In this document: positions 1 through 64,000 of the stretch, in pieces
Layout: each line of letters begins with the position of its first letter
Numbering within the stretch: the stretch's first letter is position 1
The notes under the pieces: model-generated
Seen by the model: only the letters and a program-made list of their open reading frames with translations
Databases searched by the model: none
What the model was told of the DNA's origin: nothing
Made by a program: the position numbers and the translations under genes
Assembly (NCBI RefSeq): GCF_030848565.1
Contig: NZ_JAVDDV010000009.1
Span: 62,001 to 126,000, forward strand
Origin: Natronolimnohabitans sp. A-GB9
GTDB taxonomy: Archaea; Halobacteriota; Halobacteria; Halobacteriales; Natrialbaceae
Direction: 5' to 3'
Length of the DNA: 64,000 nucleotides

Positions 1-254
1 ACCAGCGAGCCCGCATGGACGACGAGATCCGCGTCCTCGAGCAGTTCCTTTCCGGCGACGGTCAACAGTCGCGGGTTGCCGGGACCGGCGCCGACGAAGG
101 GGATCCCCGCCTGCTCGTCACCGGCGCTGTGCTCGAAGATCCGGTCGTCTAACTCCTCTCGCCGGCGGTCTCCCTGTGCATCGATCGCGTTTTGGGGGTC
201 GCCGTCGTCTCCAGCTTCGTCTCCGTTGTCGTCCGTCTCGGTCGTGTCCACCAT
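1..254 (-). CDS. cbiF: Cobalt-precorrin-4 C11-methyltransferase, N-terminal part (cut by window edge)
   Basis: Only the first 84 or so residues are in the window. After an acidic leader of about 50 residues comes [20 protein letters not shown] followed by an LVVHAGSL motif. This is the SAM-binding start of precorrin/tetrapyrrole methylases and matches the CbiF/CobM subgroup, which methylates C11 of the corrin ring in anaerobic cobalamin synthesis. The ATG shares one base with the TAA of cbiL (TAATG), so the two are translationally coupled as the third gene of cbiT-cbiL-cbiF. The long acidic leader is typical of halophile proteins. Family assignment is firm; the rest of the protein lies outside the window. 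Confidence 0.85.
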
Positions 255-1183
255 TAGTACCAGTGCTCGTTACAGTCGCCGTGTTCACAGCCCTCGGCAC
301 GCTCGAGGTCGACGAGTTTGCCGTCGACGTCCGAATCCTCCGGTAAGGACCGAAACTCGACACCTCGCTCGCGTTCGGACGATAGTCCGTCTTCCGACAG
401 TCGCTCCGTGACCGGCGACTCGCCGCCGTCTGCGATCGACTCGCCGCCTGCGGTCGCGTCGTCGGGCTCGGTATCGTCGTCGCTCGAGGTGTCGTCGGTC
501 GTCGAAAACGCCGCCGTCGCCTGCTCGACCTCGAGGTCTTCCTTCTCGGCGTAGGCGAGGGTGTAGTAGTCGCGGTCGTCGACCGCCGCGGGATCGTCGG
601 TGACGATCGTCTCGCCCTGCTCCATGAAGAGTCGCCGGCCGTAGGTCACCTCGTAGCCGGACTCGACGAGTCCCTCGTGGGTCGCCGGCGCGTCGGTAAC
701 CTTAAAGAGGATCATCCGGTCGGGCCCCGTCGGACTGTGGCCGTCGGCAGCCTCGCGAAGCGAGAGCCCCGCGCCGGCCTCGATCTCGACGCCCAGCGCG
801 GTCGCAAACGCCGTCACGGCGCTGACGCCGGGAACGATCTCGAGGTCGACGTCGGGATGGAACGCGTCGATCGTCCGCCGCAAGTGACCGAACGTCGAGT
901 AGACGTTCGGATCGCCCAGCGTGACGAAGGCGACGTCGCCCTCGCGGGCGTTGGGCGCGATCTCCGCTGCGGCTTCTTTCCAGGCCGCACGCAGTTTCTC
1001 TTCGTCTCTGGTCATCGGGAAATCGAGGTCCCCGATCTTCGACTCGTCGACGTGTTCTACGGCGACGGACCGGGACAGTCGACCCGGCGAGTAGACCACG
1101 TCACAGTCCTCGAGAAGGCGCTTTCCGCGGACGGTCACCAGATCCGCCTCACCGGGACCGAGCCCGATGCCGTACAGCGTCAT
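254..1183 (-). CDS. cbiL: Cobalt-factor II (precorrin-2) C20-methyltransferase
   Basis: 309 residues. The N-terminus [16 protein letters not shown] (5-20) is the SAM-binding loop of tetrapyrrole methylases, and [14 protein letters not shown] (88-101) and EIVPGVSA (115-122) are the CbiL/CobI signatures. The enzyme methylates C20 of cobalt-factor II in anaerobic corrin synthesis. Residues 1-225 cover the usual length of the family. Residues 226-309 are an acidic, low-complexity extension ending in a Cys/His cluster (C299, H301, C304, H307) that could bind a metal; this role is inference. The start overlaps the stop of cbiT by ATGA, and the stop overlaps the start of cbiF, so all three genes form one operon read leftward. 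Confidence 0.92.
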
Positions 1184-1803
1184 TGTGGCTCACCTCCGCA
1201 TCCGTCGGCGGCGACGGTCGTCCCGTCTTCATCACCGTCTGCGTCCGAGTCGGGCGTCGCACTCCCGACCAGCATGTAGACCGGGTTGTCCGAATCGAAA
1301 CTCGTCGCACCGGCGAGTTCGTAGCCGTGGCTCACCTGGAACTGGACGACCTCCTCGAGGAGGTCGCGCTCCCGGAAGGCCTCCGTGGCTCGGCCGGCGA
1401 CCTCGAGTCGGGAGACGTTCATCACGATACGGTCGACCTCGGTCTCGACGGCGTGGTCGAGGACGGCCTCGAAGTTCCGGCTGCCGCCGAGAAAGAGGGC
1501 GTCGGCGTCGGCCGGCAGGCCATCGGGCGCTTCCGCGTTTCGCAACTCGACGTCGGCCTGTACCGTCGCTTCGTTCGCGGCGAGGTTCCGCTCGGTCGTC
1601 TCGAGCCGGCTGGCCTTGCGCTCGACGGCGGTCACCCGTCCGGCTCGCTGTGCGGCTTCGATAGTAACGGCCCCAGTACAGGAGCCGACCTCCGCGAAGT
1701 GGTCGTCGTCCTCGAGTGCCAACTTCGAGCGGACGACGGCCCGGACCTCGGGTTTGGTCGGGCCGGCCTTCGCGTCGTGTGGAAGCGCGATGGGTGGCAT
1801 CAC
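1180..1803 (-). CDS. cbiT: Cobalt-precorrin-6B C15-methyltransferase (decarboxylating)
   Basis: 207 residues. GPTKPEVRA (14-22) and the Rossmann SAM-binding motif AEVGSCTGAVTIEAA (37-51) are typical of CbiT, which methylates C15 and decarboxylates the C12 acetate side chain. The acidic tail after residue 180 (DSDADGDEDG) is a haloarchaeal addition. Two ATG codons stand next to each other at the start (MM); either can be used. A TTTTA box centred 25 nt upstream suggests a leaderless transcript, so this is probably the first gene of the cbiT-cbiL-cbiF operon. The 3' end overlaps cbiL by four bases. Confidence 0.92.
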   Translation of the reverse strand: MMPPIALPHDAKAGPTKPEVRAVVRSKLALEDDDHFAEVGSCTGAVTIEAAQRAGRVTAVERKASRLETTERNLAANEATVQADVELRNAEAPDGLPADADALFLGGSRNFEAVLDHAVETEVDRIVMNVSRLEVAGRATEAFRERDLLEEVVQFQVSHGYELAGATSFDSDNPVYMLVGSATPDSDADGDEDGTTVAADGCGGEPQ

Positions 1804-1825
1804 CCGTGGAAACAGCCGCCTCCCC

Positions 1826-1830
1826 TAAAA
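1826..1830 (-). promoter_or_regulatory. TATA-like box of the cbiT operon
   Basis: TTTTA on the minus strand, centred about 25 nt before the cbiT ATG at 1803, in an A/T-rich patch inside GC-rich DNA. The spacing fits a leaderless haloarchaeal promoter. I see no cobalamin riboswitch-like structure between it and the start codon. Confidence 0.45.
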
Positions 1831-1978
1831 CAATTTTGTTTGGAGTAGAGAAACCATGGTTGCCCATGTGTGGTTTCGATAAGCCAAACGTGGTTGTAAA
1901 ATCGTGCGTGACAGTTGTCTCGAGCGACTGATCTGTGGAGGACGACTCGGTTTCGAGCAAGAACCGACGGCGCCCCTC

Positions 1979-2059
1979 ATACAGACTGCTGTAACGATGT
2001 ACCGCCGATCGCCAGGACGGGGTCGGCGATCGGCGGTAATTGACTACAGGAGACCGTAT
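1979..2059. repeat. Family A palindromic element, complete copy
   Basis: 81 bp. The left end is ATACAGACTGCTGTAA and the right end TACAGGAGACCGTAT. Inside is the stem ACCGCCGATCGCC / GGCGATCGGCGG. The two outer arms pair imperfectly because one belongs to the TGCTG class and the other to the GGAGACC class, as in most copies. It does not touch a stop codon. Confidence 0.85.
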
Positions 2060-2137
2060 CACTCACTGTCGGTCGGACCTGTCTTCCGGCACAACCACGA
2101 GTCGGTCGCGACGCCGGTATCGCTTTCAGCCGACCGT

Positions 2138-2920
2138 CTACCACTCCATCCCGCCGTTGATCCCGATGACCTGTCCGGTCATGTAGTCGGCGTGATCGCT
2201 GGCGAGGAACCGAACCATCCCCACGATGTCTTCGGGTTCGGCGAAGCGGTCCAGCGGGATGTCCTCGCGGATCTTCTCCTGGACGCGGTCGGGGACCTTC
2301 TCGAGCATGTCCGTCTCGGTAAAGCCGGGCGCGATACAGTTGGCCGTCGAGTCGTGACTGGCGAGTTCGAGTGCCAGCGTCCGGGTAAACGCAAACAGGC
2401 CGCCCTTCGACGTCGCGTAGTTTGCCTGTCCGTAGTTGCCTTGCTGGCCGACGACACTCGAGATGTTGATCAGCCGCCCGTGTTCGGAGGACTTGATGTC
2501 CTCGTAGAAGGCGTTCGTGCAGTTGAACGTCCCGTTTAGGTTGACGTCGATCACCGTCTGCCAGTCCTCGTAGGTCATGTTCTCGAACGTCCGGTCGACG
2601 GTGATCCCCGCGTTGTTGACGAGGACGTCGATCTCGCCGAGTTCGTCGTGGACCTCCTCGACCATCCGCTGGACCTGGTCAGGGTCGGCGATGTCGGCCT
2701 GCACGGGGACGGCCGTCTCGCCGTTGGCTTCGATCGTCTCCGTAACCTCCTGGGCCCGCTGTTCGGCCGACCGATAGTTCACGGCTACGTCGGCGCCACA
2801 GCGGGCGAGTTCGAAGGCGATCTCGCGGCCGATTCCCCGCGAGGAGCCGGTGACGAGACAGGTCCGGTCGGTCAGCGGCTTGCGCTCTAGGGGCTCGAGT
2901 CGCTGGATGCTTTCGGACAT
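2138..2920 (-). CDS. SDR-family 3-oxoacyl reductase, FabG/PhaB type
   Basis: 260 residues. Classical short-chain dehydrogenase: TGSSRGIG (25-32) binds the dinucleotide, NNAG is at 102-105, the catalytic Ser is near 154-155, and YATSK (168-172) gives the Tyr/Lys pair. The C-terminal MTGQVIGINGGMEW resembles 3-oxoacyl-ACP reductase and acetoacetyl-CoA reductase. Haloarchaea lack bacterial fatty-acid synthesis but many make polyhydroxyalkanoate, so an NADPH-dependent acetoacetyl-CoA reductase is plausible; substrate is inference. No phaC or phaE is next to it. A TATA-like AT-rich box lies about 30 nt upstream, so it has its own promoter. Confidence 0.85.
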   Translation of the reverse strand: MSESIQRLEPLERKPLTDRTCLVTGSSRGIGREIAFELARCGADVAVNYRSAEQRAQEVTETIEANGETAVPVQADIADPDQVQRMVEEVHDELGEIDVLVNNAGITVDRTFENMTYEDWQTVIDVNLNGTFNCTNAFYEDIKSSEHGRLINISSVVGQQGNYGQANYATSKGGLFAFTRTLALELASHDSTANCIAPGFTETDMLEKVPDRVQEKIREDIPLDRFAEPEDIVGMVRFLASDHADYMTGQVIGINGGMEW

Positions 2921-2947
2921 ACAGTTGACAGTACGTTGTCCTTCGTG

Positions 2948-2957
2948 TTAATTATTT
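2948..2957 (-). promoter_or_regulatory. TATA-like box of the SDR gene
   Basis: Minus-strand AAATAATTAA, centred about 32 nt upstream of the ATG at 2920. It is the most A/T-rich stretch between the SDR gene and cobB. Confidence 0.5.
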
Positions 2958-3040
2958 GACTGCGTATCAATTTCGGTGAATACTTCGAAAAAGAGTCCGA
3001 GACACCGTTTCGTCGGGAGTACGGATCGCCGACCGTCGCT

Positions 3041-3063
3041 TATACTGCCGGACAGCAGTCAGT
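3041..3063. repeat. Family B element, single arm at the cobB stop codon
   Basis: TATACTGCCGGACAGCAGTC followed by AGT on the plus strand. Read with cobB (minus strand), the gene stop is the TGA of TGACTGCTGTCCGGCAGTAT, so the arm overlaps the stop. No second arm is visible to the left. Confidence 0.7.
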
Positions 3064-4369
3064 GCGCGATCGACTCGAGGAACCGGTCGAACGCACCGCT
3101 TGCCGCGTGGACGTGGGCGTACGTCCCCAGCGACTCGTACTCGGTCAGCCCGTCGTGCTCGCCGTCGATCCCGTCCCCACGGACCGTCTCGAAGGCAAAG
3201 CGGGCGTCGCCGTCGACCGCTGCACTCGAGTAGTGAAACTCGTGGCCGCGAAGCGTCTCGCCGGCGGCGGCGGTCACGGTCCCATCGCGGGCCTCGAGTT
3301 CGACGTGGTCGAGTGCCTGGTAACGGTCGTGCATCGTTACGTCGGCCGGCAGGATCCCCGCCATCTCGTGGCAATCGCCGTCGGCCGTCGTCAGCGACCG
3401 ACTCATGGCCATCAGGCCGCCACACTCGCCGAGGACGGGCAGACCCTCACTGGCGCGGTCGCCGAGTTCCGTGAGCGTCCCCGACGCTTCGAGGTCGGCA
3501 GCGTGGAGTTCGGGATAGCCGCCGGGGAGATAGACCCCGTCGCAGTCGGGGACTGGGTCGCCGGCGACCGGTGAGAACGTGACCAGATCGGCACGCTCAC
3601 GGAAGCGCTCGAGCGTCGCCGGATACCGGAAACAGAAGGCGGCGTCGTCGGCGACGGCGACCGTCGCGTCGACGGGATCGCGGGGACGGTCGACTGGCTC
3701 GGCGGGTGCCGGCGGCTCCCGCGCGATATCGGCCAGTCGTTCGGCTGCGAGCGATTCGGCCGCCTCACGCAACGCGTCGGTCGGGAGCGCGGCCTCCGTG
3801 CCCATCTCGAGGCCGAGATGTCGGTCGGGGATCTCGAGCGCCGAGTTCGGCGGGACCCGGCCGAAGTACTCGAGGCCATCGGGGAGGGCGTCGCGGATCC
3901 CCCGCTCGTGGCGACCGCCGTGGGCCCGCTGGGCGACGACACCGGCGACGGAGACGTCGCGGCCGATCGTCTCGGCGTACTGCTCGAAGCCCAGCGCGGT
4001 CGCCGCGACGCTTTCCATACCCGCTTTCGCGTCGACGACGAGCACGACGGGGAGGTCGAGTGCCTCGGCGACCATCGCCGTGCTCGAGCCGTCGCCGTCG
4101 TACAGCCCCATCACGCCCTCGACGACGCAGACGTCGCCCTCGCCACGATGATAGTTCCGCCGGAGCCCGTCCTCACCACAGAGCCACAGGTCGAGCGTCC
4201 GGGAGGGTCGGCCTGCAAGCGCCTCGTGGTGGCTCGGATCGATGAAATCCGGCCCCGCCTTCGCGGGCTGGACGTCGTAGCCAGCGTCGGCGAGTGCCTG
4301 GACGATCGACAGCGTCGCCACCGTCTTTCCGACGCCGGAGCTAACACCGCCGAGGACGAACCCCCTCAT
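3059..4369 (-). CDS. cobB: Cobyrinic acid a,c-diamide synthase
   Basis: 436 residues, usual length for CobB/CbiA. The P-loop GGVSSGVGKT (7-16) and KAGPDFIDP (37-45) belong to the dethiobiotin-synthetase-like ATPase half. The C-terminal half is a class I glutamine amidotransferase with the nucleophile in LGECGGLMA (Cys316). The enzyme amidates the a and c carboxylates of cobyrinate with glutamine and ATP. It is separated from cbiT-cbiL-cbiF by the SDR gene and is read in the same direction. CobB and CbiA cannot be told apart by sequence alone; the gene name is by family. The stop codon TGA is part of a family B repeat arm. Confidence 0.92.
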   Translation of the reverse strand: MRGFVLGGVSSGVGKTVATLSIVQALADAGYDVQPAKAGPDFIDPSHHEALAGRPSRTLDLWLCGEDGLRRNYHRGEGDVCVVEGVMGLYDGDGSSTAMVAEALDLPVVLVVDAKAGMESVAATALGFEQYAETIGRDVSVAGVVAQRAHGGRHERGIRDALPDGLEYFGRVPPNSALEIPDRHLGLEMGTEAALPTDALREAAESLAAERLADIAREPPAPAEPVDRPRDPVDATVAVADDAAFCFRYPATLERFRERADLVTFSPVAGDPVPDCDGVYLPGGYPELHAADLEASGTLTELGDRASEGLPVLGECGGLMAMSRSLTTADGDCHEMAGILPADVTMHDRYQALDHVELEARDGTVTAAAGETLRGHEFHYSSAAVDGDARFAFETVRGDGIDGEHDGLTEYESLGTYAHVHAASGAFDRFLESIAH

Positions 4370-4548
4370 CGCGATCCCCTCGAGCGAGTCGCCAGTCGGT
4401 CCGCATTTCCGTTCATCGTTGTCGTTGCGTTAGCACAACTGTACTTGAATCCGTCGGTGACGGTGATGAGACTCGACGATGTGGCGGCCGAAGGGATCGG
4501 GGACCGAAACCGAGTTGTGGCACGTCTCCGTTCGAGACACTGACACCA

Positions 4549-5109
4549 ATGAGCGACGCGACGACCGCAGCCGAGCCGATCGCCGCACTGAAAGAACGCG
4601 CCGGCGTCGTCAACGCCCTCATCGACGGCACGCAGACGGTACTCGTTCGTCACCCGACGCTCGATCCGGGAACGATCGACGAACGGTTCGCGCTGTATCC
4701 GGCCTACTCCCACCAGGAGCCCGGCCGCTACCAGTCCCGGTACGAGAACTACTACTATCGCGCGAGCGCCAAACCCGACGCGGGCGTCCCGATTCGTGCC
4801 GTCGCCGACGTCCACGAGGAGTACACCGTCTCGAGCGACGATCTCGAGGCGCTGGCCCGACACTACGTCTACACACCCGACGGCCTGCGAGACAAGTACG
4901 ATCCCGACGACGACCTGCGCGTCCTCTTGCTCCGGGTCGCCGAACTCGAGTCGCCCGCGATAGTCGAGGAACGACCCGCCTACCGGGGCTGTCGGGCCTG
5001 GATCGACCTCGAGGCGGACGCAGACGTCGACCGCGAAGCGGCGACGCCGGTACTCGACGACGCGACCTTCCTCGAGCGGCGGGCCGCGGTTCGCGACACG
5101 CTCGAGTGA
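4549..5109 (+). CDS. DUF1802-like conserved protein
   Basis: 186 residues. The segment VLVRHPTLDP...FALYPAYSHQEPGRYQ (about 32-64) resembles the DUF1802 family, whose members share an F-x-L-x-P-x-x-x-HQ core. No catalytic motif is evident and there is no signal or membrane segment. It is the first plus-strand gene after cobB and its start is 180 bp from the cobB start, so the two diverge from a shared intergenic region. The function is unknown; the family name is a tentative recognition. Confidence 0.6.
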   Translation: MSDATTAAEPIAALKERAGVVNALIDGTQTVLVRHPTLDPGTIDERFALYPAYSHQEPGRYQSRYENYYYRASAKPDAGVPIRAVADVHEEYTVSSDDLEALARHYVYTPDGLRDKYDPDDDLRVLLLRVAELESPAIVEERPAYRGCRAWIDLEADADVDREAATPVLDDATFLERRAAVRDTLE

Positions 5110-5188
5110 CTCGAGTGGGACAGACGGCGATCGCGGGGCGGCGACGAACTTAACCGGACGGGTCCGTTAGCTCGTCTCCCTCGAAACG

Positions 5189-5353
5189 ATGACCGACGAC
5201 ACCGACTCCGAGACGGAGCATCACCTCCGCGAGGCGTTGCGACACTTGAGAGCGGCCCAGGAGGGAGACCTCCGAAAGACCAACGCCGTCGCAATAGAAG
5301 AGGTCTCGAACACCGTCTCGACGGTGCTTCGTGAACACGAAGAAGACGAGTAG
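5189..5353 (+). CDS. Small acidic haloarchaeal protein, unknown function
   Basis: 54 residues, beginning MTDDTDSETEHHLREALRHL and ending in REHEEDE. It is predicted mostly helical, very acidic, with no Cys and no membrane segment. Evidence for coding is the ATG, strong third-position GC and the typical halophile composition; a TTAA box lies about 37 nt upstream. A family A repeat starts 7 nt after its TAG. Similar tiny acidic proteins are common in Halobacteria, but I cannot assign a family. Confidence 0.6.
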   Translation: MTDDTDSETEHHLREALRHLRAAQEGDLRKTNAVAIEEVSNTVSTVLREHEEDE

Positions 5354-5360
5354 CGACGCC

Positions 5361-5443
5361 TGATACGGACTGCTGTCTCGATCTCCCGCCGATCGCCGCC
5401 CCCGCCCTGGCGATCGGCAGTCAGTGACGACAGGAGACCGTAT
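5361..5443. repeat. Family A palindromic element, complete copy
   Basis: Starts TGATACGGACTGCTGTC and ends GACAGGAGACCGTAT, with the inner stem CCGCCGATCGCC / GGCGATCGGC. The TGCTG end lies 7 nt after the stop of the small gene before it. The other end lies 15 nt before the stop of the converging kinase gene. Confidence 0.9.
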
Positions 5444-5457
5444 GACCGACGACGAAA

Positions 5458-6267
5458 CTACTGTTGTTGACGCTCCGCGGCCCGCTCGAGTTCGACGTGT
5501 AGCTGCGTCGAATCGAACTCGTGGTCGGGACGCAGGCGAACGAAATCCAGAAACCGCTGGGCAGCGAGCAGTTCGTCCGGTTCGTAGACCGTCGCAGCCG
5601 CCGCTACGGCGTCGCCTGCGCCGATTCTTGGCTCGAGGACCGCGAGCGCACAGGCGAGGTCGTAGGCCGTGGTTTCGGCGACGCGGTCGTCGTGAACGTT
5701 GGTGGCGTCGATGAAGTAGAATTCGTCGTCACACAGCAGGATGTTCTCGGCGCGGAGATCGCCGTGGGCCATCCCATGATCACGCAGCGTCGCGAGCATC
5801 TCGAACAGCTCCGTCGCGCGCTCGGCGACGAGCCAATCGGGCGTGTCCTCGAGCGATCGAAACGCCGGGAGATACTCGAGGACGAGCACGCCGAGCCCGT
5901 TGACTTCGAAGGCGTCTATCGGTCGGGGCGCGTTGATGCCGATCTCGCGCATCCGCTCGGTCGCCTCGTACTCGTGTTCGACCATCTCTCGTGGCGTGTC
6001 GAACCGGCCGAAGAAGCCATCGGTGCCCGCCGACACCGCACCCACGTTCCGGCCGGTCGTCAGGACTGCGTGGACGAGTGCGTTCTGTCGCGAGACGATC
6101 TTGACGAACCACTCCTCGTCGATCACACAAGGCGTCGACAGCCAGTTGTCGGCCTCGAGAAACTCCACGCGGAGTTCCTCGCGGTCGTAGCGATCCGCCA
6201 GCGTCCGGGCGACACGCTCGAGGCGATCCCACTCGACGGTTCCTCGCGCGAGCCGGCGGATATCCAT
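5458..6267 (-). CDS. RIO/Bud32-like protein kinase
   Basis: 269 residues. VKIVS (55-59) supplies the ATP-binding Lys57. HGDLRAENIL (168-177) is the catalytic loop, with Asp170 and Asn175, and FIDATN (186-191) replaces the DFG motif with Asp187. This short pattern is characteristic of the RIO, Bud32 and lipopolysaccharide-kinase-like lineage, not of classical Ser/Thr kinases. Flanking genes give no clue to its substrate. It converges with the small gene at 5189-5353, separated by a family A repeat. Confidence 0.75.
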   Translation of the reverse strand: MDIRRLARGTVEWDRLERVARTLADRYDREELRVEFLEADNWLSTPCVIDEEWFVKIVSRQNALVHAVLTTGRNVGAVSAGTDGFFGRFDTPREMVEHEYEATERMREIGINAPRPIDAFEVNGLGVLVLEYLPAFRSLEDTPDWLVAERATELFEMLATLRDHGMAHGDLRAENILLCDDEFYFIDATNVHDDRVAETTAYDLACALAVLEPRIGAGDAVAAAATVYEPDELLAAQRFLDFVRLRPDHEFDSTQLHVELERAAERQQQ

Positions 6268-6434
6268 ACGTCGGATGTGAGTGCTTGGAGGTTAAATGCG
6301 TCCCGAACTGTCTCCGACGGAACGTGTTTGATAGCACATACCTCTCGTTTGGGGCCCGGATCGAACGGCAAAAACGCAGTCAGCCGCGAGCGAGAGCAGT
6401 ATCGTTACCAATCGTGGGGATAAACAGGGATAGC

Positions 6435-7709
6435 ATGCACGCGGTCGACGACCTCAGTGACGCACTCGAGACGACGCGACGGTTTCTGACGCCGGTCCGT
6501 GTAGGGCTGTGGCTCCGCCTCGCGGTCGTCGTCGTCTTCGTCAGTTCGCTCGGGCTTGGACTCGGACCGTCGGTTTTCGGTAGCGACTTCGCGGTGTTGC
6601 TCGAGGAGCCGACGCCGGCGGTCGAACAACCCCCAGAACTCGAAGACGAGCCGCCACTCGAGGAGGAGCTACCACTCGAGGAACTCCTCGTCGCTGCTGT
6701 CGTACTCGGCGCGATCGCACTGATACTGTGGCTGGGGTATGCCCTCGTCGCCGGCATCATGGAGTTCGTCTTCATCGAGTCGCTTCGCTCGACGGAAGTT
6801 CACGTGCGACGTTACGTCCTCGAGAATCTCGGCCGCGGAGCGCGGCTGTTCCTGTTTCGGCTCGGACTGTTGCTCGTCGCTACCGTTCTCGGTGCGATAC
6901 CCGTTGCCCTCGTCGCTCTTGGAGAGGGGACGATCACTGATCTCTCGGCCGGCTGGCTCGCTGCCTACTCGCTGTATGGGTTCGGGCTGTATCTGGCGTA
7001 TTCGGTGGTCCGACGGTTTACCGACGAGTTCGTCGCACCGATCATGCTCCTCGAGGAACGGGGCGTCCTCGGCGCCTGGCGTCGATTCTGGGGGACGCTC
7101 ACCGCGAACCCGATGGAGTACGTGGTCTATCTGGTGTTGTTCTGGATCCTCCTCATCGCGGTCACGATCACCGCCTGGCTCATCGTCGGGATGGGGCTGT
7201 TCGCGCTGGTCGTCACGTTCGGTCTCGTGATCGCCCTGCTCGTGGTCGTCCTCGGATCGATCGGCGGGTTGCTCGCGCTGCCGGTCGTCGTCGTTGGGTT
7301 CGCGGTCGGCCTGCTGTTCATGGCGCTGGTCTGGATGCCGATCACGACCTATTTCCAGTACTACGCGCTGTTGATACTCGGCGATACGAACGCGGAGCTC
7401 GATCTGATCGCCGGCCAGCGAGCGGCGGTCCGCGCCGACGTCGATCACAGAACCGGGCAGGACGGCTGGACGAGCGGCAGCGAGTCGTGGGACGAACGCG
7501 ACCCCTGGGAGGACGCCGACGAGTCCGACCCATGGGAGCACGCAAACGGCGTCGAAGATCCCGACTCGAGTGCGGATTCGGATCGCACTGACGAGGTCGA
7601 CCCCTGGAGGGACGTCGACGACACTGAGACCGATCCCTGGGCGGATACGAACGACGATACTGACGACGGCAACGGCGACGATGATAGCGACGACGATCGA
7701 AGCTGGTGA
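6435..7709 (+). CDS. Haloarchaeal multi-pass membrane protein with DPW-repeat tail
   Basis: 424 residues from the ATG at 6435, chosen because homologous-looking sequence begins MHAVDDLSDALETTRRFLTP; an in-frame ATG further upstream encodes a basic stretch unlike halophile proteins. There are about six hydrophobic segments: near 27-45, 85-110, 140-160, 170-190, and a long hydrophobic block around 230-310. An acidic Pro/Glu stretch (57-84) lies outside or between the first two. The C-terminal 80 residues are acidic and contain four DPW tripeptides (DPWE, DPWE, DPWR, DPWA), probably a disordered tail. It belongs to a haloarchaeal family of unknown function. Confidence 0.75.
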   Translation: MHAVDDLSDALETTRRFLTPVRVGLWLRLAVVVVFVSSLGLGLGPSVFGSDFAVLLEEPTPAVEQPPELEDEPPLEEELPLEELLVAAVVLGAIALILWLGYALVAGIMEFVFIESLRSTEVHVRRYVLENLGRGARLFLFRLGLLLVATVLGAIPVALVALGEGTITDLSAGWLAAYSLYGFGLYLAYSVVRRFTDEFVAPIMLLEERGVLGAWRRFWGTLTANPMEYVVYLVLFWILLIAVTITAWLIVGMGLFALVVTFGLVIALLVVVLGSIGGLLALPVVVVGFAVGLLFMALVWMPITTYFQYYALLILGDTNAELDLIAGQRAAVRADVDHRTGQDGWTSGSESWDERDPWEDADESDPWEHANGVEDPDSSADSDRTDEVDPWRDVDDTETDPWADTNDDTDDGNGDDDSDDDRSW

Positions 7710-7742
7710 GACGCAGTCGCTCGGATACGAAACCGGTGTGGT

Positions 7743-8525
7743 CTAGTCGAGGTTCTCGAGCAGATCGCCGTCGTCCGCGTCGGTATCGTTACCCTCGCGG
7801 TCGTCACCGTCATCACCGTCGGTTTCCCCCTCGTCACCGTCGCTCGTTCCGTTCTCGTCGTCCGTACCGTCCCCGGTTTCGTCATCGCGATCGGTGGAGA
7901 CACCTTCCATCAGTGCGAGGACGTTGTCCTTTTCCCGTCCGCGAAGTTCCGCCGGATAGACCCCGATCGTCACGAGGAGATCGTCGCCGGCGTCGACGGC
8001 CTCCGTGACGTGGACGTCGACCTCGAGATCGTGGCCGTCGAACGTCGCGTCGGCGCTGAACCGTGATCGCAAGGTCGTCTCACCGAGAATCGAGATCTCG
8101 TCGTCGTCTTCGTGGGAGACGTTTCCAATGTCGTCGTAGTTGTCCGCGACCAGATCGACGAGTTCGGCGGCGGACATGTCTTCGATGGGGTTGACGTTTC
8201 GGTCAGCAACCCCGATCTGGGGTGACGTGAGGACCGAAAATACGGCAGCGCGCTGGCTGCCGATCGGCGGGATCTCTACGGCTTTCTCGTGTTCGGTCAC
8301 GTAGTTCGTGACGGCGATCGTCTCCGAGACACCGCCGACACCGACCTCCTCCTCGATGGTGATGCCGTCGACGTCGGTCTCCTCGTACCCCGTCTCGTCA
8401 CGTACGTCCGCGTTGACGCCAGCCGGTGACGACTCGTGTTTGTCCATTCCGACAAGTCCCAGACAGCCGGCGAGACCCGCCAGTCCCGCAGCACCGAGTC
8501 CGCCGAGCATCGTTCTTCGGTTCAT
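7743..8525 (-). CDS. Tat-type lipoprotein of unknown function
   Basis: 260 residues from the ATG at 8525 (NRRTMLGG after the start). The signal has an Arg pair, a short hydrophobic stretch and the lipobox LAGC with Cys21, typical of haloarchaeal Tat lipoproteins anchored outside the membrane. The mature domain (about 35-195) is a conserved haloarchaeal module resembling DUF6517, rich in beta strands. The last 50 residues are almost only Asp, Glu, Gly and Thr. An upstream in-frame ATG at 8552 would place nine residues before the Arg pair and is less likely. Confidence 0.75.
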   Translation of the reverse strand: MNRRTMLGGLGAAGLAGLAGCLGLVGMDKHESSPAGVNADVRDETGYEETDVDGITIEEEVGVGGVSETIAVTNYVTEHEKAVEIPPIGSQRAAVFSVLTSPQIGVADRNVNPIEDMSAAELVDLVADNYDDIGNVSHEDDDEISILGETTLRSRFSADATFDGHDLEVDVHVTEAVDAGDDLLVTIGVYPAELRGREKDNVLALMEGVSTDRDDETGDGTDDENGTSDGDEGETDGDDGDDREGNDTDADDGDLLENLD

Positions 8526-8643
8526 CTCACCCACAATGAGGATACCGTTCACAAGAGTTTATTGTATCTGTAAACGAGTGTCAGCCTATCGACTCGACTG
8601 CACGTCGATTCGACGGGACGTCATCGACAGCTGCCGGCTACTC

Positions 8644-8667
8644 ATACTGTCGGACAGCGGCTACTGA
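8644..8667. repeat. Family B element, single degenerate arm
   Basis: ATACTGTCGGACAGCGGCTA, matching the family B end with a changed inner part. No partner arm is visible nearby. It stands between two minus-strand genes. Confidence 0.55.
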
Positions 8668-8731
8668 AGCGGGTTCGACGGACGTGAGTGGCGAACTCAC
8701 GGCTAGTCCGTTCGATAGTACAAGTCGTCGA

Positions 8732-9235
8732 TCACCGACGGAAGAGACCGAGCACGGCCGAGACGACCGACGTCCCGGAACGGCGGTCTGCTCGTCGCCG
8801 GTGGGCACGCGTCAGATGGAGAACGGTCGCGTATCCGAGAATCGAAAGGACGGTGGCAACGACGACGTTGCCGAGCAACAGTTGCCGAACCGCAAGAGCC
8901 GCGGTTTCACCGGTCGTTGCCTCGTCCCAGGACTCGGCCGCACTCGAACCGAGCAACACGCCACCGACCTGGAAACTGGCGAGATAGACCGCGGGTTTTA
9001 CGAACGGGTTGAGAACGGCGACGGAGGCGAAGATCGCTGGTTTGTTGATCCACGACAGAAGCGAGACGAGAACGAAAAATACCCCGATCGCGAGACCACC
9101 GGTCGGTAGCGCCGTCAGGAACACCCCGATCGCGAAACTCGCGGCGACCTGGCGCGGGGTGTGCTCCTCGCGAAACGCCTCGAGGAGTTTCCGACGGGCG
9201 CGGTCACGGTATCTGGCGAGCCGACTCCGAAGCAT
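8732..9235 (-). CDS. DUF2062 membrane protein
   Basis: 167 residues from the ATG at 9235 (MLRSRLARYRDRARRKLLEA). A GTG two codons earlier is possible, but a TTTTT box sits about 29 nt before the ATG. EEHTPRQVAASFAIGVFLTALP (about 23-45) is the signature of DUF2062: a Thr-Pro-x-x-hydrophobic motif followed by membrane helices and FVKPAVYLASFQVG. Three or four helices are predicted. Members are widespread in bacteria and archaea; their function is not known. Confidence 0.85.
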   Translation of the reverse strand: MLRSRLARYRDRARRKLLEAFREEHTPRQVAASFAIGVFLTALPTGGLAIGVFFVLVSLLSWINKPAIFASVAVLNPFVKPAVYLASFQVGGVLLGSSAAESWDEATTGETAALAVRQLLLGNVVVATVLSILGYATVLHLTRAHRRRADRRSGTSVVSAVLGLFRR

Positions 9236-9399
9236 CCACACAGTTCGTAGAGCACGACCGAGAAAAAGATGTCGAGACCGACCACGAGCAGTGATGTCGG
9301 TTGATCGCGACCGACAATTCGATAACTCGTTGGGTTCGTCGTCCCGGTTTCGAGTCGTCGATCTCGTCCTGACCGCCGTCCGTCAGCCCTAGCACATCC

Positions 9400-9443
9400 C
9401 AGACAGATCGGGGTGTGCCGGGATATCGATACAGCAGTCCGTA

Positions 9444-9446
<3 letters not shown>
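9400..9446. repeat. Family A element, partial, at the glutamate dehydrogenase stop
   Basis: The right end GATACAGCAGTCCGTATCA reads, on the minus strand, TGATACGGACTGCTGTATC, and its TGA is the stop codon of the dehydrogenase. The interior (GCACA...TGTGC) differs from the usual inner stem and a clear second end is missing. Confidence 0.75.
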
Positions 9447-10700
<1,254 letters not shown>

Positions 10701-10886
10701 TGGGTGTAGCTTCTGAGGAAACCGAAATAAGCGTGACGAATGCACCTCATAGTACATAAGTCCCAATATAAGGTGTTCAGATGTAATTATATACTGCAAA
10801 GACGCTAGCGCTGACGCGATCGGTCGGTGACATCGTCAGTATCCCGCTTTACCTTCGAATCCCGACCGCTGGGGTGTTTTCCGGAG

Positions 10887-11780
10887 TTATCGGCTCGTGG
10901 CGTCCTCGGATCGATCGGCCGCAGCGCTTGCTCGCTCCCGAATCCGTTCGGCCTGTGCGATCAGCGGCGCATCGATCATCTCGCCGTCGACCTCGAAGAC
11001 GCCCCGTCCCTCGGCGTCGGCCTCGCGTTTCGCCTCGAGGACGCGATCGGCCCACTCGCGTTCCGATTCGTTTGGCGTAAAGACCTCGTTGATCGGGTCG
11101 ACTTGGGCGGGATGGATCGCTAACTTGCCGTCGTAACCGAGTTGGATCGCGAACTCGGTGTCCTCGCGGAGTCGCTTCTCGTCCTCGAAGTCGGTGACGA
11201 GCGTATCGATCGCCGTACAGTCGGCGGCCGCGGCTGCGGTAACAACGCGCTCGCGCGCATAGAGGACCTCAGTTCCCTCTTCGGTCCGGGTCGCGCCGAG
11301 GTCGGCCGAGAGATCTTCGGCACCGAAGACGAGCGCGTCGGTCGCTCGAGCATCGGCGATCGCCGGTGCCGCGAGCACACCCGCGGCGCTCTCGATCAGC
11401 GCGAAGACCGGCAACGACGCGTCGAACATCGCGAGTTCGTCCGCGAGATCGCGGACGTCCGCAGCCGACCCGACTTTCGGCAACATCACGCTGTCGAGCC
11501 GGAACCCGCTGTTGGGTTCCATCGCCGGCGGTTCGAGGACAGTCTCGAGGTCGTCCAGAAGCATCGACTCGTCGGCGTTGACCCGAAGACACACCTCACA
11601 GTCCGGATCGAAGTCGGGATCGGAAAGCACCTCACGGACCGTCTCGCGCGCCTCCTCCTTGCGTTGGGGAGCGATGGCGTCCTCGAGGTCGAACACGATT
11701 ACGTCCGCGCCGGCCGACGGCGCTTTCCGAAGCATCTCTGGTCGATCGCCGGGTGTAAACAGTACGCTTCTGCGTGCCAT
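10887..11780 (-). CDS. CitE-like HpcH/HpaI aldolase (malyl-CoA/methylmalyl-CoA lyase type)
   Basis: 297 residues. RSVLFTPGDRPEML (4-17), FDLEDAIAP (30-38), ALIESAAGV, FGAEDLSADLG and LAIHPAQVDPINEVFTP are the diagnostic blocks of the citrate lyase beta/malyl-CoA lyase superfamily, with the Glu/Asp pair for Mg2+. No citrate lyase alpha or gamma genes are near, so a stand-alone CoA-thioester lyase is likely. In haloarchaea such proteins take part in the methylaspartate cycle, which also uses glutamate dehydrogenase, the next gene. That link is inference from context. It reads away from the origin. Confidence 0.82.
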   Translation of the reverse strand: MARRSVLFTPGDRPEMLRKAPSAGADVIVFDLEDAIAPQRKEEARETVREVLSDPDFDPDCEVCLRVNADESMLLDDLETVLEPPAMEPNSGFRLDSVMLPKVGSAADVRDLADELAMFDASLPVFALIESAAGVLAAPAIADARATDALVFGAEDLSADLGATRTEEGTEVLYARERVVTAAAAADCTAIDTLVTDFEDEKRLREDTEFAIQLGYDGKLAIHPAQVDPINEVFTPNESEREWADRVLEAKREADAEGRGVFEVDGEMIDAPLIAQAERIRERASAAADRSEDATSR

Positions 11781-11884
11781 ATGCTACCTCCTCGAGCCAC
11801 AACTAAAGGGATATTCGTGTCAGCGGATCGTGCCGGAACACTGACCGGAGACTCCCTGGCAGCGGAGTGTGGCAGGGATCGACG

Positions 11885-11908
11885 GGCACTCCCTGTTCAG
11901 AGTGAAAG
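11885..11908 (-). repeat. ORB repeat 1
   Basis: Minus-strand TTTCACTCTGAA (core 11896-11907) followed by CAGGGAGTG. It is the leftmost initiator-binding repeat of the origin. Confidence 0.8.
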
Positions 11909-11938
11909 CCGTCGGCGGATATCGTGGGTGATGACGGA

Positions 11939-11960
11939 CCCCCGCCGTTCAGAGTGAAAC
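11939..11960 (-). repeat. ORB repeat 2
   Basis: Minus-strand GTTTCACTCTGAACGGCGGG, core 11948-11959, the same orientation as repeat 1 and 52 bp from it. Confidence 0.8.
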
Positions 11961-12000
11961 GGATCGGACGGGCTACAGGTGTCCTGACAGGGAGGGGATC

Positions 12001-12023
12001 TTTCACTCTGAAAGAGGGGTGTT
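12001..12023 (+). repeat. ORB repeat 3
   Basis: Plus-strand TTTCACTCTGAAAGAGGGGT, core 12001-12012, with the G-rich tail to the right. The orientation is opposite to repeats 1 and 2. Confidence 0.8.
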
Positions 12024-12119
12024 GTCGTCGTACTATCGGTTAGATCAAAGTGAACGTACGGTTTCAGGGTCGAAGGGAGCGATCCTTGGACGACTCGGTG
12101 GGGAGGACAAGTACGTTAC

Positions 12120-12147
12120 CACCCCCACCCCCGATTCAGAGTGAAAA
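12120..12147 (-). repeat. ORB repeat 4, long form, left of the A/T-rich element
   Basis: Minus-strand core TTTCACTCTGAA (12135-12146), followed by a long G string TCGGGGGTGGGGGT. It is almost identical to repeat 5 in inverted orientation and borders the A/T-rich segment on the left. Confidence 0.85.
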
Positions 12148-12230
12148 GCGGTAACTGGGGAGGGGAGGGTGGGAGAGTCCCGATAACGAACGATAACTCG
12201 AGGATGAGAGACGACACGAGTTGACTCTGG

Positions 12231-12400
12231 CATATATTTATTCTCCTACAGGATTCTTTATCCCCTATCATAAGATATAATACTACTATACTAGCTAGTT
12301 GAGTGACTACTACTGGTACGATAACTAGTACGGGAACTAATCGAGAAATGACGGAGATAATTGAAAGACTATTGTTGACATAGTCTTGTGAACAATTATC
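12231..12400. other. A/T-rich probable DNA unwinding element
   Basis: This stretch is far richer in A and T than its surroundings, with runs such as CATATATTTATTC and AAGATATAATACTACTATAC. It also holds an 8-bp inverted repeat AAGACTAT / ATAGTCTT (12365-12387). It lies between the two long inverted ORBs at 12120 and 12693. Confidence 0.8.
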
Positions 12401-12549
12401 TACTAGGTCAGTTTCCGTTTCGTTCCGTCTCTCGGGTTGGTCCCTACGGCTCCCGTCGTTCCGGTTCGGTGCGTTGCTGGTTCGTCTCTTTCGTTGTGGA
12501 TTCGCCGCATTGTGAGTTCGTCTCCCTCTAGTGGCGGTCCACGCCTGCA

Positions 12550-12593
12550 CTGCTGGGTCGAATCCTGCGGTGTCGTCCGATTCGACCCAGCAG
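12550..12593. repeat. Perfect 15-bp inverted repeat inside oriC
   Basis: CTGCTGGGTCGAATC (12550-12564) and its exact complement (12579-12593) with a 14-nt spacer. It could form a cruciform or bind a dimeric protein. It is unlike the ORBs and unlike repeat families A and B. Confidence 0.8.
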
Positions 12594-12692
12594 TCGACGG
12601 GTGGAACGGTACTAGTATCAACTGAAACTGTTTGCATACCGATCGCACGGCTTTCGCTTCGCTCCCCACTGCCACCCCACCCTCGAGCGCCG

Positions 12693-12720
12693 TTTCACTC
12701 TGAATCGGGGGTGGGGGTCC
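12693..12720 (+). repeat. ORB repeat 5, long form, right of the A/T-rich element
   Basis: Plus-strand TTTCACTCTGAA (12693-12704), followed by TCGGGGGTGGGGGTCC. It is the inverted twin of repeat 4. Confidence 0.85.
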
Positions 12721-12864
12721 CCGACGACGTGTTTCTTCCGTTCCTCCGGACCGTACTACGGGAGCCAGTTACCGATCGTCGCTGTTCAGTCTGCATCCGG
12801 GACCGATCACTCTCGAGTCGAACCGTCCGAAAAGAGGGCTCTCAGGCGATTTTGGCGTTGAATA

Positions 12865-12875
12865 TCAGTCTGAAC
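12865..12875 (+). promoter_or_regulatory. Short ORB-like box in the cdc6 promoter
   Basis: TCAGTCTGAAC, 14 bp upstream of the TATA-like TTTATT at 12889. The same TCAGTCTGAAC core occurs in the ORB at 14240. Its place at the BRE position suggests the initiator may repress its own gene; this is inference. Confidence 0.5.
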
Positions 12876-12888
12876 TACCTTCCATAGA

Positions 12889-12894
12889 TTTATT
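12889..12894 (+). promoter_or_regulatory. TATA-like box of orc1/cdc6
   Basis: TTTATT, centred 27-28 nt before the ATG at 12919, matching a leaderless transcript that begins at that ATG. The earlier ATG at 12895 overlaps the end of this box and would lie upstream of the expected transcription start. Confidence 0.6.
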
Positions 12895-12918
12895 ATGTCC
12901 GTCTTCGAGGTCCGAGAT

Positions 12919-14208
12919 ATGGCTGAACAGGCAGGGGACCCGCTGTTCAAATCACACGATCCGATCTTCAATCGGAAGGAACTCCTCCACGTCGGTCACG
13001 TTCCCGACGAGGATCGGATCGTCGGCCGGGACGACGAGATCGAGTCCGTCGCCGCCGAGGTTGGCGCGATCACGCGCGGTGATCCGCCCAACAACGTGAT
13101 GATCTACGGCAAGACCGGTACCGGCAAGAGTCTCATCTCCCGACACGTCGCGACGCGAGCCCAGGACGCTGCCCACGGCAACGAGATCGACTGCGGTGTG
13201 CTTTACGTCGACTGTTCGGAAGCGAACACGGAGACTCGTGCGACGCGACAACTGGCGCTCAGTCTGAAAGATCAGACCGACTACCGGGAGAACATTCCGG
13301 TCCGGGGCGTCGGCACGATGGAGTATTACCAGCACATCTGGGCGATCCTCGAGGAGTTTTTCGATGCGGTCATCGTCATCTTAGACGAGATCGACAAACT
13401 GGACAACAGCAACATTCTGATGCAACTCTCCCGGGCCCGGGAAGCACAGAAGACGAGCGCGTACATCGGCGTTATCGGCATCAGTAACAAGGTCAAATAC
13501 CGCGAGACGCTTGACGAACGCATCGACAGCAGCTTCGGCCATCGGGAGCTGTTCTTCCATCCCTACGACGCCTCCCAGCTCCGGGAGATCATGCGCAACC
13601 GCGAGGACGCCTTCCAGCCCGGCGTTTTAGAGGACGGAACGATCGAACTCTGTGCGGCACTGGCGGCCAAGAAACACGGCGACGCCCGAAAAGCGATCGA
13701 GATCCTGAAGGAGGCGGGTGAACTCGCCCGCCGCACCGGTTCGGAGACCGTCGCGGAGGACCACATCAAACAGGCCCAGGAGGTCGCCGAGATCAACCGG
13801 ATCGAGGAATTGACAAGCGGCGCGACGGTCCACGCCAAACTCGCTCTCTATGCCCTGGCGAGTCACATCATCACCGGCGAACGGGAGACCTACAAGACCC
13901 GCGAGATCTACGAACGCTACGTCGACATCTGCGAACTCGTCGCGACTGATCCGATCACCGAGAACGGACTCTACCGACAGCTCAAAGAACAGGCCTTCCT
14001 CGGTGTCATCGAGTCCGAGAAGACTGGCGGCGGCCGCTCGCAGGGGAGCTACCTCCTCCACCGACTCGTCACCGATCCAAAACACATCGTCAAGGCCGTC
14101 CGTCGTGACGCCTCCCTCGAGGAAGTACCACCCTACGAACGACTCGCCGAGACCGGAAGCGGATCCGCGATGCGGGATCGCGACGTCGACCTCTCTTCGT
14201 TTTCTTGA
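12919..14208 (+). CDS. orc1: Orc1/Cdc6 replication initiator
   Basis: 429 residues from the ATG at 12919 (MAEQAGDPLFKSHDPIFNRK). An ATG eight codons earlier (12895) is possible, but the TATA box position favours this one. AAA+ ATPase: Walker A GKTGTGKS, Walker B VILDEIDKLD, sensor 1 GVIGISNKV, and an arginine-bearing lid domain. The last about 100 residues form the winged-helix DNA-binding domain (TYKTREIYERYVDIC...GRSQGSYLLHRL). It recognises ORB repeats and loads the helicase. The adjacent repeat-rich region is its probable target. Several cdc6 paralogues usually exist in a haloarchaeal genome; which one this is cannot be decided here. Confidence 0.95.
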   Translation: MAEQAGDPLFKSHDPIFNRKELLHVGHVPDEDRIVGRDDEIESVAAEVGAITRGDPPNNVMIYGKTGTGKSLISRHVATRAQDAAHGNEIDCGVLYVDCSEANTETRATRQLALSLKDQTDYRENIPVRGVGTMEYYQHIWAILEEFFDAVIVILDEIDKLDNSNILMQLSRAREAQKTSAYIGVIGISNKVKYRETLDERIDSSFGHRELFFHPYDASQLREIMRNREDAFQPGVLEDGTIELCAALAAKKHGDARKAIEILKEAGELARRTGSETVAEDHIKQAQEVAEINRIEELTSGATVHAKLALYALASHIITGERETYKTREIYERYVDICELVATDPITENGLYRQLKEQAFLGVIESEKTGGGRSQGSYLLHRLVTDPKHIVKAVRRDASLEEVPPYERLAETGSGSAMRDRDVDLSSFS

Positions 14209-14239
14209 CACTCTCCCATCCGGGCGATCGATCGACCGA

Positions 14240-14268
14240 TTTCAGTCTGAACGAGGGGTGTGGGAGGG
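14240..14268 (+). repeat. ORB repeat 6, downstream of cdc6
   Basis: TTTCAGTCTGAACGAGGGGT followed by GTGGGAGGG. It carries G in place of C in the core compared with repeats 1-5. It lies 32 bp after the cdc6 stop, so the origin's binding sites flank the initiator gene on both sides. Confidence 0.75.
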
Positions 14269-14324
14269 AAGACCGTACGCCGTCGGATCCGTGGTTACTG
14301 TCTGATAGTAGACTGGAATCGACG

Positions 14325-15053
14325 TCAACTCGTCGTCATCTCGAGTGGCGGCGCCAGTCCCTCAGTGCCGGGAACGACGTGAAAGACGAACAGCAGGTAG
14401 TAGAGGGAGACGGCGAGGATCACGACACCGACGAGACGGTTGATCGTCCGCCTGTGACGGGCGAGCGTTCGGGTCACACGCCGGCTGTAGGGCTGGGAGA
14501 GCAGTGCGAACGCGAGCAGCGGCGCGCCGATCCCCAGTCCGAACGCGATGAAGCCGGCCAGGACCTCGAGTTGCGAATCGAACGCCGGAAACGCGACCGT
14601 CGAGCGGCTGAAAAACAGTGCGATCAGTCCCGGATTACACGGGATAACGATCGCACCGAAGAAGAACCCGTATCCAAACGCCGACGCCGTCGGATACCGA
14701 CTGTGTGGCGGTTCGATCGTCGGGAGCCGGGCGAAGCCGTTGGGTGCGAAAAGAAGCATCACACCGACGACGGCTAACGCGCCAAACGCCGCCGGCGAGA
14801 CGCGTTCGACGGCACCCGCGACCCCACCGCCGAAGACGACGGTCCACAGGAGCCCGACGACAGCCATGAACGCGATGACTCCGGCGACGACGAGAACGCC
14901 GAGAACGGCGACGGGTGGCCCTCGGTCGCTTTCGCCGGTCGAGGCCACGTACGCGAGAAAGGACGGATACAACGGCAGGACACACGTCGCAGTCAGCGGC
15001 GTCGCGAGACCAATCAGGAAAAACTCGAGGAGGGCGCTGGCTGTCGACGTCAT
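14325..15053 (-). CDS. ccdA: CcdA/DsbD-type thiol-disulfide membrane transporter
   Basis: 242 residues with six predicted membrane helices. The two redox cysteines typical of CcdA are present in TATCVLPLYP (22-31) and VIPCNPGLIA (about 137-146), each followed by a Pro. Such proteins pass electrons from cytoplasmic thioredoxin to extracytoplasmic thioredoxin-like partners. The next gene upstream (15171-15854, same strand) encodes a membrane-anchored thioredoxin-fold lipoprotein with a CxxC motif, the natural partner. The gap is 117 bp, so an operon is possible. Confidence 0.88.
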   Translation of the reverse strand: MTSTASALLEFFLIGLATPLTATCVLPLYPSFLAYVASTGESDRGPPVAVLGVLVVAGVIAFMAVVGLLWTVVFGGGVAGAVERVSPAAFGALAVVGVMLLFAPNGFARLPTIEPPHSRYPTASAFGYGFFFGAIVIPCNPGLIALFFSRSTVAFPAFDSQLEVLAGFIAFGLGIGAPLLAFALLSQPYSRRVTRTLARHRRTINRLVGVVILAVSLYYLLFVFHVVPGTEGLAPPLEMTTS

Positions 15054-15170
15054 CGGCTTCCCTTGGCTACCGGTCTTGCCGACCGTATCGAGGGCGTTCG
15101 GTAACCGTTAGCATAGATCGACAGCGTCCGGAACCTACTAGCTCCCACCATCAGTCCTAGACACCGTCGT

Positions 15171-15854
15171 TCAACAGACATCCGCTATAACCGATTCTAA
15201 CGGCTCTGCATTGACGACTTTATCGAGTCGGTACGTCTCGCCGTCCGGACAGGTGACCACGACCGGTGATCGTGCGGCGCTGGCGGCGTCTTGACCGAAG
15301 TCAGAAACGAGACTGCCGATCACTGGTTCCGGTGACACGCCGAACCGCCAGTCGAACTCGTTGTCGTCCACGTAGCTCCGGAGGTCGTCGGTGTCGGTCG
15401 CGGGATCGATCGTCAGATCGACGATTTCGACGTCTACGCCGTCGCTTCCGTCGAGGTCGTCGAAGTCGCGTTGCTGGCTGTGACAGGCCGCACAGCCTCT
15501 CGTGAACGTGTGGACGACGACCGGTCGATCGAAGTCAGCGATAGCGAACTCCTCTCCGGTCGTCACGTCCTCGAGTGTCGTCGTCCGCCAGGTCGCGTCC
15601 GGATCGACATCGACCGCCTCGGGGTCTGGTTCGTCTTCGTCGTCGTCGCCATCGTCGTCACCGATACAGCCCGCGAGTGCGACCACAGATCCTCCGCCGA
15701 CCGCCTGCAGGACGTTCCGACGGCCGACCGAACGGTTCCATCTGTCGTCCGGGGCCCTCCGTCCGTCGTCCGGGACCCTCCGCCCGTCGTCCGGGACCCG
15801 TTGCCCAGCGTTCGGATCGTCCCCTCGAGCGGCAGGGTTCCGTTCGGTATCCAT
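15171..15854 (-). CDS. Tat lipoprotein with thioredoxin fold (TlpA/SCO-like)
   Basis: 227 residues from the ATG at 15854. The N-terminal 35 residues include three near-copies of VPDDGR, from a short tandem DNA repeat. RRNVLQAVGG leads into the lipobox ALAGC. The mature domain (about 75-225) has TFTRGCAACHSQQ, a CxxC redox site, and a cis-Pro region SPVVVTCPDG, as in TlpA/SCO proteins. It probably reduces or oxidises extracytoplasmic thiols, with CcdA as electron donor. A CTATTGTT box 29 nt upstream of the ATG supports this start over the in-frame ATG at 15884. Confidence 0.82.
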   Translation of the reverse strand: MDTERNPAARGDDPNAGQRVPDDGRRVPDDGRRAPDDRWNRSVGRRNVLQAVGGGSVVALAGCIGDDDGDDDEDEPDPEAVDVDPDATWRTTTLEDVTTGEEFAIADFDRPVVVHTFTRGCAACHSQQRDFDDLDGSDGVDVEIVDLTIDPATDTDDLRSYVDDNEFDWRFGVSPEPVIGSLVSDFGQDAASAARSPVVVTCPDGETYRLDKVVNAEPLESVIADVC

Positions 15855-15879
15855 CGATCGATAGCTAGGGTTTCCAAGT

Positions 15880-15887
15880 AACAATAG
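15880..15887 (-). promoter_or_regulatory. TATA-like box of the thioredoxin lipoprotein gene
   Basis: Minus-strand CTATTGTT, centred 29 nt upstream of the ATG at 15854, in otherwise GC-rich DNA. It would also serve ccdA if the two genes form an operon. Confidence 0.4.
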
Positions 15888-15975
15888 TTCTGGTACGGCC
15901 CTCGAGTCTCCACCTCGAAGGCTTTCGGCGAGGGTCTCGAACGCCGGCGCTCCGACGGGAGACGGAGGTCCCCGG

Positions 15976-17250
15976 TTACGGCCAGAGACCGCGAGCCTCG
16001 TGGCCCTCAGCGATCCGCTCGAGGGCTACGATGTAGGTCGCGTCCCGCCAGGTCACGTCCCGGGTGTCGTACTCCTTGCGGATGGCCTCCCAGGCGCTGC
16101 ACATCTCCGCCTCGAGTTCATCGTTGACGCGCTCTACGCTCCACTTGCGACGGTTGATGTCCTGGAGCCACTCGAAGTAACTGACCGTCACGCCGCCGGC
16201 GTTGGCGACGATATCGGGGATCACGGGAATCTCCCGCTCCTCGAAGATCCGATCAGCGTCGGAGGTCGCTGGGCCGTTAGCTCCTTCGACGATCATGTCG
16301 GCGCTGACTTCGCGAGCGTTCATACCGGTCAGGACGTTCCCGATCGCGGCCGGAATGAGCACGTCGACGTCGAGTTCGAGCAACTGTTCGTTCGTGAGCG
16401 ATTCGGGGGCGTCGTAGCCCGACACCATTCCCGGCCGCTCGTCGTGATCCTCGACGTCGGTCGTATCGAGCCCGTCGGGATCGTAGATCGCGCCGTCGAC
16501 GTCCGAGACGGCGACGACGGACGCTCCAAGGTCGTCGAGATAGCGAGCAGCGTTGGCGCCGACGCTCCCGAATCCCTGGACGGCGACGGTCGTCTCTGCG
16601 GGATCCCAGCCGTAGTAGTCCATCGCCTCTCGAGTGATGATACCGACGCTGCGACCCGGCGCTTCTTCGCGACCGTAGGAGCCGCCGACGACCGGCGGTT
16701 TGCCGGTGACGATGCCAGGCGAGGTCTCGCCTTCCTGCATCGAGTAGGCGTCCATAAACCACGCCATCGTCGCGGGATCGGTTCCCATATCGGGCGCCGG
16801 GATGTCCTTCATCGGCCCGATCACCGGGCGAAGTTCCTCGGCGAACCGACGCGTGAGTCGTTCTTTCTCGTCGTCGCTGAGATCTTTCGGATCGACGACG
16901 ACGCCGCCTTTCCCACCGCCAAAGGGGATGTCCATCACTGCACACTTCCAGGTCATCCACATCGCGAGCCCGACACACTCCTCTTCGGTGACGCCGGGAT
17001 GATAGCGAAGGCCACCCTTGTAGGGACCGCGAACGTTGTCGTGGTGGGCCCGATACCCGGTGAGCATCTCCCGGCTCCCGTCGTCTCGCTCGAGCGGGAT
17101 CGTCACCCGATAGACGTCTTTCGGATACCGAAGCCGATCGACGATCCCCTCGTCGACGTCGAGGTGGGTCGCTGCGCGCTCGAGTTGGCGGCGGGCTGTT
17201 TCGACGGCACTTTCCTCCGCGTGGTCCGATTGTGACTCGTCCGCTGTCAT
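15976..17250 (-). CDS. gdhA: Glutamate dehydrogenase, copy 2
   Basis: 424 residues from the ATG at 17250 ([14 protein letters not shown]); the longer reading frame adds 34 residues with no family resemblance. [12 protein letters not shown], the catalytic Lys in PFGGGKGGV, the nucleotide-binding [13 protein letters not shown] and the C-terminal [13 protein letters not shown] are all present. It differs from copy 1 at most variable positions, so the two are old paralogues, perhaps with different NAD/NADP use or catabolic versus anabolic roles (inference). Confidence 0.92.
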
Positions 17251-17434
17251 AATAGGGGGCCCGCTGGAAACGCGGTCGAGGTCCGGCGCTGTCGGAACCG
17301 CGACTCGAGGGTCGACGACCGACCACGTCGTGTCCGGACCGGACGACCGCACCGAGACGGGTCGTAGCCTATCTCTCGTCGAGAGCGGGCAAAACCCTTT
17401 GCACTGCAGTCGTCTGTGTGGTCTGCGTTCGATT

Positions 17435-17497
17435 CCGTATCTTGATACGGACTACTGTAGCGACTCTCGTCACACTACTGTAGCGACTCTCGTCACA
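17435..17497. repeat. Family A ends in head-to-head contact, with a 23-bp tandem duplication
   Basis: CCGTATCTTGATACGG (17435-17450) is a perfect palindrome made of two element ends. The right one continues GACTACTGTAGC. A unit CTACTGTAGCGACTCTCGTC plus ACA then occurs twice in direct tandem (17452-17474 and 17475-17497). It looks like a rearranged remnant of one or two copies. Confidence 0.7.
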
Positions 17498-17587
17498 CCC
17501 GTGATCCGTCTCCAGTTGCCCGATAAATCTTACAGCAGACTGTACGAGACAGCTATTCTTTTGTCGTCGCTCCCCAATTTCGAACCG

Positions 17588-18364
17588 ATGAACGAATCGA
17601 CGGCCGCGTCACGTGGGAGCGGCGCCGACGGCAGCGAAGGGCAACCGATCGACGACTCGTCGTCCGGCGTCGGTCTCGAGTGGCTCTCGCTGGCCGACGA
17701 CGAGTCGGTGTTGTGGGCCGGCGGCCCCGACCGTCGCACGGTTTTGCCGGCGGCGAGTTCACTCGTTCTCCCGGCACTCGCACTCGTCGCCGTTCCGTTC
17801 GAACCCGTAGCGGCGCTCGTCGCCGCCGTGCTCCTGGCGCTGGTGACGCTGCCGATCGTCGGCTGGGTCCTCCTGCAGGTTCGCAACACGGACTACGTCG
17901 TCACCACCAGCGGCCTCTACGAGAAACGCGGTGTCCTCTCGCGGGACGTCAAACGGATCGACTTCGAGAAGGTACAGAATACGGCATACAATCAGAGCGC
18001 ACTCGGGACGTGGCTGGGATACGGCGACGTCGAGGTGAGTTCGGCCGGCGGCGCCGGCGTCGAAATGCGGTTCCGATCGATCTCGAACCCACACGAGATT
18101 CAGCAACTGATCAGCAGCCGCGTCACGGCAGTTCGGGCCAGCGACCGCCGGAACGAAGGGGACACCGCTGGCTCCTCGGACGAAGTTCTCGAGGAAATCC
18201 TCGCGGAACTGCGAGCGATCCGGACGCACCTCGAGGACGACGCTACCGCGAGTACGACTCACGGGTCGTTGGCGAATCGACCACCGGACGCGGGGGAAGG
18301 TAAAGGAGATGAAGCGGGAATCACGTTCGAACGCGAGTCGGCGGACACTGATCTCACGGAGTAG
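17588..18364 (+). CDS. bPH2 (DUF304/YdbT-like) membrane protein
   Basis: 258 residues from the ATG at 17588. A disordered acidic N-terminus (1-35) is followed by two membrane helices (about 55-95), then the bacterial PH-like fold YVVTTSGLYEKRGVLSRDVKRI...VEVSSAGGAGVEMRFRSI (about 102-170), the hallmark of bPH2 proteins. The C-terminal 80 residues include a short amphipathic helix EVLEEILAELRAIRTHL, seen in oligomerising family members. The domain faces the cytoplasm. Its job is not known. There is no operon partner. Confidence 0.85.
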   Translation: MNESTAASRGSGADGSEGQPIDDSSSGVGLEWLSLADDESVLWAGGPDRRTVLPAASSLVLPALALVAVPFEPVAALVAAVLLALVTLPIVGWVLLQVRNTDYVVTTSGLYEKRGVLSRDVKRIDFEKVQNTAYNQSALGTWLGYGDVEVSSAGGAGVEMRFRSISNPHEIQQLISSRVTAVRASDRRNEGDTAGSSDEVLEEILAELRAIRTHLEDDATASTTHGSLANRPPDAGEGKGDEAGITFERESADTDLTE

Positions 18365-18496
18365 GTCCCACTCCGGATTCGTCGTCGGTCGTCCATCCGG
18401 GTCCGTCCCACTGTGGATTCGCTGCCGGCTGTCCACTCGAGTTCGTGGCTCTACTTCACCGTTCCACCGCAACCACCATCGAGACCCTACGCTTCA

Positions 18497-18577
18497 GACG
18501 GACTACTGTACGTCGGTACCGGCGCAACCGAAGCCCGGGTCGCGGTTGCGCCGGGAAATCGGTACAGCAATCCGTAT
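18497..18577. repeat. Family A element, variant inner stem, at a stop codon
   Basis: Ends GACGGACTACTGTAC and TACAGCAATCCGTAT. The inner stem is ACCGGCGCAACCG / CGGTTGCGCCGG instead of the usual GCCGATCGCC type, so the stem sequence is not conserved but the pairing is. The right end continues into the stop codon of the minus-strand gene at 18577. Confidence 0.85.
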
Positions 18578-18927
18578 CAGACCACCGTCGAGATCATATA
18601 GAGGTTGATGAGGACGGCGGCGGTCCAGGGAAGCGCCAGGCCGGCAGGGACGATCGGACGGTACGCTGCGGGGAGCAACGGCCGACAGAGCAGACCGACG
18701 CCGATCGCCAGCCCCTTCAGTACGAGCATCCCGGCCAGTCCGTAGCCGTCGATCGCGCTCCGAGCGACCGGGTTCGACTCGGCAAGCCCCAGGTGGAGTC
18801 CGACGAAGGTGGTTACGACGTCACCGACCAGGGAGAGCCCGACGAGAACCCACAGCGCTCGCTCGAGGGTGGCCGGGCTGAGATCGACCGGGAGTTCGTA
18901 CTGTCGGTACGCGGCGTCGGAACTCAT
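18577..18927 (-). CDS. Small membrane protein, DUF5658-like
   Basis: 116 residues with three to four membrane helices. LSLVGDVVTTFVGLHLGLAESNPVARSAID (about 31-60) has the GDxxTTxxGLxxGxxExNP pattern of a small haloarchaeal membrane family, tentatively DUF5658. The function is unknown. The gene ends GTG GTC TGA TAC GGA TTG, so its stop codon is the first codon of a family A element. Confidence 0.65.
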   Translation of the reverse strand: MSSDAAYRQYELPVDLSPATLERALWVLVGLSLVGDVVTTFVGLHLGLAESNPVARSAIDGYGLAGMLVLKGLAIGVGLLCRPLLPAAYRPIVPAGLALPWTAAVLINLYMISTVV

Positions 18928-19222
18928 AGGCCCCCCGCCGGAGTCGAACCGGCCGTCGGCGTCGACCGTCGGGAGCGTGTCGAACGCATGAAGAGTCTAC
19001 GACCCATGACATTGTTATGGGAGGCATAGCCCGCGCTCCGACGGCGTAATCGCTCGGTAACCGGTTCCGAATCGTCCTGTGACGATCGACACCGAACGTC
19101 CGTTGTCCGCGACTCGAGGCACTGCTGTGGGTATCGAAGCCGGACTCGATCACGATAATCGTCAGGACCAGTAGTTTCAGCCGGCTGGTCCGGGCCGTAA
19201 GCCGGGCATAACGCCGTCTCTG

Positions 19223-19295
19223 ATACAGTCTCCTGTTGTCACTGCCCGCCGATCGCCGCCCCCGCCCTGGCGATCGGCGGGACAGCAGTCCGTAT
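19223..19295. repeat. Family A palindromic element, complete copy
   Basis: Ends ATACAGTCTCCTGTTGTC and GACAGCAGTCCGTAT with stem CCCGCCGATCGCC / GGCGATCGGCGGG. Oriented opposite to the copy at 5361: the TGCTG end is on the right. Confidence 0.85.
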
Positions 19296-19574
19296 GATAG
19301 CCTGCTGTCGGCTCCACTCGAGCGGATCAGAACGGTCGGTTCGAAGCGACACCGGGCACAGAGGTGAAGAGAGGAGAGCGGTTCGTTCCCACGGACTGCC
19401 ACTGATCGGTCGGAGTTCGCCACGAGGGGATGAGGAGGATCACGTGTCGTGGGGGACGAACCGATCGGGAGTGAGTCCTACTGCCTCCGTGGTCACCAGC
19501 ACGGAGACATCGAACACTGGACGGGACAGCGATACTAACGCTTGTGTTCAGTCGTACAGCTATTATATGGGGTC

Positions 19575-19655
19575 ATACGGTCTCCTGTCGTCACGTCCCG
19601 TCGGTCGCCGTCCCTGCCCTGGTGATCGGCGCGACAGCGGGACAGCAGTCCGTAT
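19575..19655. repeat. Family A palindromic element, complete copy
   Basis: Ends ATACGGTCTCCTGTC and GACAGCAGTCCGTAT. The inner stem is a degenerate GTCGGTCGCC / GGTGATCGGC. Same orientation as the copy at 19223; the two are 280 bp apart. Confidence 0.85.
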
Positions 19656-19917
19656 CGGGCTAAGCAGCTGTTTCCCCGCGTTTTCGCCCGTCTTCCGAAC
19701 GGCCTCGGCGCCGGCCGACGTGTTCGTTCCTCGTCGCTGCCGTGATCGCTCCGATCGCTTCGTATAGTGTGATTACCGTCGATTACCGGCAGCAGATGCA
19801 GGCACAACGGCTTTCGACAGTTTCGTCTTCACGTTCGATTGTCATCGACCGCCTGTGTATGTGAACATTAGCTTTGATAGCACGAGGCGAACCCCGATTC
19901 GAATCCGTTAGTGCGGT

Positions 19918-21090
19918 ATGGCAGGTACACAAACAGAGCATCTCGTTCACCGGCTCGCGACGATTCGTGACCGGCTCGAGCAAGGCATGGACCGTCGTGA
20001 GTTCCTTCGGACCCTGGTTACCGGTGGCTACGCGCTGGGCGTCGCTAGCGTCCTCGGTGTCGACGACTTTCTCGCGGCCGACGACGGCGAGGTACCGATC
20101 GTCACTGCACTTGTCAGGTCCGATCCCGACGATCCGTGGTCGATCGAGGAACGGATCCGGTACGTCCCGGCCGAGTGGTACGCCGCCGTCGAGAAGGCCC
20201 TCGAGATAAACGAGTTGCTCGCCCGCCGGGCGTTTACCGGCTACCTCGGCAGTGCGGTCGTCCCTGGGTCGTACGACAACACTACTGCGTCTGTCTCCAT
20301 CGGCATCTCGACCAACGCCGACTCGATTCGCGAGACGATCGACGATGTCTTCGAGAACGTCTCGATCGACACCGAGACGATCATCGACGTCGAAGATATC
20401 GAAGACGGTCCAGACGATATCGAGCCGCGGTTCGTCGACTCGAGTGCGACCGACGACGTTCCAAGCGGCGTCGCCTGTGAGACGCCCGGCAGCATCGCGA
20501 CGCTCGGTCCTGCAATGTACGATCCCGAGAACGGACGTGAATACTTCGTGACGGCAGAGCACGCGTTCGAAGGGGGCGCCGAGCCGTCCGTCGATCGGCT
20601 CTCGCTTCCGGTCGAGGACGACGATACCATCGAACTGGGTGTCGTCGAACGTGCACATCCCGTCGAGGACGTCGTTGCTGTCGCACCGAACGGCACTATC
20701 GAGCCGTCGAACACTATCGATACGCCCACACCGACCCGCGTTCGCGGCCAGTACACGCGTCTCGGACTCGCCGACCTCGTCGCTCGTGACGAAGAACTCG
20801 AGAAAGTCGGTGCCGTGACCGGTCACACGACCGGACAGATCCAGGGGATCGACGCCGTCACCTGTTTTACCGACGAGTTCTGTCGCTACGGTCAGATCCG
20901 CTGGGGCGGCGAGATGGACCTGACCGATGGCGACAGCGGCTCGGTGAGTTTTCATCCCGATCCCGAGGGTGCCGACGGCGACGTCCTCGTCGCCGGGTTC
21001 AACAACGCCCGGACCTGGTGGCCCGGCCAGAGCTACGTCTGGGGCGTCGGCGCCTATCGAGTAACCGAAGAGTACGGCTATCACTTCTGA
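19918..21090 (+). CDS. Tat-exported trypsin-like serine protease
   Basis: 390 residues. MDRREFLRTLVTGGYALGVA (24-43) is a Tat signal with an Arg pair. The mature part has FVTAEHAF with His215, a hydrophobic VEDVVAVAP with candidate Asp251, and DGDSGSVSF with Ser340, the order and spacing of a chymotrypsin-fold triad. VGAVTGHTTGQIQG (297-310) matches the strand before the nucleophile in alpha-lytic protease and streptogrisin. C187, C316 and C322 could form one disulfide. Residues 60-180 are probably a pro-region. Assignment to an S1-type peptidase is by motif reading and is not tested. The next gene starts 13 bp later. Confidence 0.68.
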   Translation: MAGTQTEHLVHRLATIRDRLEQGMDRREFLRTLVTGGYALGVASVLGVDDFLAADDGEVPIVTALVRSDPDDPWSIEERIRYVPAEWYAAVEKALEINELLARRAFTGYLGSAVVPGSYDNTTASVSIGISTNADSIRETIDDVFENVSIDTETIIDVEDIEDGPDDIEPRFVDSSATDDVPSGVACETPGSIATLGPAMYDPENGREYFVTAEHAFEGGAEPSVDRLSLPVEDDDTIELGVVERAHPVEDVVAVAPNGTIEPSNTIDTPTPTRVRGQYTRLGLADLVARDEELEKVGAVTGHTTGQIQGIDAVTCFTDEFCRYGQIRWGGEMDLTDGDSGSVSFHPDPEGADGDVLVAGFNNARTWWPGQSYVWGVGAYRVTEEYGYHF

Positions 21091-21103
21091 ACGACTCAAA
21101 CTC

Positions 21104-21376
21104 ATGGCTACCGACACCGCCACCGACGAGACGACCGACGACGCTTCCGACGAGACGACCGATCCTGCTCGTGGCACCTGGAGCGTTCGCAACGCGATAC
21201 GCACCGGTTTCCGACTCGCTGCCGACCTGTTCGTCGTCACGTGCTGGGTCCTGTTTCTGACGCTGGTGTTCCTCGAGATCGCCTGGCCGCGGTGGGCGTT
21301 CTACGTCCTGCTGCTCGGGGGTGTCGGCGTCTACGTTGCCGTTACGGCGACGTGGGGTGGCGGTGACTCGACGTGA
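21104..21376 (+). CDS. Small membrane protein linked to the protease gene
   Basis: 90 residues. An acidic Thr/Asp N-terminus (1-25) is followed by two helices (about 43-60 and 65-82), LFVVTCWVLFLTLVFLEIAW and FYVLLLGGVGVYVAVTATW. It is 13 bp downstream of the protease and on the same strand, so co-transcription is likely. The function is unknown. It could be a haloarchaea-specific two-helix protein. Confidence 0.65.
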   Translation: MATDTATDETTDDASDETTDPARGTWSVRNAIRTGFRLAADLFVVTCWVLFLTLVFLEIAWPRWAFYVLLLGGVGVYVAVTATWGGGDST

Positions 21377-21399
21377 CTGTGTGGCGACCTGAATCAGTG

Positions 21400-22788
21400 T
21401 CACGTCATCGGTTCGCCGCCATCGCCGGCGACGGCCAGTTCGAGGATGAAACTCGAGGACGAGACGATGTCGCCGATGCCGACCGTGCCCGCCGGTTCGT
21501 CGACGACCCGATTCGGACAGGCAACGACCGTCGGCGTAGCGAGGACGCCGTCGTCGGCCGTTTCGTCGAGGTGGTCAGCCAGCAGTTCGATCGCTTCGCG
21601 GCCCATCGCCGAGCGTTCGTATTTAAGGCCCGTCTCGAGGTCGTCGGGGGACGTAATCTCCCCACGGGCCGCCTTGGTCGCGGCGTTGACGGCTGCGAAC
21701 TCGAGTCCCCGTCGGACTGCCTCGGGCGGGAGATACGACTCCATCACCGCGAGGTGGTACTCCATCGCGTGCAACTGAATGCAGTCGACGCCGAGTTCCT
21801 CGCGTACCGCCTCGAGCATCCGGTAGTGATCGAGAATCTCGTCCGGTTCGAACGGCGTCGCCTCCGTCGGGGCCTCCGCGACGACCTCCATGCCCGCATC
21901 GTCGTGGAGCATCGTCAACTCGTGAGTGTCGGCACCTACGACGTTCGCTTCCGGCAGGATCCACTCGTACATACTCTCTCTGAGCTCGTCGTCGTGGGTG
22001 ACGGCGTACTCGATGTGGACGTCGAGATCGCCCCCCGATCTGAGTCGATTGATGACGTCGCGTGCGTGGCGGTGTGCTTCTTCGTACCCGTCCGCAACGT
22101 GGTCGGGCGTGAGATTGTGATACCCTGCGAGCAACGCGCCCTCGACTGTCTCGCCGACCTGATCGATCGACTCGTCGAGTTCGCCGGCGACGAGGTCGAA
22201 CTCCGGCGGTCTCGAGGCGGCGATGAACCGAGTGTCTTCCTTTGCGGTTGCGCCGAACAGTTCGTCGCCCTCCCTGAACTCGAACACCCAGTTGATCTTC
22301 GTCCGGTCCGTGTTGACGGCCTCGGTCAGGGGAACGTAGCTCACCTGTCCGTCCTCGACGGTCGGATACTGCACCTCGTCGGGATGTTCGAACATCGAGA
22401 GCTGTCGCTCGGAGACCATGTACGTGTACGTGATCGGCGACGTCCCCAGCGCGGTGAGCAGGTTCGTCATGATCCCCGCCTGGCCGCCCATCTGTTGGCT
22501 GTCGGGGGGTAGCTCCGACTCGAGCGTGCTCGCGAACGCGTCGGTCATCGCGATCTCGTCGCCCCGGCCGGCTGCCATCGTCTGTGTGATCGCTGCCGCG
22601 AGTTCCCGTTTCGAATCCAGCCGCCCTGTCGGTGTCTCTGCTCCGGGATCCGACGGCCGCTCGAGGAACGATTCGAGCTCCTCGTCGACTCGAACGATCG
22701 CGTCGACGTTTGCGTTGTAGGCGACGAACACCGGAAGGTCCTCGAGAGTGGCCAAATCAGCGTCCAGTTGGGCGTGGGCGTCGTTCAT
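21400..22788 (-). CDS. ADP-dependent phosphofructokinase/glucokinase family protein
   Basis: 462 residues, the normal length for the ADP-dependent sugar kinase family (PfkC-like). FVAYNANVDAIV (20-31) is the sugar-binding N-terminal segment. MGGQAGIMTNLL (99-110) and the C-terminal GIGDIVSSSSF (437-447, with Asp440 as catalytic base) are the family's key motifs. The enzyme phosphorylates fructose-6-phosphate or glucose with ADP. Which sugar it takes is unclear. The divergent neighbour is PEP synthase, followed by FBPase and aldolase, which supports a glycolysis/gluconeogenesis role. Confidence 0.8.
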   Translation of the reverse strand: MNDAHAQLDADLATLEDLPVFVAYNANVDAIVRVDEELESFLERPSDPGAETPTGRLDSKRELAAAITQTMAAGRGDEIAMTDAFASTLESELPPDSQQMGGQAGIMTNLLTALGTSPITYTYMVSERQLSMFEHPDEVQYPTVEDGQVSYVPLTEAVNTDRTKINWVFEFREGDELFGATAKEDTRFIAASRPPEFDLVAGELDESIDQVGETVEGALLAGYHNLTPDHVADGYEEAHRHARDVINRLRSGGDLDVHIEYAVTHDDELRESMYEWILPEANVVGADTHELTMLHDDAGMEVVAEAPTEATPFEPDEILDHYRMLEAVREELGVDCIQLHAMEYHLAVMESYLPPEAVRRGLEFAAVNAATKAARGEITSPDDLETGLKYERSAMGREAIELLADHLDETADDGVLATPTVVACPNRVVDEPAGTVGIGDIVSSSSFILELAVAGDGGEPMT

Positions 22789-22898
22789 GACACAGCATCC
22801 TCCCAGACCGAGTGTGTTAATGTTGTGCGTGCTCGATCATCCGCGATCCCTGCCCCCTCCGAACTTATGGCCGTGGGCGTGGTCCGAGTGACGGAGCG

Positions 22899-25172
22899 AT
22901 GTCACGAGATACGTTCGTCCGATGGTTGGAGGATCTCAGCGGCGACGACACGGACGCCGTCGGCGGAAAGAGCGCAAACCTCGGCGAACTCGCCGACCTC
23001 GACGTGCCCGTCCTGCCCGGCTTTACGACGACGGCGTCGGCGTACGACTACTACGTCGAGGCGACCGGCATACACTCGGAGATCAAGTCACAACTCGACG
23101 GCCTCGACGTCGACGACGTCAGCGACCTCCAGCGTCGCGGGGAACGGATCAGACGAACGATCTCCGAGGCGTCGATGCCGCCCGAGTTGGAATCGGCGAT
23201 TCTCGAGCGGTACGCCGAACTGGGCGACGAGATCGACATCGAGGACCCGGAGGTCGCGGTCAGAAGTTCCGCGACTGCAGAGGACCTCCCCGAAGCTTCC
23301 TTTGCCGGCCAACAGGAGACGTTCCTGAACGTCGCCGGCGAGACGGAGCTGATCGAATCGATCAAACACTGCTTTGCCTCGCTGTTTACCGACCGCGCGA
23401 TCGTCTACCGCGAGAACAACGATTTCGATCACTTCGACGTCAAACTCGCCTGTACCGTCCAGAAGATGGGACGGGCCGATCTGGCGTCCTCGGGTGTCCT
23501 CTTTACGCTCGATCCGGACACTGGCTTCGAGGACGTCGTCGTCATCGAGGCGGCCTACGGGTTTGGCGAACCGATCGTCCAGGGGGTGGTCGATCCCGAC
23601 AGGTACGTCGTCTTCAAACCGACAAACGGGATCGTCGAGAAACAACTCGGCGGCAAAACCCAGCGTATGGTCCGCCGGAACGGCGGCACCAAACTCGAGT
23701 CGGTCCCCGAAGCGGCTCGCGAGGAGTTTGCACTTTCAGACGAGCGGATCCGGGAGCTGGCGACGTACGCGACCCGAATCGAGGAGCACTTCGAGACGCC
23801 ACAGGACATCGAGTGGCTCGTCGACGGCGACCTCGAGGAGCTGTTCGTCGTCCAGGCCAGACCGGAGACGGTCCACGGAGCGGCTACGGAAAACGTCCTC
23901 CGGACGTACAGCCTCACGGAAACGGCCGAGGAACTCCTCGACGGCGTCGCGATCGGAAGCGCCATCGCGACCGGCCCCGTTCGGATCCTCGAGGACCACC
24001 GGCAGATGGATCTGGTCGAGGAGGGCGACGTTCTCGTCACCGAGATGACCGACCCCGATTGGGTCCCGGTGATGAAGAAAGCGAGCGCCATCGTCACCGA
24101 CAGGGGCGGCAAAACCTCACACGCTGCGATCGTCTCCCGTGAGCTGGGTATCCCCGCGATCGTTCGTGCCGGTGACGCGACCGACGTGTTGTCGGATGGG
24201 ACCACCGTGACCGTCGACTGCTCGACGGACACCGGACGGGTGTACGAGGGCGCCCTCGAGTACGAGGTCACCGAAGAGGAGATCGACGACCTGCCCGAGA
24301 CCGAGACCGAGGTCAAGTTAGTCCTCGGCGACCCAGACCGTGCGTTTGCCCTCGCGAACCTGCCGGTCGACGGCGTCGGCCTGGCACGCGAGGAGTTTAT
24401 CGTCACCAGTCACGTCGGCCATCACCCGTTGGCGTTGCTCTCCCGCGGCGAGGAGTCACAGTTCGTCGACGCCCTCCGGACCGGCATCGCGAAGATCGGC
24501 GCCGCGTTCTACCCCGACGAAGTCATCTTCCGGCTCAGCGATTTCAAGACCGACGAGTACCGGAACCTCACGGGTGGCCCGCCGTACGAACCCGAAGAGG
24601 ACAATCCGATGCTCGGCTGGCGCGGGGCCTCCCGGTACTACGACGAGACGTTCCGGGAGGCGTTTCGCCTCGAGTGTGAGGCGCTCCGACAGGTCCGTGA
24701 GGACGTCGGGTTAGACAACGTGATCGTGATGGTCCCGTTCTGTCGGACGCCCGAGGAAGGCCAACGCGTGCTGGACCTGCTCGCGGAGTTTGGCCTCTCA
24801 CAGGAGGAAATGGATATCTACGTGATGGCAGAACTACCCTCGAACATCGTCCTCGCGGATCGGTTCGCGGAGCTGTTCGACGGGTTCTCGATCGGCTCGA
24901 ACGATCTCACACAGCTGACACTCGGCGTCGATCGCAACTCCGAGCAACTCGCACCGCTTTTCGACGAGACCAACGATGCGGTGAAACGGTCGATCACCTC
25001 GTTGATCGAGGATGCCCATCGGCACGATCGACCGGTCGGTATCTGTGGCGACGCCCCCTCGACGATCCCGGAGTACACCGAGTTCTTGCTCGAGGCCGGT
25101 ATCGATTCGATCTCCGTGTCGCCGGACGTCGCGATCGAGACGCTCCTGACGGTGGCGGAGTTCGAATCGTAG
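22899..25172 (+). CDS. ppsA: Phosphoenolpyruvate synthase
   Basis: 757 residues, near the usual length. The N-terminal ATP-grasp domain begins VGGKSANLGEL. The swivelling phosphohistidine domain has GGKTSHAAIVSRE with His408. The C-terminal TIM barrel ends with SNDLTQLTLGVDR and GICGDAPS with the catalytic Cys716. It makes PEP from pyruvate and ATP, the entry to gluconeogenesis. AACTTATGG about 32 nt upstream can serve as TATA box. It diverges from the ADP-dependent kinase gene (110-bp gap) and converges with fbp across a family B element. Confidence 0.95.
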   Translation: MSRDTFVRWLEDLSGDDTDAVGGKSANLGELADLDVPVLPGFTTTASAYDYYVEATGIHSEIKSQLDGLDVDDVSDLQRRGERIRRTISEASMPPELESAILERYAELGDEIDIEDPEVAVRSSATAEDLPEASFAGQQETFLNVAGETELIESIKHCFASLFTDRAIVYRENNDFDHFDVKLACTVQKMGRADLASSGVLFTLDPDTGFEDVVVIEAAYGFGEPIVQGVVDPDRYVVFKPTNGIVEKQLGGKTQRMVRRNGGTKLESVPEAAREEFALSDERIRELATYATRIEEHFETPQDIEWLVDGDLEELFVVQARPETVHGAATENVLRTYSLTETAEELLDGVAIGSAIATGPVRILEDHRQMDLVEEGDVLVTEMTDPDWVPVMKKASAIVTDRGGKTSHAAIVSRELGIPAIVRAGDATDVLSDGTTVTVDCSTDTGRVYEGALEYEVTEEEIDDLPETETEVKLVLGDPDRAFALANLPVDGVGLAREEFIVTSHVGHHPLALLSRGEESQFVDALRTGIAKIGAAFYPDEVIFRLSDFKTDEYRNLTGGPPYEPEEDNPMLGWRGASRYYDETFREAFRLECEALRQVREDVGLDNVIVMVPFCRTPEEGQRVLDLLAEFGLSQEEMDIYVMAELPSNIVLADRFAELFDGFSIGSNDLTQLTLGVDRNSEQLAPLFDETNDAVKRSITSLIEDAHRHDRPVGICGDAPSTIPEYTEFLLEAGIDSISVSPDVAIETLLTVAEFES

Positions 25173-25220
25173 CGCGTCCTGTGGCGGTCGAATCGAGGGG
25201 ACCGACGGCGGCGGTCGCCT

Positions 25221-25301
25221 TATACTGGCGGACAGAAGTCAACGAACAGTATTCGCCGGACGGAAGCGGCGAATACTCACAATAGTTCCGTCCGGCAGTA
25301 T
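25221..25301. repeat. Family B element, short form, at the fbp stop codon
   Basis: Begins TATACTGGCGGACAGAAGTC and ends GTTCCGTCCGGCAGTAT. The interior is replaced by a hairpin GTATTCGCC / GGCGAATAC. On the minus strand the fbp stop TAA runs directly into TACTGCCGGACGG. It separates the convergent ppsA and fbp genes. Confidence 0.85.
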
Positions 25302-26170
25302 TACTCGAGCGTGGACTCGAGGCGATCGATCAACTCGGCGTTGCCGACGTGAAGTGGGACCCTGTCGTGGAGGTCGGTCGGTTCCACTTCGAGGATCGAC
25401 TGGCTCCCGTCAGAGGAGCGGCCGCCGGCCGATTCGACGAGGTACGCGATCGGGTTCCCCTCGAACTGCAGGCGGAGTTTCCCGCGTGGACTGTCCTCGA
25501 GGGCGGGGTAGGCGAAGATGCCGCCGTAGGTCAGCACCTGGTTGACGTCGCCGATCATCGCGCCGCCGTAGCGGAGTTTGTGATCCGGATTCGACTCGAT
25601 CTCGCGGACGAACTCGCGGAAGTCGTCGTGCCAGTGGGGGACGCGGCCGCCGAAGCCATAGACGAGCGGGTCGTCTGGCAGGGTAACGTCTTCCTCGACG
25701 ACGGTCCGTTCGCCGCCGGTGAGTTCGTACTTCGTGACCGATCCGTCGCGGGCGTATGCCATCGTCGTGATCGGTCCGTACAGGATCCAGCCGGAGGCGA
25801 CAAGCGCGGTCCCCGGTGCGGGGAGCGGCTCCTCGTAGATGCCGAACACCGTCCCCATCGTGTTGTTCGACTTCAGGTTCGACGACCCGTCGAGGGGGTC
25901 GACGGCGACGTAGACCTTTTCGTCCCCGCCGTCGATGATTTCCGAGCGCTCCTCGCTTGCGTACTGGCCGACGCCGTCGATCGACGACAGCCGGTCGGCG
26001 AGCAGTTCGTCGGCCCACACGTCCGCCTCGGCCTGGACTTCGCCGCTGGGGTTTTCCTCGTCGGCTTTCCCCCTGCGACCGACCAGTCCCTGGCGGATCT
26101 CGGCCGCCGAGCGAGCGATCGTGGCGACGACGTTCTCGACGGGATCGAGATCGGGATCGGTGGCGGACAT
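25301..26170 (-). CDS. fbp: Fructose-1,6-bisphosphatase
   Basis: 289 residues from the ATG at 26170. It has the class I FBPase metal site VAVDPLDGSSNLKSNN. It also has FGIYEE, GFGGRVPHWHDDF and the C-terminal GRSSDGSQSILEVEP block that binds the sugar phosphate. It removes the 1-phosphate from fructose-1,6-bisphosphate. The ATG is 1 bp after the aldolase stop (TAG G ATG), so fba-fbp is a tight operon that makes fructose-6-phosphate from triose phosphates. The open frame continues further upstream, but that extension overlaps fba and is not used. Stop TAA belongs to a family B element. Confidence 0.93.
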   Translation of the reverse strand: MSATDPDLDPVENVVATIARSAAEIRQGLVGRRGKADEENPSGEVQAEADVWADELLADRLSSIDGVGQYASEERSEIIDGGDEKVYVAVDPLDGSSNLKSNNTMGTVFGIYEEPLPAPGTALVASGWILYGPITTMAYARDGSVTKYELTGGERTVVEEDVTLPDDPLVYGFGGRVPHWHDDFREFVREIESNPDHKLRYGGAMIGDVNQVLTYGGIFAYPALEDSPRGKLRLQFEGNPIAYLVESAGGRSSDGSQSILEVEPTDLHDRVPLHVGNAELIDRLESTLE

Positions 26171-26171
26171 C

Positions 26172-26966
26172 CTACTCAGTGGCCTCGAGTGCGGCGTCAG
26201 CCGTCTCTTCCTCGTAGATGACTTTCTCGAGGGCGTCGAGGATTCGGGTTGGGTCCTCACGCTGCCAGACGTTGCGGCCGACGGCGAGTCCCTGTGCGCC
26301 GGCGCTGACCGCGGCTTCGACCGTCGAGAGGAACTCGTAGTCGGAGGTCTTCGAACCGCCGCTCATGACGACTTTCATGTCGCCGGCACACTTGCAGGCG
26401 TGTTCCATCGCTTCGGGGCTGCCGGGATACTTGATCTTCGCGATGTCGGCGCCCAGCTCGAGACCGAGACGGCTCGCATACGAGATGACGTCCGGCTTGG
26501 TGTCGTTTTTGAGGCCCTGGCCGCGCGGATACGACCACATGACGACCGGCAGGTCGTGTTCGCGGGCGTCTTCCTGGACGTCGCGGAACTCCTCTGCCAT
26601 TTCGACCTCGTGGTTCGAGCCTCCGTAGAGGGTAAATCCGATGGCGTCAGCGCCGATTTCGGCGGCGTAGTCGACCGAACAGTTGACCGCCGAGTCGTAC
26701 TCGCCCATCCAGAGGTTCGAGGTCCCGTTTACCTTCAACAGGAGGTTGACGTCGTCCTCGTAGCTTGGGTAGTATCCCTCCGCGATGCCTTTCTGGACGG
26801 CCATCGCGGTGACGGCGTCGTGGGTCGCCGTCTCGAAAACCGTCGAGGGATCGAGTTTCTCCGGTACCTCTTCGAAGTCGACTGGGCCGTGTTCCAGGCC
26901 GTGGTCCATCGCCAGGATCAGTGACTTTCCGTCGCGAACGATCGGGGAATCGTCGATCGGAATCAT
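26172..26966 (-). CDS. fba: Class I fructose-bisphosphate aldolase, DhnA/archaeal type
   Basis: 264 residues. LAMDHGLEHGP (18-28) and the Schiff-base region ADIAKIKYPG (173-182; Lys177 by analogy with archaeal class I aldolases) are clear, as are SGGSKTSDYEFL (202-213) and GLAVGRNVWQ (about 232-241) for phosphate binding. It condenses dihydroxyacetone phosphate and glyceraldehyde-3-phosphate, or cleaves the product. It is the first gene of the fba-fbp operon. A TATATAT box centred 28 nt upstream gives a leaderless start. Confidence 0.93.
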   Translation of the reverse strand: MIPIDDSPIVRDGKSLILAMDHGLEHGPVDFEEVPEKLDPSTVFETATHDAVTAMAVQKGIAEGYYPSYEDDVNLLLKVNGTSNLWMGEYDSAVNCSVDYAAEIGADAIGFTLYGGSNHEVEMAEEFRDVQEDAREHDLPVVMWSYPRGQGLKNDTKPDVISYASRLGLELGADIAKIKYPGSPEAMEHACKCAGDMKVVMSGGSKTSDYEFLSTVEAAVSAGAQGLAVGRNVWQREDPTRILDALEKVIYEEETADAALEATE

Positions 26967-26990
26967 CTGTTAGACGGTCCACGAGGCCGC

Positions 26991-26997
26991 TATATAT
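26991..26997 (-). promoter_or_regulatory. TATA box of the fba-fbp operon
   Basis: Minus-strand ATATATA, centred 28 nt upstream of the fba ATG. It is one of the clearest TATA boxes in the window. Confidence 0.7.
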
Positions 26998-27071
26998 CTC
27001 TGGTGGTCCAGACTGTCGAAATTACGTACAACAGTAGTTAACTAACCCATTTCACTCTCGATAGACGGAGC

Positions 27072-27845
27072 CTACTCGAGTAGCTCACGCGCGTTGTATC
27101 GCCACGTCCGGACGTGTAAAACGTCGAGATCGAGGGCATCGGCGACGTCGAAGGCGTCGATCGTCGCTAGACGCTCGGCCGATCGGATCCCGGCCTCGGC
27201 CAGCCGATCGGCGTCCTCGGGGCCGACGCCGACGACGGCGGTGACGGGTGTCGGCTTCGGCCACGGCCGTTCCGATGGTCGCTCGCGGCCGACCGCCGCC
27301 AGCGGCGAACTGTCGTACTCGAACGACTGCCAGTCTTCGCCATCGCTGGCGGCGATCCACTCCCGCTCTGCGGCCCCCAGTCCGCGGATTTCGCTCGAGC
27401 GCCGTTCGAGATCGCCGTTGCTCTCGCCGTCGAACGACCACGGCAGCGAGAACCGTCGACGCAACGCGTCCGCGAGTTCTTCGTCGACGCCGGCATCCAC
27501 CAGCATCCGATAGGAGTGGGCCTTCTCCCGGACGACATCGGGATCGACGCCGGCCGCCTCGAGGGCGTCTCGTTCGTCGGCGTCGGACTCGAGTCGCCGA
27601 TCTGGGTCGGTCGCGTTCGCATCGATCCCGTCGGTCGCGTCGACGACGCCGTCTTTGTCGTCCTCGTCGTACGTGAGTTCGACGTGGTCCGACTCACAGC
27701 CGGCCGCCTCGTCGACGTCGACATCGATGTCGACCGCGATACCGATTCCGAGATCGACCGTTTCGCCGTCGTCGATCCGGTCGCTCTCGTGGTCCCGGTT
27801 TCCGTCCAATTCGCTGACGGCGTCGTTTTTGCTCACGCGATTCAC
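27072..27845 (-). CDS. Helix-hairpin-helix protein, haloarchaeal
   Basis: 257 residues from a GTG at 27845. The first 110 residues are acidic and low in complexity. The middle (about 95-200) has a conserved helical part, VREKAHSYRMLVDAGVDEELADALRRRF. The C-terminus (about 203-257) carries helix-hairpin-helix motifs, VGVGPEDADRLAEAGI and DVADALDLDVLHVRTWRYNA, typical of non-specific DNA or RNA contact. There is no catalytic domain, so a scaffolding or DNA-binding role is the most one can infer. The GTG start is uncertain because several in-frame GTG codons follow. Confidence 0.65.
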   Translation of the reverse strand: MNRVSKNDAVSELDGNRDHESDRIDDGETVDLGIGIAVDIDVDVDEAAGCESDHVELTYDEDDKDGVVDATDGIDANATDPDRRLESDADERDALEAAGVDPDVVREKAHSYRMLVDAGVDEELADALRRRFSLPWSFDGESNGDLERRSSEIRGLGAAEREWIAASDGEDWQSFEYDSSPLAAVGRERPSERPWPKPTPVTAVVGVGPEDADRLAEAGIRSAERLATIDAFDVADALDLDVLHVRTWRYNARELLE

Positions 27846-27874
27846 CAGTTGTCACTACCTCTCACCGTCCCATC

Positions 27875-28072
27875 TTGAAAGTTGTCCTCGGGTGTACGAC
27901 CGCTTCGGGTGTAGAGACGGCCGTTGTTCGTACCGATGGTAGCAACCCGACCATTATCCGTGGCCGGATCGAGGGGACGACGACGATCGACGACCTCGCC
28001 GACTGCGATCTCGTCGTCGAGGCGGGCGATCTGGGGACGAAAACCGGCGAGGGATTCTACGAGTACGACTGA
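27875..28072 (+). pseudogene. Internally deleted relic of a 3-hydroxyacyl-CoA dehydrogenase
   Basis: An open frame of 65 codons joins two parts of the family that are normally far apart. GRIEGTTTIDDLADCDLVVEA (about residues 30-50) is the end of the NAD-binding half. It is followed at once by GDLGTKTGEGFYEYD, the very C-terminus of the enzyme. Roughly 180 codons between them, and the N-terminal Rossmann glycine motif, are missing. The first 28 residues look degenerate. The reading is by recognition of the two motifs, and the protein cannot be active. Confidence 0.65.
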
Positions 28073-28086
28073 AACCTCGTTGTGGA

Positions 28087-28111
28087 TGACAAAATGACAA
28101 CTATTTTGTCA
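28087..28111. promoter_or_regulatory. Perfect 9-bp inverted repeat, probable operator
   Basis: TGACAAAAT (28087-28095), 7-nt spacer, ATTTTGTCA (28103-28111). It is exactly palindromic and A/T-rich, followed directly by AATTTAATCG, which resembles a TATA box, and by the GTG start at 28132. A dimeric regulator bound here would sit where the BRE/TATA factors bind. Confidence 0.7.
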
Positions 28112-28131
28112 ATTTAATCGAGACGTCATCT

Positions 28132-28578
28132 GTGTCCCTGCGCTATCGAAGACGCCGGATCGTCGCTGCGGTCCTCGGGACCGTTACGGCCCTCCTCGGC
28201 GGCAGCTACGCCTGGACCCAGTACGAGACGCGACACCATCTCCGGCTTTGGCATCTCGAGCTCGTCAACGAGTCGGCCGAAGCCGTCACCCTCGTGGTGA
28301 CAGTCGAGAGCGACGATCGGACACTCACGCATACGGAACGGCTCGAGCCAGCCACGGAGGGGGAGACGCGGAGACAGATTCACGATCGCTGGATGAAAGA
28401 CGCCGAAGAGTGGGTCGTCCGTGCCGAACTCGGTGAACGGCAACTCGAACGTACGGCCGCGGAGATCACCGCCCACCTCGAGGGATCGGGGTGGGGAACC
28501 GACTGCGCGCACGTTTCGATCGTGGTTACCGAGGACGGGGACCTCGAGAGTCGTGTCGAGCCGTCGGACGTCTGCTGA
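28132..28578 (+). CDS. Membrane-anchored secreted protein of unknown function
   Basis: 148 residues from a GTG. A basic start, SLRYRRRRIVAAVLGTVTALLGGSYAW, gives one signal-anchor helix (about 9-28). The rest is an extracytoplasmic domain rich in Glu and beta-strand-like segments (LELVNESAEAVTLVVTVESD). It has two Cys near the C-terminus (GTDCAHVSIVV and SDVC). The perfect operator at 28087-28111 suggests tight control. The stop TGA is the first codon of a family B element. Confidence 0.6.
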   Translation: MSLRYRRRRIVAAVLGTVTALLGGSYAWTQYETRHHLRLWHLELVNESAEAVTLVVTVESDDRTLTHTERLEPATEGETRRQIHDRWMKDAEEWVVRAELGERQLERTAAEITAHLEGSGWGTDCAHVSIVVTEDGDLESRVEPSDVC

Positions 28579-28687
28579 TACTGCCGGACAGCAGTCAGTA
28601 ACACGTCGGTCGCGAACTCGCGGCCGCCACCCGTTGGAACGGCCGCAGTCGCGCGACCGATCGGTGAATCGTTCTGTCCGGCAGTAT
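28576..28687. repeat. Family B palindromic element, complete copy, at a stop codon
   Basis: 112 bp. It starts TGATACTGCCGGACAGCAGT and ends TTCTGTCCGGCAGTAT, with the inner stem CGGTCGCG...CGGCCGCC / GGCCGCAGTCGCGCGACCG. The TGA is the stop of the plus-strand gene before it, and the far end lies 19 nt from the stop of the converging squalene synthase gene. Confidence 0.92.
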
Positions 28688-28706
28688 GACGGCTCGATGG
28701 GGCGGA

Positions 28707-29753
28707 TTACTGGTGAAGCGGCTTCTCGGCCATCTCCTTGCGGAGTTCGGCCAGATGCGATCGTGAAACCTCGCCCTCGAACGTCTCGAGGAGTGCGTAC
28801 ACTTCCGCTCGAGAGACCTTCACGTCGCCCTCGCGGACGACGTCTTCCGGGCGCTCGCGAAGCTCGCGCATCGTTCCGACGGCGAGGAAGTAGGGGATCG
28901 CCCACGCAGAGAGCTTGTTGCCGTGGGTCTCGGGGATGATCTCGAGGTAGCGCTGAGCGTCGTCGAGGTACGTCTCGGCGCGACCGGTGACGCGCTTGAT
29001 GACGTTGGTGACTGCGCCCTGGTTCTCCTCGTGGGTGACCCGCTCGATCTCGACGTCCTCCTCGGCGAGCCACTCGGCGGGCAGGTAGACGTTGTTCTCC
29101 TCGTGGTAGTCGGTCTCGACGTCTTTGGCGATGTTGACCAGTTGCAAGAGGAGTGCGAACGACCGAGCGTTCTCGCGCAGTTCCTCGGCGCGGTCCTGAG
29201 AGGCACCACGAGCGACCAGCCCGGTGATGAGCGTCCCGACGGTGCCGGCGGCGTACCAGCAGTACTCCTCGAGTTCGTCGAGGGTCTGTAGGCGGAGACC
29301 GCCCTCGCCGGCGTAGCGGTCGGTAAACATCGCCATCCCATCGACGAGTTCGCGGACGGGATCGCGCATGATCTCGCGGGGCTCTTCGTCGAGCGATTCG
29401 AAGGTCCGCAACACCCGTGGGGTCTCGGCGACGACCGTCCAGTCGTCGTTTGGCTCGTCTGGGATCCACGGTTCGACGTCGTCCATGAACGTCGCGACCG
29501 TCACCTCGCTGTCCGGATCGAGGAGGCGATCGTACGTCGTCAGCAGTTCGGTCTGGGTTTCCGGCGGAATGTGTCCCGCGTCTTCGATCGTGTCGGCGAC
29601 GCGACAGAGAAGGTATCCGATACAAATATGTCTCGCCATCGGCTCCTCGAGTCGCTCGATAGTGATAGAGAACGTCCGCGAAACGCCGTGAACCGCATCG
29701 TAACACCACTCCAGGTCAGCGTCAGTGGGTGGTTCGGGCTGGCCCGTGGTCAT
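28707..29753 (-). CDS. Squalene synthase-type prenyltransferase
   Basis: 348 residues. DTIED (54-58) and NIAKDVETDYHEEN (207-220, with D211 and D215) are the two Asp-rich Mg2+-binding motifs of the squalene/phytoene synthase family. HGVSRTFSI (22-30) and RHICIGYLLCRVADT come before them. Length and the VETD form of the second motif favour squalene synthase (two farnesyl diphosphates to squalene) over phytoene synthase; the carotenoid gene would normally be linked to other crt genes, and none are here. Halobacteria make squalene as a membrane lipid. Confidence 0.85.
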   Translation of the reverse strand: MTTGQPEPPTDADLEWCYDAVHGVSRTFSITIERLEEPMARHICIGYLLCRVADTIEDAGHIPPETQTELLTTYDRLLDPDSEVTVATFMDDVEPWIPDEPNDDWTVVAETPRVLRTFESLDEEPREIMRDPVRELVDGMAMFTDRYAGEGGLRLQTLDELEEYCWYAAGTVGTLITGLVARGASQDRAEELRENARSFALLLQLVNIAKDVETDYHEENNVYLPAEWLAEEDVEIERVTHEENQGAVTNVIKRVTGRAETYLDDAQRYLEIIPETHGNKLSAWAIPYFLAVGTMRELRERPEDVVREGDVKVSRAEVYALLETFEGEVSRSHLAELRKEMAEKPLHQ

Positions 29754-29908
29754 CTACTCAAGGATGTTTTGTCCCCACCCGGCAAAAACGCCCCGGTCCC
29801 GGCGGCATGTTCCAGTTGGCGGTCGTCCGGTAACACGGGGTCGCATTCGAGGATCGGACACGCCACCGACCCTCGATGATTTCGCCGTCTTCGGAACGAA
29901 GAGATAAC

Positions 29909-29914
29909 AATAAA
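29909..29914 (+). promoter_or_regulatory. TATA-like box of the acyl-CoA dehydrogenase gene
   Basis: AATAAA, centred 28 nt upstream of the ATG at 29940, within ATAACAATAAAGG. It gives a leaderless transcript. Confidence 0.6.
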
Positions 29915-29939
29915 GGATGAACGTCCCGATAGTTCTCCC

Positions 29940-31130
29940 ATGGACTTCGCACTCTCGGCCGAGCAAGCGCAGATCCGCGATATGGTATCGGAGTTCGTCG
30001 ACGAAGAGGTCGTTCCCCTCGCCGAAGAGATCGACCACGACGACGAGTTCCCCCACGACCTCGTCGACGAGATGGCCGAACTCGGCCTGATGGGGATGCC
30101 GTTCCCCGAGGAGTACGGCGGCGCCGGGCTGGACTATCACTCCTATGCCATCGGTCTCGAGGAGATCTCACGAGGCTCGGGTGGGCTCGGAACGATCGTC
30201 GCCGCTCACACCTCACTCGCCGGCAACATGCTCTATGAGTTCGGCGACGAGTCCCAGAAAGAGGAGTATCTCACGCCACTCGCCGAAGGACGCGATATCG
30301 GCGCGTTCGCGCTCTCGGAGGCCGGCGCGGGCAGCGACGTTCCCGCGATGGAGACGACCGCAGAGAAGTGCGAGGCGACAGCCTCGGAACAGAGCGGCGT
30401 CGCCGCGGAGAAAGACGGCGACGAGTACGTGATCAACGGGGGCAAGCTCTGGATCTCCAACGGCTCGGTGGCCGACACGGTGACGGTGTTCGCCAAGACC
30501 GATCCCGACGCGGATACCAAAGGCATCTCGTCGTTCGTCGTCCGTCCCGAGGAGGACGACGGCTTCATCGTCGAGAACACGGAGGAAAAGCTCGGCGACA
30601 AGGGCTGTCCGACCGCCGAACTCCGCTTCGACGATCTCCGGATCCCCGAGGACCGTCTGCTCGGCGAGGAGGGTGACGGGTTCGTCCACGCACTCAAGAC
30701 GTTAAACGGCGGCCGCATCACGATCGCCGCCCGCGGCGTCGGCATCGCCCGCGCGGCCTTCGAGGAGGCTCGCGATTACGCCACCGAGCGCGAGCAGTTC
30801 GGCCAGCCCATCGGTGAGTTCCAGTCGATCAAGCACAAACTCGCCGATATGGACACGAAGATCCAGGCCGCGAAGATGCTCATGCACAAGGCTGCCGACA
30901 AGAAGATCCGCGGCGAGAACTACATCAAAGACGCTGCCCAGGCGAAGCTCTACGCCTCCGAAGTCTCGCGTGAGGTCGCAAACGAAGGTATCCAGATCCA
31001 CGGCGGCTACGGCTACACGAAGGACTTCCCCGCCGAGCGCTTCTATCGCGACGCCAAACTCAACGAGATCTACGAAGGCACCAGCGAAGTGTTGCGGAAC
31101 ACGATCGGCGACCAACTGCTCGAGGAGTGA
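29940..31130 (+). CDS. Acyl-CoA dehydrogenase
   Basis: 396 residues. FALSEAGAGSDVPAMETTA (about 121-139) binds FAD and substrate. KLWISNGSVAD and LGDKGCPTAELRFDD are the other flavin-side blocks. YEGTSEVLRN (378-387) provides the family C-terminus; Glu379 or the conserved Glu earlier is the base. It oxidises acyl-CoA to enoyl-CoA and passes electrons to ETF. A short insert EATASEQSGVAAEKDG (about 143-158) lies between two conserved blocks. Chain-length preference is unknown. The hydroxyacyl-CoA dehydrogenase relic lies 1.9 kb upstream. The stop TGA begins a family B element. Confidence 0.92.
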   Translation: MDFALSAEQAQIRDMVSEFVDEEVVPLAEEIDHDDEFPHDLVDEMAELGLMGMPFPEEYGGAGLDYHSYAIGLEEISRGSGGLGTIVAAHTSLAGNMLYEFGDESQKEEYLTPLAEGRDIGAFALSEAGAGSDVPAMETTAEKCEATASEQSGVAAEKDGDEYVINGGKLWISNGSVADTVTVFAKTDPDADTKGISSFVVRPEEDDGFIVENTEEKLGDKGCPTAELRFDDLRIPEDRLLGEEGDGFVHALKTLNGGRITIAARGVGIARAAFEEARDYATEREQFGQPIGEFQSIKHKLADMDTKIQAAKMLMHKAADKKIRGENYIKDAAQAKLYASEVSREVANEGIQIHGGYGYTKDFPAERFYRDAKLNEIYEGTSEVLRNTIGDQLLEE

Positions 31131-31230
31131 TACTGTCGGACAGCAGTCAGTGAGCAGTCAGTCGCGAACGCGCGGCCGTCACCCGCGTGACGGCCGCAGT
31201 CCCGCGACCGATCGTCGAATCGTGCTATAA
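31128..31230. repeat. Family B element, right end degenerate, at a stop codon
   Basis: Begins TGATACTGTCGGACAGCAGT, with the TGA being the acyl-CoA dehydrogenase stop. The inner stem CGGCCGTCAC / GTGACGGCCG is intact. The right end has decayed to CGTGCTATAACCGG. It lies between two convergent genes. Confidence 0.85.
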
Positions 31231-31273
31231 CCGGTCGGAAACCCGTTTTGCGAATCGTCTGCTGTCTGTCCTA

Positions 31274-31495
31274 TCACTGCCACCACAGGGCGAACGCCGT
31301 GATCGCGATGCCGGCGGCGACGCTCAGCGTTACGGCCACGGCAACCCCGAGGACGACGTCGACCTGTAACAGCCCGACGATGAGGGCGAGAACGATCAGA
31401 TGCGCGATGGCGAGCGCGAGCCCGAACCACAGCCACTCTCTCGCGACGGTGAGCGACGATTCGTCGGACGACTCGGTGGCGTCGGGAGCGGACAT
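31274..31495 (-). CDS. Small two-helix membrane protein
   Basis: 73 residues from the ATG at 31495 (MSAPDATESSDESSL); a GTG four codons earlier is also possible. A short acidic N-terminus is followed by two helices, LWFGLALAIAHLIVLALIVG and VLGVAVAVTLSVAAGIAITA. The function is unknown. It lies just downstream of the PadR-like gene on the same strand. Confidence 0.55.
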   Translation of the reverse strand: MSAPDATESSDESSLTVAREWLWFGLALAIAHLIVLALIVGLLQVDVVLGVAVAVTLSVAAGIAITAFALWWQ

Positions 31496-31562
31496 CGGTT
31501 CGTCCACCGACGGACGCGACGGAGGGTGATAGCTCTCCGCCTCGAGGCCGGGCCGAGACGGC

Positions 31563-31865
31563 CTACTCGTCTGCGTCGTCCTCGACCTCGAGGCAGTCCC
31601 GAACCCACGCGTAGTGCTCTCGAAGCCGTCGCTCGCCGCCTTCGGTGAGTGCGTACACGTCGTAGAGCCCTTCGGTTCGCTTCTCGACGATGCCGGCGTC
31701 TTCGAGGGCCGACAGCGACCCGTAGAACGCCTTCGGCCCGAGGCGCTCGTCGTAGTGGGACTCGAGGCGGGATTTCAGTCGCTGGCCGCGCAACTCGCCG
31801 TCCTCGGCGGCTGCGAGAACGAAACAGATGTCGCGTCGCCGACCGCTTTGGAGCCACTTGGTCAT
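31563..31865 (-). CDS. PadR-like winged-helix transcriptional regulator
   Basis: 100 residues. RRRDICFVLAAAEDGELRGQRL followed by KSRLESHY...LGPKAFYGSLSALEDAGIVEKRTEGLYDVYALTEGGERRL is a winged helix with the PadR recognition pattern (x-YxSLxxLExxGxVxKR, then a beta hairpin and TxxG). It would bind DNA as a dimer. The target is not known. The two neighbours on the same strand, a small membrane protein and a DUF3267 peptidase, are candidates for control. Confidence 0.75.
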   Translation of the reverse strand: MTKWLQSGRRRDICFVLAAAEDGELRGQRLKSRLESHYDERLGPKAFYGSLSALEDAGIVEKRTEGLYDVYALTEGGERRLREHYAWVRDCLEVEDDADE

Positions 31866-31934
31866 GGCTCGGGGTCGGCGTGACGGACGCTCGAGGGTTT
31901 CGGTTTCCGTTTCGCTGTCGCGGTGATCGAACCG

Positions 31935-32861
31935 TCACTCGCGACCGATCGTTCGATAGCCGGTCGTCAGAAGCGCCCACGCGAGACCGCCGGCGACGGC
32001 GATCGCCACCGCCAACCAACCGTTTATCTCGAGGAGGACCGTTCCGGCGTGGGGATAGAGTTCGTGACGAAAGAGCAGCCAGTCGCTGCCGGGCACATCG
32101 ATCACGACGGTGCCCGAGCCGACGACGAGCGACCCAAACACCGTTCCGGCGATGACGATCGCGAGCACCGTCCCCGTCCCCACTGCACCGGCGACGAGCC
32201 GCGAGAGAACACGGGTTCCAGGTCGCCGACGCCCGGTCCTCGAGCCGGAACGGTAGACGCCGAACCCCTGGGTGTCCGTGCCGGGCAGCGGACCGACCCG
32301 GACGTCGGCCGGATACTGCAAGAGGACACTGGCCATCCAGAGGTCACCGATCGAGCCGGCGGCGTTGGCTGCAAGCGGGACGATCAACAGCGGCGACGGG
32401 TAGACGACCATCGCCACCAGCCCGACGGCGGTGATCCCCACGAACGGGGCCAACAGGGCGACGAGCAGCTGGTTTCGGGTGTAACTTGCCCCTTCGGTCT
32501 CGGCGTAGGCGTACGGCAGGAGGAAGTAGGAGACGCCGATCCCGTACTCCGGATCGCCGCTGCCGTAGCGAGCCATGAACACGCCGTGTAACAGCTCGTG
32601 GGGAACGACGACGAGCGCGACGAGGGCGCCAGCCGCGACGAGCCAGACGATCGCGTCCGACGGCGCGAACACGGGGATGAGGATCGGCTCGAGCGTGGTG
32701 CCACGGATCGCCGCGAGAACGTGGCCGAACACGTACGCGAAAGCGAAAAAGCCGGTCACGGCGACGACGATCCACTGGATAGCGACCGCTCGGGTCCGGC
32801 GGAACGTCCCGATCAACTGGGGGCAGGCGGCACGTCGAGGCGCCGAGCGACTCACGACCAC
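31935..32861 (-). CDS. DUF3267-type membrane zinc metalloprotease
   Basis: 308 residues from a GTG. VVPHELLHGVFM contains HELLH (88-92), the zinc-binding HExxH motif, inside a membrane region with six or so helices. This arrangement is that of DUF3267, a site-2-protease-like family. A third metal ligand is probably in the later NAAGSIGDLWMASVLL segment, whose Asn/Asp resembles site-2 motifs. The N-terminus beyond the GTG is basic and uncertain. The substrate is unknown. Confidence 0.75.
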   Translation of the reverse strand: MVVSRSAPRRAACPQLIGTFRRTRAVAIQWIVVAVTGFFAFAYVFGHVLAAIRGTTLEPILIPVFAPSDAIVWLVAAGALVALVVVPHELLHGVFMARYGSGDPEYGIGVSYFLLPYAYAETEGASYTRNQLLVALLAPFVGITAVGLVAMVVYPSPLLIVPLAANAAGSIGDLWMASVLLQYPADVRVGPLPGTDTQGFGVYRSGSRTGRRRPGTRVLSRLVAGAVGTGTVLAIVIAGTVFGSLVVGSGTVVIDVPGSDWLLFRHELYPHAGTVLLEINGWLAVAIAVAGGLAWALLTTGYRTIGRE

Positions 32862-32980
32862 ACACTCTCACGGGACGGAAAAATCGGTACCGATTCGTCG
32901 CACGCGCTGGGACGGTCCTCGAGTCACGTGGTCGGGACGGAACCGATACCTTCCCGGTGTTCGATCCGTGAGTTCCTCGC

Positions 32981-33286
32981 ATGAGCAACGACCGTACGGC
33001 CGAAGGAAACGGCATCAAAGCGACGTACGACGAGACCGAGACCGAACGCCGCCTCGAGTTCGAGGCGACCGGTGACGAAGCGGCGACTGCTCGAGCCGGA
33101 ACGAGCGCTGCGATCGCACAGAACCGCGAGGGGTACGCCATGTTGAAAGTGCGGCCGACCGCCGATGGCGACGAACTCGAGCGCTACTACGGGTTCGACA
33201 TGGCTCTTGATCACGCCGCGGAGCTGCTTGGCGTCTCCCAGCACGACCTTCCGGTGCCGCCGGCGGCCGAGGACATGGGAATGTGA
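32981..33286 (+). CDS. Conserved haloarchaeal protein (DUF7111-like)
   Basis: 101 residues. The centre GDEAATARAGTSAAIAQNREGYAML and GFDMALDHAAELLGVS look like a compact alpha/beta protein with no Cys and no membrane segment. I recognise it only as a widely conserved small haloarchaeal family. The gene diverges from the DUF3267 gene and its stop TGA is the first codon of a family B element. Confidence 0.65.
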   Translation: MSNDRTAEGNGIKATYDETETERRLEFEATGDEAATARAGTSAAIAQNREGYAMLKVRPTADGDELERYYGFDMALDHAAELLGVSQHDLPVPPAAEDMGM

Positions 33287-33413
33287 TACTGCCGGACAGT
33301 AGTCATACTGTCGGACAGCAGTCAGTGAGCCGTCGGTCGCGAACGCGCGGCCGTCACCCGCGGGACGGCCGCAGCCGCGCGACCGATCGTCGAATCGTGC
33401 TGTCCAACAGTAT
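33284..33413. repeat. Family B element with a duplicated left arm, at a stop codon
   Basis: The stop TGA leads into TACTGCCGGACAGTAGTC, and then a second arm CATACTGTCGGACAGCAGTC and the rest of a complete element follow, ending TGTCCAACAGTAT. The extra arm is 18-19 bp. It is either a copy inserted into the arm of an older one or a local duplication. Confidence 0.88.
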
Positions 33414-33601
33414 CAGTACAACGCCGGTCGGCACGTCGACCGATTGCCGGGGAAAACGAGTCTCGACGGCGTTCGTGCCGGATCACGTTCTGCGGCAAAT
33501 TTCATCGAATCCGACCGATCAACGCCTGGAAACTGAACGTATTGTGGGAGAAAACGGGAATCATAAATACGCGGAGTCGAACGGTGTATACGAGAATAGC
33601 C
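33287..33601. other. Intergenic region before the heme o synthase gene
   Basis: 315 bp with the family B composite at its left end. The right part holds ATAAATACG (33563-33571), a candidate TATA box about 36 nt before the GTG start of the next gene. No protein-coding frame looks real here. Confidence 0.5.
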
Positions 33602-35032
33602 GTGGCAACCGCATCATCGTCGTTCCCTCGTCCGATCGGCACCCGACAGCGCTTCTCTGCACTGCTTGCAGCGACCGCACTCGGCGTCTACCTCCTGTTG
33701 ATCATCGGTGCGACGACCTCGCTGACGAACGCGGCGTCGGCCTGTTCGACCTGGCCGATGTGTCACGCACCCGCCGATCCGCTGAGTCAGACGGAGCTGG
33801 CGATCGCATGGGGACACCGGATCGCGGCCGTCCTCGTCGGACTGCTCGTCGCCGCGACGGCGATTAGCGCCGTTCTCGGAGACGTCTCGACTCGTGTCCG
33901 CGGAGCGGTCCTCGTCGGTGCCGTCCTCTATGTCGTCCAGGTCGGTGTCGGTGCCGTGACCGCGACGGTCGGCCCGGCGGCGATCGTTCCCGGCCTCCAC
34001 CTCACGCTTGGGGTAGTGACCTTCACGGCCATCGTCCTCGCACTCGCCTGGGACCTAGAGATCGCAACCGGCAGCGAGAACGACACCATCGAGGCCGAAC
34101 CGCTCGAGGAAGCCGACCCCGAGGCCGGTACGCCGGCGCCGCGGACGCTTCCGGACGGTCGCCTCGCTCGGGCCCGGTTGACCGCGTTCGCGTACTTCAA
34201 GATGATGAAGCCGCGGCTGATGTGGCTGCTCTGTCTCGTTGCTGCCGCAGGGATGGCACTGGCTGCCGGCCCCGCGTTGACGGCTGACGTAATCGTCGCC
34301 ACGCTCGGTGGTGGCGTCCTCGCGATCGGTGCCTCCGGAACGTTCAATCACGTTCTCGAGCGCGACGTCGACCAGCAGATGTCCCGGACGGCTGACCGGC
34401 CGCTGGCGACCGATCTGATCCCGGTCCGAAACGCGCTTGCGTTCGGCGGTCTGCTGACCGTCGCCTCACTCGCCGTCTTCCTGACGATCAACGCCCTCGC
34501 TGCTGCACTGGGACTGGCGGCGATCGTCTTCTACAGCGTCGTCTACACGCTCGTGCTCAAACCCAACACGGTTCAGAACACGGTCATCGGTGGGCTCGCA
34601 GGTGCGTTACCGGCGCTGATTGGCTGGGCTGCGGTCACAAACGAGATCGGACTGCCGGCGCTGGCGCTTGCCGGCGTGATCTTCCTCTGGACGCCGGCAC
34701 ACTTCTACAACCTCGCGCTGGCCTACAAGGACGACTACGCTCGTGGTGGCTTCCCGATGATGCCCGTCGTCCGCGGCGAGACCGAGACGCGAAAGCACAT
34801 CATCTACTATATCGCGGCGACGCTCGTCGGGACGATCGGGCTCGCCTGGATCACCGATCTGGGCGCGATCTACGCCGCGACGGTCGCGCTCTTCGGCGGG
34901 ATCTTCCTCTGGGCGGCCGTCGACCTCCACTTCGAGCAGACCGAGGCTGCGGCGTTTCGCTCCTTCCACGCCTCCAACGCCTTCCTGGGGGCTGTCCTCG
35001 TCGCCGTGCTCGTCGACGCGCTCGTCGTCTGA
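33602..35032 (+). CDS. ctaB: Heme o synthase with a fused N-terminal CtaA-like half
   Basis: 476 residues from a GTG at 33602; the frame is open to an ATG at 33542, so the start is uncertain. Residues 1-155 have four helices and GATTSLTNAASACSTWPMCH, the CxxxxxC pair of heme A synthase (CtaA/Cox15), but only the first half of that protein. Residues 170-476 are the UbiA-type heme o synthase: NHVLERDVDQQMSRTADRPL (Asp-rich motif) and VIGGLAGALPALIGW. It farnesylates heme b for the terminal oxidase. A Cox15-like half fused to CtaB is known in Halobacteria. The stop TGA begins a family A end. The DsbA-like gene follows. Confidence 0.88.
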   Translation: MATASSSFPRPIGTRQRFSALLAATALGVYLLLIIGATTSLTNAASACSTWPMCHAPADPLSQTELAIAWGHRIAAVLVGLLVAATAISAVLGDVSTRVRGAVLVGAVLYVVQVGVGAVTATVGPAAIVPGLHLTLGVVTFTAIVLALAWDLEIATGSENDTIEAEPLEEADPEAGTPAPRTLPDGRLARARLTAFAYFKMMKPRLMWLLCLVAAAGMALAAGPALTADVIVATLGGGVLAIGASGTFNHVLERDVDQQMSRTADRPLATDLIPVRNALAFGGLLTVASLAVFLTINALAAALGLAAIVFYSVVYTLVLKPNTVQNTVIGGLAGALPALIGWAAVTNEIGLPALALAGVIFLWTPAHFYNLALAYKDDYARGGFPMMPVVRGETETRKHIIYYIAATLVGTIGLAWITDLGAIYAATVALFGGIFLWAAVDLHFEQTEAAAFRSFHASNAFLGAVLVAVLVDALVV

Positions 35033-35056
35033 TACGGATTGCTGTCCTCACGTTCC
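35030..35056. repeat. Family A element, single end at the ctaB stop codon
   Basis: TGATACGGATTGCTGTCCTC, with TGA as the stop of ctaB. The other end of the element is not found before the next gene. Confidence 0.7.
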
Positions 35057-35157
35057 GTCGATGTGCTCACAGCGCGTTCGAGTCCTTCTCACGTGGATCC
35101 ACGTGGACCTGCTCTCGACCGATGCTCCCTAACGTGGGCAGTACGTACGCACCGACT

Positions 35158-35802
35158 ATGCACCGCCGTTCGTTTCTCGCCGCGACTGCAAGCGTCCCCC
35201 TGGCTGCCGGTCTGGCGGGCTGTAGTGCGCTGTTCGACGCGTCACGACCGGACGCTCTCGAGGACGTCGACGCCGACCCGGATCAGTTGCCGACCCCGAC
35301 ACGAGGTGACGGCGACGTGACCGTCGCCGTCTACGAGGACCTCGGCTGTCCCGCCTGTCACGACTTCCAGGCCGACGTGATGCCGGAACTCGAAGCCGAG
35401 CTGATCGAACCAGACGAGATCGCCTACCGGCACTACGATTTCGTCGTCGGGGCCGCCGACGAATCGGTCGCGATGGCCAACGCCGCCAGAGCCGTCCAGG
35501 ACGAAACCCGCGACGGAGACGATCCCAACGGGGCGTTCTTCGCGTACAAGGCCGCCGTGATGAACGCCGATGACTGGAGTGACGACGGGCTCGCCGAATT
35601 AGCTGAGCTCGTCGACGCCGATCCCGACGCCGTCACGGCGGCCCTCGAGGACGAAACGTACTATCCGACCCTGGCCGCCGACTGGGAACGCGGCGAGGAC
35701 GCGGGCGTCGAAGCGACGCCGACGGTCGTCGTCGACGGGGAACAGATCGAAGATCCGTTCGACACCGACGAGATATTCGACGCGGTCGAAGACGCCTCCT
35801 GA
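35158..35802 (+). CDS. DsbA-like Tat lipoprotein
   Basis: 214 residues from the ATG at 35158 (MHRRSFLAATASV), which places the Arg pair and hydrophobic stretch directly at the start. The lipobox is LAGC. The domain has a thioredoxin fold with YEDLGCPACHDFQ, the CPAC site typical of DsbA-like proteins, and a cis-Pro region GVEATPTVVVDG. It is an extracytoplasmic thiol oxidoreductase anchored in the membrane. Its place right after the heme o synthase gene suggests a role in oxidase assembly or copper-site cysteine handling (inference). The stop TGA is the first codon of a family A element. Confidence 0.85.
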   Translation: MHRRSFLAATASVPLAAGLAGCSALFDASRPDALEDVDADPDQLPTPTRGDGDVTVAVYEDLGCPACHDFQADVMPELEAELIEPDEIAYRHYDFVVGAADESVAMANAARAVQDETRDGDDPNGAFFAYKAAVMNADDWSDDGLAELAELVDADPDAVTAALEDETYYPTLAADWERGEDAGVEATPTVVVDGEQIEDPFDTDEIFDAVEDAS

Positions 35803-35878
35803 TACGGACTGCTGTCCCGCTGTGCCGCCGATCGCCACGCGAGGGCGACCGGCTGGACGTGACGACAGGAGACCGTCT
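35800..35878. repeat. Family A palindromic element, complete copy, at a stop codon
   Basis: Starts TGATACGGACTGCTGTCCCG and ends GACAGGAGACCGTCT. The inner stem is CCGCCGATCGCC with a decayed partner. The TGA is the stop of the DsbA-like gene. It stands between that gene and the convergent aldo-keto reductase gene. Confidence 0.92.
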
Positions 35879-35990
35879 CAGTCCCGCGTTACTCGGTAAC
35901 ACCGTCGTCAACTGCTCGAACAAGGGAGGTAGCTTTCGTTAGGAACGTCGCGCTCGGAGTCGTCCCGAGTAGTTGCCGACGTTGGCGGAT

Positions 35991-36003
35991 GCAGTCCGTA
36001 TCA
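35991..36003. repeat. Family A element, single end at the aldo-keto reductase stop
   Basis: On the minus strand the gene ends ATG TGA TAC GGA CTG CAT, so the stop is the first codon of the repeat end. The sequence after it does not match the rest of a family A copy. Confidence 0.65.
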
Positions 36004-37002
36004 CATGTCGGAGTTGCGAGCTGCGTCGATCCGCTCGAACTGCGTGGCCGAGAGGTCGAGATCGACGGCGCCGACGTTCTCCTCGAGTTGGTCGGGCGTT
36101 CGTGCGCCCACGATCGGGACGCAGGTAAAGCGGTCCTGTTCTACGAGCCAGCGCAGGGAGACCTGTGCCGGCGTGGCGTCGACCTCCTCGGCCACCGTTT
36201 CGACGGCCTCGAGGACGTCCCAGGCACGGTCGGTCGCGTAGTGGTCCCCGAAGCGATCGCTGAGACTGCCACGGGAGCCGTCGGGGGCCTCGACGGAGCC
36301 GTCCTCGGCGCGGTCGTACTTGCCCGTCAGGAAGCCACCCGCAAGCGGCGAGTACGGGCAGACGGCGAGCTCCTGGTCGGCACAGACGTCGAGGTAGTCG
36401 CCGACGGCGTCGTAGTGGGCTGCGTTGACCATCGGCTGGGTGACGTCGAACCGCTCTAGACCCTCGACGTCGCTGGTCCACAGCGCCTTCGTCAGCTGCC
36501 AGGCGGCCATCGTCGAGGCGCCGAGATAGCGGACTTTCCCCTCGCGGACGAGTTCGGTGAGCGTCCGCATGGTTTCGCGGATCGGTGTGCTCTCGTCCCA
36601 GCGGTGGATGTAGTAGACGTCGAGGTAGTCGGTCCCGAGCCGCTCGAGCGAGCCCTCGATCTGTGCGCGGATGTGTTTGCGCCCGAGTCCCGAATCGTTG
36701 GGGCCGGGTTCGCCCCAGCCGTCGAAGGGGAAGTAGACCTTCGAAGCGATGACGAAATCCTCGCGGTCGTGGTCGGCGAGCCACTCGCCGATCCACTCCT
36801 CGCTGGTCCCGTCGGGGTCGCCGTAGACGTTCGCGGTGTCGATAAAGTTGATCCCGTGATCCCAGCAGGCGTCGAGCAACTCGTGGGCCTCCTCGCGGGT
36901 GGTCTCGTTCTCGAGGTCGCCGGTCTGGCGGCCGAACCGCCAGGTGCCAAAACAGAGTCTGGAGACGGTCGTCCCCGTGTTGCCGAGCGTGGTGTACTCC
37001 AT
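36001..37002 (-). CDS. Aldo/keto reductase
   Basis: 333 residues from the ATG at 37002 (MEYTTLGNTGTTVSRLCFG). NFIDTANVYG (53-62, with Asp and Tyr), the catalytic Lys of FVIASKVYFP, and YLDVYYIHRWD (His) give the AKR tetrad. VPIVGARTPDQLEENVGA binds NADP near the C-terminus. It is a soluble NADPH-dependent oxidoreductase. The substrate is not known. The longer reading frame upstream adds 38 residues without resemblance to the family. The stop TGA is a family A end. Confidence 0.88.
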   Translation of the reverse strand: MEYTTLGNTGTTVSRLCFGTWRFGRQTGDLENETTREEAHELLDACWDHGINFIDTANVYGDPDGTSEEWIGEWLADHDREDFVIASKVYFPFDGWGEPGPNDSGLGRKHIRAQIEGSLERLGTDYLDVYYIHRWDESTPIRETMRTLTELVREGKVRYLGASTMAAWQLTKALWTSDVEGLERFDVTQPMVNAAHYDAVGDYLDVCADQELAVCPYSPLAGGFLTGKYDRAEDGSVEAPDGSRGSLSDRFGDHYATDRAWDVLEAVETVAEEVDATPAQVSLRWLVEQDRFTCVPIVGARTPDQLEENVGAVDLDLSATQFERIDAARNSDM

Positions 37003-37131
37003 GATCGTGATCGCCGGTTTGCCTGCGAGAGTCAAAACGGATGGGGAAGCGGCACGCCGTAGCCGGTGGATCGCGGTGAACCGATCCCACGGCAGCTCCG
37101 ATACGTCCGTGACCACGTCACGGGATCCGTC

Positions 37132-38088
37132 TCAGCGAAACGACGGCAGCACTTCCGCCTCGTAGAACTCGAGCGCTGCGTCCTGTTCGGGGCCGATCTG
37201 GTGGAAGTAGACGTGGTCGTAGCCGGCGTCTATGGCCTGCTCGAGGCTGTCGATGTGGTCTTGGGGATCCGGGCTCGTAGTCGTCCCGGCCGCCGCGATG
37301 TCGTCCGGTTCGACCATCTCGGCGGCCTGCTCGAAGTGGGCCGGCGTCGGCAGCTCCTGACCCAGTTCGCCCGGGATCGACCCGTTCGGCCAGTACTCAT
37401 AGACCGTCTCGACCGCTTCGTCCTCGGTCTCGGCGTAACAGCCGTGTAACTGGGTGTATTTGGGGCCGTCGCCACCGGCGTCCTCGTAGACGTCGACGAT
37501 CTCCCCTTTCGGGCCGGAACACCAGAGTCCGTCGGCGTTCTCGGCGGTCCACTCCGCGGTCTGCGGGCCGAAGGCGCTGGCGATCGTCGTCGGCTGCTCG
37601 TCGGGACAGGTGTAGAGCCGGGCGTTCTCGACCGTGAAATGTGTCCCGCGGTGGCTGATCGTCTCGCCGGTCCAGAGCTTTCGCATGACGTCTACTGCCT
37701 CGTCTAACATCTCGAGGCGGACGTCGTGTTCCGGCCACCGCTCGCCCGTGACGTGCTCGTTCAGATTCTCGCCGGTACCGACGCCGAAGGTAAACCGGTC
37801 GCCGAACATCTCGTCGACCGTGGCGACGGCGTGAGCGACGTTGACCGGATGAATCCGGATCGTCGGACAGGTGACGCCGACGCCGACCTCGATGTCGTCG
37901 GTCGCCTCCGCGATACCGCCAAGCGTCGACCAGACGAACGGCGACTCACCCTGGGCCGAAACCCACGGGTGGAAGTGATCGGAGATCGAGAGAAAGTCAA
38001 AGCCCGCTGCTTCGGCACGGCGGGCGATGTCGACGAGTTCGGTCGGTCCGTGCTCCTCGCTCGAGAGGGTGTATCCGAGCTGGGTCAT
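37132..38088 (-). CDS. F420-dependent luciferase-like oxidoreductase
   Basis: 318 residues. FDFLSISDHFHPWVSAQGESPFVWS (30-54) and TFGVGTGENLNEHVTG (100-115) are the cofactor F420 site of the LLM family, close to F420-dependent glucose-6-phosphate dehydrogenase and its haloarchaeal relatives. ISHRGTHFTVENARLY and IASAFGPQTAEW complete the family. F420 use is common in Halobacteria, but the sugar-phosphate substrate is not established. It is read in the same direction as the aldo-keto reductase, 129 bp upstream of it, so a shared transcript is possible. Confidence 0.85.
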   Translation of the reverse strand: MTQLGYTLSSEEHGPTELVDIARRAEAAGFDFLSISDHFHPWVSAQGESPFVWSTLGGIAEATDDIEVGVGVTCPTIRIHPVNVAHAVATVDEMFGDRFTFGVGTGENLNEHVTGERWPEHDVRLEMLDEAVDVMRKLWTGETISHRGTHFTVENARLYTCPDEQPTTIASAFGPQTAEWTAENADGLWCSGPKGEIVDVYEDAGGDGPKYTQLHGCYAETEDEAVETVYEYWPNGSIPGELGQELPTPAHFEQAAEMVEPDDIAAAGTTTSPDPQDHIDSLEQAIDAGYDHVYFHQIGPEQDAALEFYEAEVLPSFR

Positions 38089-38187
38089 CCCCGAACGCCT
38101 ACCACGAATTGCGGGGTAACGGTTCAGCCTGCGTGGGCAAGAGCGCGGATCGCTCTGTCGGGTTCGCGGCTGGGATCAGGGCTCGGT

Positions 38188-38207
38188 GCCTTCGTTCGAC
38201 AGTATCA
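38188..38207. repeat. Family B element, single end at the GNAT stop
   Basis: On the minus strand the gene ends AAA GAC TGA TAC TGT CGA ACG, so the stop is the first codon of a family B end. The rest of the element is decayed. Confidence 0.65.
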
Positions 38208-39305
38208 GTCTTTTACCTCGAGAAACGAGAGACACCAGTTCTCGGGGTCGGCCACCTCCGGTCGCGACAACGGTACGGCGTCGGTGTCGCGCCAGAGAGG
38301 CCGAACCGCCATATACGTGGGCCGACAGAACCGCGAGAGCAGCGGCGTCTCGTAACTGACGAACCCGAACCGGGAGAGGAGCTCACTCGGGAGGATCTGA
38401 TCGGTCACCGACACTACCTCGGCGTCCTCGTTATCGGCGATGACCGCCGCGAGCAGGTCGGCGAACGCGTCGTGTGCCGTCGCCATCGGCACCGTGTCGA
38501 ACACGTTCACCTCACCGCCACTCTCGGACCGCGTCACGAGGCCGGCGACGGGTTGACCGTCGCGTCTGGCCACGTAGACGGTGTCGTCGATAGACGGTGG
38601 GTCGAGGATCCATCGATAGTACTGTGCGCTGCGCTTGACGTGGAACGCTTCTGGAACGCCCGATTCGTAGATCGACTCGAGCGTGTCGCTGGGTGGTGTC
38701 GTGTAGCGTTCGATCTCGAACGTCGTCCCCGTCCCCGTCGACGAGAGACGACGACGAAGGTCGAGTGCCGTTCGCGCGACGGCGTCTGCTGCCTGCTCGA
38801 CCGCGTCGGGCGTTCGATCGTTCGGGAGGAAGTCGCTGGGTCGCTGTACGCGATAGTACATCGACACGACGTCGACCTCCGACCAGCCGAGTTTCTGCTG
38901 TGCGCCGAGCGAGGCGACGTTTGGATAGTTGAAGAAAAACGCCGGCTCTCGCTCCCGATAGTGACGTATTGCGTGCTCGGTAATTCGAGAGTACAGTCCC
39001 TGTCGGCGGTGGTCCGGATGGACGACCGCGTCGACTGGTTTGAGCGCCAGCACGACGTGATCCCGCCACCGGACGCGACAGGGGACGTACCCCTGTACAG
39101 CGACGATCTCGCCGTCGTGTTCGGCGAGCGTAATCGGGGCGTGTGAGAGGTACGGATCGTCGACGTACTTCCAGTCGAACCAGTCGGTGCTCGGTCGCTC
39201 GCCCCACTCCGTCTCGAACAGTGAAAGGATCCCCTCTCGATCACCTGATTCGTACGTTCTAACCCTGTACTCGTCCGAACCGTCGATTTCCTTCTCGAAC
39301 GCCAT
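38205..39305 (-). CDS. GNAT N-acetyltransferase with C-terminal extension
   Basis: 366 residues. ALKPVDAVVHPDHRRQGLYSRIT (about 86-108) is the acetyl-CoA binding motif A (V-x-P-x-x-R-x-x-G). FFNYPNVASLGAQQKLGW is the following motif B region. The C-terminal 200 residues resemble a second, degenerate GNAT-like or sterol-carrier-type domain as seen in two-domain acetyltransferases. The acceptor is not known. The gene ends with a family B repeat end as stop. Confidence 0.75.
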   Translation of the reverse strand: MAFEKEIDGSDEYRVRTYESGDREGILSLFETEWGERPSTDWFDWKYVDDPYLSHAPITLAEHDGEIVAVQGYVPCRVRWRDHVVLALKPVDAVVHPDHRRQGLYSRITEHAIRHYREREPAFFFNYPNVASLGAQQKLGWSEVDVVSMYYRVQRPSDFLPNDRTPDAVEQAADAVARTALDLRRRLSSTGTGTTFEIERYTTPPSDTLESIYESGVPEAFHVKRSAQYYRWILDPPSIDDTVYVARRDGQPVAGLVTRSESGGEVNVFDTVPMATAHDAFADLLAAVIADNEDAEVVSVTDQILPSELLSRFGFVSYETPLLSRFCRPTYMAVRPLWRDTDAVPLSRPEVADPENWCLSFLEVKD

Positions 39306-39561
39306 CCACCCGATACCCCACGGAACCGGTCTTCGTTATGCACTACAATTGACAAAAAGCCGTATGTTATCCGATCGACCGAATCCGTGTACGGCGACGG
39401 TACGCGCTTTCAGCTGCACGTATCCTAACGATAATCGGGACGTATTCACGTTTCGAACGGCCAGATATGACGTCTCGTCGATAGTTTCGATCGTACAGGC
39501 CACCTCGAGAGCACGCCAGGAAACCGAACCCCTTACCCTCGGTCGACCGATAGCGGGCGGT

Positions 39562-40548
39562 ATGGAAGCCGTGGTCGAGGCGACGGATCTCGAACGAACG
39601 TACGGGGAGACCGTGGCGCTTGCGGGGGCGTCGCTTGCCGTCGAACGCGGCGAGATCTTCGCTCTGATCGGACCGAACGGGGCCGGCAAGACGACACTCG
39701 TTCGCGCGCTGACGGGAACGACCGAACCAGACGCGGGGACGGCCCGCATTCTGGGCGAGCCGCCGACGGCCATCGACCGGGATCGACTCGGCGTCCTCCC
39801 GCAGGACTTCTCACCGCCGGACCGACTGAGCGCTCGCGAACTGCTCGCGTACTACGCGGGTCTGTACGACGACCCGCGCGATCCCGACGACGTCCTCGCC
39901 GACGTCGGCCTCGTCGACGCCGGCGACACCTGGTACGAGGATCTCTCGGGCGGCCAACAACGGCGGGCCTGCGTCGGTTCGACGCTGGTCAACGATCCCG
40001 ACGCCCTCTTTCTGGACGAGCCGACGACGGGGATCGATCCTGCCGGCCGACGGACGATGTGGCGGCTGATCGAGGAGCTCGCTGCCGATGGCACGACCGT
40101 CGTCCTCACTACCCACGACATGGCCGAAGCCCAACGACTGGCCGATCGCGTGGGACTGCTTGCCGACGGCTCGCTTGTCGCCCGCGGCACGCCCGAGACG
40201 CTCGTCCGCGACCACGGTGGTTCGAGTCGGCTCACGATCGAGACGGCGGCCGACGTCGACGCGTTCGACGCCCTCGAGTATCCCGTCGAACGGCCGGAAC
40301 GCGGCCGGAGTCGATCCGGAAACGCGGACGGAGCCGTCGTCGTCCGCGGTATCGACCCCGCCGAAATCGGGACCGTCGTCGACTTCCTCGAGGGTCGCGA
40401 ACTCGAGTACACCAAGCTCTCGTGGTCCGAACCCGACCTCGAGGACGTCTACCTGGAACTGGCCGACGAGACGGAACTCGAACGAACGGATCGCGTCGAC
40501 GAACCGGAAGACAACCCGGACCTCGCTCGCGCGGGTGAGACGGCGTGA
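39562..40548 (+). CDS. ABC transporter ATP-binding protein
   Basis: 328 residues from the ATG at 39562. Walker A GPNGAGKTTL (37-46), signature LSGGQQRRAC, Walker B DALFLDEPTTGID and the H-loop TTHDMAEAQ are all present. The C-terminal 90 residues, unusual in length, are a regulatory region as in ABC-2 type export ATPases. Its stop overlaps the permease start by four bases (GTGA). The pair forms an exporter of the drug, polysaccharide or natrium type; cargo is unknown. Confidence 0.92.
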   Translation: MEAVVEATDLERTYGETVALAGASLAVERGEIFALIGPNGAGKTTLVRALTGTTEPDAGTARILGEPPTAIDRDRLGVLPQDFSPPDRLSARELLAYYAGLYDDPRDPDDVLADVGLVDAGDTWYEDLSGGQQRRACVGSTLVNDPDALFLDEPTTGIDPAGRRTMWRLIEELAADGTTVVLTTHDMAEAQRLADRVGLLADGSLVARGTPETLVRDHGGSSRLTIETAADVDAFDALEYPVERPERGRSRSGNADGAVVVRGIDPAEIGTVVDFLEGRELEYTKLSWSEPDLEDVYLELADETELERTDRVDEPEDNPDLARAGETA

Positions 40549-41318
40549 CCCGTGTCGGCCGCGTCCGTTCGGAAACCAGCGCCGGCTGGCGCTCGTTCGT
40601 CCGCCGTCGCACGGCGGTTTTCTTCACGTTCTTCTTCCCGGTGATCCTGATCGTCATCTTCGGCGCGCTCGTCAGGACCGACCCTGGCGGTGGTGGCCTG
40701 TTCGCGGAGCCGCCGGCCTACTACGTGCCGGGATATCTCGCTGTCGTCGTGCTCTTTACGCCGCTGTCGCGGATGGGTAGCGAGGTCGCCCGCCACCGCG
40801 AGGGGAACCGATTCGAGAAGCTCGCGACGACGCCGCTGACCCGCGGCGAGTGGCTGCTCGCTCAGACCGTCGTCAACGCCGTTATCATCGGCCTCGCGAG
40901 CCTGTTGATTCTCGCGCTCGTGATCGTTCTCACCGGCGCCGAGATCGCGTTCTCGCCGCTGCTGGTGCCCTATATCCTCGTCGGCGTCGTCTGTTTCAAC
41001 GGCATCGGAGCCATGCTCGGCAGCTACACCGACTCTCAGGACGGGGCTATCGCGGCCAGCAACGCTATCGGGCTCCCCCTGCTTTTCCTCTCGGAGACGT
41101 TCATCTCGCTTGAGCAACTCCCCGGCTGGTTCGAACCGCTCGTAAACCTCTCGCCGCTGACGTACTTCGCGCGTGGCGTCCGTGCGGCGACCGCTTCCGA
41201 CGCCGCCACGTCGACGGTCGCGGGCCTCGATCCCGCGCTCGCGAACCTCGGGATTCTCACCGCCATCGCCGTCGTCGTGTTCGCCCTCGGTGCGCGATCG
41301 ATTCCCCGGACGGACTGA
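40545..41318 (+). CDS. ABC-2 type transporter permease
   Basis: 257 residues from a GTG overlapping the ATPase stop. Six membrane helices. FFFPVILIVIFGALV (about 29-43), RFEKLATTPLTRGEWLLAQ (the coupling helix motif) and the last part SNAIGLPLLFLSETFISLEQLPGWF...LSPLTYFARGVR are the ABC-2 membrane domain signatures. It forms a homodimer with two copies of the upstream ATPase. The stop TGA is joined to a family A end (TGAGACGGACTG). Confidence 0.9.
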   Translation: MTRVGRVRSETSAGWRSFVRRRTAVFFTFFFPVILIVIFGALVRTDPGGGGLFAEPPAYYVPGYLAVVVLFTPLSRMGSEVARHREGNRFEKLATTPLTRGEWLLAQTVVNAVIIGLASLLILALVIVLTGAEIAFSPLLVPYILVGVVCFNGIGAMLGSYTDSQDGAIAASNAIGLPLLFLSETFISLEQLPGWFEPLVNLSPLTYFARGVRAATASDAATSTVAGLDPALANLGILTAIAVVVFALGARSIPRTD

Positions 41319-41396
41319 GACGGACTGCTGTAACTATGTACCGCCGATCGCAAGCACGGTCGGCGATCGACGGTAATTGACTCCAGCAGTCCGTAT
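41316..41396. repeat. Family A palindromic element, complete copy, at a stop codon
   Basis: Starts TGAGACGGACTGCTGTAAC and ends TCCAGCAGTCCGTAT. Unlike most copies both ends are of the TGCTG class. The inner stem is CCGCCGATCGC / GGCGATCGACGG. It separates the convergent permease and flavin-fold genes. Confidence 0.9.
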
Positions 41397-41403
41397 GCAA
41401 CGG

Positions 41404-41877
41404 CTACTCGGACTCCTGCATCCGATCGGAGTAGTCCCAGCCGTAGACGACGTCCGGTTCGATCGTGATCGTCACTTCGTCGCGCTCCTCGGCGAGTAGC
41501 GTCTCCGCTAGTTCGGAGTCGGTCCCGCCGAGATATCGCTCGAGAAGGCTCCGCAGCGTCTCTTTTTCGGGATCGGGTTCGATCGTGACCGACCCGCGAC
41601 CACGAACGCCCCGATACGGTGGCCGGTTCGTCGACACCTCGAAGGAGACGGCTGGATCCGCCCGGAGAAAGGAGACGAGATCCGCACTCGAGGCGGTGGC
41701 ACACTCGAGTATCCACGGCCGATCGTCGGCGGCGTCATCCGGAACGCGACGTCGATACCACAGCGAGACCATCCAGGGGTTGCCGGCGGGCGTTCGACAG
41801 CCCAGCCGAACCGGAACGGTCGTCTCGTCGAGAAACGCCTCGATCTCCGATCGGGAACGACTGCCACGGACGTGCAT
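41404..41877 (-). CDS. Pyridoxamine 5'-phosphate oxidase-like flavin-fold protein
   Basis: 157 residues from the ATG at 41877 (MHVRGSRSRSEIEAFL). VRLGCRTPAGNPWMVSLWYR is the split-barrel flavin-binding start. ISFEV-type strands and VRGRGSVTIEPD follow. The fold binds FMN or F420. The substrate is unknown. The longer frame upstream passes through repeat sequence and is not used. It converges with the ABC permease gene. Confidence 0.75.
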   Translation of the reverse strand: MHVRGSRSRSEIEAFLDETTVPVRLGCRTPAGNPWMVSLWYRRRVPDDAADDRPWILECATASSADLVSFLRADPAVSFEVSTNRPPYRGVRGRGSVTIEPDPEKETLRSLLERYLGGTDSELAETLLAEERDEVTITIEPDVVYGWDYSDRMQESE

Positions 41878-41884
41878 ACCGAAC

Positions 41885-41960
41885 GTATCGACCGCAAGCA
41901 GGATAATACCGCTTGCCCCCGGGCCGGCGACTGGCGGGCAGTGACGACAGGAGACCGTAC
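41885..41960. repeat. Family A element, partial copy
   Basis: The right end GTGACGACAGGAGACCGTAC is clear. The left end and inner stem are decayed, with only a GCAAGC / GCTTGC hairpin. It lies between the flavin-fold gene and the sensor kinase gene. Confidence 0.6.
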
Positions 41961-41997
41961 GACTCGAGCACCGAGGAATCAAACCGAGGTCTCGCGA

Positions 41998-44900
41998 TCA
42001 GGAGTCGTGTTCGGCGTTCGCTGCCGGGAGCGTAAACGAGAACGTCGAGCCGTCGCCGGGTTCGGAGTCGACACGGATCTCACCGCCGTGGCGCTCGACG
42101 ATCCGCTCACAGAGTGCGAGTCCGATGCCGCTTCCCGCGTGTTCGTCGGCAGCGTGGAGGCGCTCGAACAGCCCGAAGACGCGGTCGGCGTCGTCAGGAT
42201 CGATCCCGATCCCGTCGTCTTCGACGGCGATCTCCCAGCGATCGCCCTTTTCACGGGCCGAGATGTCGACCTGTGGGGGGTCGTCGCCGGAGTATTCGAT
42301 CGCGTTCGACAGCAGATTCTGGAACACCCGGCGCAACTGGTCGTCGTCGCCCTCGACGTGGGGCAACGGCTCGGCGTCGATCTCGGCGTCTTGTTCCTCG
42401 ATGCGGACGGCCAGATCCTGTCGGACGTCCGCGAGGACGTCGTCCAGGTCGACCGGTTCCAACGGCTCACCCCGCGTTTCGACCCGAGAGAACTCGAGGA
42501 GGCCGTCGATCATCTCACGCATCCGCTCGGCGCCGTCGACGGCGAACTCGAGGAACTCCTGGCCGTCCTCGTCGAGTTCCTCGCCGTACCGGGTGTCGAT
42601 CAGCGAGAGGTAACTCGAGACCATCCGCAGCGGCTCCTGGAGATCGTGGCTGGCGGCGTAGGCGAACTGTTCTAACCGTTCGTTTGACTCCTCGAGTTTT
42701 CGCTGGTACTCTTTGCGCTCGGTGATGTCGGTCAGTACCACGACGCCTCGACTCACGTTCCCGCGGCCGTCTCTGACCGGCATTCCGTACTCCGCGATGA
42801 TTCGTTGCCGGCCGTCGAACGCTTCGATCTCGTAGACGTTCGGCTCGGAGATCACTTCACCCTCGAGTACCCGTGCTATCGTCCACTCCTTGGGGGCTAC
42901 CGGGTCGCCGGAGTCGGCCCAGGTCGCGTCACACTTCTCGTACCCGACGACCGAATCCGTCTCGAAGACGTCGCCATCCCAGATCTCCCGTGCGGTATCG
43001 TTCGCACGCAGGATCGAGCCGTCCGCGTTCGCGACGACGACGCCGACGGGCAGGACGTCGAACAGCGTCTCGAGCTGTCGCCGCTGTCGCTCGGCCTCGA
43101 GTTCGGCTCGCTTGCGCTCGGTGATGTCGGTGAGCGCACCGGGGAACGTCTCGGGGTCGCCGTTCGCGTCGCACTCGACGTGGCCGCGGGCGATCACCCA
43201 CCGGATCTCTCCGTCGGCGTCGTGGACGCGATACTCCGCTTCGTACTCGCCACAGCGTTCGACGGCGTCCTCGATTGCGTTTCTGACACGGTTGCGATCA
43301 ACCGCATGAATCGAGTCCAGCAGCCGTTCGATCGAGACACCCTCCTGTGTGTCCGCCGGATCGATCCCGAACGTCCGGGCGAACGTGGGGCCAGTGACGA
43401 GGCTGTCTTCGGGAACGTGCCACTCCCAGGTACCGACCGCACCGGCTTCCGTCGCGGCCTCGAGTCGGGCTTTGGCGTCCCGGAAGTACTGTTCGCGCTC
43501 TCGACGTTCGGTGACGTCGGAACTGATACCGACGATTCGAGCGAGCTCTCCTTCTTCGCCGGGAGCGGATACCGCCTGCGCATGAATCCACCGTGTCTCG
43601 CCGTCGGCAGTGACGATCCGGAACTCTTCGTCGAACGTCGTATCGGGGAGTTCGGTAAACGCCTGCCGGACCCGTTCGCGGTCGTCCGGGTGGACGAACT
43701 CGAGCCACGAGAGGCCGTCCTCGTACAGCGACTCGCGGCTGTGACCGTAGACGTCCTCGTACGCTGGATTGACGTAGATGAACTCCGATGGATCTTCGTC
43801 GGTCAGCCAGACGATCTCTTCGACGTGCTCGGCCAGGGTCCGGAACTGACGTTCGCGCTCGCGAAGCCGCGCTTCCATCTCTCTGCGCTCGGTGACGTCA
43901 CGGAAGTACATTGACAGCCCCGTCTCTGAGGGGTAGGCGTTCACCTCGACCCAGCCGTCGATGGCCGGCGAGTACGCCTCGAACGTGACCGACTCCTGGG
44001 TCTCCATCGCCCGCCGATACTCCTCCTCGAACCGCGAGCCGACGGCACTGGGGAACGCCTCCCAGATCGAGTTCCCGATCAGATCGCGGTCTTCGGCGTC
44101 GAGTAACTCCTTTGCCTGCGTGTTGACGTACGTGAAGTTCCACTCCGTATCCACTGCGTGGAACGCGTCGCTGACCCGGTCGAGCGTCTGCTCGAGTTCG
44201 TTCTCGAGGCGCTTTCGTTCGGTGATGTTCCTGAGTGCGTAGACGGCACCGTCGAACTCTCCGTCGGCATCGAACAACGGCGCACAGTGTGCGGAGAGCC
44301 ACACCCGTGTCCCGTCGGGCTGTTCGATACCGATTACGTCGTCGTACACCGGCTCGCCGGTCTCTTTGACTGACGTAAACGGCAGATCGTCGCCCGACAG
44401 CGCCTCGCCGTCCTCGCCGACGAGGTCCCAGCGGTCGTCGTCGTGGACGTACGTCTGGAGTTCCTCGAGCGATCGACCGAAGAGCTCCTGAGCGCGGTCG
44501 TTGGCGAATACGTTCATGCCGTCGGCGTCGAGTAACGTGATCCCGACCGGGCTCGTCTCGAGGATCCGGTCTTTCAGTTCGCGCTCGGCACGGAGTTCCG
44601 CCTCGAGTCGCTCGCGCTCGGTGATATCCCGGACGACGCCGACGCGTTTCTCTCCCTTCTCGTCCCCGGTCATGATGTGAAATCGGTTCTCGACCGTTCG
44701 CGTCTCGTCCAGACCTGCGGTGATCGTCTCCTCGAACGCCGGACTCTTCGGTCCGTCAATGGCCGCTCGTTTCTCGGCCCCGATAGCGGCGAACTCCTCG
44801 CCGAACACGGCCGAGGCGTGTCTCCCCCGAAGCTCCTGCCGATCGTACGACGTCAACTCGGCGAACGAGTCGTTGACGAGTTCGAACCGTCGCTCGTCGT

Positions 44901-45894
44901 CGAGCACGTAGATGCCGTCGTGAGCCGTCTCGACGATCGTCTCGTATCGCTCGAGTTCGTGATTCCGGTGGAACTGGTCGGTGACGTCTTCGATCGCGAA
45001 CACGACGCCGTCGATCTCGCCGCGATCGTCGTACAGCGGTGCGCCGTTGACCGAGATCCAGACCCGTTCTCCGTCCGGGCGCAAGACGCCGCTGAGCTGG
45101 TCGAACAGCGGTTCCTCCGACTCGACGATCCGCGGGAACGGAAGCTCCTCGCGCTCGAGGGGTTCGCCGTCGGGTCCGATCTCGTCCCACGCGGGATCGT
45201 CGAAACTGAGTTCGTTGATCCGTTCTCTTGGCCGACCGAAGATCTCCTCGGCGCGATCGTTGGCAAAACGCATCTCGCCGTCGATTCCGACGATCGTGAT
45301 CCCGATGGGGCTCGTCTCGACGATCTTGTCCTTGAGCGTCGCCTCCGCGCTTCGGCGTCGTTCCACACGGTCGCGCTCGATAGCTGACGCGAGGACGTTC
45401 GCGACGTTCCGGACGAAGATCACGTCCCCGTCGTCGAACTCCTGCTGGGTCGTCGCGTACGTCCCGAGCACGCCCCACGGATCGTCGTCGGATCCGATGA
45501 CAGCACTGATCCCGCTGACGAGGTCACACTCGAGGAACGGTTCCGAGCCAGCGATCCGATCGTCGCTTCGCAGATCGTCGACGACGACCGGATCGGTCGC
45601 CTGGAGCGCATATCCCGCCTGGGACTCGTTGCCGGCCGGGATCGTCTCCGTGCCGACGTGATCGCTCCCCCAGCCGATACCGTCTCGAAGCACGAACTCG
45701 CCGCTCCCAGGCTGTAACTCGAGGATCGCACACGACTCCGTCTCCAGTGCCGTCCTCACTGCCTCCATTGCGTCCCGGAACAGCTCCTCGAGATCGGCCC
45801 CCTCGAGCGCTCGATCGCCGAGGTCTGCGACGAGTTGCTGCTGGCGAAGTCGTCGCTCGCCGTCTGTATCGATGCCGTGGGACGATGGGTCCAT
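41998..45894 (-). CDS. Giant soluble sensor histidine kinase: GAF + seven PAS + HisKA + HATPase
   Basis: 1298 residues, no membrane segment. Order: GAF (about 20-180); then seven PAS/PAC modules, near 185-305, 310-430, 435-560, 565-680, 690-805, 810-935 and 940-1060; HisKA with His1083 in YAASHDLQEP; HATPase near 1170-1295 with NLLSNAIEYS, DDGIGID and GSGIGLAL. PAS modules 1 and 3 share ETSP(I/V)GIT and FANDRA(E/Q)E(I/L)FGR, evidence of internal duplication. Each PAS ends with an ITERK-type hinge. No response regulator gene is next to it. Signals might be redox, light or small ligands bound in the cytoplasm. Confidence 0.93.
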   Translation of the reverse strand: MDPSSHGIDTDGERRLRQQQLVADLGDRALEGADLEELFRDAMEAVRTALETESCAILELQPGSGEFVLRDGIGWGSDHVGTETIPAGNESQAGYALQATDPVVVDDLRSDDRIAGSEPFLECDLVSGISAVIGSDDDPWGVLGTYATTQQEFDDGDVIFVRNVANVLASAIERDRVERRRSAEATLKDKIVETSPIGITIVGIDGEMRFANDRAEEIFGRPRERINELSFDDPAWDEIGPDGEPLEREELPFPRIVESEEPLFDQLSGVLRPDGERVWISVNGAPLYDDRGEIDGVVFAIEDVTDQFHRNHELERYETIVETAHDGIYVLDDERRFELVNDSFAELTSYDRQELRGRHASAVFGEEFAAIGAEKRAAIDGPKSPAFEETITAGLDETRTVENRFHIMTGDEKGEKRVGVVRDITERERLEAELRAERELKDRILETSPVGITLLDADGMNVFANDRAQELFGRSLEELQTYVHDDDRWDLVGEDGEALSGDDLPFTSVKETGEPVYDDVIGIEQPDGTRVWLSAHCAPLFDADGEFDGAVYALRNITERKRLENELEQTLDRVSDAFHAVDTEWNFTYVNTQAKELLDAEDRDLIGNSIWEAFPSAVGSRFEEEYRRAMETQESVTFEAYSPAIDGWVEVNAYPSETGLSMYFRDVTERREMEARLRERERQFRTLAEHVEEIVWLTDEDPSEFIYVNPAYEDVYGHSRESLYEDGLSWLEFVHPDDRERVRQAFTELPDTTFDEEFRIVTADGETRWIHAQAVSAPGEEGELARIVGISSDVTERREREQYFRDAKARLEAATEAGAVGTWEWHVPEDSLVTGPTFARTFGIDPADTQEGVSIERLLDSIHAVDRNRVRNAIEDAVERCGEYEAEYRVHDADGEIRWVIARGHVECDANGDPETFPGALTDITERKRAELEAERQRRQLETLFDVLPVGVVVANADGSILRANDTAREIWDGDVFETDSVVGYEKCDATWADSGDPVAPKEWTIARVLEGEVISEPNVYEIEAFDGRQRIIAEYGMPVRDGRGNVSRGVVVLTDITERKEYQRKLEESNERLEQFAYAASHDLQEPLRMVSSYLSLIDTRYGEELDEDGQEFLEFAVDGAERMREMIDGLLEFSRVETRGEPLEPVDLDDVLADVRQDLAVRIEEQDAEIDAEPLPHVEGDDDQLRRVFQNLLSNAIEYSGDDPPQVDISAREKGDRWEIAVEDDGIGIDPDDADRVFGLFERLHAADEHAGSGIGLALCERIVERHGGEIRVDSEPGDGSTFSFTLPAANAEHDS

Positions 45895-45967
45895 TTCCCG
45901 CCCCTAGACGGTCGATGGTCCTAAAGGTACCCCTCGACCCGACTCTCGTGCGCGCTCGAGTATCGAC

Positions 45968-46013
45968 TGCAGTCGGGCGACCGACCGGTGACTCGTGCTG
46001 TCCGACAGTCTCA
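45968..46013. repeat. Family B element, right half, at the DUF420 stop
   Basis: On the plus strand GCAGTCGGGCGACCGACCGG then GACTCGTGCTGTCCGACAGT. On the minus strand it starts TGAGACTGTCGGACAGCACG, with TGA as the stop of the DUF420 gene. The left half is missing. Confidence 0.8.
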
Positions 46014-46613
46014 CAACAGCGGCGCGACCACGATCGCGAACTCGTAGTCGTAGATGTGGTTGAGCATCAGGTAGGTGACGACGCCGAGGACGAGGCTCAG
46101 GATCCACGATCCGGCGGCGATGCGGCCGATCCGTGCGTGGGCGGTTTGCTCGAGTTCCCGCGGCGTATGTGTCAGTCCCAGGATTAGCGCATAGAGGACG
46201 ACCGGCACGGCGACGATCGAGAGGATGATGTGGATCGCCAGCATGATCAGGTACGCGTAGTAGATCAGTTGGGGACCCTCGAACAGCTTCTCGCCGCCGC
46301 CACCGACCCGGACCAGGTAGACGACCAGGAACAACAGGATCAGCGCAAACGAGCCGATCATCGCCAGACGGTGTTTCGCGACCTCGCCGGCGCGGATCCA
46401 GTACCAGCCGGCAATCAGCAACACGGTCGTCGCCGTGTTGATGACCGCGATAGCGTGGGTAAATAGGTTGACCTGTCCCTGCGTGAGATCCGGATAGATC
46501 GGGAGATCGAGGAGGAAGGTTCCGATCACCAGCGCGTAGCCGACGATCGTCAGGCCGATCGTCGCAGCCAGTGGCTGTTCTCGAAGCCGGCGTCTCGCGG
46601 TGGCAGTTGCCAT
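46011..46613 (-). CDS. DUF420 membrane protein (cytochrome oxidase assembly, CtaM-like)
   Basis: 200 residues, five to six membrane helices. The His pattern NLFTHAIAVINTATTVLLIAGW...VAKHRLAMIGSFALILLFLVVYLVR and AIHIILSIVAVPVVLYAL is that of DUF420, which in Bacilli (CtaM/YozB) helps assemble heme-copper oxidases. The conserved His residues in three helices could hold heme or copper. No oxidase gene is adjacent here. Its role in haloarchaeal oxidase assembly is inference by family. The stop is a family B end. Confidence 0.8.
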   Translation of the reverse strand: MATATARRRLREQPLAATIGLTIVGYALVIGTFLLDLPIYPDLTQGQVNLFTHAIAVINTATTVLLIAGWYWIRAGEVAKHRLAMIGSFALILLFLVVYLVRVGGGGEKLFEGPQLIYYAYLIMLAIHIILSIVAVPVVLYALILGLTHTPRELEQTAHARIGRIAAGSWILSLVLGVVTYLMLNHIYDYEFAIVVAPLL

Positions 46614-46801
46614 TGTCGGAGGTTAGGAGCAGCCCCGTATCTGTCTTCCCCTTCCGGAATATTGATGGTTCGATCGTCGAACGGACCGGTTCGACGGGGA
46701 GCACTCCCGGTCTGGATTCGGTCGGGCCAACGACACGTCGGCGCTATTCAACGTTCGCTCCGTTGACTACTCGAGAAACGTCTCCCGACTCGAGAACGCG
46801 A

Positions 46802-47089
46802 TCACTCGGATGTGTCTTCGACGGTCACCGTGTCGTCGGCTCTGACGGTGACCTCGTAGCCACAGAACGGGAACGTGACGTCGCCCGCCGATCGCGGTGT
46901 TCCGTTCGAACGCGATGCGAAAAGCGAATCCAGCGCCTCTGGATCCACGATATCGTGTAACGCTTCGTAGGTCGGTGGCCGTAGCTCCTCGGGCGGGATG
47001 CCCTCGGCCTCGGCAACGGCTTCGATTACTGTTCGACTTGGCGCCGTCCGATACGAGGTGTCGACGCTGTCGCCGCCCCCCTCCGTCAT
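46802..47089 (-). CDS. HalOD1 output domain protein
   Basis: 95 residues. TVIEAVAEAEGIPPEELRPPTYEALHDIVDPEALDSLFA and VTFPFCGYEVTVRADDTVTVED match the HalOD1 domain, a small output module fused or linked to haloarchaeal signalling proteins. It stands alone here, 0.9 kb from the start of the multi-PAS kinase on the same strand, with the DUF420 gene between. A functional link is possible but not shown. Confidence 0.75.
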   Translation of the reverse strand: MTEGGGDSVDTSYRTAPSRTVIEAVAEAEGIPPEELRPPTYEALHDIVDPEALDSLFASRSNGTPRSAGDVTFPFCGYEVTVRADDTVTVEDTSE

Positions 47090-47267
47090 ATTCCACTGTA
47101 CCGAATCCGATGGAATAAAACTGTCCTTCTTAGTCGGGGTGCTGACAGAACTTCACACCGACCTTCGATATCGAAGGTGTACGGAAGCGGCCGTTCCCTT
47201 CGATTTTTCGAACCCCCGTCTCGATCCGTGAGCGATACTATTCGGAATCTGACAGTCGGATGGCTAC

Positions 47268-49928
47268 CTAACTGATGTGGATTCCAGGTTTGCCGGGCCG
47301 TGCCGTCGCCGCCAGTTCGTCGTCGCCGGTCGCTCGCCGAACGGTGACGTCGGCGTCGAACTCGTCGGTGACGAGCCAGGCGCTTCGCTCGAGCAGCGCC
47401 CGTTCGGTCGTCGGCTCGAGGACGCCCTCGAGTTCCGTGTAATCGCCACGTTCGAGGAGGTCGGCCACGAAGGGCGCGACGGCCTCACGATCGACGTCGA
47501 GATCGGCCTCGAGGACGTGATCGACGACTGCTCCGGTGTCGGCGTCCTCGATCGCTTCGTCGACGTGTTCGCTGACCCGCTCGATCGCCTCGTACTTCCA
47601 GTCCTGGGCGACGACCAGATCGATCCGTTCGGGATCGTCGATCGCCGCGGTCTCGACGATGTCCCGGACGTCTGCGAGCGTCGCCTCGACGAGCCGACGC
47701 TCGCGGCGATAGTCAGTGATGTCGTGTTCGGGTTCGGGCCAGTCGGCTTCGACGACGAGGCCGTCGCCGCGGAGTTTGTTCCAACACTCCTCTCCGAGAT
47801 GCGGAGCCATGGGTGCGATCAGGGCCGCAAGCGTCAACAGTCCGCGCCGGTAGATCTGGCCGTGAGGTCGATCGTACTCCCTGTAGCGGCGTAACAGGCG
47901 GGCCAGTTCCTGGATCTCAGTGGCGGCCCGGTGAAACCGAAACCGCTCGTACTCGTCGGTCGTCGCGGCGATCGTCCGGTCTATCTCGCGGGCGAGATAC
48001 TCGTCGTGAGGTCGTCGCTCGACGCGCGTGTCGCTCTCCTCGACGAACTCGGCTGCCATCCGGTAGACGGTCTGCTGGAGTTCGTAGGCCCCCCGGACGT
48101 TGTTCGCGGTCCACTCGAAGTCCTGTTCGGGGTGGGCTGCCGAGAGGACGAACAGCCGCGTCGTCTCCGCGCCGTACTCCTGTGGCGTGACGACGTTGCC
48201 CTTCGAACTGGACATCTTCTCGCCGTCGTACAACACCGTCCCCTGGCTCTTGAGTTCTCGAATGGGCTCGCGCTCGGAGAGCAGCCCCAGATCGGCCAGC
48301 GCCTTCGTGAAAAAGCGCGTATAGAGCAGGTGGAGGATGGCGTGTTCCTCGCCGCCGACGTAGACGTCGACCGGGAGCCACTCGTCGGCCAGGTCACTGT
48401 CGAACGGCGCGTCCTCGAGAGCAGGCGAGAGAAACCGCAGGAAGTACCACGAGGAGTCGACGAAGGTGTCCATCGTGTCCGTCTCCCGTTCGGCCGGCCC
48501 ACCACACTCGGGACACGTCGTCTCCCGGAACGAGTCGTGTTCCTCGAGGGGGTTGCCCGTCGTACGGACGAACTCCGGTAACTCGACGGGAAGCTCCTCG
48601 TCGGGGACGAGGACGTGCCCGCAGTCGTCACAGTGGACGACCGGGATCGGCGTTCCCCAGTAGCGCTGGCGGGAGATCAGCCAGTCGCGCAGGCGGTAGG
48701 TGACGTCGCGTTCGATCGCTGCGACCTCCTCGAGCAGCCGCTCGCGGACGATATCACTCTCGAGCCCGCTGTACTCGCCGCTGTCCTCGACGATTCCCGG
48801 ACCCGTGTAGGGGTTGGACTCGAGATCGACGTCGACGCTCGCGTCCTTCGGCGCGATCACACTCTCGATCGGAAGGTCGTGTTCGCGCGCGAACGTGTGG
48901 TCGCGTTCGTTGTGTGCGGGGACACCCATGACGGCGCCGGTACCGACGTCCTCGAGAACGTAGCCGGCGACGTAGACCGGTAGCTCCTCGCCGGTCAGCG
49001 GGTGGATCGCCGTCGCGTCGGTTTCGAGTCCCGAGAAGCCGACCTCGCTCGGATCCCGCTCGCGGACGTCTTCGACGTAGGCCGCGACGTCGTCGTCGGT
49101 CGCGGCCAGTTTGCGTGCGAACTCGTGGCCGGGCGAGACGGCGAGGTAGGTCGCACCGTAGATCGTCTCCGGTCGCGTACTGAAGACGTCGACTGTCTCG
49201 TCGGAGCCGGACAGGTCGAACGTGATCCGGGCGCCCTCCTGGCGGCCGATCCAGTTGCGCTGGATCTCACGGACCCCGTCGGGCCACCCCTCGAGATCGT
49301 CGAGTCCTTCGTCGAGTTCCTCGGCGTAGTCGGTGATCGTAAAGAACCACTGGTCGAGCTCCCGTCGCCCGACGGGCGTCTCACAGCGCCAACAGACGCG
49401 TTCGTCCTCGCGTTCTTCGACCTGTGCGGCGGCGAGGACGGTCTCACAGTCGGGACACCAGTTGACCGAGGCGGCCTCGTACTCGACGAGGTCGTTCTCG
49501 TAGAGGCGTTTGAACAGCCACTGGTTCCACCGGTAGTAGTCGGGTTCGCAGGTGGTGATCTCCCGGGACCAGTCGTACCCAAAGCCCATCGTCTCGAGTT
49601 CCTCACGCATTCGCCGGATGCAGGCTTCGGTCCACGAGCGGGGATCGGTCTTGCGCTCGAAGGCGGCGTTCTCGGCGGGGAGACCGAACGCGTCCCATCC
49701 CATCGGGTGAAGCACGTCGTCACCGCACATCCGCCGATAGCGCGCGTAGGCGTCGGTGATCGCGTAGTTTCGAACGTGGCCCATATGAAGTGTCCCCGAC
49801 GTGTACGGGAACATCCCGAGGACGTAGGTGGGGTCGTCGGCGTCCGCCGGGAGCTCGTAGACGTCGTCTCGCTCCCAGACGTACTGCCAGAACTCCTGGA
49901 CCTGCGCATGATCGTAGTGAGTCGTCAT
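47268..49928 (-). CDS. leuS: Leucyl-tRNA synthetase, bacterial-type core
   Basis: 886 residues from the ATG at 49928 (MTTHYDHAQVQEFWQYVWE). TSGTLHMGHVRNYAITDAYA (HMGH 48-51), MGWDAFGLPAENAA and the bacterial-type editing domain with STRPETIYGATYLAVSP are the class I bacterial LeuRS pattern. The second signature is KMSSS (571-575) rather than KMSKS. The zinc-finger CPDCETVLAAAQ...CWRCETPVG is intact. The C-terminal tail (about 780-886) does not resemble the bacterial one and ends ARPGKPGIHIS. LeuRS enzymes with a bacterial core and archaeal tRNA-binding end are reported in Natrialba. The open frame runs on beyond the ATG for 326 codons but is non-coding there. Confidence 0.92.
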   Translation of the reverse strand: MTTHYDHAQVQEFWQYVWERDDVYELPADADDPTYVLGMFPYTSGTLHMGHVRNYAITDAYARYRRMCGDDVLHPMGWDAFGLPAENAAFERKTDPRSWTEACIRRMREELETMGFGYDWSREITTCEPDYYRWNQWLFKRLYENDLVEYEAASVNWCPDCETVLAAAQVEEREDERVCWRCETPVGRRELDQWFFTITDYAEELDEGLDDLEGWPDGVREIQRNWIGRQEGARITFDLSGSDETVDVFSTRPETIYGATYLAVSPGHEFARKLAATDDDVAAYVEDVRERDPSEVGFSGLETDATAIHPLTGEELPVYVAGYVLEDVGTGAVMGVPAHNERDHTFAREHDLPIESVIAPKDASVDVDLESNPYTGPGIVEDSGEYSGLESDIVRERLLEEVAAIERDVTYRLRDWLISRQRYWGTPIPVVHCDDCGHVLVPDEELPVELPEFVRTTGNPLEEHDSFRETTCPECGGPAERETDTMDTFVDSSWYFLRFLSPALEDAPFDSDLADEWLPVDVYVGGEEHAILHLLYTRFFTKALADLGLLSEREPIRELKSQGTVLYDGEKMSSSKGNVVTPQEYGAETTRLFVLSAAHPEQDFEWTANNVRGAYELQQTVYRMAAEFVEESDTRVERRPHDEYLAREIDRTIAATTDEYERFRFHRAATEIQELARLLRRYREYDRPHGQIYRRGLLTLAALIAPMAPHLGEECWNKLRGDGLVVEADWPEPEHDITDYRRERRLVEATLADVRDIVETAAIDDPERIDLVVAQDWKYEAIERVSEHVDEAIEDADTGAVVDHVLEADLDVDREAVAPFVADLLERGDYTELEGVLEPTTERALLERSAWLVTDEFDADVTVRRATGDDELAATARPGKPGIHIS

Positions 49929-50108
49929 TGTACGAGGGGTCTTGCCAACAACTGGGCGTGCGGGCCATATCATTGTTCGGCTACGCGAAACGCACTCGAG
50001 CGGACTCGAGGGCCGTGACGGTCGACTCGAGTGCCACGGCCGGAGAGTCCGTACGAGCTGTGGGCTGTAGTTAACAAAGGCGGTTGCGACGGGACCTACG
50101 GTAGCGAA

Positions 50109-50507
50109 ATGACTGCCAGCGACGATTCCGCGCCGCCGACGTCGGCCTTGCTCGTTACCATGATCGCCGTCTCGCTCGTCTTCGCGGCCGCTGCGGTGAT
50201 CGTCGCTCCCGGTCTCGGACCGACGCCGGTCGGCCCGGACGACGACACCGAGTCTGAAACCGACTCGAGCGACGGACTCTCGCCCGTCGGGACCACTGTC
50301 GACGAACCGAACGCTACCGACGACGGCGCGGACGGTGGGGGCGGTGAGCCGGCGGCCGTCGGCGGCGACCTCGAGGACGACGTCGGTCCGCCGGACGAGT
50401 CCGACCGACCCGGAGACGAAACGGACGACAGTGACGATGCGGGACCGCCCGATGACGTGGGTCCACCGGACGACACCGGTCCACCGGACGACGCCGGCCC
50501 GTCGTGA
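50109..50507 (+). CDS. Small membrane-anchored acidic/Pro-rich protein
   Basis: 132 residues from the ATG at 50109. One helix, ALLVTMIAVSLVFAAAAVIV (about 13-32), and an extracytoplasmic acidic tail. Its last 30 residues are a (DD-x-GPP)n repeat, VGPPDDTGPPDDAGP, encoded by a 15-nt tandem DNA repeat (GACGAC-x-x-x-GGTCCACCG). The function is unknown, and it could be a wall- or glycan-facing stalk. It diverges from leuS, with TTAACAAAG about 35 nt upstream as possible TATA box. Confidence 0.6.
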   Translation: MTASDDSAPPTSALLVTMIAVSLVFAAAAVIVAPGLGPTPVGPDDDTESETDSSDGLSPVGTTVDEPNATDDGADGGGGEPAAVGGDLEDDVGPPDESDRPGDETDDSDDAGPPDDVGPPDDTGPPDDAGPS

Positions 50508-50537
50508 CCGTTCGTGGTCGTCGACCGACCGCCGGCG

Positions 50538-50545
50538 CTTTTGTT
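50538..50545 (+). promoter_or_regulatory. TATA-like box of the SDR gene
   Basis: CTTTTGTT, centred 27 nt before the GTG at 50568, supporting a leaderless transcript that begins with the GTG. Confidence 0.5.
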
Positions 50546-50567
50546 GTGCCCCATCGATTCGACCACT

Positions 50568-51503
50568 GTGTCTCAGACTGTCCTCGTCACCGGCTGTTCG
50601 TCCGGCATCGGCTTTGCGACCGCCCGTGCGTTTCTCGCCGCCGAGACGGACTGGCGGGTCTACGCCACCGCCAGAGACCGCGACCGCGACGGACTCACGA
50701 CGCTCGCGGATCGGGGCGCCGACGTCGCGGCCCTCGACCTGACCGACCCCGACGACATCGAACGCGTCGTGACTCGGATCCGCGAGGAGGCCGGCGGCGT
50801 CGACTGTCTGGTCAACAACGCTGGCTACGGCCAGTTCGGTCCGCTCGAGGACCTCCCCACGGACCGACTCGAGGAGCAGTTTACCGTCCACTGCTTCGGG
50901 CCGCATCGACTGATTCGGACGATCCTGCCCGGAATGCGCGACCGCGGCGGCGGTCGAATCGTCAACGTGACCAGCGCGGCGGATCGACTCGCGCTCGCCG
51001 GTATCGGTGGGTACAACGCTTCGAAGTGGGCGATGGCCGGACTAAGCGACGCGCTTCGACAGGAACTCGCCGGAACGAGCGTCGACGTGGTCGTCGTCCA
51101 ACCCGGAATCGTGACGACGCCGTTCTACGAGCGCGTCGCCGCCGAAGTCGACGATATCGAGGCGTCGGCATCTGCATCACCACACACCGACTGCTATCGC
51201 GTACTGGGCCATCTTCGGGCGCTCGAGGGCGGCGGCCCGCTGATCAACGACCCCGACCGCGTCGCGCGGACGATCCACGAGGCCGCAAGCGTTTCGTCGC
51301 CGTCGGCGTACTACCGCGTCGGTCCACTGCCGTTGCTCGGCTCGCTGTACGGGACGCTTCTCCCGGCGGCGCTTCGTGATCGACTCACCAGTCTCGGCCT
51401 TCGAATCGCCGCAAGCGAGCCGGTACTGGCGCTGCTCGAGCGACGGATACCGACGTCGTCGGCCGGCTCGAGTGCTCCGGAGTCGACTGATCGAAGTGAC
51501 TGA
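50568..51503 (+). CDS. Short-chain dehydrogenase/reductase
   Basis: 311 residues from a GTG at 50568, supported by a TATA-like box at the proper distance. TGCSSGIGFATARAF (8-22) binds NAD(P). NNAGYGQFGPLED, the Ser of VTSAADRLA and YNASKWAMAG (Tyr-x-x-x-Lys) give the SDR tetrad. The C-terminal 90 residues, unusually long, resemble the 17-beta-hydroxysteroid/retinol dehydrogenase subgroup; the substrate is unknown. A family A element begins four bases after its stop. Confidence 0.85.
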   Translation: MSQTVLVTGCSSGIGFATARAFLAAETDWRVYATARDRDRDGLTTLADRGADVAALDLTDPDDIERVVTRIREEAGGVDCLVNNAGYGQFGPLEDLPTDRLEEQFTVHCFGPHRLIRTILPGMRDRGGGRIVNVTSAADRLALAGIGGYNASKWAMAGLSDALRQELAGTSVDVVVVQPGIVTTPFYERVAAEVDDIEASASASPHTDCYRVLGHLRALEGGGPLINDPDRVARTIHEAASVSSPSAYYRVGPLPLLGSLYGTLLPAALRDRLTSLGLRIAASEPVLALLERRIPTSSAGSSAPESTDRSD

Positions 51504-51506
51504 CGG

Positions 51507-51590
51507 TGAGACGGTCTCCCGTCGTCAGTTACCGCCGATCGCCAGTACCGGGATCGGCGATCGCCGAGACATCGGTACAGCAGCCCGTAT
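51507..51590. repeat. Family A palindromic element, complete copy
   Basis: Ends TGAGACGGTCTCCCGTC and TACAGCAGCCCGTAT, with stem ACCGCCGATCGCC / GGCGATCGCC. The TGCTG-class end faces the minus-strand SPW gene, 14 nt from its stop. The other end starts 3 nt after the SDR stop. It is the only element between these convergent genes. Confidence 0.88.
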
Positions 51591-51604
51591 GACGGCGCGG
51601 CGAG

Positions 51605-52054
51605 TCACCGCGTTCCAGCCACCGTCCCGGTTCGGACCGCCGTTCGGGCCGCGTACGCGACGTAGCCGGCCAGCACCGCCATCAGGATGCCGCTGATCAC
51701 GTTACTCCAGACGAGCCCTTCGGCGGCGACCTCGAGTCCTTCCATCGCGAGCTGTCCCTCGAACGCGAAGGGCGCAGCGATGGTCCACAGCGCTAGCAGG
51801 GCGACCAGCGACATCACACCCATGCTGGTCGGATGGTCAGTTACGATCCGATAGTAGTTGTAGCCGGCCAGCAGGAAGATCGCGCCGCCGACCAGGACGT
51901 TGTTCCACGTGATCGAGGCGGCAGCCTCGTAGATCGCCGGCGAGATGGCGATCCAGAGCCCGATCACGGAGACGATTCCGCTGAGCCACTTCTGGCCCTC
52001 CGGTTTACCCTGGTCGCGGGTCGTGCCGGTCATGGCGTCATCAGTTTCACTCAT
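51605..52054 (-). CDS. SPW-repeat membrane protein
   Basis: 149 residues from the ATG at 52054 (MSETDDAMTGTT). Four helices in two repeats, each with the SPW-like core: LWIAISPAIYEAA and LWTIAAPFAFEGQ. The WNNVLVGGAIFLLAGYNYYR and WSNVISGILMAVLAGYVAY segments match the SPW family, which is present in many bacteria and Halobacteria. The function is unknown. The W of the motif is replaced by aromatic or Ala residues. Confidence 0.8.
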   Translation of the reverse strand: MSETDDAMTGTTRDQGKPEGQKWLSGIVSVIGLWIAISPAIYEAAASITWNNVLVGGAIFLLAGYNYYRIVTDHPTSMGVMSLVALLALWTIAAPFAFEGQLAMEGLEVAAEGLVWSNVISGILMAVLAGYVAYAARTAVRTGTVAGTR

Positions 52055-52406
52055 CGCGATCTCAGTCGAACGATCGCCGAGTTCGTTCAAAAAGCATCGT
52101 GACCGTTCCAGGTGTTATTTTGAGACGCGATCGAAGCCCGTACGTAGCGTAGCTGACACCGGAATATACTGCCGTCCACCAAGATCGAATTTCGCCGCGC
52201 CAATGGTGTACTGTTCTCCCGCTGTCCGTTTCGGTAACCCGCTATTACCGTCACGTCGGGCGAGAATCGGATTAGTACCCGATCGATCCGACGACGGCGG
52301 TGTCTCACGACTCGAGAGGCGAGTGTGGACTTATTCTCTGTCGTGATCTATCACTCCGGACGAGTATGGACGAACGATCGATTCGACTGCGATCGGTCGG
52401 AGACCG
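52055..52406. other. Intergenic region between SPW and FkbM genes
   Basis: 352 bp between divergent genes. No conserved reading frame and no copy of families A or B. Moderately A/T-rich patches (TTTCAAAAAG near 52085, GGAATATACTGCC near 52162) could hold promoters. I see nothing else. Confidence 0.5.
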
Positions 52407-53441
52407 ATGACCGTGACGCAAACGCCGGCAACTCGCCTTCGATCGATAGCCGATGATCTCCCCCAGCTCGCACAGTACCTGCGACTCGAGGGGTGGAAAC
52501 TCGCTTGCCTCCTCGGTGAGAGGCGACCGGGTGCGGCCGTTGGATCGACCGTCGAACTGCTGACCGGTCACAACCCGTACTACGAGTATCGTCTCGAGGA
52601 GGGGCGCTACCAGTCCGTTAGCGTCGGAGAGCACGAACTGATCGTCGACACCGCCGACGCCGGAATCTCGCGAACGCTGCTAGCGTATGGCGTCCACGAG
52701 TACCGTTCGACGACGGCCTACGAACGCGAACTCGAGCGTCTCGCCAGTGACGTCGACGGTCCCGTGCGAATTCTCGAGGTCGGTGCAAACATCGGCTACT
52801 TCTGTCTGGTCGCTGCAGGCGTCCTCGGTGACCGTGTCCGTATTTATGCCATCGAGCCGATTCCTTCGAACGCCGACCTGCTCGAGCGGAATCTCGATCG
52901 AAACGGCTACGGTGCGCAGGCGGATGTCGAGCGACTCGCGTTCGGAGCGGCCAAGCAGAGTATCGAGATGGAACTGAGTACACACTCGAACCAGCACCGG
53001 GTGTGTGACTCTCCGACGTCGGACGGAGGCGGGGAGGCCGATCGGGAGACGATCTCTGTCGAGCAAACGACCGGAAACCGCTATCTCGAGACTCGAAACG
53101 TCGATTCAGACGCGGTCCACGTCGTTCGGTTCGACGTCGAAGGGTACGAACGAGAGGTACTCGACGGGCTATCGAACGTACTCGAGGCCCCCGGCCCGAC
53201 GGTGGTCTATCTCGAACTGCATCCGCTCGAGTTGGCCGTCGATGCGCAGTCGGAGATCGTAGACCGGTTCGAAGACAACGGGTTCGAGGTCGTTTCGGCG
53301 GTTTGGACCGATGCTGCGGCCGGCGTGGTCGACGAGCGGCGGTGGCATGGCCTCGAGTGTGACGTCGATGAGTTCGACGACCTTCGTCGAGCGATGAGCG
53401 AGAACGATCACTCGATCGAGCTCATCGTCCGCAAAGAGTGA
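52407..53441 (+). CDS. FkbM-family SAM-dependent methyltransferase
   Basis: 344 residues. RILEVGANIGYFCLVAAGVLGDRVRIYAIEP (about 121-151) is the SAM-binding motif of FkbM methyltransferases. VHVVRFDVEGYEREVLDGL and VVYLELHP are the second and third conserved blocks (D-x-E-G-x-E). These enzymes commonly O-methylate sugars in surface glycans. Two GT2 glycosyltransferases lie next, so a glycan role is probable. The first 90 residues are a family-poor region. Confidence 0.88.
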   Translation: MTVTQTPATRLRSIADDLPQLAQYLRLEGWKLACLLGERRPGAAVGSTVELLTGHNPYYEYRLEEGRYQSVSVGEHELIVDTADAGISRTLLAYGVHEYRSTTAYERELERLASDVDGPVRILEVGANIGYFCLVAAGVLGDRVRIYAIEPIPSNADLLERNLDRNGYGAQADVERLAFGAAKQSIEMELSTHSNQHRVCDSPTSDGGGEADRETISVEQTTGNRYLETRNVDSDAVHVVRFDVEGYEREVLDGLSNVLEAPGPTVVYLELHPLELAVDAQSEIVDRFEDNGFEVVSAVWTDAAAGVVDERRWHGLECDVDEFDDLRRAMSENDHSIELIVRKE

Positions 53442-53566
53442 TCGCGACGTTCACACTATCGGACGATACGACTCGCTTGGATAAAGCGAGTCACGAACCA
53501 GGCCGACGATTAATTATCCCCGCTCGAGAAGCTATCACAGTCGACCGATCAGCCATCGGTCATCGT

Positions 53567-54529
53567 TCAGTTCGTCGTCACTCGTCGTCGGAGTCGCTCT
53601 TCGATCCGGCCGAGTCCGTTCGAGACGTTACGCGCATACGACAGCAGATAGAAACCGATCTTCTCGGTCCGTGAGAGTTCCGTCCAGCCGTCGAGCCTAC
53701 GAACTCGTCCGGGTCGTGGCGGCAGATACGGCATCGGATTGAGGACGATCGGTATCGGGCTGTCGTATCGATCCGAGTGAAACGTCCGGAGTTGCGAGAG
53801 CCCGCGTCCAACGCGACGGGACTTTCCTAAAAGCGCATCCACCGTCGATCGCGTCGGATGGTACATCGTCACGTCTGCTGTGAAGTGTAACTTCCGACCC
53901 GAATCCCTGACTCGATGGCCGTACTCCCTATCTCCACCCGAGATCAGTCGTGGGTCGAACCCACCGACATCGTCGACGACGGACCGTCGGATCAGTAGAC
54001 AACACGTCGGTGCAAACCCCATCTCCTCGATGAAGTGCTCGATCGGGAATCCGGTCTGTAGGTTGTACCGTTCAGCAAGCGAGCCGTTGCCCTCCGAGGC
54101 GACCATCTCGACGTTACAGCCCATATACTCGGCGTCCCTTCGTTCGAACGCACGGACTGCATCGACTAGCCACTCGTCTTCGACGATCATGTCGGCGTCG
54201 ACGAACGCCAAGACGTCGCCGCTCGCGTTCGCAATCCCTGTGTTTCGCGCGGCGTAGGAACTCTGCCGATCGTCCTCAAGCAGATACGTAACCCGTTCGT
54301 GTTCGTCTGCGTACGTCTGAACGACCGCCGGCGTCTCGTCCGTCGAATCGTTGTCGACGACCAAAATTTCGTGGGCGTCGTCCGGATACGTCTGTTCGAT
54401 CAACGAGTCGAGTGTCGTCCGAACTCCCGAGGGATCGTTGTACACGGGAACGACGATCGAAACCGCCGGCCACTCGTCGACGGGTCCGCCTTTTTCCCGG
54501 TGTTCGGCTCGAGAACTGTGTCCATCCAT
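53567..54529 (-). CDS. GT2-family glycosyltransferase, copy 1
   Basis: 320 residues. VSIVVPVYNDPSGVRTTLDSL (23-43) and ILVVDNDSTDETP (55-67), with FVDADMIVEDEWL (109-121, the DxD metal motif), are GT-A signatures of family 2. ISGGDREYGHRVRDSG supplies the acceptor/catalytic Asp region. There is no membrane helix. It adds a sugar from a nucleotide sugar to a glycan, substrate unknown. It converges with the FkbM gene and diverges from the next GT2. Confidence 0.88.
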   Translation of the reverse strand: MDGHSSRAEHREKGGPVDEWPAVSIVVPVYNDPSGVRTTLDSLIEQTYPDDAHEILVVDNDSTDETPAVVQTYADEHERVTYLLEDDRQSSYAARNTGIANASGDVLAFVDADMIVEDEWLVDAVRAFERRDAEYMGCNVEMVASEGNGSLAERYNLQTGFPIEHFIEEMGFAPTCCLLIRRSVVDDVGGFDPRLISGGDREYGHRVRDSGRKLHFTADVTMYHPTRSTVDALLGKSRRVGRGLSQLRTFHSDRYDSPIPIVLNPMPYLPPRPGRVRRLDGWTELSRTEKIGFYLLSYARNVSNGLGRIEERLRRRVTTN

Positions 54530-54758
54530 AGTCCCTGCAACTGACGGTCGCTACCTGACCACTCGAGAACAGGGATCAAAAGTATCGGCTTCATTACTCG
54601 GAGACTATCATCGATAGCAGACAGTAAGCGAACGCTATCTCTCGTGACTGCTCGAGAATCCATCTCATAAATAAGTAGCCTACACTGATCATTCTGGATA
54701 TGTGTACAGTGTCGTGGACCGGTATTCGATCCACTCTTCTACGGACCGGGGGTGAGCT

Positions 54759-55736
54759 ATGTCACTCGTCAGCGTAATCGTACCGACGTACGATCGGCCG
54801 GAGTTCATCCAGGGTGCAGTCGAGACCGCTCTCGGCCAAACTCACGATGAAATCGAAGTCGTAATCGTCTGTGATCCGCCCATCGCCGAAACGCGGGCTG
54901 CCCTCGGGCGATATGAAGACGACGAGCGCGTACGCGCGTTCTACAACGATGAACGGATCGGAATTTCGGCGAGTCGAAACCGCGCGATCGAGCATGCACG
55001 CGGCGAGTACATCTGTATCTTGGACGACGATGACCGCTGGCGTCCCTCCAAGGTCGAGCGACAACTCGACGTAATGGCTGAACACCCGGACTGTGGCGTC
55101 GTTTATACTGGCGGTTTGATCCGGAAGAACGGACGGATCGTCGGCTCCTACACACCGTCGATGCGTGGCGACATCTATCCGACGATCCTCGCTGGTTTCG
55201 ATCTCAAACCCTACTCGAGTCACATGTTACGGGCAGAGTGTTTCGAGACGGTCGGATCGTACGACACTGCATTCGAGTGTGGCGAAGACTGGGACCACGC
55301 CATCCGCGTTGCTCGCGAATACGAGTACGAATACGTCGACGAACCGCTGGTCGTTCGGCAGTTCCACGACTGTAACGTCTCGAACCAGGGCGTTCCCGAT
55401 CGAACTGAAGATGTCGATCTCGAGGAAGCCATGGACATTCCGGCGCAAATCTGGTCGAAATACCGTCCGGAGATCGAACGTCATCCCGAAATCGAGCGTC
55501 AATTGCGGTATGGACGCCACGTCGCCTACGGGTGGAAAGAGATCGATCGTAATAACAGGCGACGGGCCCTTCGGTACGGCCTGGGAGCGGCGAAATACGG
55601 ACCGACGGTAACGGGTCTCTCGATCTGTTGTTTGGCCCTGCTTGGCCCAACCGCACTCGACCTCGCTCGGACTGCTCGCGATACGATCGTTCACTCACAG
55701 TTCGCTCACTCCAGTGAGGAACACGTGACTAAGTAG
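54759..55736 (+). CDS. GT2-family glycosyltransferase, copy 2
   Basis: 325 residues. SVIVPTYDRPEFIQGAVETA (5-24), RNRAIEHARGEYICILDDDD (the DxD region, about 74-93) and SSHMLRAECFETVGSYDTAFECGEDWDHAIR form a family 2 GT-A fold. The C-terminal segment about 280-300, ITGLSICCLALLGPTAL, is hydrophobic and could anchor it to the membrane. The two GT2 enzymes are only distant relatives. Its TATA box is not evident. Confidence 0.88.
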   Translation: MSLVSVIVPTYDRPEFIQGAVETALGQTHDEIEVVIVCDPPIAETRAALGRYEDDERVRAFYNDERIGISASRNRAIEHARGEYICILDDDDRWRPSKVERQLDVMAEHPDCGVVYTGGLIRKNGRIVGSYTPSMRGDIYPTILAGFDLKPYSSHMLRAECFETVGSYDTAFECGEDWDHAIRVAREYEYEYVDEPLVVRQFHDCNVSNQGVPDRTEDVDLEEAMDIPAQIWSKYRPEIERHPEIERQLRYGRHVAYGWKEIDRNNRRRALRYGLGAAKYGPTVTGLSICCLALLGPTALDLARTARDTIVHSQFAHSSEEHVTK

Positions 55737-55910
55737 TCCTGAGGAAGCGTTTAACATCCGTCTAACCACACGTCTGACCGACGCAACCGACCAGTTCACG
55801 TGGTCAGGAAGAATCGTCCGAAAAACGCGCGGCCGTCCGACCTGACCGATGGATCATCGAACGACGATACGAACGGCTGCACTATTCAAGCGACTGACCG
55901 TCAAAGCGGG

Positions 55911-56021
55911 TAATACTGCCGGCCAGAAGTCAGTGACCCGTCGGTCGCGGATTCGCGGCCGTCACCGTCGGCAACGGCCGCAGTAGTGCGACCGCCGGTG
56001 AATAGTTCTGTCCGGCAGTAT
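55911..56021. repeat. Family B palindromic element, complete copy
   Basis: 111 bp. Starts TAATACTGCCGGCCAGAAGT and ends GTTCTGTCCGGCAGTAT. The inner stem is CGGCCGTCACCG / GGCAACGGCCG. It lies 175 bp after the nearest stop codon. Confidence 0.88.
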
Positions 56022-56285
56022 AAACAGACTGGATTACGGACTGTTTGAATAACTGAAACGGTACTAACGAGGGAGGATAGCAGTCACTGAAACGACTTAC
56101 ACACCGGTCACAACGTTGTTCTGTGATCGAACGTGCAGCTGGCGTCAGTGGTGACTCGAATGTCCCTTATCAGGTGTATAGTGAACCGTCGAGTAGACGA
56201 AACGGACACGTAATGTACGTGTCTCCCGTGTGCCGGGATCTGCGACGTTCCTCCGACTGGAACTCTCTCGATCGAACTACAGCTA

Positions 56286-56314
56286 CGGCGCCGGCCGTCG
56301 AACGGCCGACGCCG
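56286..56314. terminator. Strong GC hairpin, possible transcript-end structure
   Basis: CGGCGCCGGCCGT (56286-56298) pairs with ACGGCCGACGCCG (56302-56314), 12 of 13 matching and a 3-nt loop CGA. No U-run follows. It touches a family A element on its right (56317). Haloarchaeal termination does not need a hairpin, so the role is uncertain. Confidence 0.4.
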
Positions 56315-56316
56315 CT

Positions 56317-56397
56317 TGATACGGACTGCTGTCCCGATCTCCCGTCGATCGCCGATTCAGTCTGGCGATCGGTGGGACGTGACGACAGCAGACCGTC
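56317..56397. repeat. Family A palindromic element, complete copy
   Basis: Starts TGATACGGACTGCTGTCCCG and ends GACAGCAGACCGTCT, with stem CCGTCGATCGCC / GGCGATCGGTGG. It is not at a recognised stop codon; the closest upstream gene ends 580 bp before it. Confidence 0.88.
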
Positions 56398-56480
56398 TTC
56401 CTGGGCAGCGACCGATCGATCGGCGTCGAGAACGGCCACCACGACGAACACGTAACGCAACCGCTTCATTCATACTGACA

Positions 56481-57401
56481 ATGAGACGAAACGTCCGACA
56501 GCAGCATACGGAAACCCGAACGGTTCAGCAGAGCGTTCAGATCTTACTGACCGTTAGTGGTATTGTCCTTCTGGTACTTGGGTTGGTGCTTGCCGCAAGC
56601 GGGGCTTCCGTCAACAACGCGATCAGTTCAGTGACCGACGAGTGGGACGATTCAGGCGATACCGACGACACGGAGTCGACTGACGAGGAGAGCGACGGAG
56701 ACGGCGACGACGCCAGCGACACTGATGACGGTGGTGACGCTGACGATGGCGATACCACTGGTGATAGCGATGCTGATGAGGATAACGATAGCGACGACGA
56801 TAGCGACGCTGACGACGGCGATACCACTGATGATAGCGATGCCGATGAGAATAACGATAGCGACGCTGACGACGATGAGGACGCACACGACGAGACGCAC
56901 ACGCTGACGACGATCGTCACGGACGACGACGGTGACGTGGTCGACGATGTCACCATCACGGTCACTCCGGAAACCGGGCCAAGTGAAGAGCGAACCGTCG
57001 ACGACGGTGAAGCCGAATTCGAACTCGAGGACGGCGAGTACGACGTCACTGCCGAGGCTGACGACTACGAGCCAGCCGCCGATGACGTCGAGATCGACGG
57101 CGACGACGAGTCGATTATGCTGGAACTCGAGGACGATGACACACACACGCTTACGGTGACCGTCGAGGACGATGGTGACGCGGTCGACGACGCCACCGTA
57201 ACGGTCACCGAGGAGTCGTCAGGCCTACTTCCGGGCGAGGAAATCGATGAACGGGACGTCGACGACGGTGAAGCCGAATTCGAACTCGAGGACGGCGAGT
57301 ACGACGTCACTGCCGAGGCGGACGACTACGAGCCGGCCGACGACGACGTCGAGATCGATGGCGACGACGCGTCGATCACGCTGGAACTCGAGGACGACTA
57401 A
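56481..57401 (+). CDS. Membrane-anchored surface protein with two carboxypeptidase-regulatory-like repeats
   Basis: 306 residues from the ATG at 56481. A basic start and one helix, ILLTVSGIVLLVLGLVLAAS (21-40). Then a 90-residue Asp/Ser/Thr linker, itself built of imperfect DSDADE-type DNA repeats. Last come two tandem beta modules (about 138-215 and 216-306), each with TLT-x-x-V-x-DDDGDxVDD and a DDGEAEFELEDGEYDVTAEA core. They look like CNA-B/carboxypeptidase-regulatory-like domains. A 63-bp stretch is identical in both modules (56996-57058 and 57257-57319). It is probably exposed outside the cell. Confidence 0.75.
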   Translation: MRRNVRQQHTETRTVQQSVQILLTVSGIVLLVLGLVLAASGASVNNAISSVTDEWDDSGDTDDTESTDEESDGDGDDASDTDDGGDADDGDTTGDSDADEDNDSDDDSDADDGDTTDDSDADENNDSDADDDEDAHDETHTLTTIVTDDDGDVVDDVTITVTPETGPSEERTVDDGEAEFELEDGEYDVTAEADDYEPAADDVEIDGDDESIMLELEDDDTHTLTVTVEDDGDAVDDATVTVTEESSGLLPGEEIDERDVDDGEAEFELEDGEYDVTAEADDYEPADDDVEIDGDDASITLELEDD

Positions 57402-57506
57402 TCCTGCTGTCTCGGCACACTGATATCGCGCCAGTCGGCTCCGTATCGATCGCCGGAGAGAGGATCGATCACGTTTGATATAGAGCAAGAACGTGGCGCG
57501 GGCGAG

Positions 57507-57617
57507 TGATACTGTCGGACAGTAGTCAGTGACCGTCGGTCGCGACATCGCGGCCGTCACCTTCGGAGACGGCCGCAGTCGCGCGACCGATCGTCGAATC
57601 GTACCGTCAGACAGTAT
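57507..57617. repeat. Family B palindromic element, complete copy
   Basis: 111 bp. Starts TGATACTGTCGGACAGTAGT and ends GTACCGTCAGACAGTAT, with stem CGGCCGTCACC / GGAGACGGCCG. It lies 105 bp after the stop of the surface protein gene. Confidence 0.9.
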
Positions 57618-57664
57618 GAAAGTCTTGGAGGTTCGTTTTCGACGACTACCGTTCCAACCGTCGA

Positions 57665-57708
57665 CTGATAGGTGAAATCGATAGTCGTCGTCCGATTCTA
57701 CCTATCAG
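57665..57708. repeat. 16-bp inverted repeat, two mismatches
   Basis: CTGATAGGTGAAATCG (57665-57680) and CGATTCTACCTATCAG (57693-57708), 14 of 16 paired with a 12-nt spacer. It is unlike families A and B. It might be terminal ends of a tiny element or a regulator site. Confidence 0.6.
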
Positions 57709-58199
57709 TTCAGGCGTGGACCACCACTACGTTTCCAGATGCTGTAGAGAGGAGCGGAAAACGGCATTTCGTATTCGAACTGGCCGGCAGCGTGGTCGCT
57801 ATACGATGGTAGCTACTGCCCGTCACTGCACACCCGATCGCCCGTGGGGGAGCGCGGGTCGACGCGACCACCGGCGCGATCCCCGCGAACTGGCGGGCGG
57901 AGGCCGGCGTGAGCCGTGCGCCCTGCGATCGGTGTGGAAATCGGTTCAGTTGGTACTATAGAGTCGGAGTCCCCGAACGCCCACGACCAGGACGTCCCGT
58001 GGTGGTCGAGGGAGGACCGCCGTGATCTCCGTGGACGCGAGGAGAGGATACTGGAGCAGCGTGAGGTATACACGCATCAGACCGTAGACCACGGGCAGGT
58101 GATCGCCTACGAGGGCGACCGTCCGGTGGAGACCGCAAAGAGCGGTATCCCCCGGGTCGGCAGTCACTCGACGTACGGCTTCGGCGAGCTGCGAGTGAA

Positions 58200-58278
58200 A
58201 CGGTCTCCTGTCGTCACTGCCCGCCGACCGCCAGGACCGGATCGGCGATCGGCGGGACCTCGGGACAGCAGTCCGTAT
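58200..58278. repeat. Family A palindromic element, complete copy
   Basis: Ends ACGGTCTCCTGTC and GACAGCAGTCCGTAT, with stem CCCGCCGACCGCC / GGCGATCGGCGGG. The TGCTG-class end faces the glmS 3' end, 160 bp away. Confidence 0.88.
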
Positions 58279-58438
58279 GAAACCCACCGAGCCCCGATCG
58301 GACCGATAAGAATCAGAGGAAAAGACAAAGAGCACCGGATGAGATAACGCATGCGAGACGGAGGAATCGGCACGAAAAATCACGCCGCAGGCTGAATAAC
58401 GAAATCGGATTTGCAACAACTGATAGCGATCGATCCGC

Positions 58439-60244
58439 TCATTCGACCGTGACGCTTTTCGCGAGGTTGCGCGGCTTGTCGATCGGTCGGTCGAGCAGGT
58501 CGGCGGCGTGGTAAGAGACCAGTTGCAACTGCACGTTCGCGAGGAGCCCCGCCCAGACGGGGTGGGTCTCGGGGATCGACAGGTGCGTGTCGGCGGCATC
58601 GGCGAGCGGGTGGTCGTCGGGACAGACCGCGACGATCGGCGCACCGCGAGCCTGGGCCTCGATCGCGTTCGTCTTCGTTTTCCCGTCGTCACCGGTGGCA
58701 ACGGCGAACACCGGTGTCTCCGGCGTCACGAGCGCGAGCGGGCCGTGTTTGAGTTCGCCGGCGGCAAAGCCCTCGGCGTGCTCGTAGGTGATCTCTTTGA
58801 ACTTCAACGCGCCCTCGAGAGCCACCGAGTGACCTAGCCCGTTCCCGATGAAGAAATACGAGTCACTGTTGTGGAACTCCCGGGCGAGCGCCTCGGCGTC
58901 GGTGGTCTCGATGACAGTCTCGACGTGCTCGGGGAGGTCCGCAAGCGACTCGAGCATCGTCTCGCTGTCCGCAAGCGGTGTGGCCGTCGGTACGTCGGCG
59001 GCGATCCGCTGGGTGAGCAACGCGAGCGTGACTGCCTGCGAGGAGAACGTCTTGGTCGCGGCGACGCCGACCTCCGGGCCGGCACGGATGTAGATCGCAT
59101 CGTCCGCTTCACGGGCGGCCGTCGAGCCGACGACGTTGGTGACAGCAAGCGACCGGGCGCCACGTTCGGTCGCCGTGCGGACCGCCTGGAGCGTGTCCGC
59201 GGTTTCGCCGCTTTGGGTGACCGCGACGACGAGTGTGTCGTCGTCGACCGGACCGGCCATCGTCTCGTACTCGCTTGCGCGGACGACTTCCGTTCGAACG
59301 CCGGCCGATCGCAGCAGTTGGGCGCCGTACATCGCTGCGTGGTAGGAGGTCCCACAGGCGACGAACTGGACGGTCTCGACGTCCGTAAACGTGCCCGAAG
59401 GGAGCGCGTCGAACGCGACCGCTCCGTCCTCGACACGGCCCTCAATCGTGTTCGAGAGTGCCGTCGGCTGGGTGTGGATCTCCTTTAACATGTAGTGGTC
59501 GTACTCGCCTTTTCCCGCGTCTTCCGGGTCCCAGTCGACGGTGTCGACCGGCCGATCGACGGGCGTCCCGTCGGCGTCGGTGATCCGATAGGAATCGGGC
59601 TCGAGAACGACGAGATCGCCGTCTTCGAGGTAGATCACCTCGTCGGTGTAGTCGAGAAACGCCGGGACGTCACTGGCGAGGAACCACTCCTCGTCGTCGA
59701 GACCGAGGACCAGCGGCGAGCCGTTGCGCGCGGCGTAGACCCGCTCCTCACCGTCGACAATCGCGGCGATTGCATAGCTGCCTTCGAGTGTCTCGACGGC
59801 CTGTCGGACTGCGTGTTCGGTGTCGTCTGCCGTCGCTCGATACTCGTCGATGAGATGCGGGATGACCTCCGTGTCGGTGTCGCTGTCGAACTCGTGGCCT
59901 CGCTCGCACAGCTCGGCCCGGAGCTCGTCGTAGTTGTCGATGACCCCATTGTGGACCACCGCGACGTCACCCGCGGTGTCCGTATGCGGGTGGGCGTTCT
60001 CGTCGGTCGGCGGTCCGTGGGTGCTCCAGCGGGTGTGGCCGATTCCGATGTTACCGTGGAGCTGGTGCTCGAGCGACGACTTGAGATCGTCGACCTCGCC
60101 CGAGCACTTGCGGACCTTGACCCCGGAGCCGTTCTGAACCGCAATTCCCGCGGAGTCGTACCCACGGTACTCGAGGTTCTCGAGGCCGGATAGCAGGGTC
60201 TCGGTCGCGTCATCGTGACCGATACGGGCGATGATCCCACACAT
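58439..60244 (-). CDS. glmS: Glutamine--fructose-6-phosphate aminotransferase
   Basis: 601 residues, family length. The N-terminus MCGIIARIGHD gives Cys2 as amidotransferase nucleophile. GHTRWSTHGPPTDENAHPHT and NGVIDNYDELRAEL complete the glutaminase domain. The C-terminal half holds two SIS domains, with ACGTSYHAAMYG and TQSGETADTLQAVR, and ends RPIDKPRNLAKSVTVE. It makes glucosamine-6-phosphate, the start of UDP-GlcNAc and other amino sugars needed for N-glycans. A nucleotide-sugar dehydrogenase and glycosyltransferases are in the same region. A 72-codon frame upstream ends in a TGATG overlap with its start; I do not call it a gene. Confidence 0.96.
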   Translation of the reverse strand: MCGIIARIGHDDATETLLSGLENLEYRGYDSAGIAVQNGSGVKVRKCSGEVDDLKSSLEHQLHGNIGIGHTRWSTHGPPTDENAHPHTDTAGDVAVVHNGVIDNYDELRAELCERGHEFDSDTDTEVIPHLIDEYRATADDTEHAVRQAVETLEGSYAIAAIVDGEERVYAARNGSPLVLGLDDEEWFLASDVPAFLDYTDEVIYLEDGDLVVLEPDSYRITDADGTPVDRPVDTVDWDPEDAGKGEYDHYMLKEIHTQPTALSNTIEGRVEDGAVAFDALPSGTFTDVETVQFVACGTSYHAAMYGAQLLRSAGVRTEVVRASEYETMAGPVDDDTLVVAVTQSGETADTLQAVRTATERGARSLAVTNVVGSTAAREADDAIYIRAGPEVGVAATKTFSSQAVTLALLTQRIAADVPTATPLADSETMLESLADLPEHVETVIETTDAEALAREFHNSDSYFFIGNGLGHSVALEGALKFKEITYEHAEGFAAGELKHGPLALVTPETPVFAVATGDDGKTKTNAIEAQARGAPIVAVCPDDHPLADAADTHLSIPETHPVWAGLLANVQLQLVSYHAADLLDRPIDKPRNLAKSVTVE

Positions 60245-60929
60245 CAGCCGCTCACCTCCGCTCGAGTCGGTGTTCGAACCGACGGGAGACTGCCCGCGGA
60301 GCGATGGTGCGTGAATCGGGCCGTCGTCCCGACGGTCATCGCCACGCGGTTCGAGCCAGCGATCTGGAGCGTCGTAGTGCGTGTCATTGTTCTCGGTCGC
60401 CCGCGTCCGTCCGTCTGCCGGCGGACCGGGTCGTTACTCGGCCCAACGTCGATGCGGGCCATTACTATACCACGAATAAGACACCGGCTATCGGTATCAT
60501 AAGTCCGAGTTCGGTTGCAGTCACTGCAATTTCGGACTGCCCCGAGCACTCGGGAGCGTATCGGCGTTCCGGAGAGCCGGCGTGCAATCGCGCCGATCAC
60601 TCGAGACGGGACGTTCATGGGCCGGACGGATCGAGCGATGATACGGAGTTCCGTACCGAGTTCCCGGTGCGACTGTTGGACGGGTTGGGTTGTGCAGGAA
60701 CTGACGAGCAATCCAGACGATAGGGATCGAGTCAACAGCGGTTCGAAACGGCAGTCGCTTTCGGTACCTCGAATCGGGCCGGTCAGGCTGATGTCTGGCG
60801 ACTTACACTGGGATTAAACAGCGGTACAGCCTTCGAGAAAGGGGATCGGCGGCGGGAGCGTCGGATGCGGTCTGTTCGACCCGGCTTCCGGTGGGCGATC
60901 GGCGCGATGATGTGGGGGTGGTTAGGCGA
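60245..60929. other. Intergenic region upstream of glmS
   Basis: 685 bp between two minus-strand genes: glmS to the left and the membrane-anchored regulator to the right. No convincing gene is seen. A minus-strand frame of 72 codons (60464-60244) overlaps the glmS start as TGATG, but its composition is basic and unlike halophile proteins. No family A or B element was found. A TTATTC box near 60477 on the minus strand may be a promoter. Confidence 0.4.
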
Positions 60930-61598
60930 TTACGGAAGCGGGTTCTCGGCGTCGTGTGACTGTGAGGAGTCGTCTGCCGACCGATCGGACAGCGTGATGA
61001 CGTTCTCCCGGCCGACCGACGCCTTCTCGATCATATCGTCGGAATCCATCTGCGAGCAGATGCGACTGACTTTCGACTTCGACCAGCCGGTTTCGTCGGC
61101 GATCCGATGCTGACGGAGTCGGCCGTGGTTTTCGACAAGCAGTCTGACGACTTCTCCTTCGTCACTCAGCAGCTCCGAGGGTGTGTCGGGTGAGATATAG
61201 TGTTCGAACGCCTGGTCGGCGTGGGTGGGTGAGCCGTTCGTCTCGGAGTCGTGATCCGACTCCGTCTCCGACGACTCCGCTGTCGCCGCCGGTCGCAACG
61301 AGAGCGTGGTCAGTTCGACGTCGCGGTCTGACAACTCGTCGGCGATTCGGATCGCGACGAGACCTCCGATCAGCAGGAACAGAACCGCAATCAGCGCCAC
61401 TTCGACGGTCGACGTGAGACCGAGGAGCGACGTCCCGGGAACTATCTCGACGACCGCGGATCGATCGCCGACCTCGAGGGTCGTGCCGACCGCGTGCGTG
61501 TCGAGTCGGCGAGCTATCGCTTCGGTCGCGTCGATCGATACGCTGCTGTGAATCGACGCGAACGGGACGTACACTCCGATCTGAGACGTTGGCACCAT
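60930..61598 (-). CDS. Membrane-anchored winged-helix regulator
   Basis: 222 residues. An extracytoplasmic or periplasm-like part (1-60) is followed by one helix, VALIAVLFLLIGGLVAIRIA (about 67-86). A disordered acidic linker (about 100-130) comes next, then a C-terminal winged helix: DEGEVVRLLVENHGRLRQHRIADETGWSKSKVSRICSQM, an MarR/DUF7343-type recognition helix. The layout (outside sensor, one helix, HTH inside) is that of one-component membrane regulators common in Halobacteria. Its position among surface-glycan genes hints at regulation of those genes; this is inference. Confidence 0.75.
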   Translation of the reverse strand: MVPTSQIGVYVPFASIHSSVSIDATEAIARRLDTHAVGTTLEVGDRSAVVEIVPGTSLLGLTSTVEVALIAVLFLLIGGLVAIRIADELSDRDVELTTLSLRPAATAESSETESDHDSETNGSPTHADQAFEHYISPDTPSELLSDEGEVVRLLVENHGRLRQHRIADETGWSKSKVSRICSQMDSDDMIEKASVGRENVITLSDRSADDSSQSHDAENPLP

Positions 61599-61945
61599 GG
61601 ATGTTGCGGTTCTGATACGGTCGGCGGTGGCCGGGAGACCGTCCTCGTATGTTCGCCGACCGCATCCGATGTGGAGATTCCCACACCCTTCATTATAGAG
61701 CCGTATAAGACCGGTTTAGCACCGAGTTAAGCTCCAGCCGGCCACTCAATCGTTTGTAGCCGATTCGGTGCCACAGAGGGTCTGATAACGGCTTTTTCTA
61801 ACGGATGAGGCTGCCGAAACCGTTTATTCCGGCTATAGTAAACCGGCCTGTCCGTCTCGGGTCGACTCGAGGAACACGAGCAGCACAGTTCGACGGTCAC
61901 CGTCGCACCCGATCGTGTGGCGGCTCAGCGAAACTCGTCTCAGAC
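61599..61945. other. Divergent promoter region between regulator and nucleotide-sugar dehydrogenase
   Basis: 347 bp. Several A/T-rich boxes (TTATAGAG near 61692, TTTTTCTAACGG near 61792, GTTTATTCC near 61822) could serve promoters in either direction. A short piece, CTGATACGGTC...GAGACCGTC (61612-61643), resembles a decayed family A end. No gene is seen. Confidence 0.45.
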
Positions 61946-63343
61946 ATGACTACGACACTCAGCGACACCGAGAACCGAGCGGACGACCGAGCCAGCGGAC
62001 ACGCGGTCCACTCGAGCGACGAGGGATCGGCCAGCGAACACGTCGACGATGCGTCGGCCCGAGAGGCGACGATCTGTGTCGTCGGCCTCGGCTACGTCGG
62101 CCTCCCGCTTGCGGTCGGCTTCGCCCAGTCGAACTATCGCGTCGTTGGGTACGACGTCGACGAGTCGACGGTCGAACGGCTCCAGTCGGGCGTCGATACG
62201 ACCGGTGATCTCTCGGACGACGTGATCCAGGCCGGTGACGTCTCCTATACGACCGACGCGACACGCATCGGCGACGCGGACTACGTCGTCATCGCCGTCC
62301 CGACGCCGATCGACGAGGACGATCGGCCGGATCTCAGTTACGTCAAGAGCGCTGCGACGACCGTCGGTGCGGAGATGAACCCCGGCACGACGGTTGTCCT
62401 CGAGTCGACGGTCTACCCGGGGACGACCCGCGAGGTTCTCGTTCCAGCCCTCGAGTCGGCGTCGGAGATGACCGCAGGGGAGGATTTCTTCGTCGGCTAC
62501 TCTCCGGAACGAGCGACGCCCGGCGACGAGGAACACGGGCTCGCCGACGTCGTCAAGGTCGTCGGCGCACAGAACGAGAAAGTCCTCGACGACGTGGCGA
62601 CGCTCTACGAATCGGTCGTCGATGCGGGCGTCCACCGCGCGCCCTCGATCGAGGTCGCCGAGGCCAGCAAGGTCGTCGAGAACACCCAGCGGGACCTCAA
62701 CATCGCGTTCGTCAACGAACTCTCGATGGCGCTCGAACGGATGGATATCGACGCCAAGGCGGTTCTCGAGGCCGCGGGGACGAAGTGGAACTTCCACGAC
62801 TACCGGCCGGGACTGGTCGGCGGCCACTGCATTCCCGTCGATCCGTACTTCCTCGCCTACCGATCGTCTCAGGCGGGATACGAACCGGAACTCGTGTGCG
62901 CGAGTCGGGAGGTCAACGAGTCGGTACCCAACCACGTCGCCGAACTGACGATGAAAGCGCTCAACGAGTGTCACAAGACACTCCGCGAGAGCCGCGTGCT
63001 CGTTCTGGGGTTGTCGTACAAACCGGGCGTCGGAGACATTCGGAGCTCGAAGGTCGCGGACGTCGTCGATCGGCTCGAGGAGTACGACATCGACGTCGCC
63101 GGCTTCGATCCGTTCGCGGACGACGAGACGGTCCGAGACGCGTTCGGAATCGAGGTCCAGGAGACGCTCTCGTTCGAGGGATTCGACGCCGTCGTGCTCG
63201 CGACGCCGCATGCGGAGTTCGAACGACTCGACCTCGAGGCCGTGGCGGCCGAACTCGACTCTCACCCGGCGTTGATCGACGTGAACGGATCGTTCGACGA
63301 CGATACGGCCCGTGAGGCGGGGTTCGTCTACCGACGATTATGA
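61946..63343 (+). CDS. Nucleotide-sugar dehydrogenase (UDP-GlcNAcA/ManNAcA type)
   Basis: 465 residues from the ATG at 61946; the first 45 residues are an acidic leader. GLGYVGLPLAVGFAQ binds NAD. VAEASKVVENTQRDLNIAFVN is the central block, and GGHCIPVDPYFLAYRSSQAG carries the active-site Cys, as in WecC/TviB. It oxidises C6 of a UDP-N-acetylhexosamine twice to give a uronate, a common sugar of archaeal N-glycans. The exact sugar is not determined. Its TGA overlaps the next gene by ATGA, so the two are coupled. Confidence 0.9.
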   Translation: MTTTLSDTENRADDRASGHAVHSSDEGSASEHVDDASAREATICVVGLGYVGLPLAVGFAQSNYRVVGYDVDESTVERLQSGVDTTGDLSDDVIQAGDVSYTTDATRIGDADYVVIAVPTPIDEDDRPDLSYVKSAATTVGAEMNPGTTVVLESTVYPGTTREVLVPALESASEMTAGEDFFVGYSPERATPGDEEHGLADVVKVVGAQNEKVLDDVATLYESVVDAGVHRAPSIEVAEASKVVENTQRDLNIAFVNELSMALERMDIDAKAVLEAAGTKWNFHDYRPGLVGGHCIPVDPYFLAYRSSQAGYEPELVCASREVNESVPNHVAELTMKALNECHKTLRESRVLVLGLSYKPGVGDIRSSKVADVVDRLEEYDIDVAGFDPFADDETVRDAFGIEVQETLSFEGFDAVVLATPHAEFERLDLEAVAAELDSHPALIDVNGSFDDDTAREAGFVYRRL

Positions 63344-64000
63344 CGGCCCACTCGCGCTGCCGGCCACTCGAGGAAGGGACGTTGCGGGTCATCGTGACGA
63401 TTCAACACCCCGGACACGTCCACTTCTTTCGACACCCGATCCGGGAACTACAGGCCCGTGGCCACGAGGTCTACGTCTTCGCGCGCGAAAACGACGTCGC
63501 GATCGACCTCCTCGAGGCCTACGGGATCGATCACGAGGTGCTCGCCGGCGCGTCCGACTCGCTGGTTTCGCTGGCCGCCGTTCAGGCGACCTGGGAGACG
63601 AAGCTCCTGCGCCGAGCACGTCGGATCGAGCCGGACGTCATTACCGCTATCGGCGGCGTCGCCGCCGCACACGTCGGCTCGGTGTTGCGAACGACGAGTC
63701 TCGTCTTCTACGACACCGAGCACGCGACGCTGATCAAGAAACTCGCCTACCCGTTTGCCGACGTCGTCTGTACGCCGTCGTGTTACCGCGGGGACGTTGG
63801 TCCAAAGCAGGTGTCGTATCCGGGCTATCACGAACTCGCGTACCTCCATCCCGACCGGTTCGCTCCGGATCCGACCGTTCTCGAGTCACTCGGGTTGGCA
63901 CCCGACGACCGCTTTGCCGTGGTTCGACTCAGTAGCTGGGAAGCGTCCCACGACGTCGGTCACGGCGGCTTCGACGACCCCCGCGAGATCGTCGATCGAC
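63340..64000 (+). CDS. DUF354-like glycosyltransferase-fold protein (cut by window end)
   Basis: The first 220 residues are in the window; the gene runs off the right end. The ATG overlaps the preceding stop. After a 15-residue leader, LRVIVTIQHPGHVHFFRHPI, the ELQARGHEVYVFARENDVA segment, AIGGVAAAHVGS and FYDTEHATLIKKLAYPFADVVCTPSC match DUF354, a family with a GT-B-like fold related to UDP-GlcNAc 2-epimerase. Its pairing with a nucleotide-sugar dehydrogenase suggests a place in amino-sugar or glycan assembly. The activity of the family is not established. Confidence 0.8.
   Translation, partial: MTAHSRCRPLEEGTLRVIVTIQHPGHVHFFRHPIRELQARGHEVYVFARENDVAIDLLEAYGIDHEVLAGASDSLVSLAAVQATWETKLLRRARRIEPDVITAIGGVAAAHVGSVLRTTSLVFYDTEHATLIKKLAYPFADVVCTPSCYRGDVGPKQVSYPGYHELAYLHPDRFAPDPTVLESLGLAPDDRFAVVRLSSWEASHDVGHGGFDDPREIVDR

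Follow-up and report, generated by a model that had tools for sequence, protein, structure and literature searches.

A Natrialbaceae gene pair encoding a predicted NAL1-like, Tat-exported serine protease and a small hairpin membrane protein

INTRODUCTION

NARROW LEAF 1 (NAL1) is a rice protease that controls leaf shape, yield, and growth. In chymotrypsins, the wall of the substrate pocket comes after the GDSGS strand. The streptogrisins and alpha-lytic protease, which we take to form subfamily S1E, have a Cys pair flanking the catalytic His and a folding propeptide. In haloarchaea, Stan-Lotter et al. reportedly described in 1999, going by the title as cited in PMC6172850, a chymotrypsinogen B-like enzyme of Natronomonas pharaonis.

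A regulatory role is possible for NAL1-type enzymes, given that ZmNAL1a, the maize relative, degrades a corepressor of the TOPLESS-like kind (PMC12915138, excerpt). Halolysins, the subject of an excerpt of PMC6085418, are haloarchaeal serine proteases exported by the Tat route, as is predicted for the protein reported here, but they are of the subtilisin type and have a different fold. Trypsin-like domains have been placed in Crenarchaeota (PMC5617955, excerpt), the words "trypsin" and "chymotrypsin" do not occur in two reviews on membrane proteases of haloarchaea (PMC4343526 and PMC9263693), and the protease coverage in an excerpt of PMC12893001 consists of halolysins. Among the literature matches listed, as titles and the starts of abstracts, none reports a haloarchaeal protease that is NAL1-like or that combines Tat export with a chymotrypsin fold, and none is a NAL1 structure paper.

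Here, we analyzed a gene pair in a 64,000-nt stretch of DNA from Natronolimnohabitans sp. A-GB9 (the whole stretch is hereafter called the window). Our overall reading, to which we assign a probability of roughly 55%, is that the pair encodes a surface serine protease, tethered to the membrane and probably specific, that forms a complex with a hairpin partner.

RESULTS

The gene pair and its distribution

A first-pass annotation had described a protease gene followed 13 bp downstream by a gene for a two-helix small protein. We found both ORFs on the same strand, with the spacing confirmed at 13 nt:

19918-21090, (+) strand: protease gene, an ORF of 390 aa, by prediction a Tat-exported chymotrypsin-fold serine protease
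21104-21376, (+) strand: partner gene, an ORF of 90 aa, a two-helix membrane protein

The coding sequence of both ORFs is conserved among relatives. A gene for a DUF5658 protein lies upstream (18577-18927) and one for an ADP-dependent kinase downstream (21400-22788), both on the (−) strand, so the pair appears to stand alone as a two-gene unit. A bPH_2 (bacterial PH domain) protein is encoded two genes further upstream (17330-18364) when counted from the pair, and a bPH_2 gene was also near the protease locus in 28 of 63 named loci. The genes for an ADP-dependent phosphofructokinase/glucokinase, phosphoenolpyruvate synthase, and class 1 fructose-bisphosphatase (FBPase) stand together directly downstream (21400-26260).

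The source genome (4.3 Mb in 72 contigs) contains a single protease match. Judged by named relatives, it belongs to the Natrialbaceae and adjoins Natronolimnohabitans innermongolicus (82% identity). Protease matches (E ≤ 0.001) were found in 118 of the 125 genomes of this family, the window's own included, and in 135 of 391 genomes sampled across the class. The seven family genomes without a match comprised five of one genus (g2; G001-G004 and G006), G013, and G121, the last of which is only 67% complete. The enzyme had initially been considered unusual among haloarchaeal proteases; since it is nearly universal in its own family, it is unrecognized rather than rare. Specifically, neither the protease nor the partner of the window matched any Pfam or NCBIfam family at its cut-off, and all 14 plasmid records covering ≥80% of the protease carry the label "hypothetical protein" (two are also labeled "TIGR00341 family protein").

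Active site and conserved residues

Conservation was assessed in a wide set of 84 loci, which includes the window's own and 20 loci added to represent remote or outlying relatives, and in 52 aligned protease sequences from near relatives. The three putative catalytic residues map as follows (counts are for the wide set):

20560-20562, (+) strand: codon of catalytic His215 (context FVTAEHAF), H in 83/83 loci with a residue there
20668-20670, (+) strand: codon of catalytic Asp251 (context HPVEDVVAV), D in 83/83 loci with a residue there
20935-20937, (+) strand: codon of catalytic Ser340 (context DGDSGS), S in 84/84 loci

The totals for His215 and Asp251 are 83 rather than 84 because one locus is a fragment without the region. 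The proposed triad His215/Asp251/Ser340 was thus borne out by its conservation, as all three residues were also invariant across the 52 near relatives. G338, D339, S340, and G341 were each present in 84/84 loci of the wide set, and an alignment of the catalytic domain from 55 sequences, reaching down to 26–32% identity, retained 10 invariant columns, among them the triad and GDSG. This is the pattern that a working serine protease would be expected to leave, and the intact triad suggests proteolysis. A scaffold protein that has lost proteolysis through decay of its active site would be compatible with public copies that are unannotated and with an activity deduced here from residues; with H, D, S, and GDSG in every locus that has residues there, at identities as low as 26–32%, we regard it as highly improbable and rejected a pseudo-enzyme on the same grounds.

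Two further features stood out in the catalytic domain:

20863-20883, (+) strand: Cys316-Cys322, a candidate disulfide in a hairpin, both Cys in 52/52 near relatives
20998-21027, (+) strand: FNNARTWWPG (residues 361–370), invariant in 52/52 near relatives, a putative pocket lining

In the wide set, C322 was found in 83/84 loci and C316 in 74/84, and a disulfide between them within the hairpin is possible. The "TTG strand" noted earlier corresponds to GHTTG (residues 302–306), with G306 in 82/84 loci and G302 in 73/84. The positions of FNNARTWWPG were each kept in 64 to 78 of the 84 loci, and the motif is not retained in a distant group of proteases. Its order after the GDSGS strand points to a lining of the substrate pocket, and its strict conservation in near relatives suggests one or a few specific substrates, not general digestion.

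Predicted fold and nearest structures

The AlphaFold2 model (built with 52 sequences) had a pTM of 0.78 and a mean pLDDT of 77.4, with values below 50 for nearly all of residues 1–52, for the linker 152–166, and for the loop 366–372 inside the FNNARTWWPG region; residues 331–340, Ser340 included, averaged 62. The predicted catalytic domain is supported by Foldseek, VIA-align, and the profile against the PDB:

20452-21087, (+) strand: catalytic domain of the chymotrypsin type, residues 179–390

As in chymotrypsins, His215 lies in a short helix (214–217) after a strand (207–212), Asp251 just precedes a strand (252–257), and Ser340 just precedes another (342–347). The best 50 rows of Foldseek and of VIA-align were all chymotrypsin-fold proteases, so the prediction and the structural matches agree with the trypsin-like fold assigned from the sequence. 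A subtilisin or halolysin was rejected, as no such family was among the matches and the predicted fold is that of chymotrypsin.

By both sequence profile and fold, the top match was NAL1 (PDB 8pmg, 7y77, 8hau, and others). In Foldseek, rice NAL1 ranked first (E = 2.3e-10), followed by Streptomyces and Lysobacter proteases (from E = 1.0e-8). In VIA-align, ranks 1–9 were NAL1 entries (Z 18.6–19.2), of which the top three (Z 19.2) aligned over 276–285 residues at 4.0–4.4 Å; two further NAL1 entries ranked lower (Z 17.5 and 15.1), and chains of the streptogrisin/alpha-lytic type scored Z 16.5–18.1 over 174–184 residues at 2.6–3.4 Å. The best rows of the two groups are therefore about 1 Z unit apart, with the NAL1 alignments being longer. 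As the catalytic domain spans 212 residues, an alignment of 276 places at least 64 aligned NAL1 positions before residue 179.

The narrower profile (52 sequences) against the PDB also placed NAL1 first, at a non-significant E of 0.11. The diversified catalytic-domain profile matched all nine distinct NAL1 chain sequences (E = 2.7e-5 to 9.9e-5), which, being forms of one protein, count as one match, one whose two stretches are weak when taken separately (E = 0.18 and 3). The next matches were an unrelated binding protein (E = 0.038) and Achromobacter protease I (E = 0.059), and no streptogrisin or alpha-lytic chain was among the profile matches at E ≤ 10. In Pfam, the window protease had no match to Trypsin (PF00089) or Trypsin_2 (PF13365) at E ≤ 1; Trypsin_2 matched 1 of 52 and 4 of 55 members and Trypsin 1 of 55 (best E = 0.0064). 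Nal1_C was absent at E ≤ 1 among the 52 and the 55 members, and a Nal1_C search of the window's genome gave no match, with the controls silent too. A significant NAL1 profile match without a Pfam trypsin or Nal1_C match indicates that the protease is, by profile and predicted fold, a remote NAL1 homologue in a family of its own, outside the Pfam Nal1 family.

The likeness to NAL1 comprises collinear blocks around the His, G-H-T-T-G, and G-D-S-G-S, and the structural alignment enters the N-terminal domain. However, the archaeal protease is only 13–17% identical to NAL1, and a Tat signal and a partner in the membrane set it apart from NAL1, a plant regulator. With the streptogrisins and alpha-lytic protease it shares the chymotrypsin fold, the His-Asp-Ser order, and GDSG; unlike S1E members, it has no Cys beside the catalytic His, its only Cys residues being at 187, 316, and 322. 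The first-pass annotation had called the TTG strand streptogrisin-like; among solved structures, the nearest relative is NAL1 and not streptogrisin, by profile (E = 2.7e-5) and by Foldseek rank.

The N-terminal region and a possible anchor

Two features precede the catalytic domain, the first defined by conservation and the second by the AlphaFold2 models:

19918-20076, (+) strand: N-terminal stretch, residues 1–53, with the Tat signal MDRREFLRT and a hydrophobic segment
20089-20352, (+) strand: small alpha/beta N-terminal domain, residues 58–145

R26/R27 (codons 19993-19998) were kept in 81/81 loci with residues there, and D-R-R-E-F-L-R-T was strongly conserved (F29 in 49/51, T32 in 51/51). 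The twin-arginine motif precedes the hydrophobic segment, as Tat substrates require, which upholds the reported Tat signal and points to export by this route. The generic Tat models matched few members, i.e., TIGR01409 8 of 52 (best E = 0.015) and PF10518 2 of 52 (best E = 0.14), and the window protein had no match to either. In our judgment, the larger protein is very probably an exported serine protease.

We found that the residue at position 51, which would occupy position −3 in a cleavage after residue 53, differs between groups: an F or Y stands there in 55 of the 60 partner-bearing sequences that cover the site versus 3 of 23 partner-less sequences, 14 of which have V. The usual signal-peptidase site is V-x-A, and an aromatic residue at −3 is unfavorable. 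The Tat signal of the partner-bearing group is therefore probably uncut or poorly cut and may tether the protein to the membrane by its N-terminus. On the tree, the pattern falls into clusters, and three partner-less sequences of family f9 also have F; the change may be a single event at the base of the group formed by f9 and the partner-bearing sequences, which makes this clue to anchoring suggestive only.

Both AlphaFold2 models give residues 58–145 as beta-beta-alpha-beta-beta-alpha. Searched alone, this domain had no clear relative (best Foldseek E = 0.58, best VIA-align Z = 6.0). It is here that a rather unlikely alternative enters, namely, a released digestive exoprotease whose Tat signal is cleaved and whose N-terminal domain acts as a folding propeptide that is cut off at the flexible linker around residues 150–178, with the hairpin protein incidental. 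The catalytic domain aligns with alpha-lytic and streptogrisin chains at the scores given above, another domain precedes it with the low-confidence linker 152–166, and at position 51 most of the relatives without a partner carry V or a different aliphatic residue, like the usual cleavage site. Halolysins, moreover, are Tat-exported precursors with propeptides (PMC6085418, excerpt). Against an exoprotease of this kind are the top three NAL1 alignments, which extend at least 64 residues before residue 179, and the retention of the partner throughout one protease group (see below); the searches with the N-terminal domain returned neither NAL1 nor a propeptide chain in the best 50 rows, which is compatible with either reading.

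Linkage of the partner to the protease

Partner-like matches occurred in 124 of 125 family genomes and 198 of 391 class genomes, counts that overstate the true partner because many matches are paralogues located elsewhere. We therefore considered position. In a linkage set of 93 loci (30 family genomes, the window's included, plus 63 named loci, with some genomes entering twice), the partner follows the protease on the same strand in 83, with the match starting −17 to 232 nt from the stop codon. The ten loci without it (L081-L090) belong to Halorussus, Haladaptatus, Halomicrococcus, and one MAG, and nine of them have no other small ORF with two hydrophobic stretches within 900 nt. In the wide set, a partner was detected by profile within 900 nt of the protease in 60 of 84 loci; for L128-L140, which lack a partner, the profile was the sole check.

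On a maximum-likelihood tree (71 rows, midpoint root), the partner label required two changes versus a shuffled mean of 19.6, and 0 of 500 shuffles were as low. The partner-bearing rows form one 49-row group (support 100/98), which includes other families and separate loci. Its sole member without an adjacent partner (L147) has one ~0.9 kb downstream (G084 C1 209532-209705, E = 1.7e-10), so the partner is present in all 49 rows, a distribution that fits one gain and no loss. More distant protease groups lack it, and a warning of long branches meeting applies to the distant partner-less group. The co-occurrence of the two genes that was to be checked is thus seen both as adjacency (83/93 loci) and as presence throughout the 49-row group.

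How much of this reflects function depends on the surrounding gene order. Among the 63 named loci, the DUF5658 gene is kept in 48 and the FBPase gene in 40; the neighborhood is hence old within the Natrialbaceae, and adjacency of the pair there is partly inherited gene order. Because of this synteny, the case for a functional link rests on three other observations. First, in L080 the pair is present with none of the usual neighbors within its flanks. Second, outside the family, five loci (L141-L145, of families f4, f7, and f9) have a divergent partner downstream (E = 1.6e-8 to 4e-11). Third, L147 keeps its partner despite two intervening opposite-strand genes. These observations count against the idea that the pair is inherited gene order without any functional link, for which the likewise retained DUF5658 and FBPase genes would speak; we consider that idea quite improbable and a functional link between protease and partner probable. 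Both triad conservation and gene linkage are direct observations on the sequences.

Several local features were also recorded. The two opposite-strand genes in L147 (2678-3326) encode a protein that by eye is helix-turn-helix-like and a membrane protein. Downstream of the partner, L063 (7560-7712) and G092 (C57 112497-112613) each contain a second, short protease-like fragment, perhaps left over from a tandem copy. In Natronorubrum bangense, chromosome and plasmid share a segment of 13,170 identical bases (L032/L033), and the chromosome of Haladaptatus pallidirubidus contains two identical copies of a 13,050-base segment (L086/L087); each case is either a real duplication or an assembly artifact.

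The partner protein

The conserved part of the partner is a hydrophobic hairpin:

21227-21349, (+) strand: hydrophobic hairpin, residues 42–82, with R37 and D41 before it, a WPRW joint, and W84 after it

The two hydrophobic stretches (~42–57 and 65–82) are separated by the short W-P-R-W turn. Among 44 members, D41 and T81 were invariant (44/44), and R37, W48, W61-P62, F66-Y67, Y77, and W84 were kept in 40 to 43 (W61 in 40; P62, Y67, and Y77 in 43 each). Basic residues before the first helix weakly suggest that both ends are cytoplasmic, with the orientation made uncertain by an Arg in the turn in 33/44. Scanning the 44 members against Pfam gave scattered weak matches to 31 families; among the best 25 of these 31, the lowest E-value was 4.7e-5 (DUF4386, 4/44). 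Phage_holin_3_6 appeared in 15/44 (best E = 0.0099), and the window partner's own two Pfam matches were far below the cut-offs. The partner profile had no clear match in the PDB (best E = 0.13).

Of the roles initially offered for the small protein (anchor, inhibitor, or immunity factor), the latter two fit poorly, given a hairpin turn of a few residues and related proteases that lack a partner, and a docking or assembly role would fit better. An inhibitor or immunity factor that shields the cell from its own protease would suit the tight same-strand adjacency, which many enzyme-immunity pairs display. However, the conserved part is almost entirely hydrophobic hairpin with a short turn, which offers little that could shield an external active site, 23 of the 84 loci have an intact triad with no partner found, and PADLOC returned no defense-family match at E ≤ 1; we therefore judge this role improbable. 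A defense system was likewise rejected (no PADLOC match at E ≤ 1), as was a phage or virus origin (no match to phage records at E ≤ 1); viral contigs gave 10 pattern matches, none of which is a relative.

At 16 chosen loci with partner paralogues, none held a protease of this family, and no functional clue emerged. Twelve of them (L150-L156 and L159-L163) have another conserved unannotated protein nearby, encoded by ORFs of ~370–490 aa, several with a hydrophobic N-terminus; three copies of this protein matched no Pfam family at E ≤ 0.1.

DISCUSSION

We propose that Tat export, which the invariant motif suggests, carries the larger protein across the membrane, and that this protein contains a small alpha/beta domain and, after it, a serine endopeptidase domain of the chymotrypsin fold with His215/Asp251/Ser340 as its triad. 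An uncleaved or poorly cleaved Tat signal would stay as the N-terminal membrane anchor, and the hairpin protein would sit in the membrane beside it, where it may hold, assemble, or position the enzyme. The protease would act on one or a few specific substrates. While the chymotrypsin-type fold is given directly by the prediction, the anchoring, the physical complex, and the narrow specificity are proposals; in particular, we regard it as an evenly balanced question whether the partner docks an N-terminally anchored enzyme.

A broader scenario, which we offer tentatively as a possibility, is that haloarchaea have an exported prokaryotic branch of the NAL1 lineage and that one group of it became a two-component membrane machine for surface signaling or envelope processing, with a permanent Tat anchor and a hairpin recruited once to seat the protease. 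If true, a two-component membrane protease of this kind would be undescribed in Archaea among the literature matches listed. A protease conserved across the family and probably located at the surface of haloarchaeal cells appears unlabeled in the annotations covered here. NAL1 gains prokaryotic relatives in which the core mechanism could be studied, and by comparing the partner-bearing and partner-less groups one could cleanly test how an enzyme exported by Tat acquires a dedicated membrane partner.
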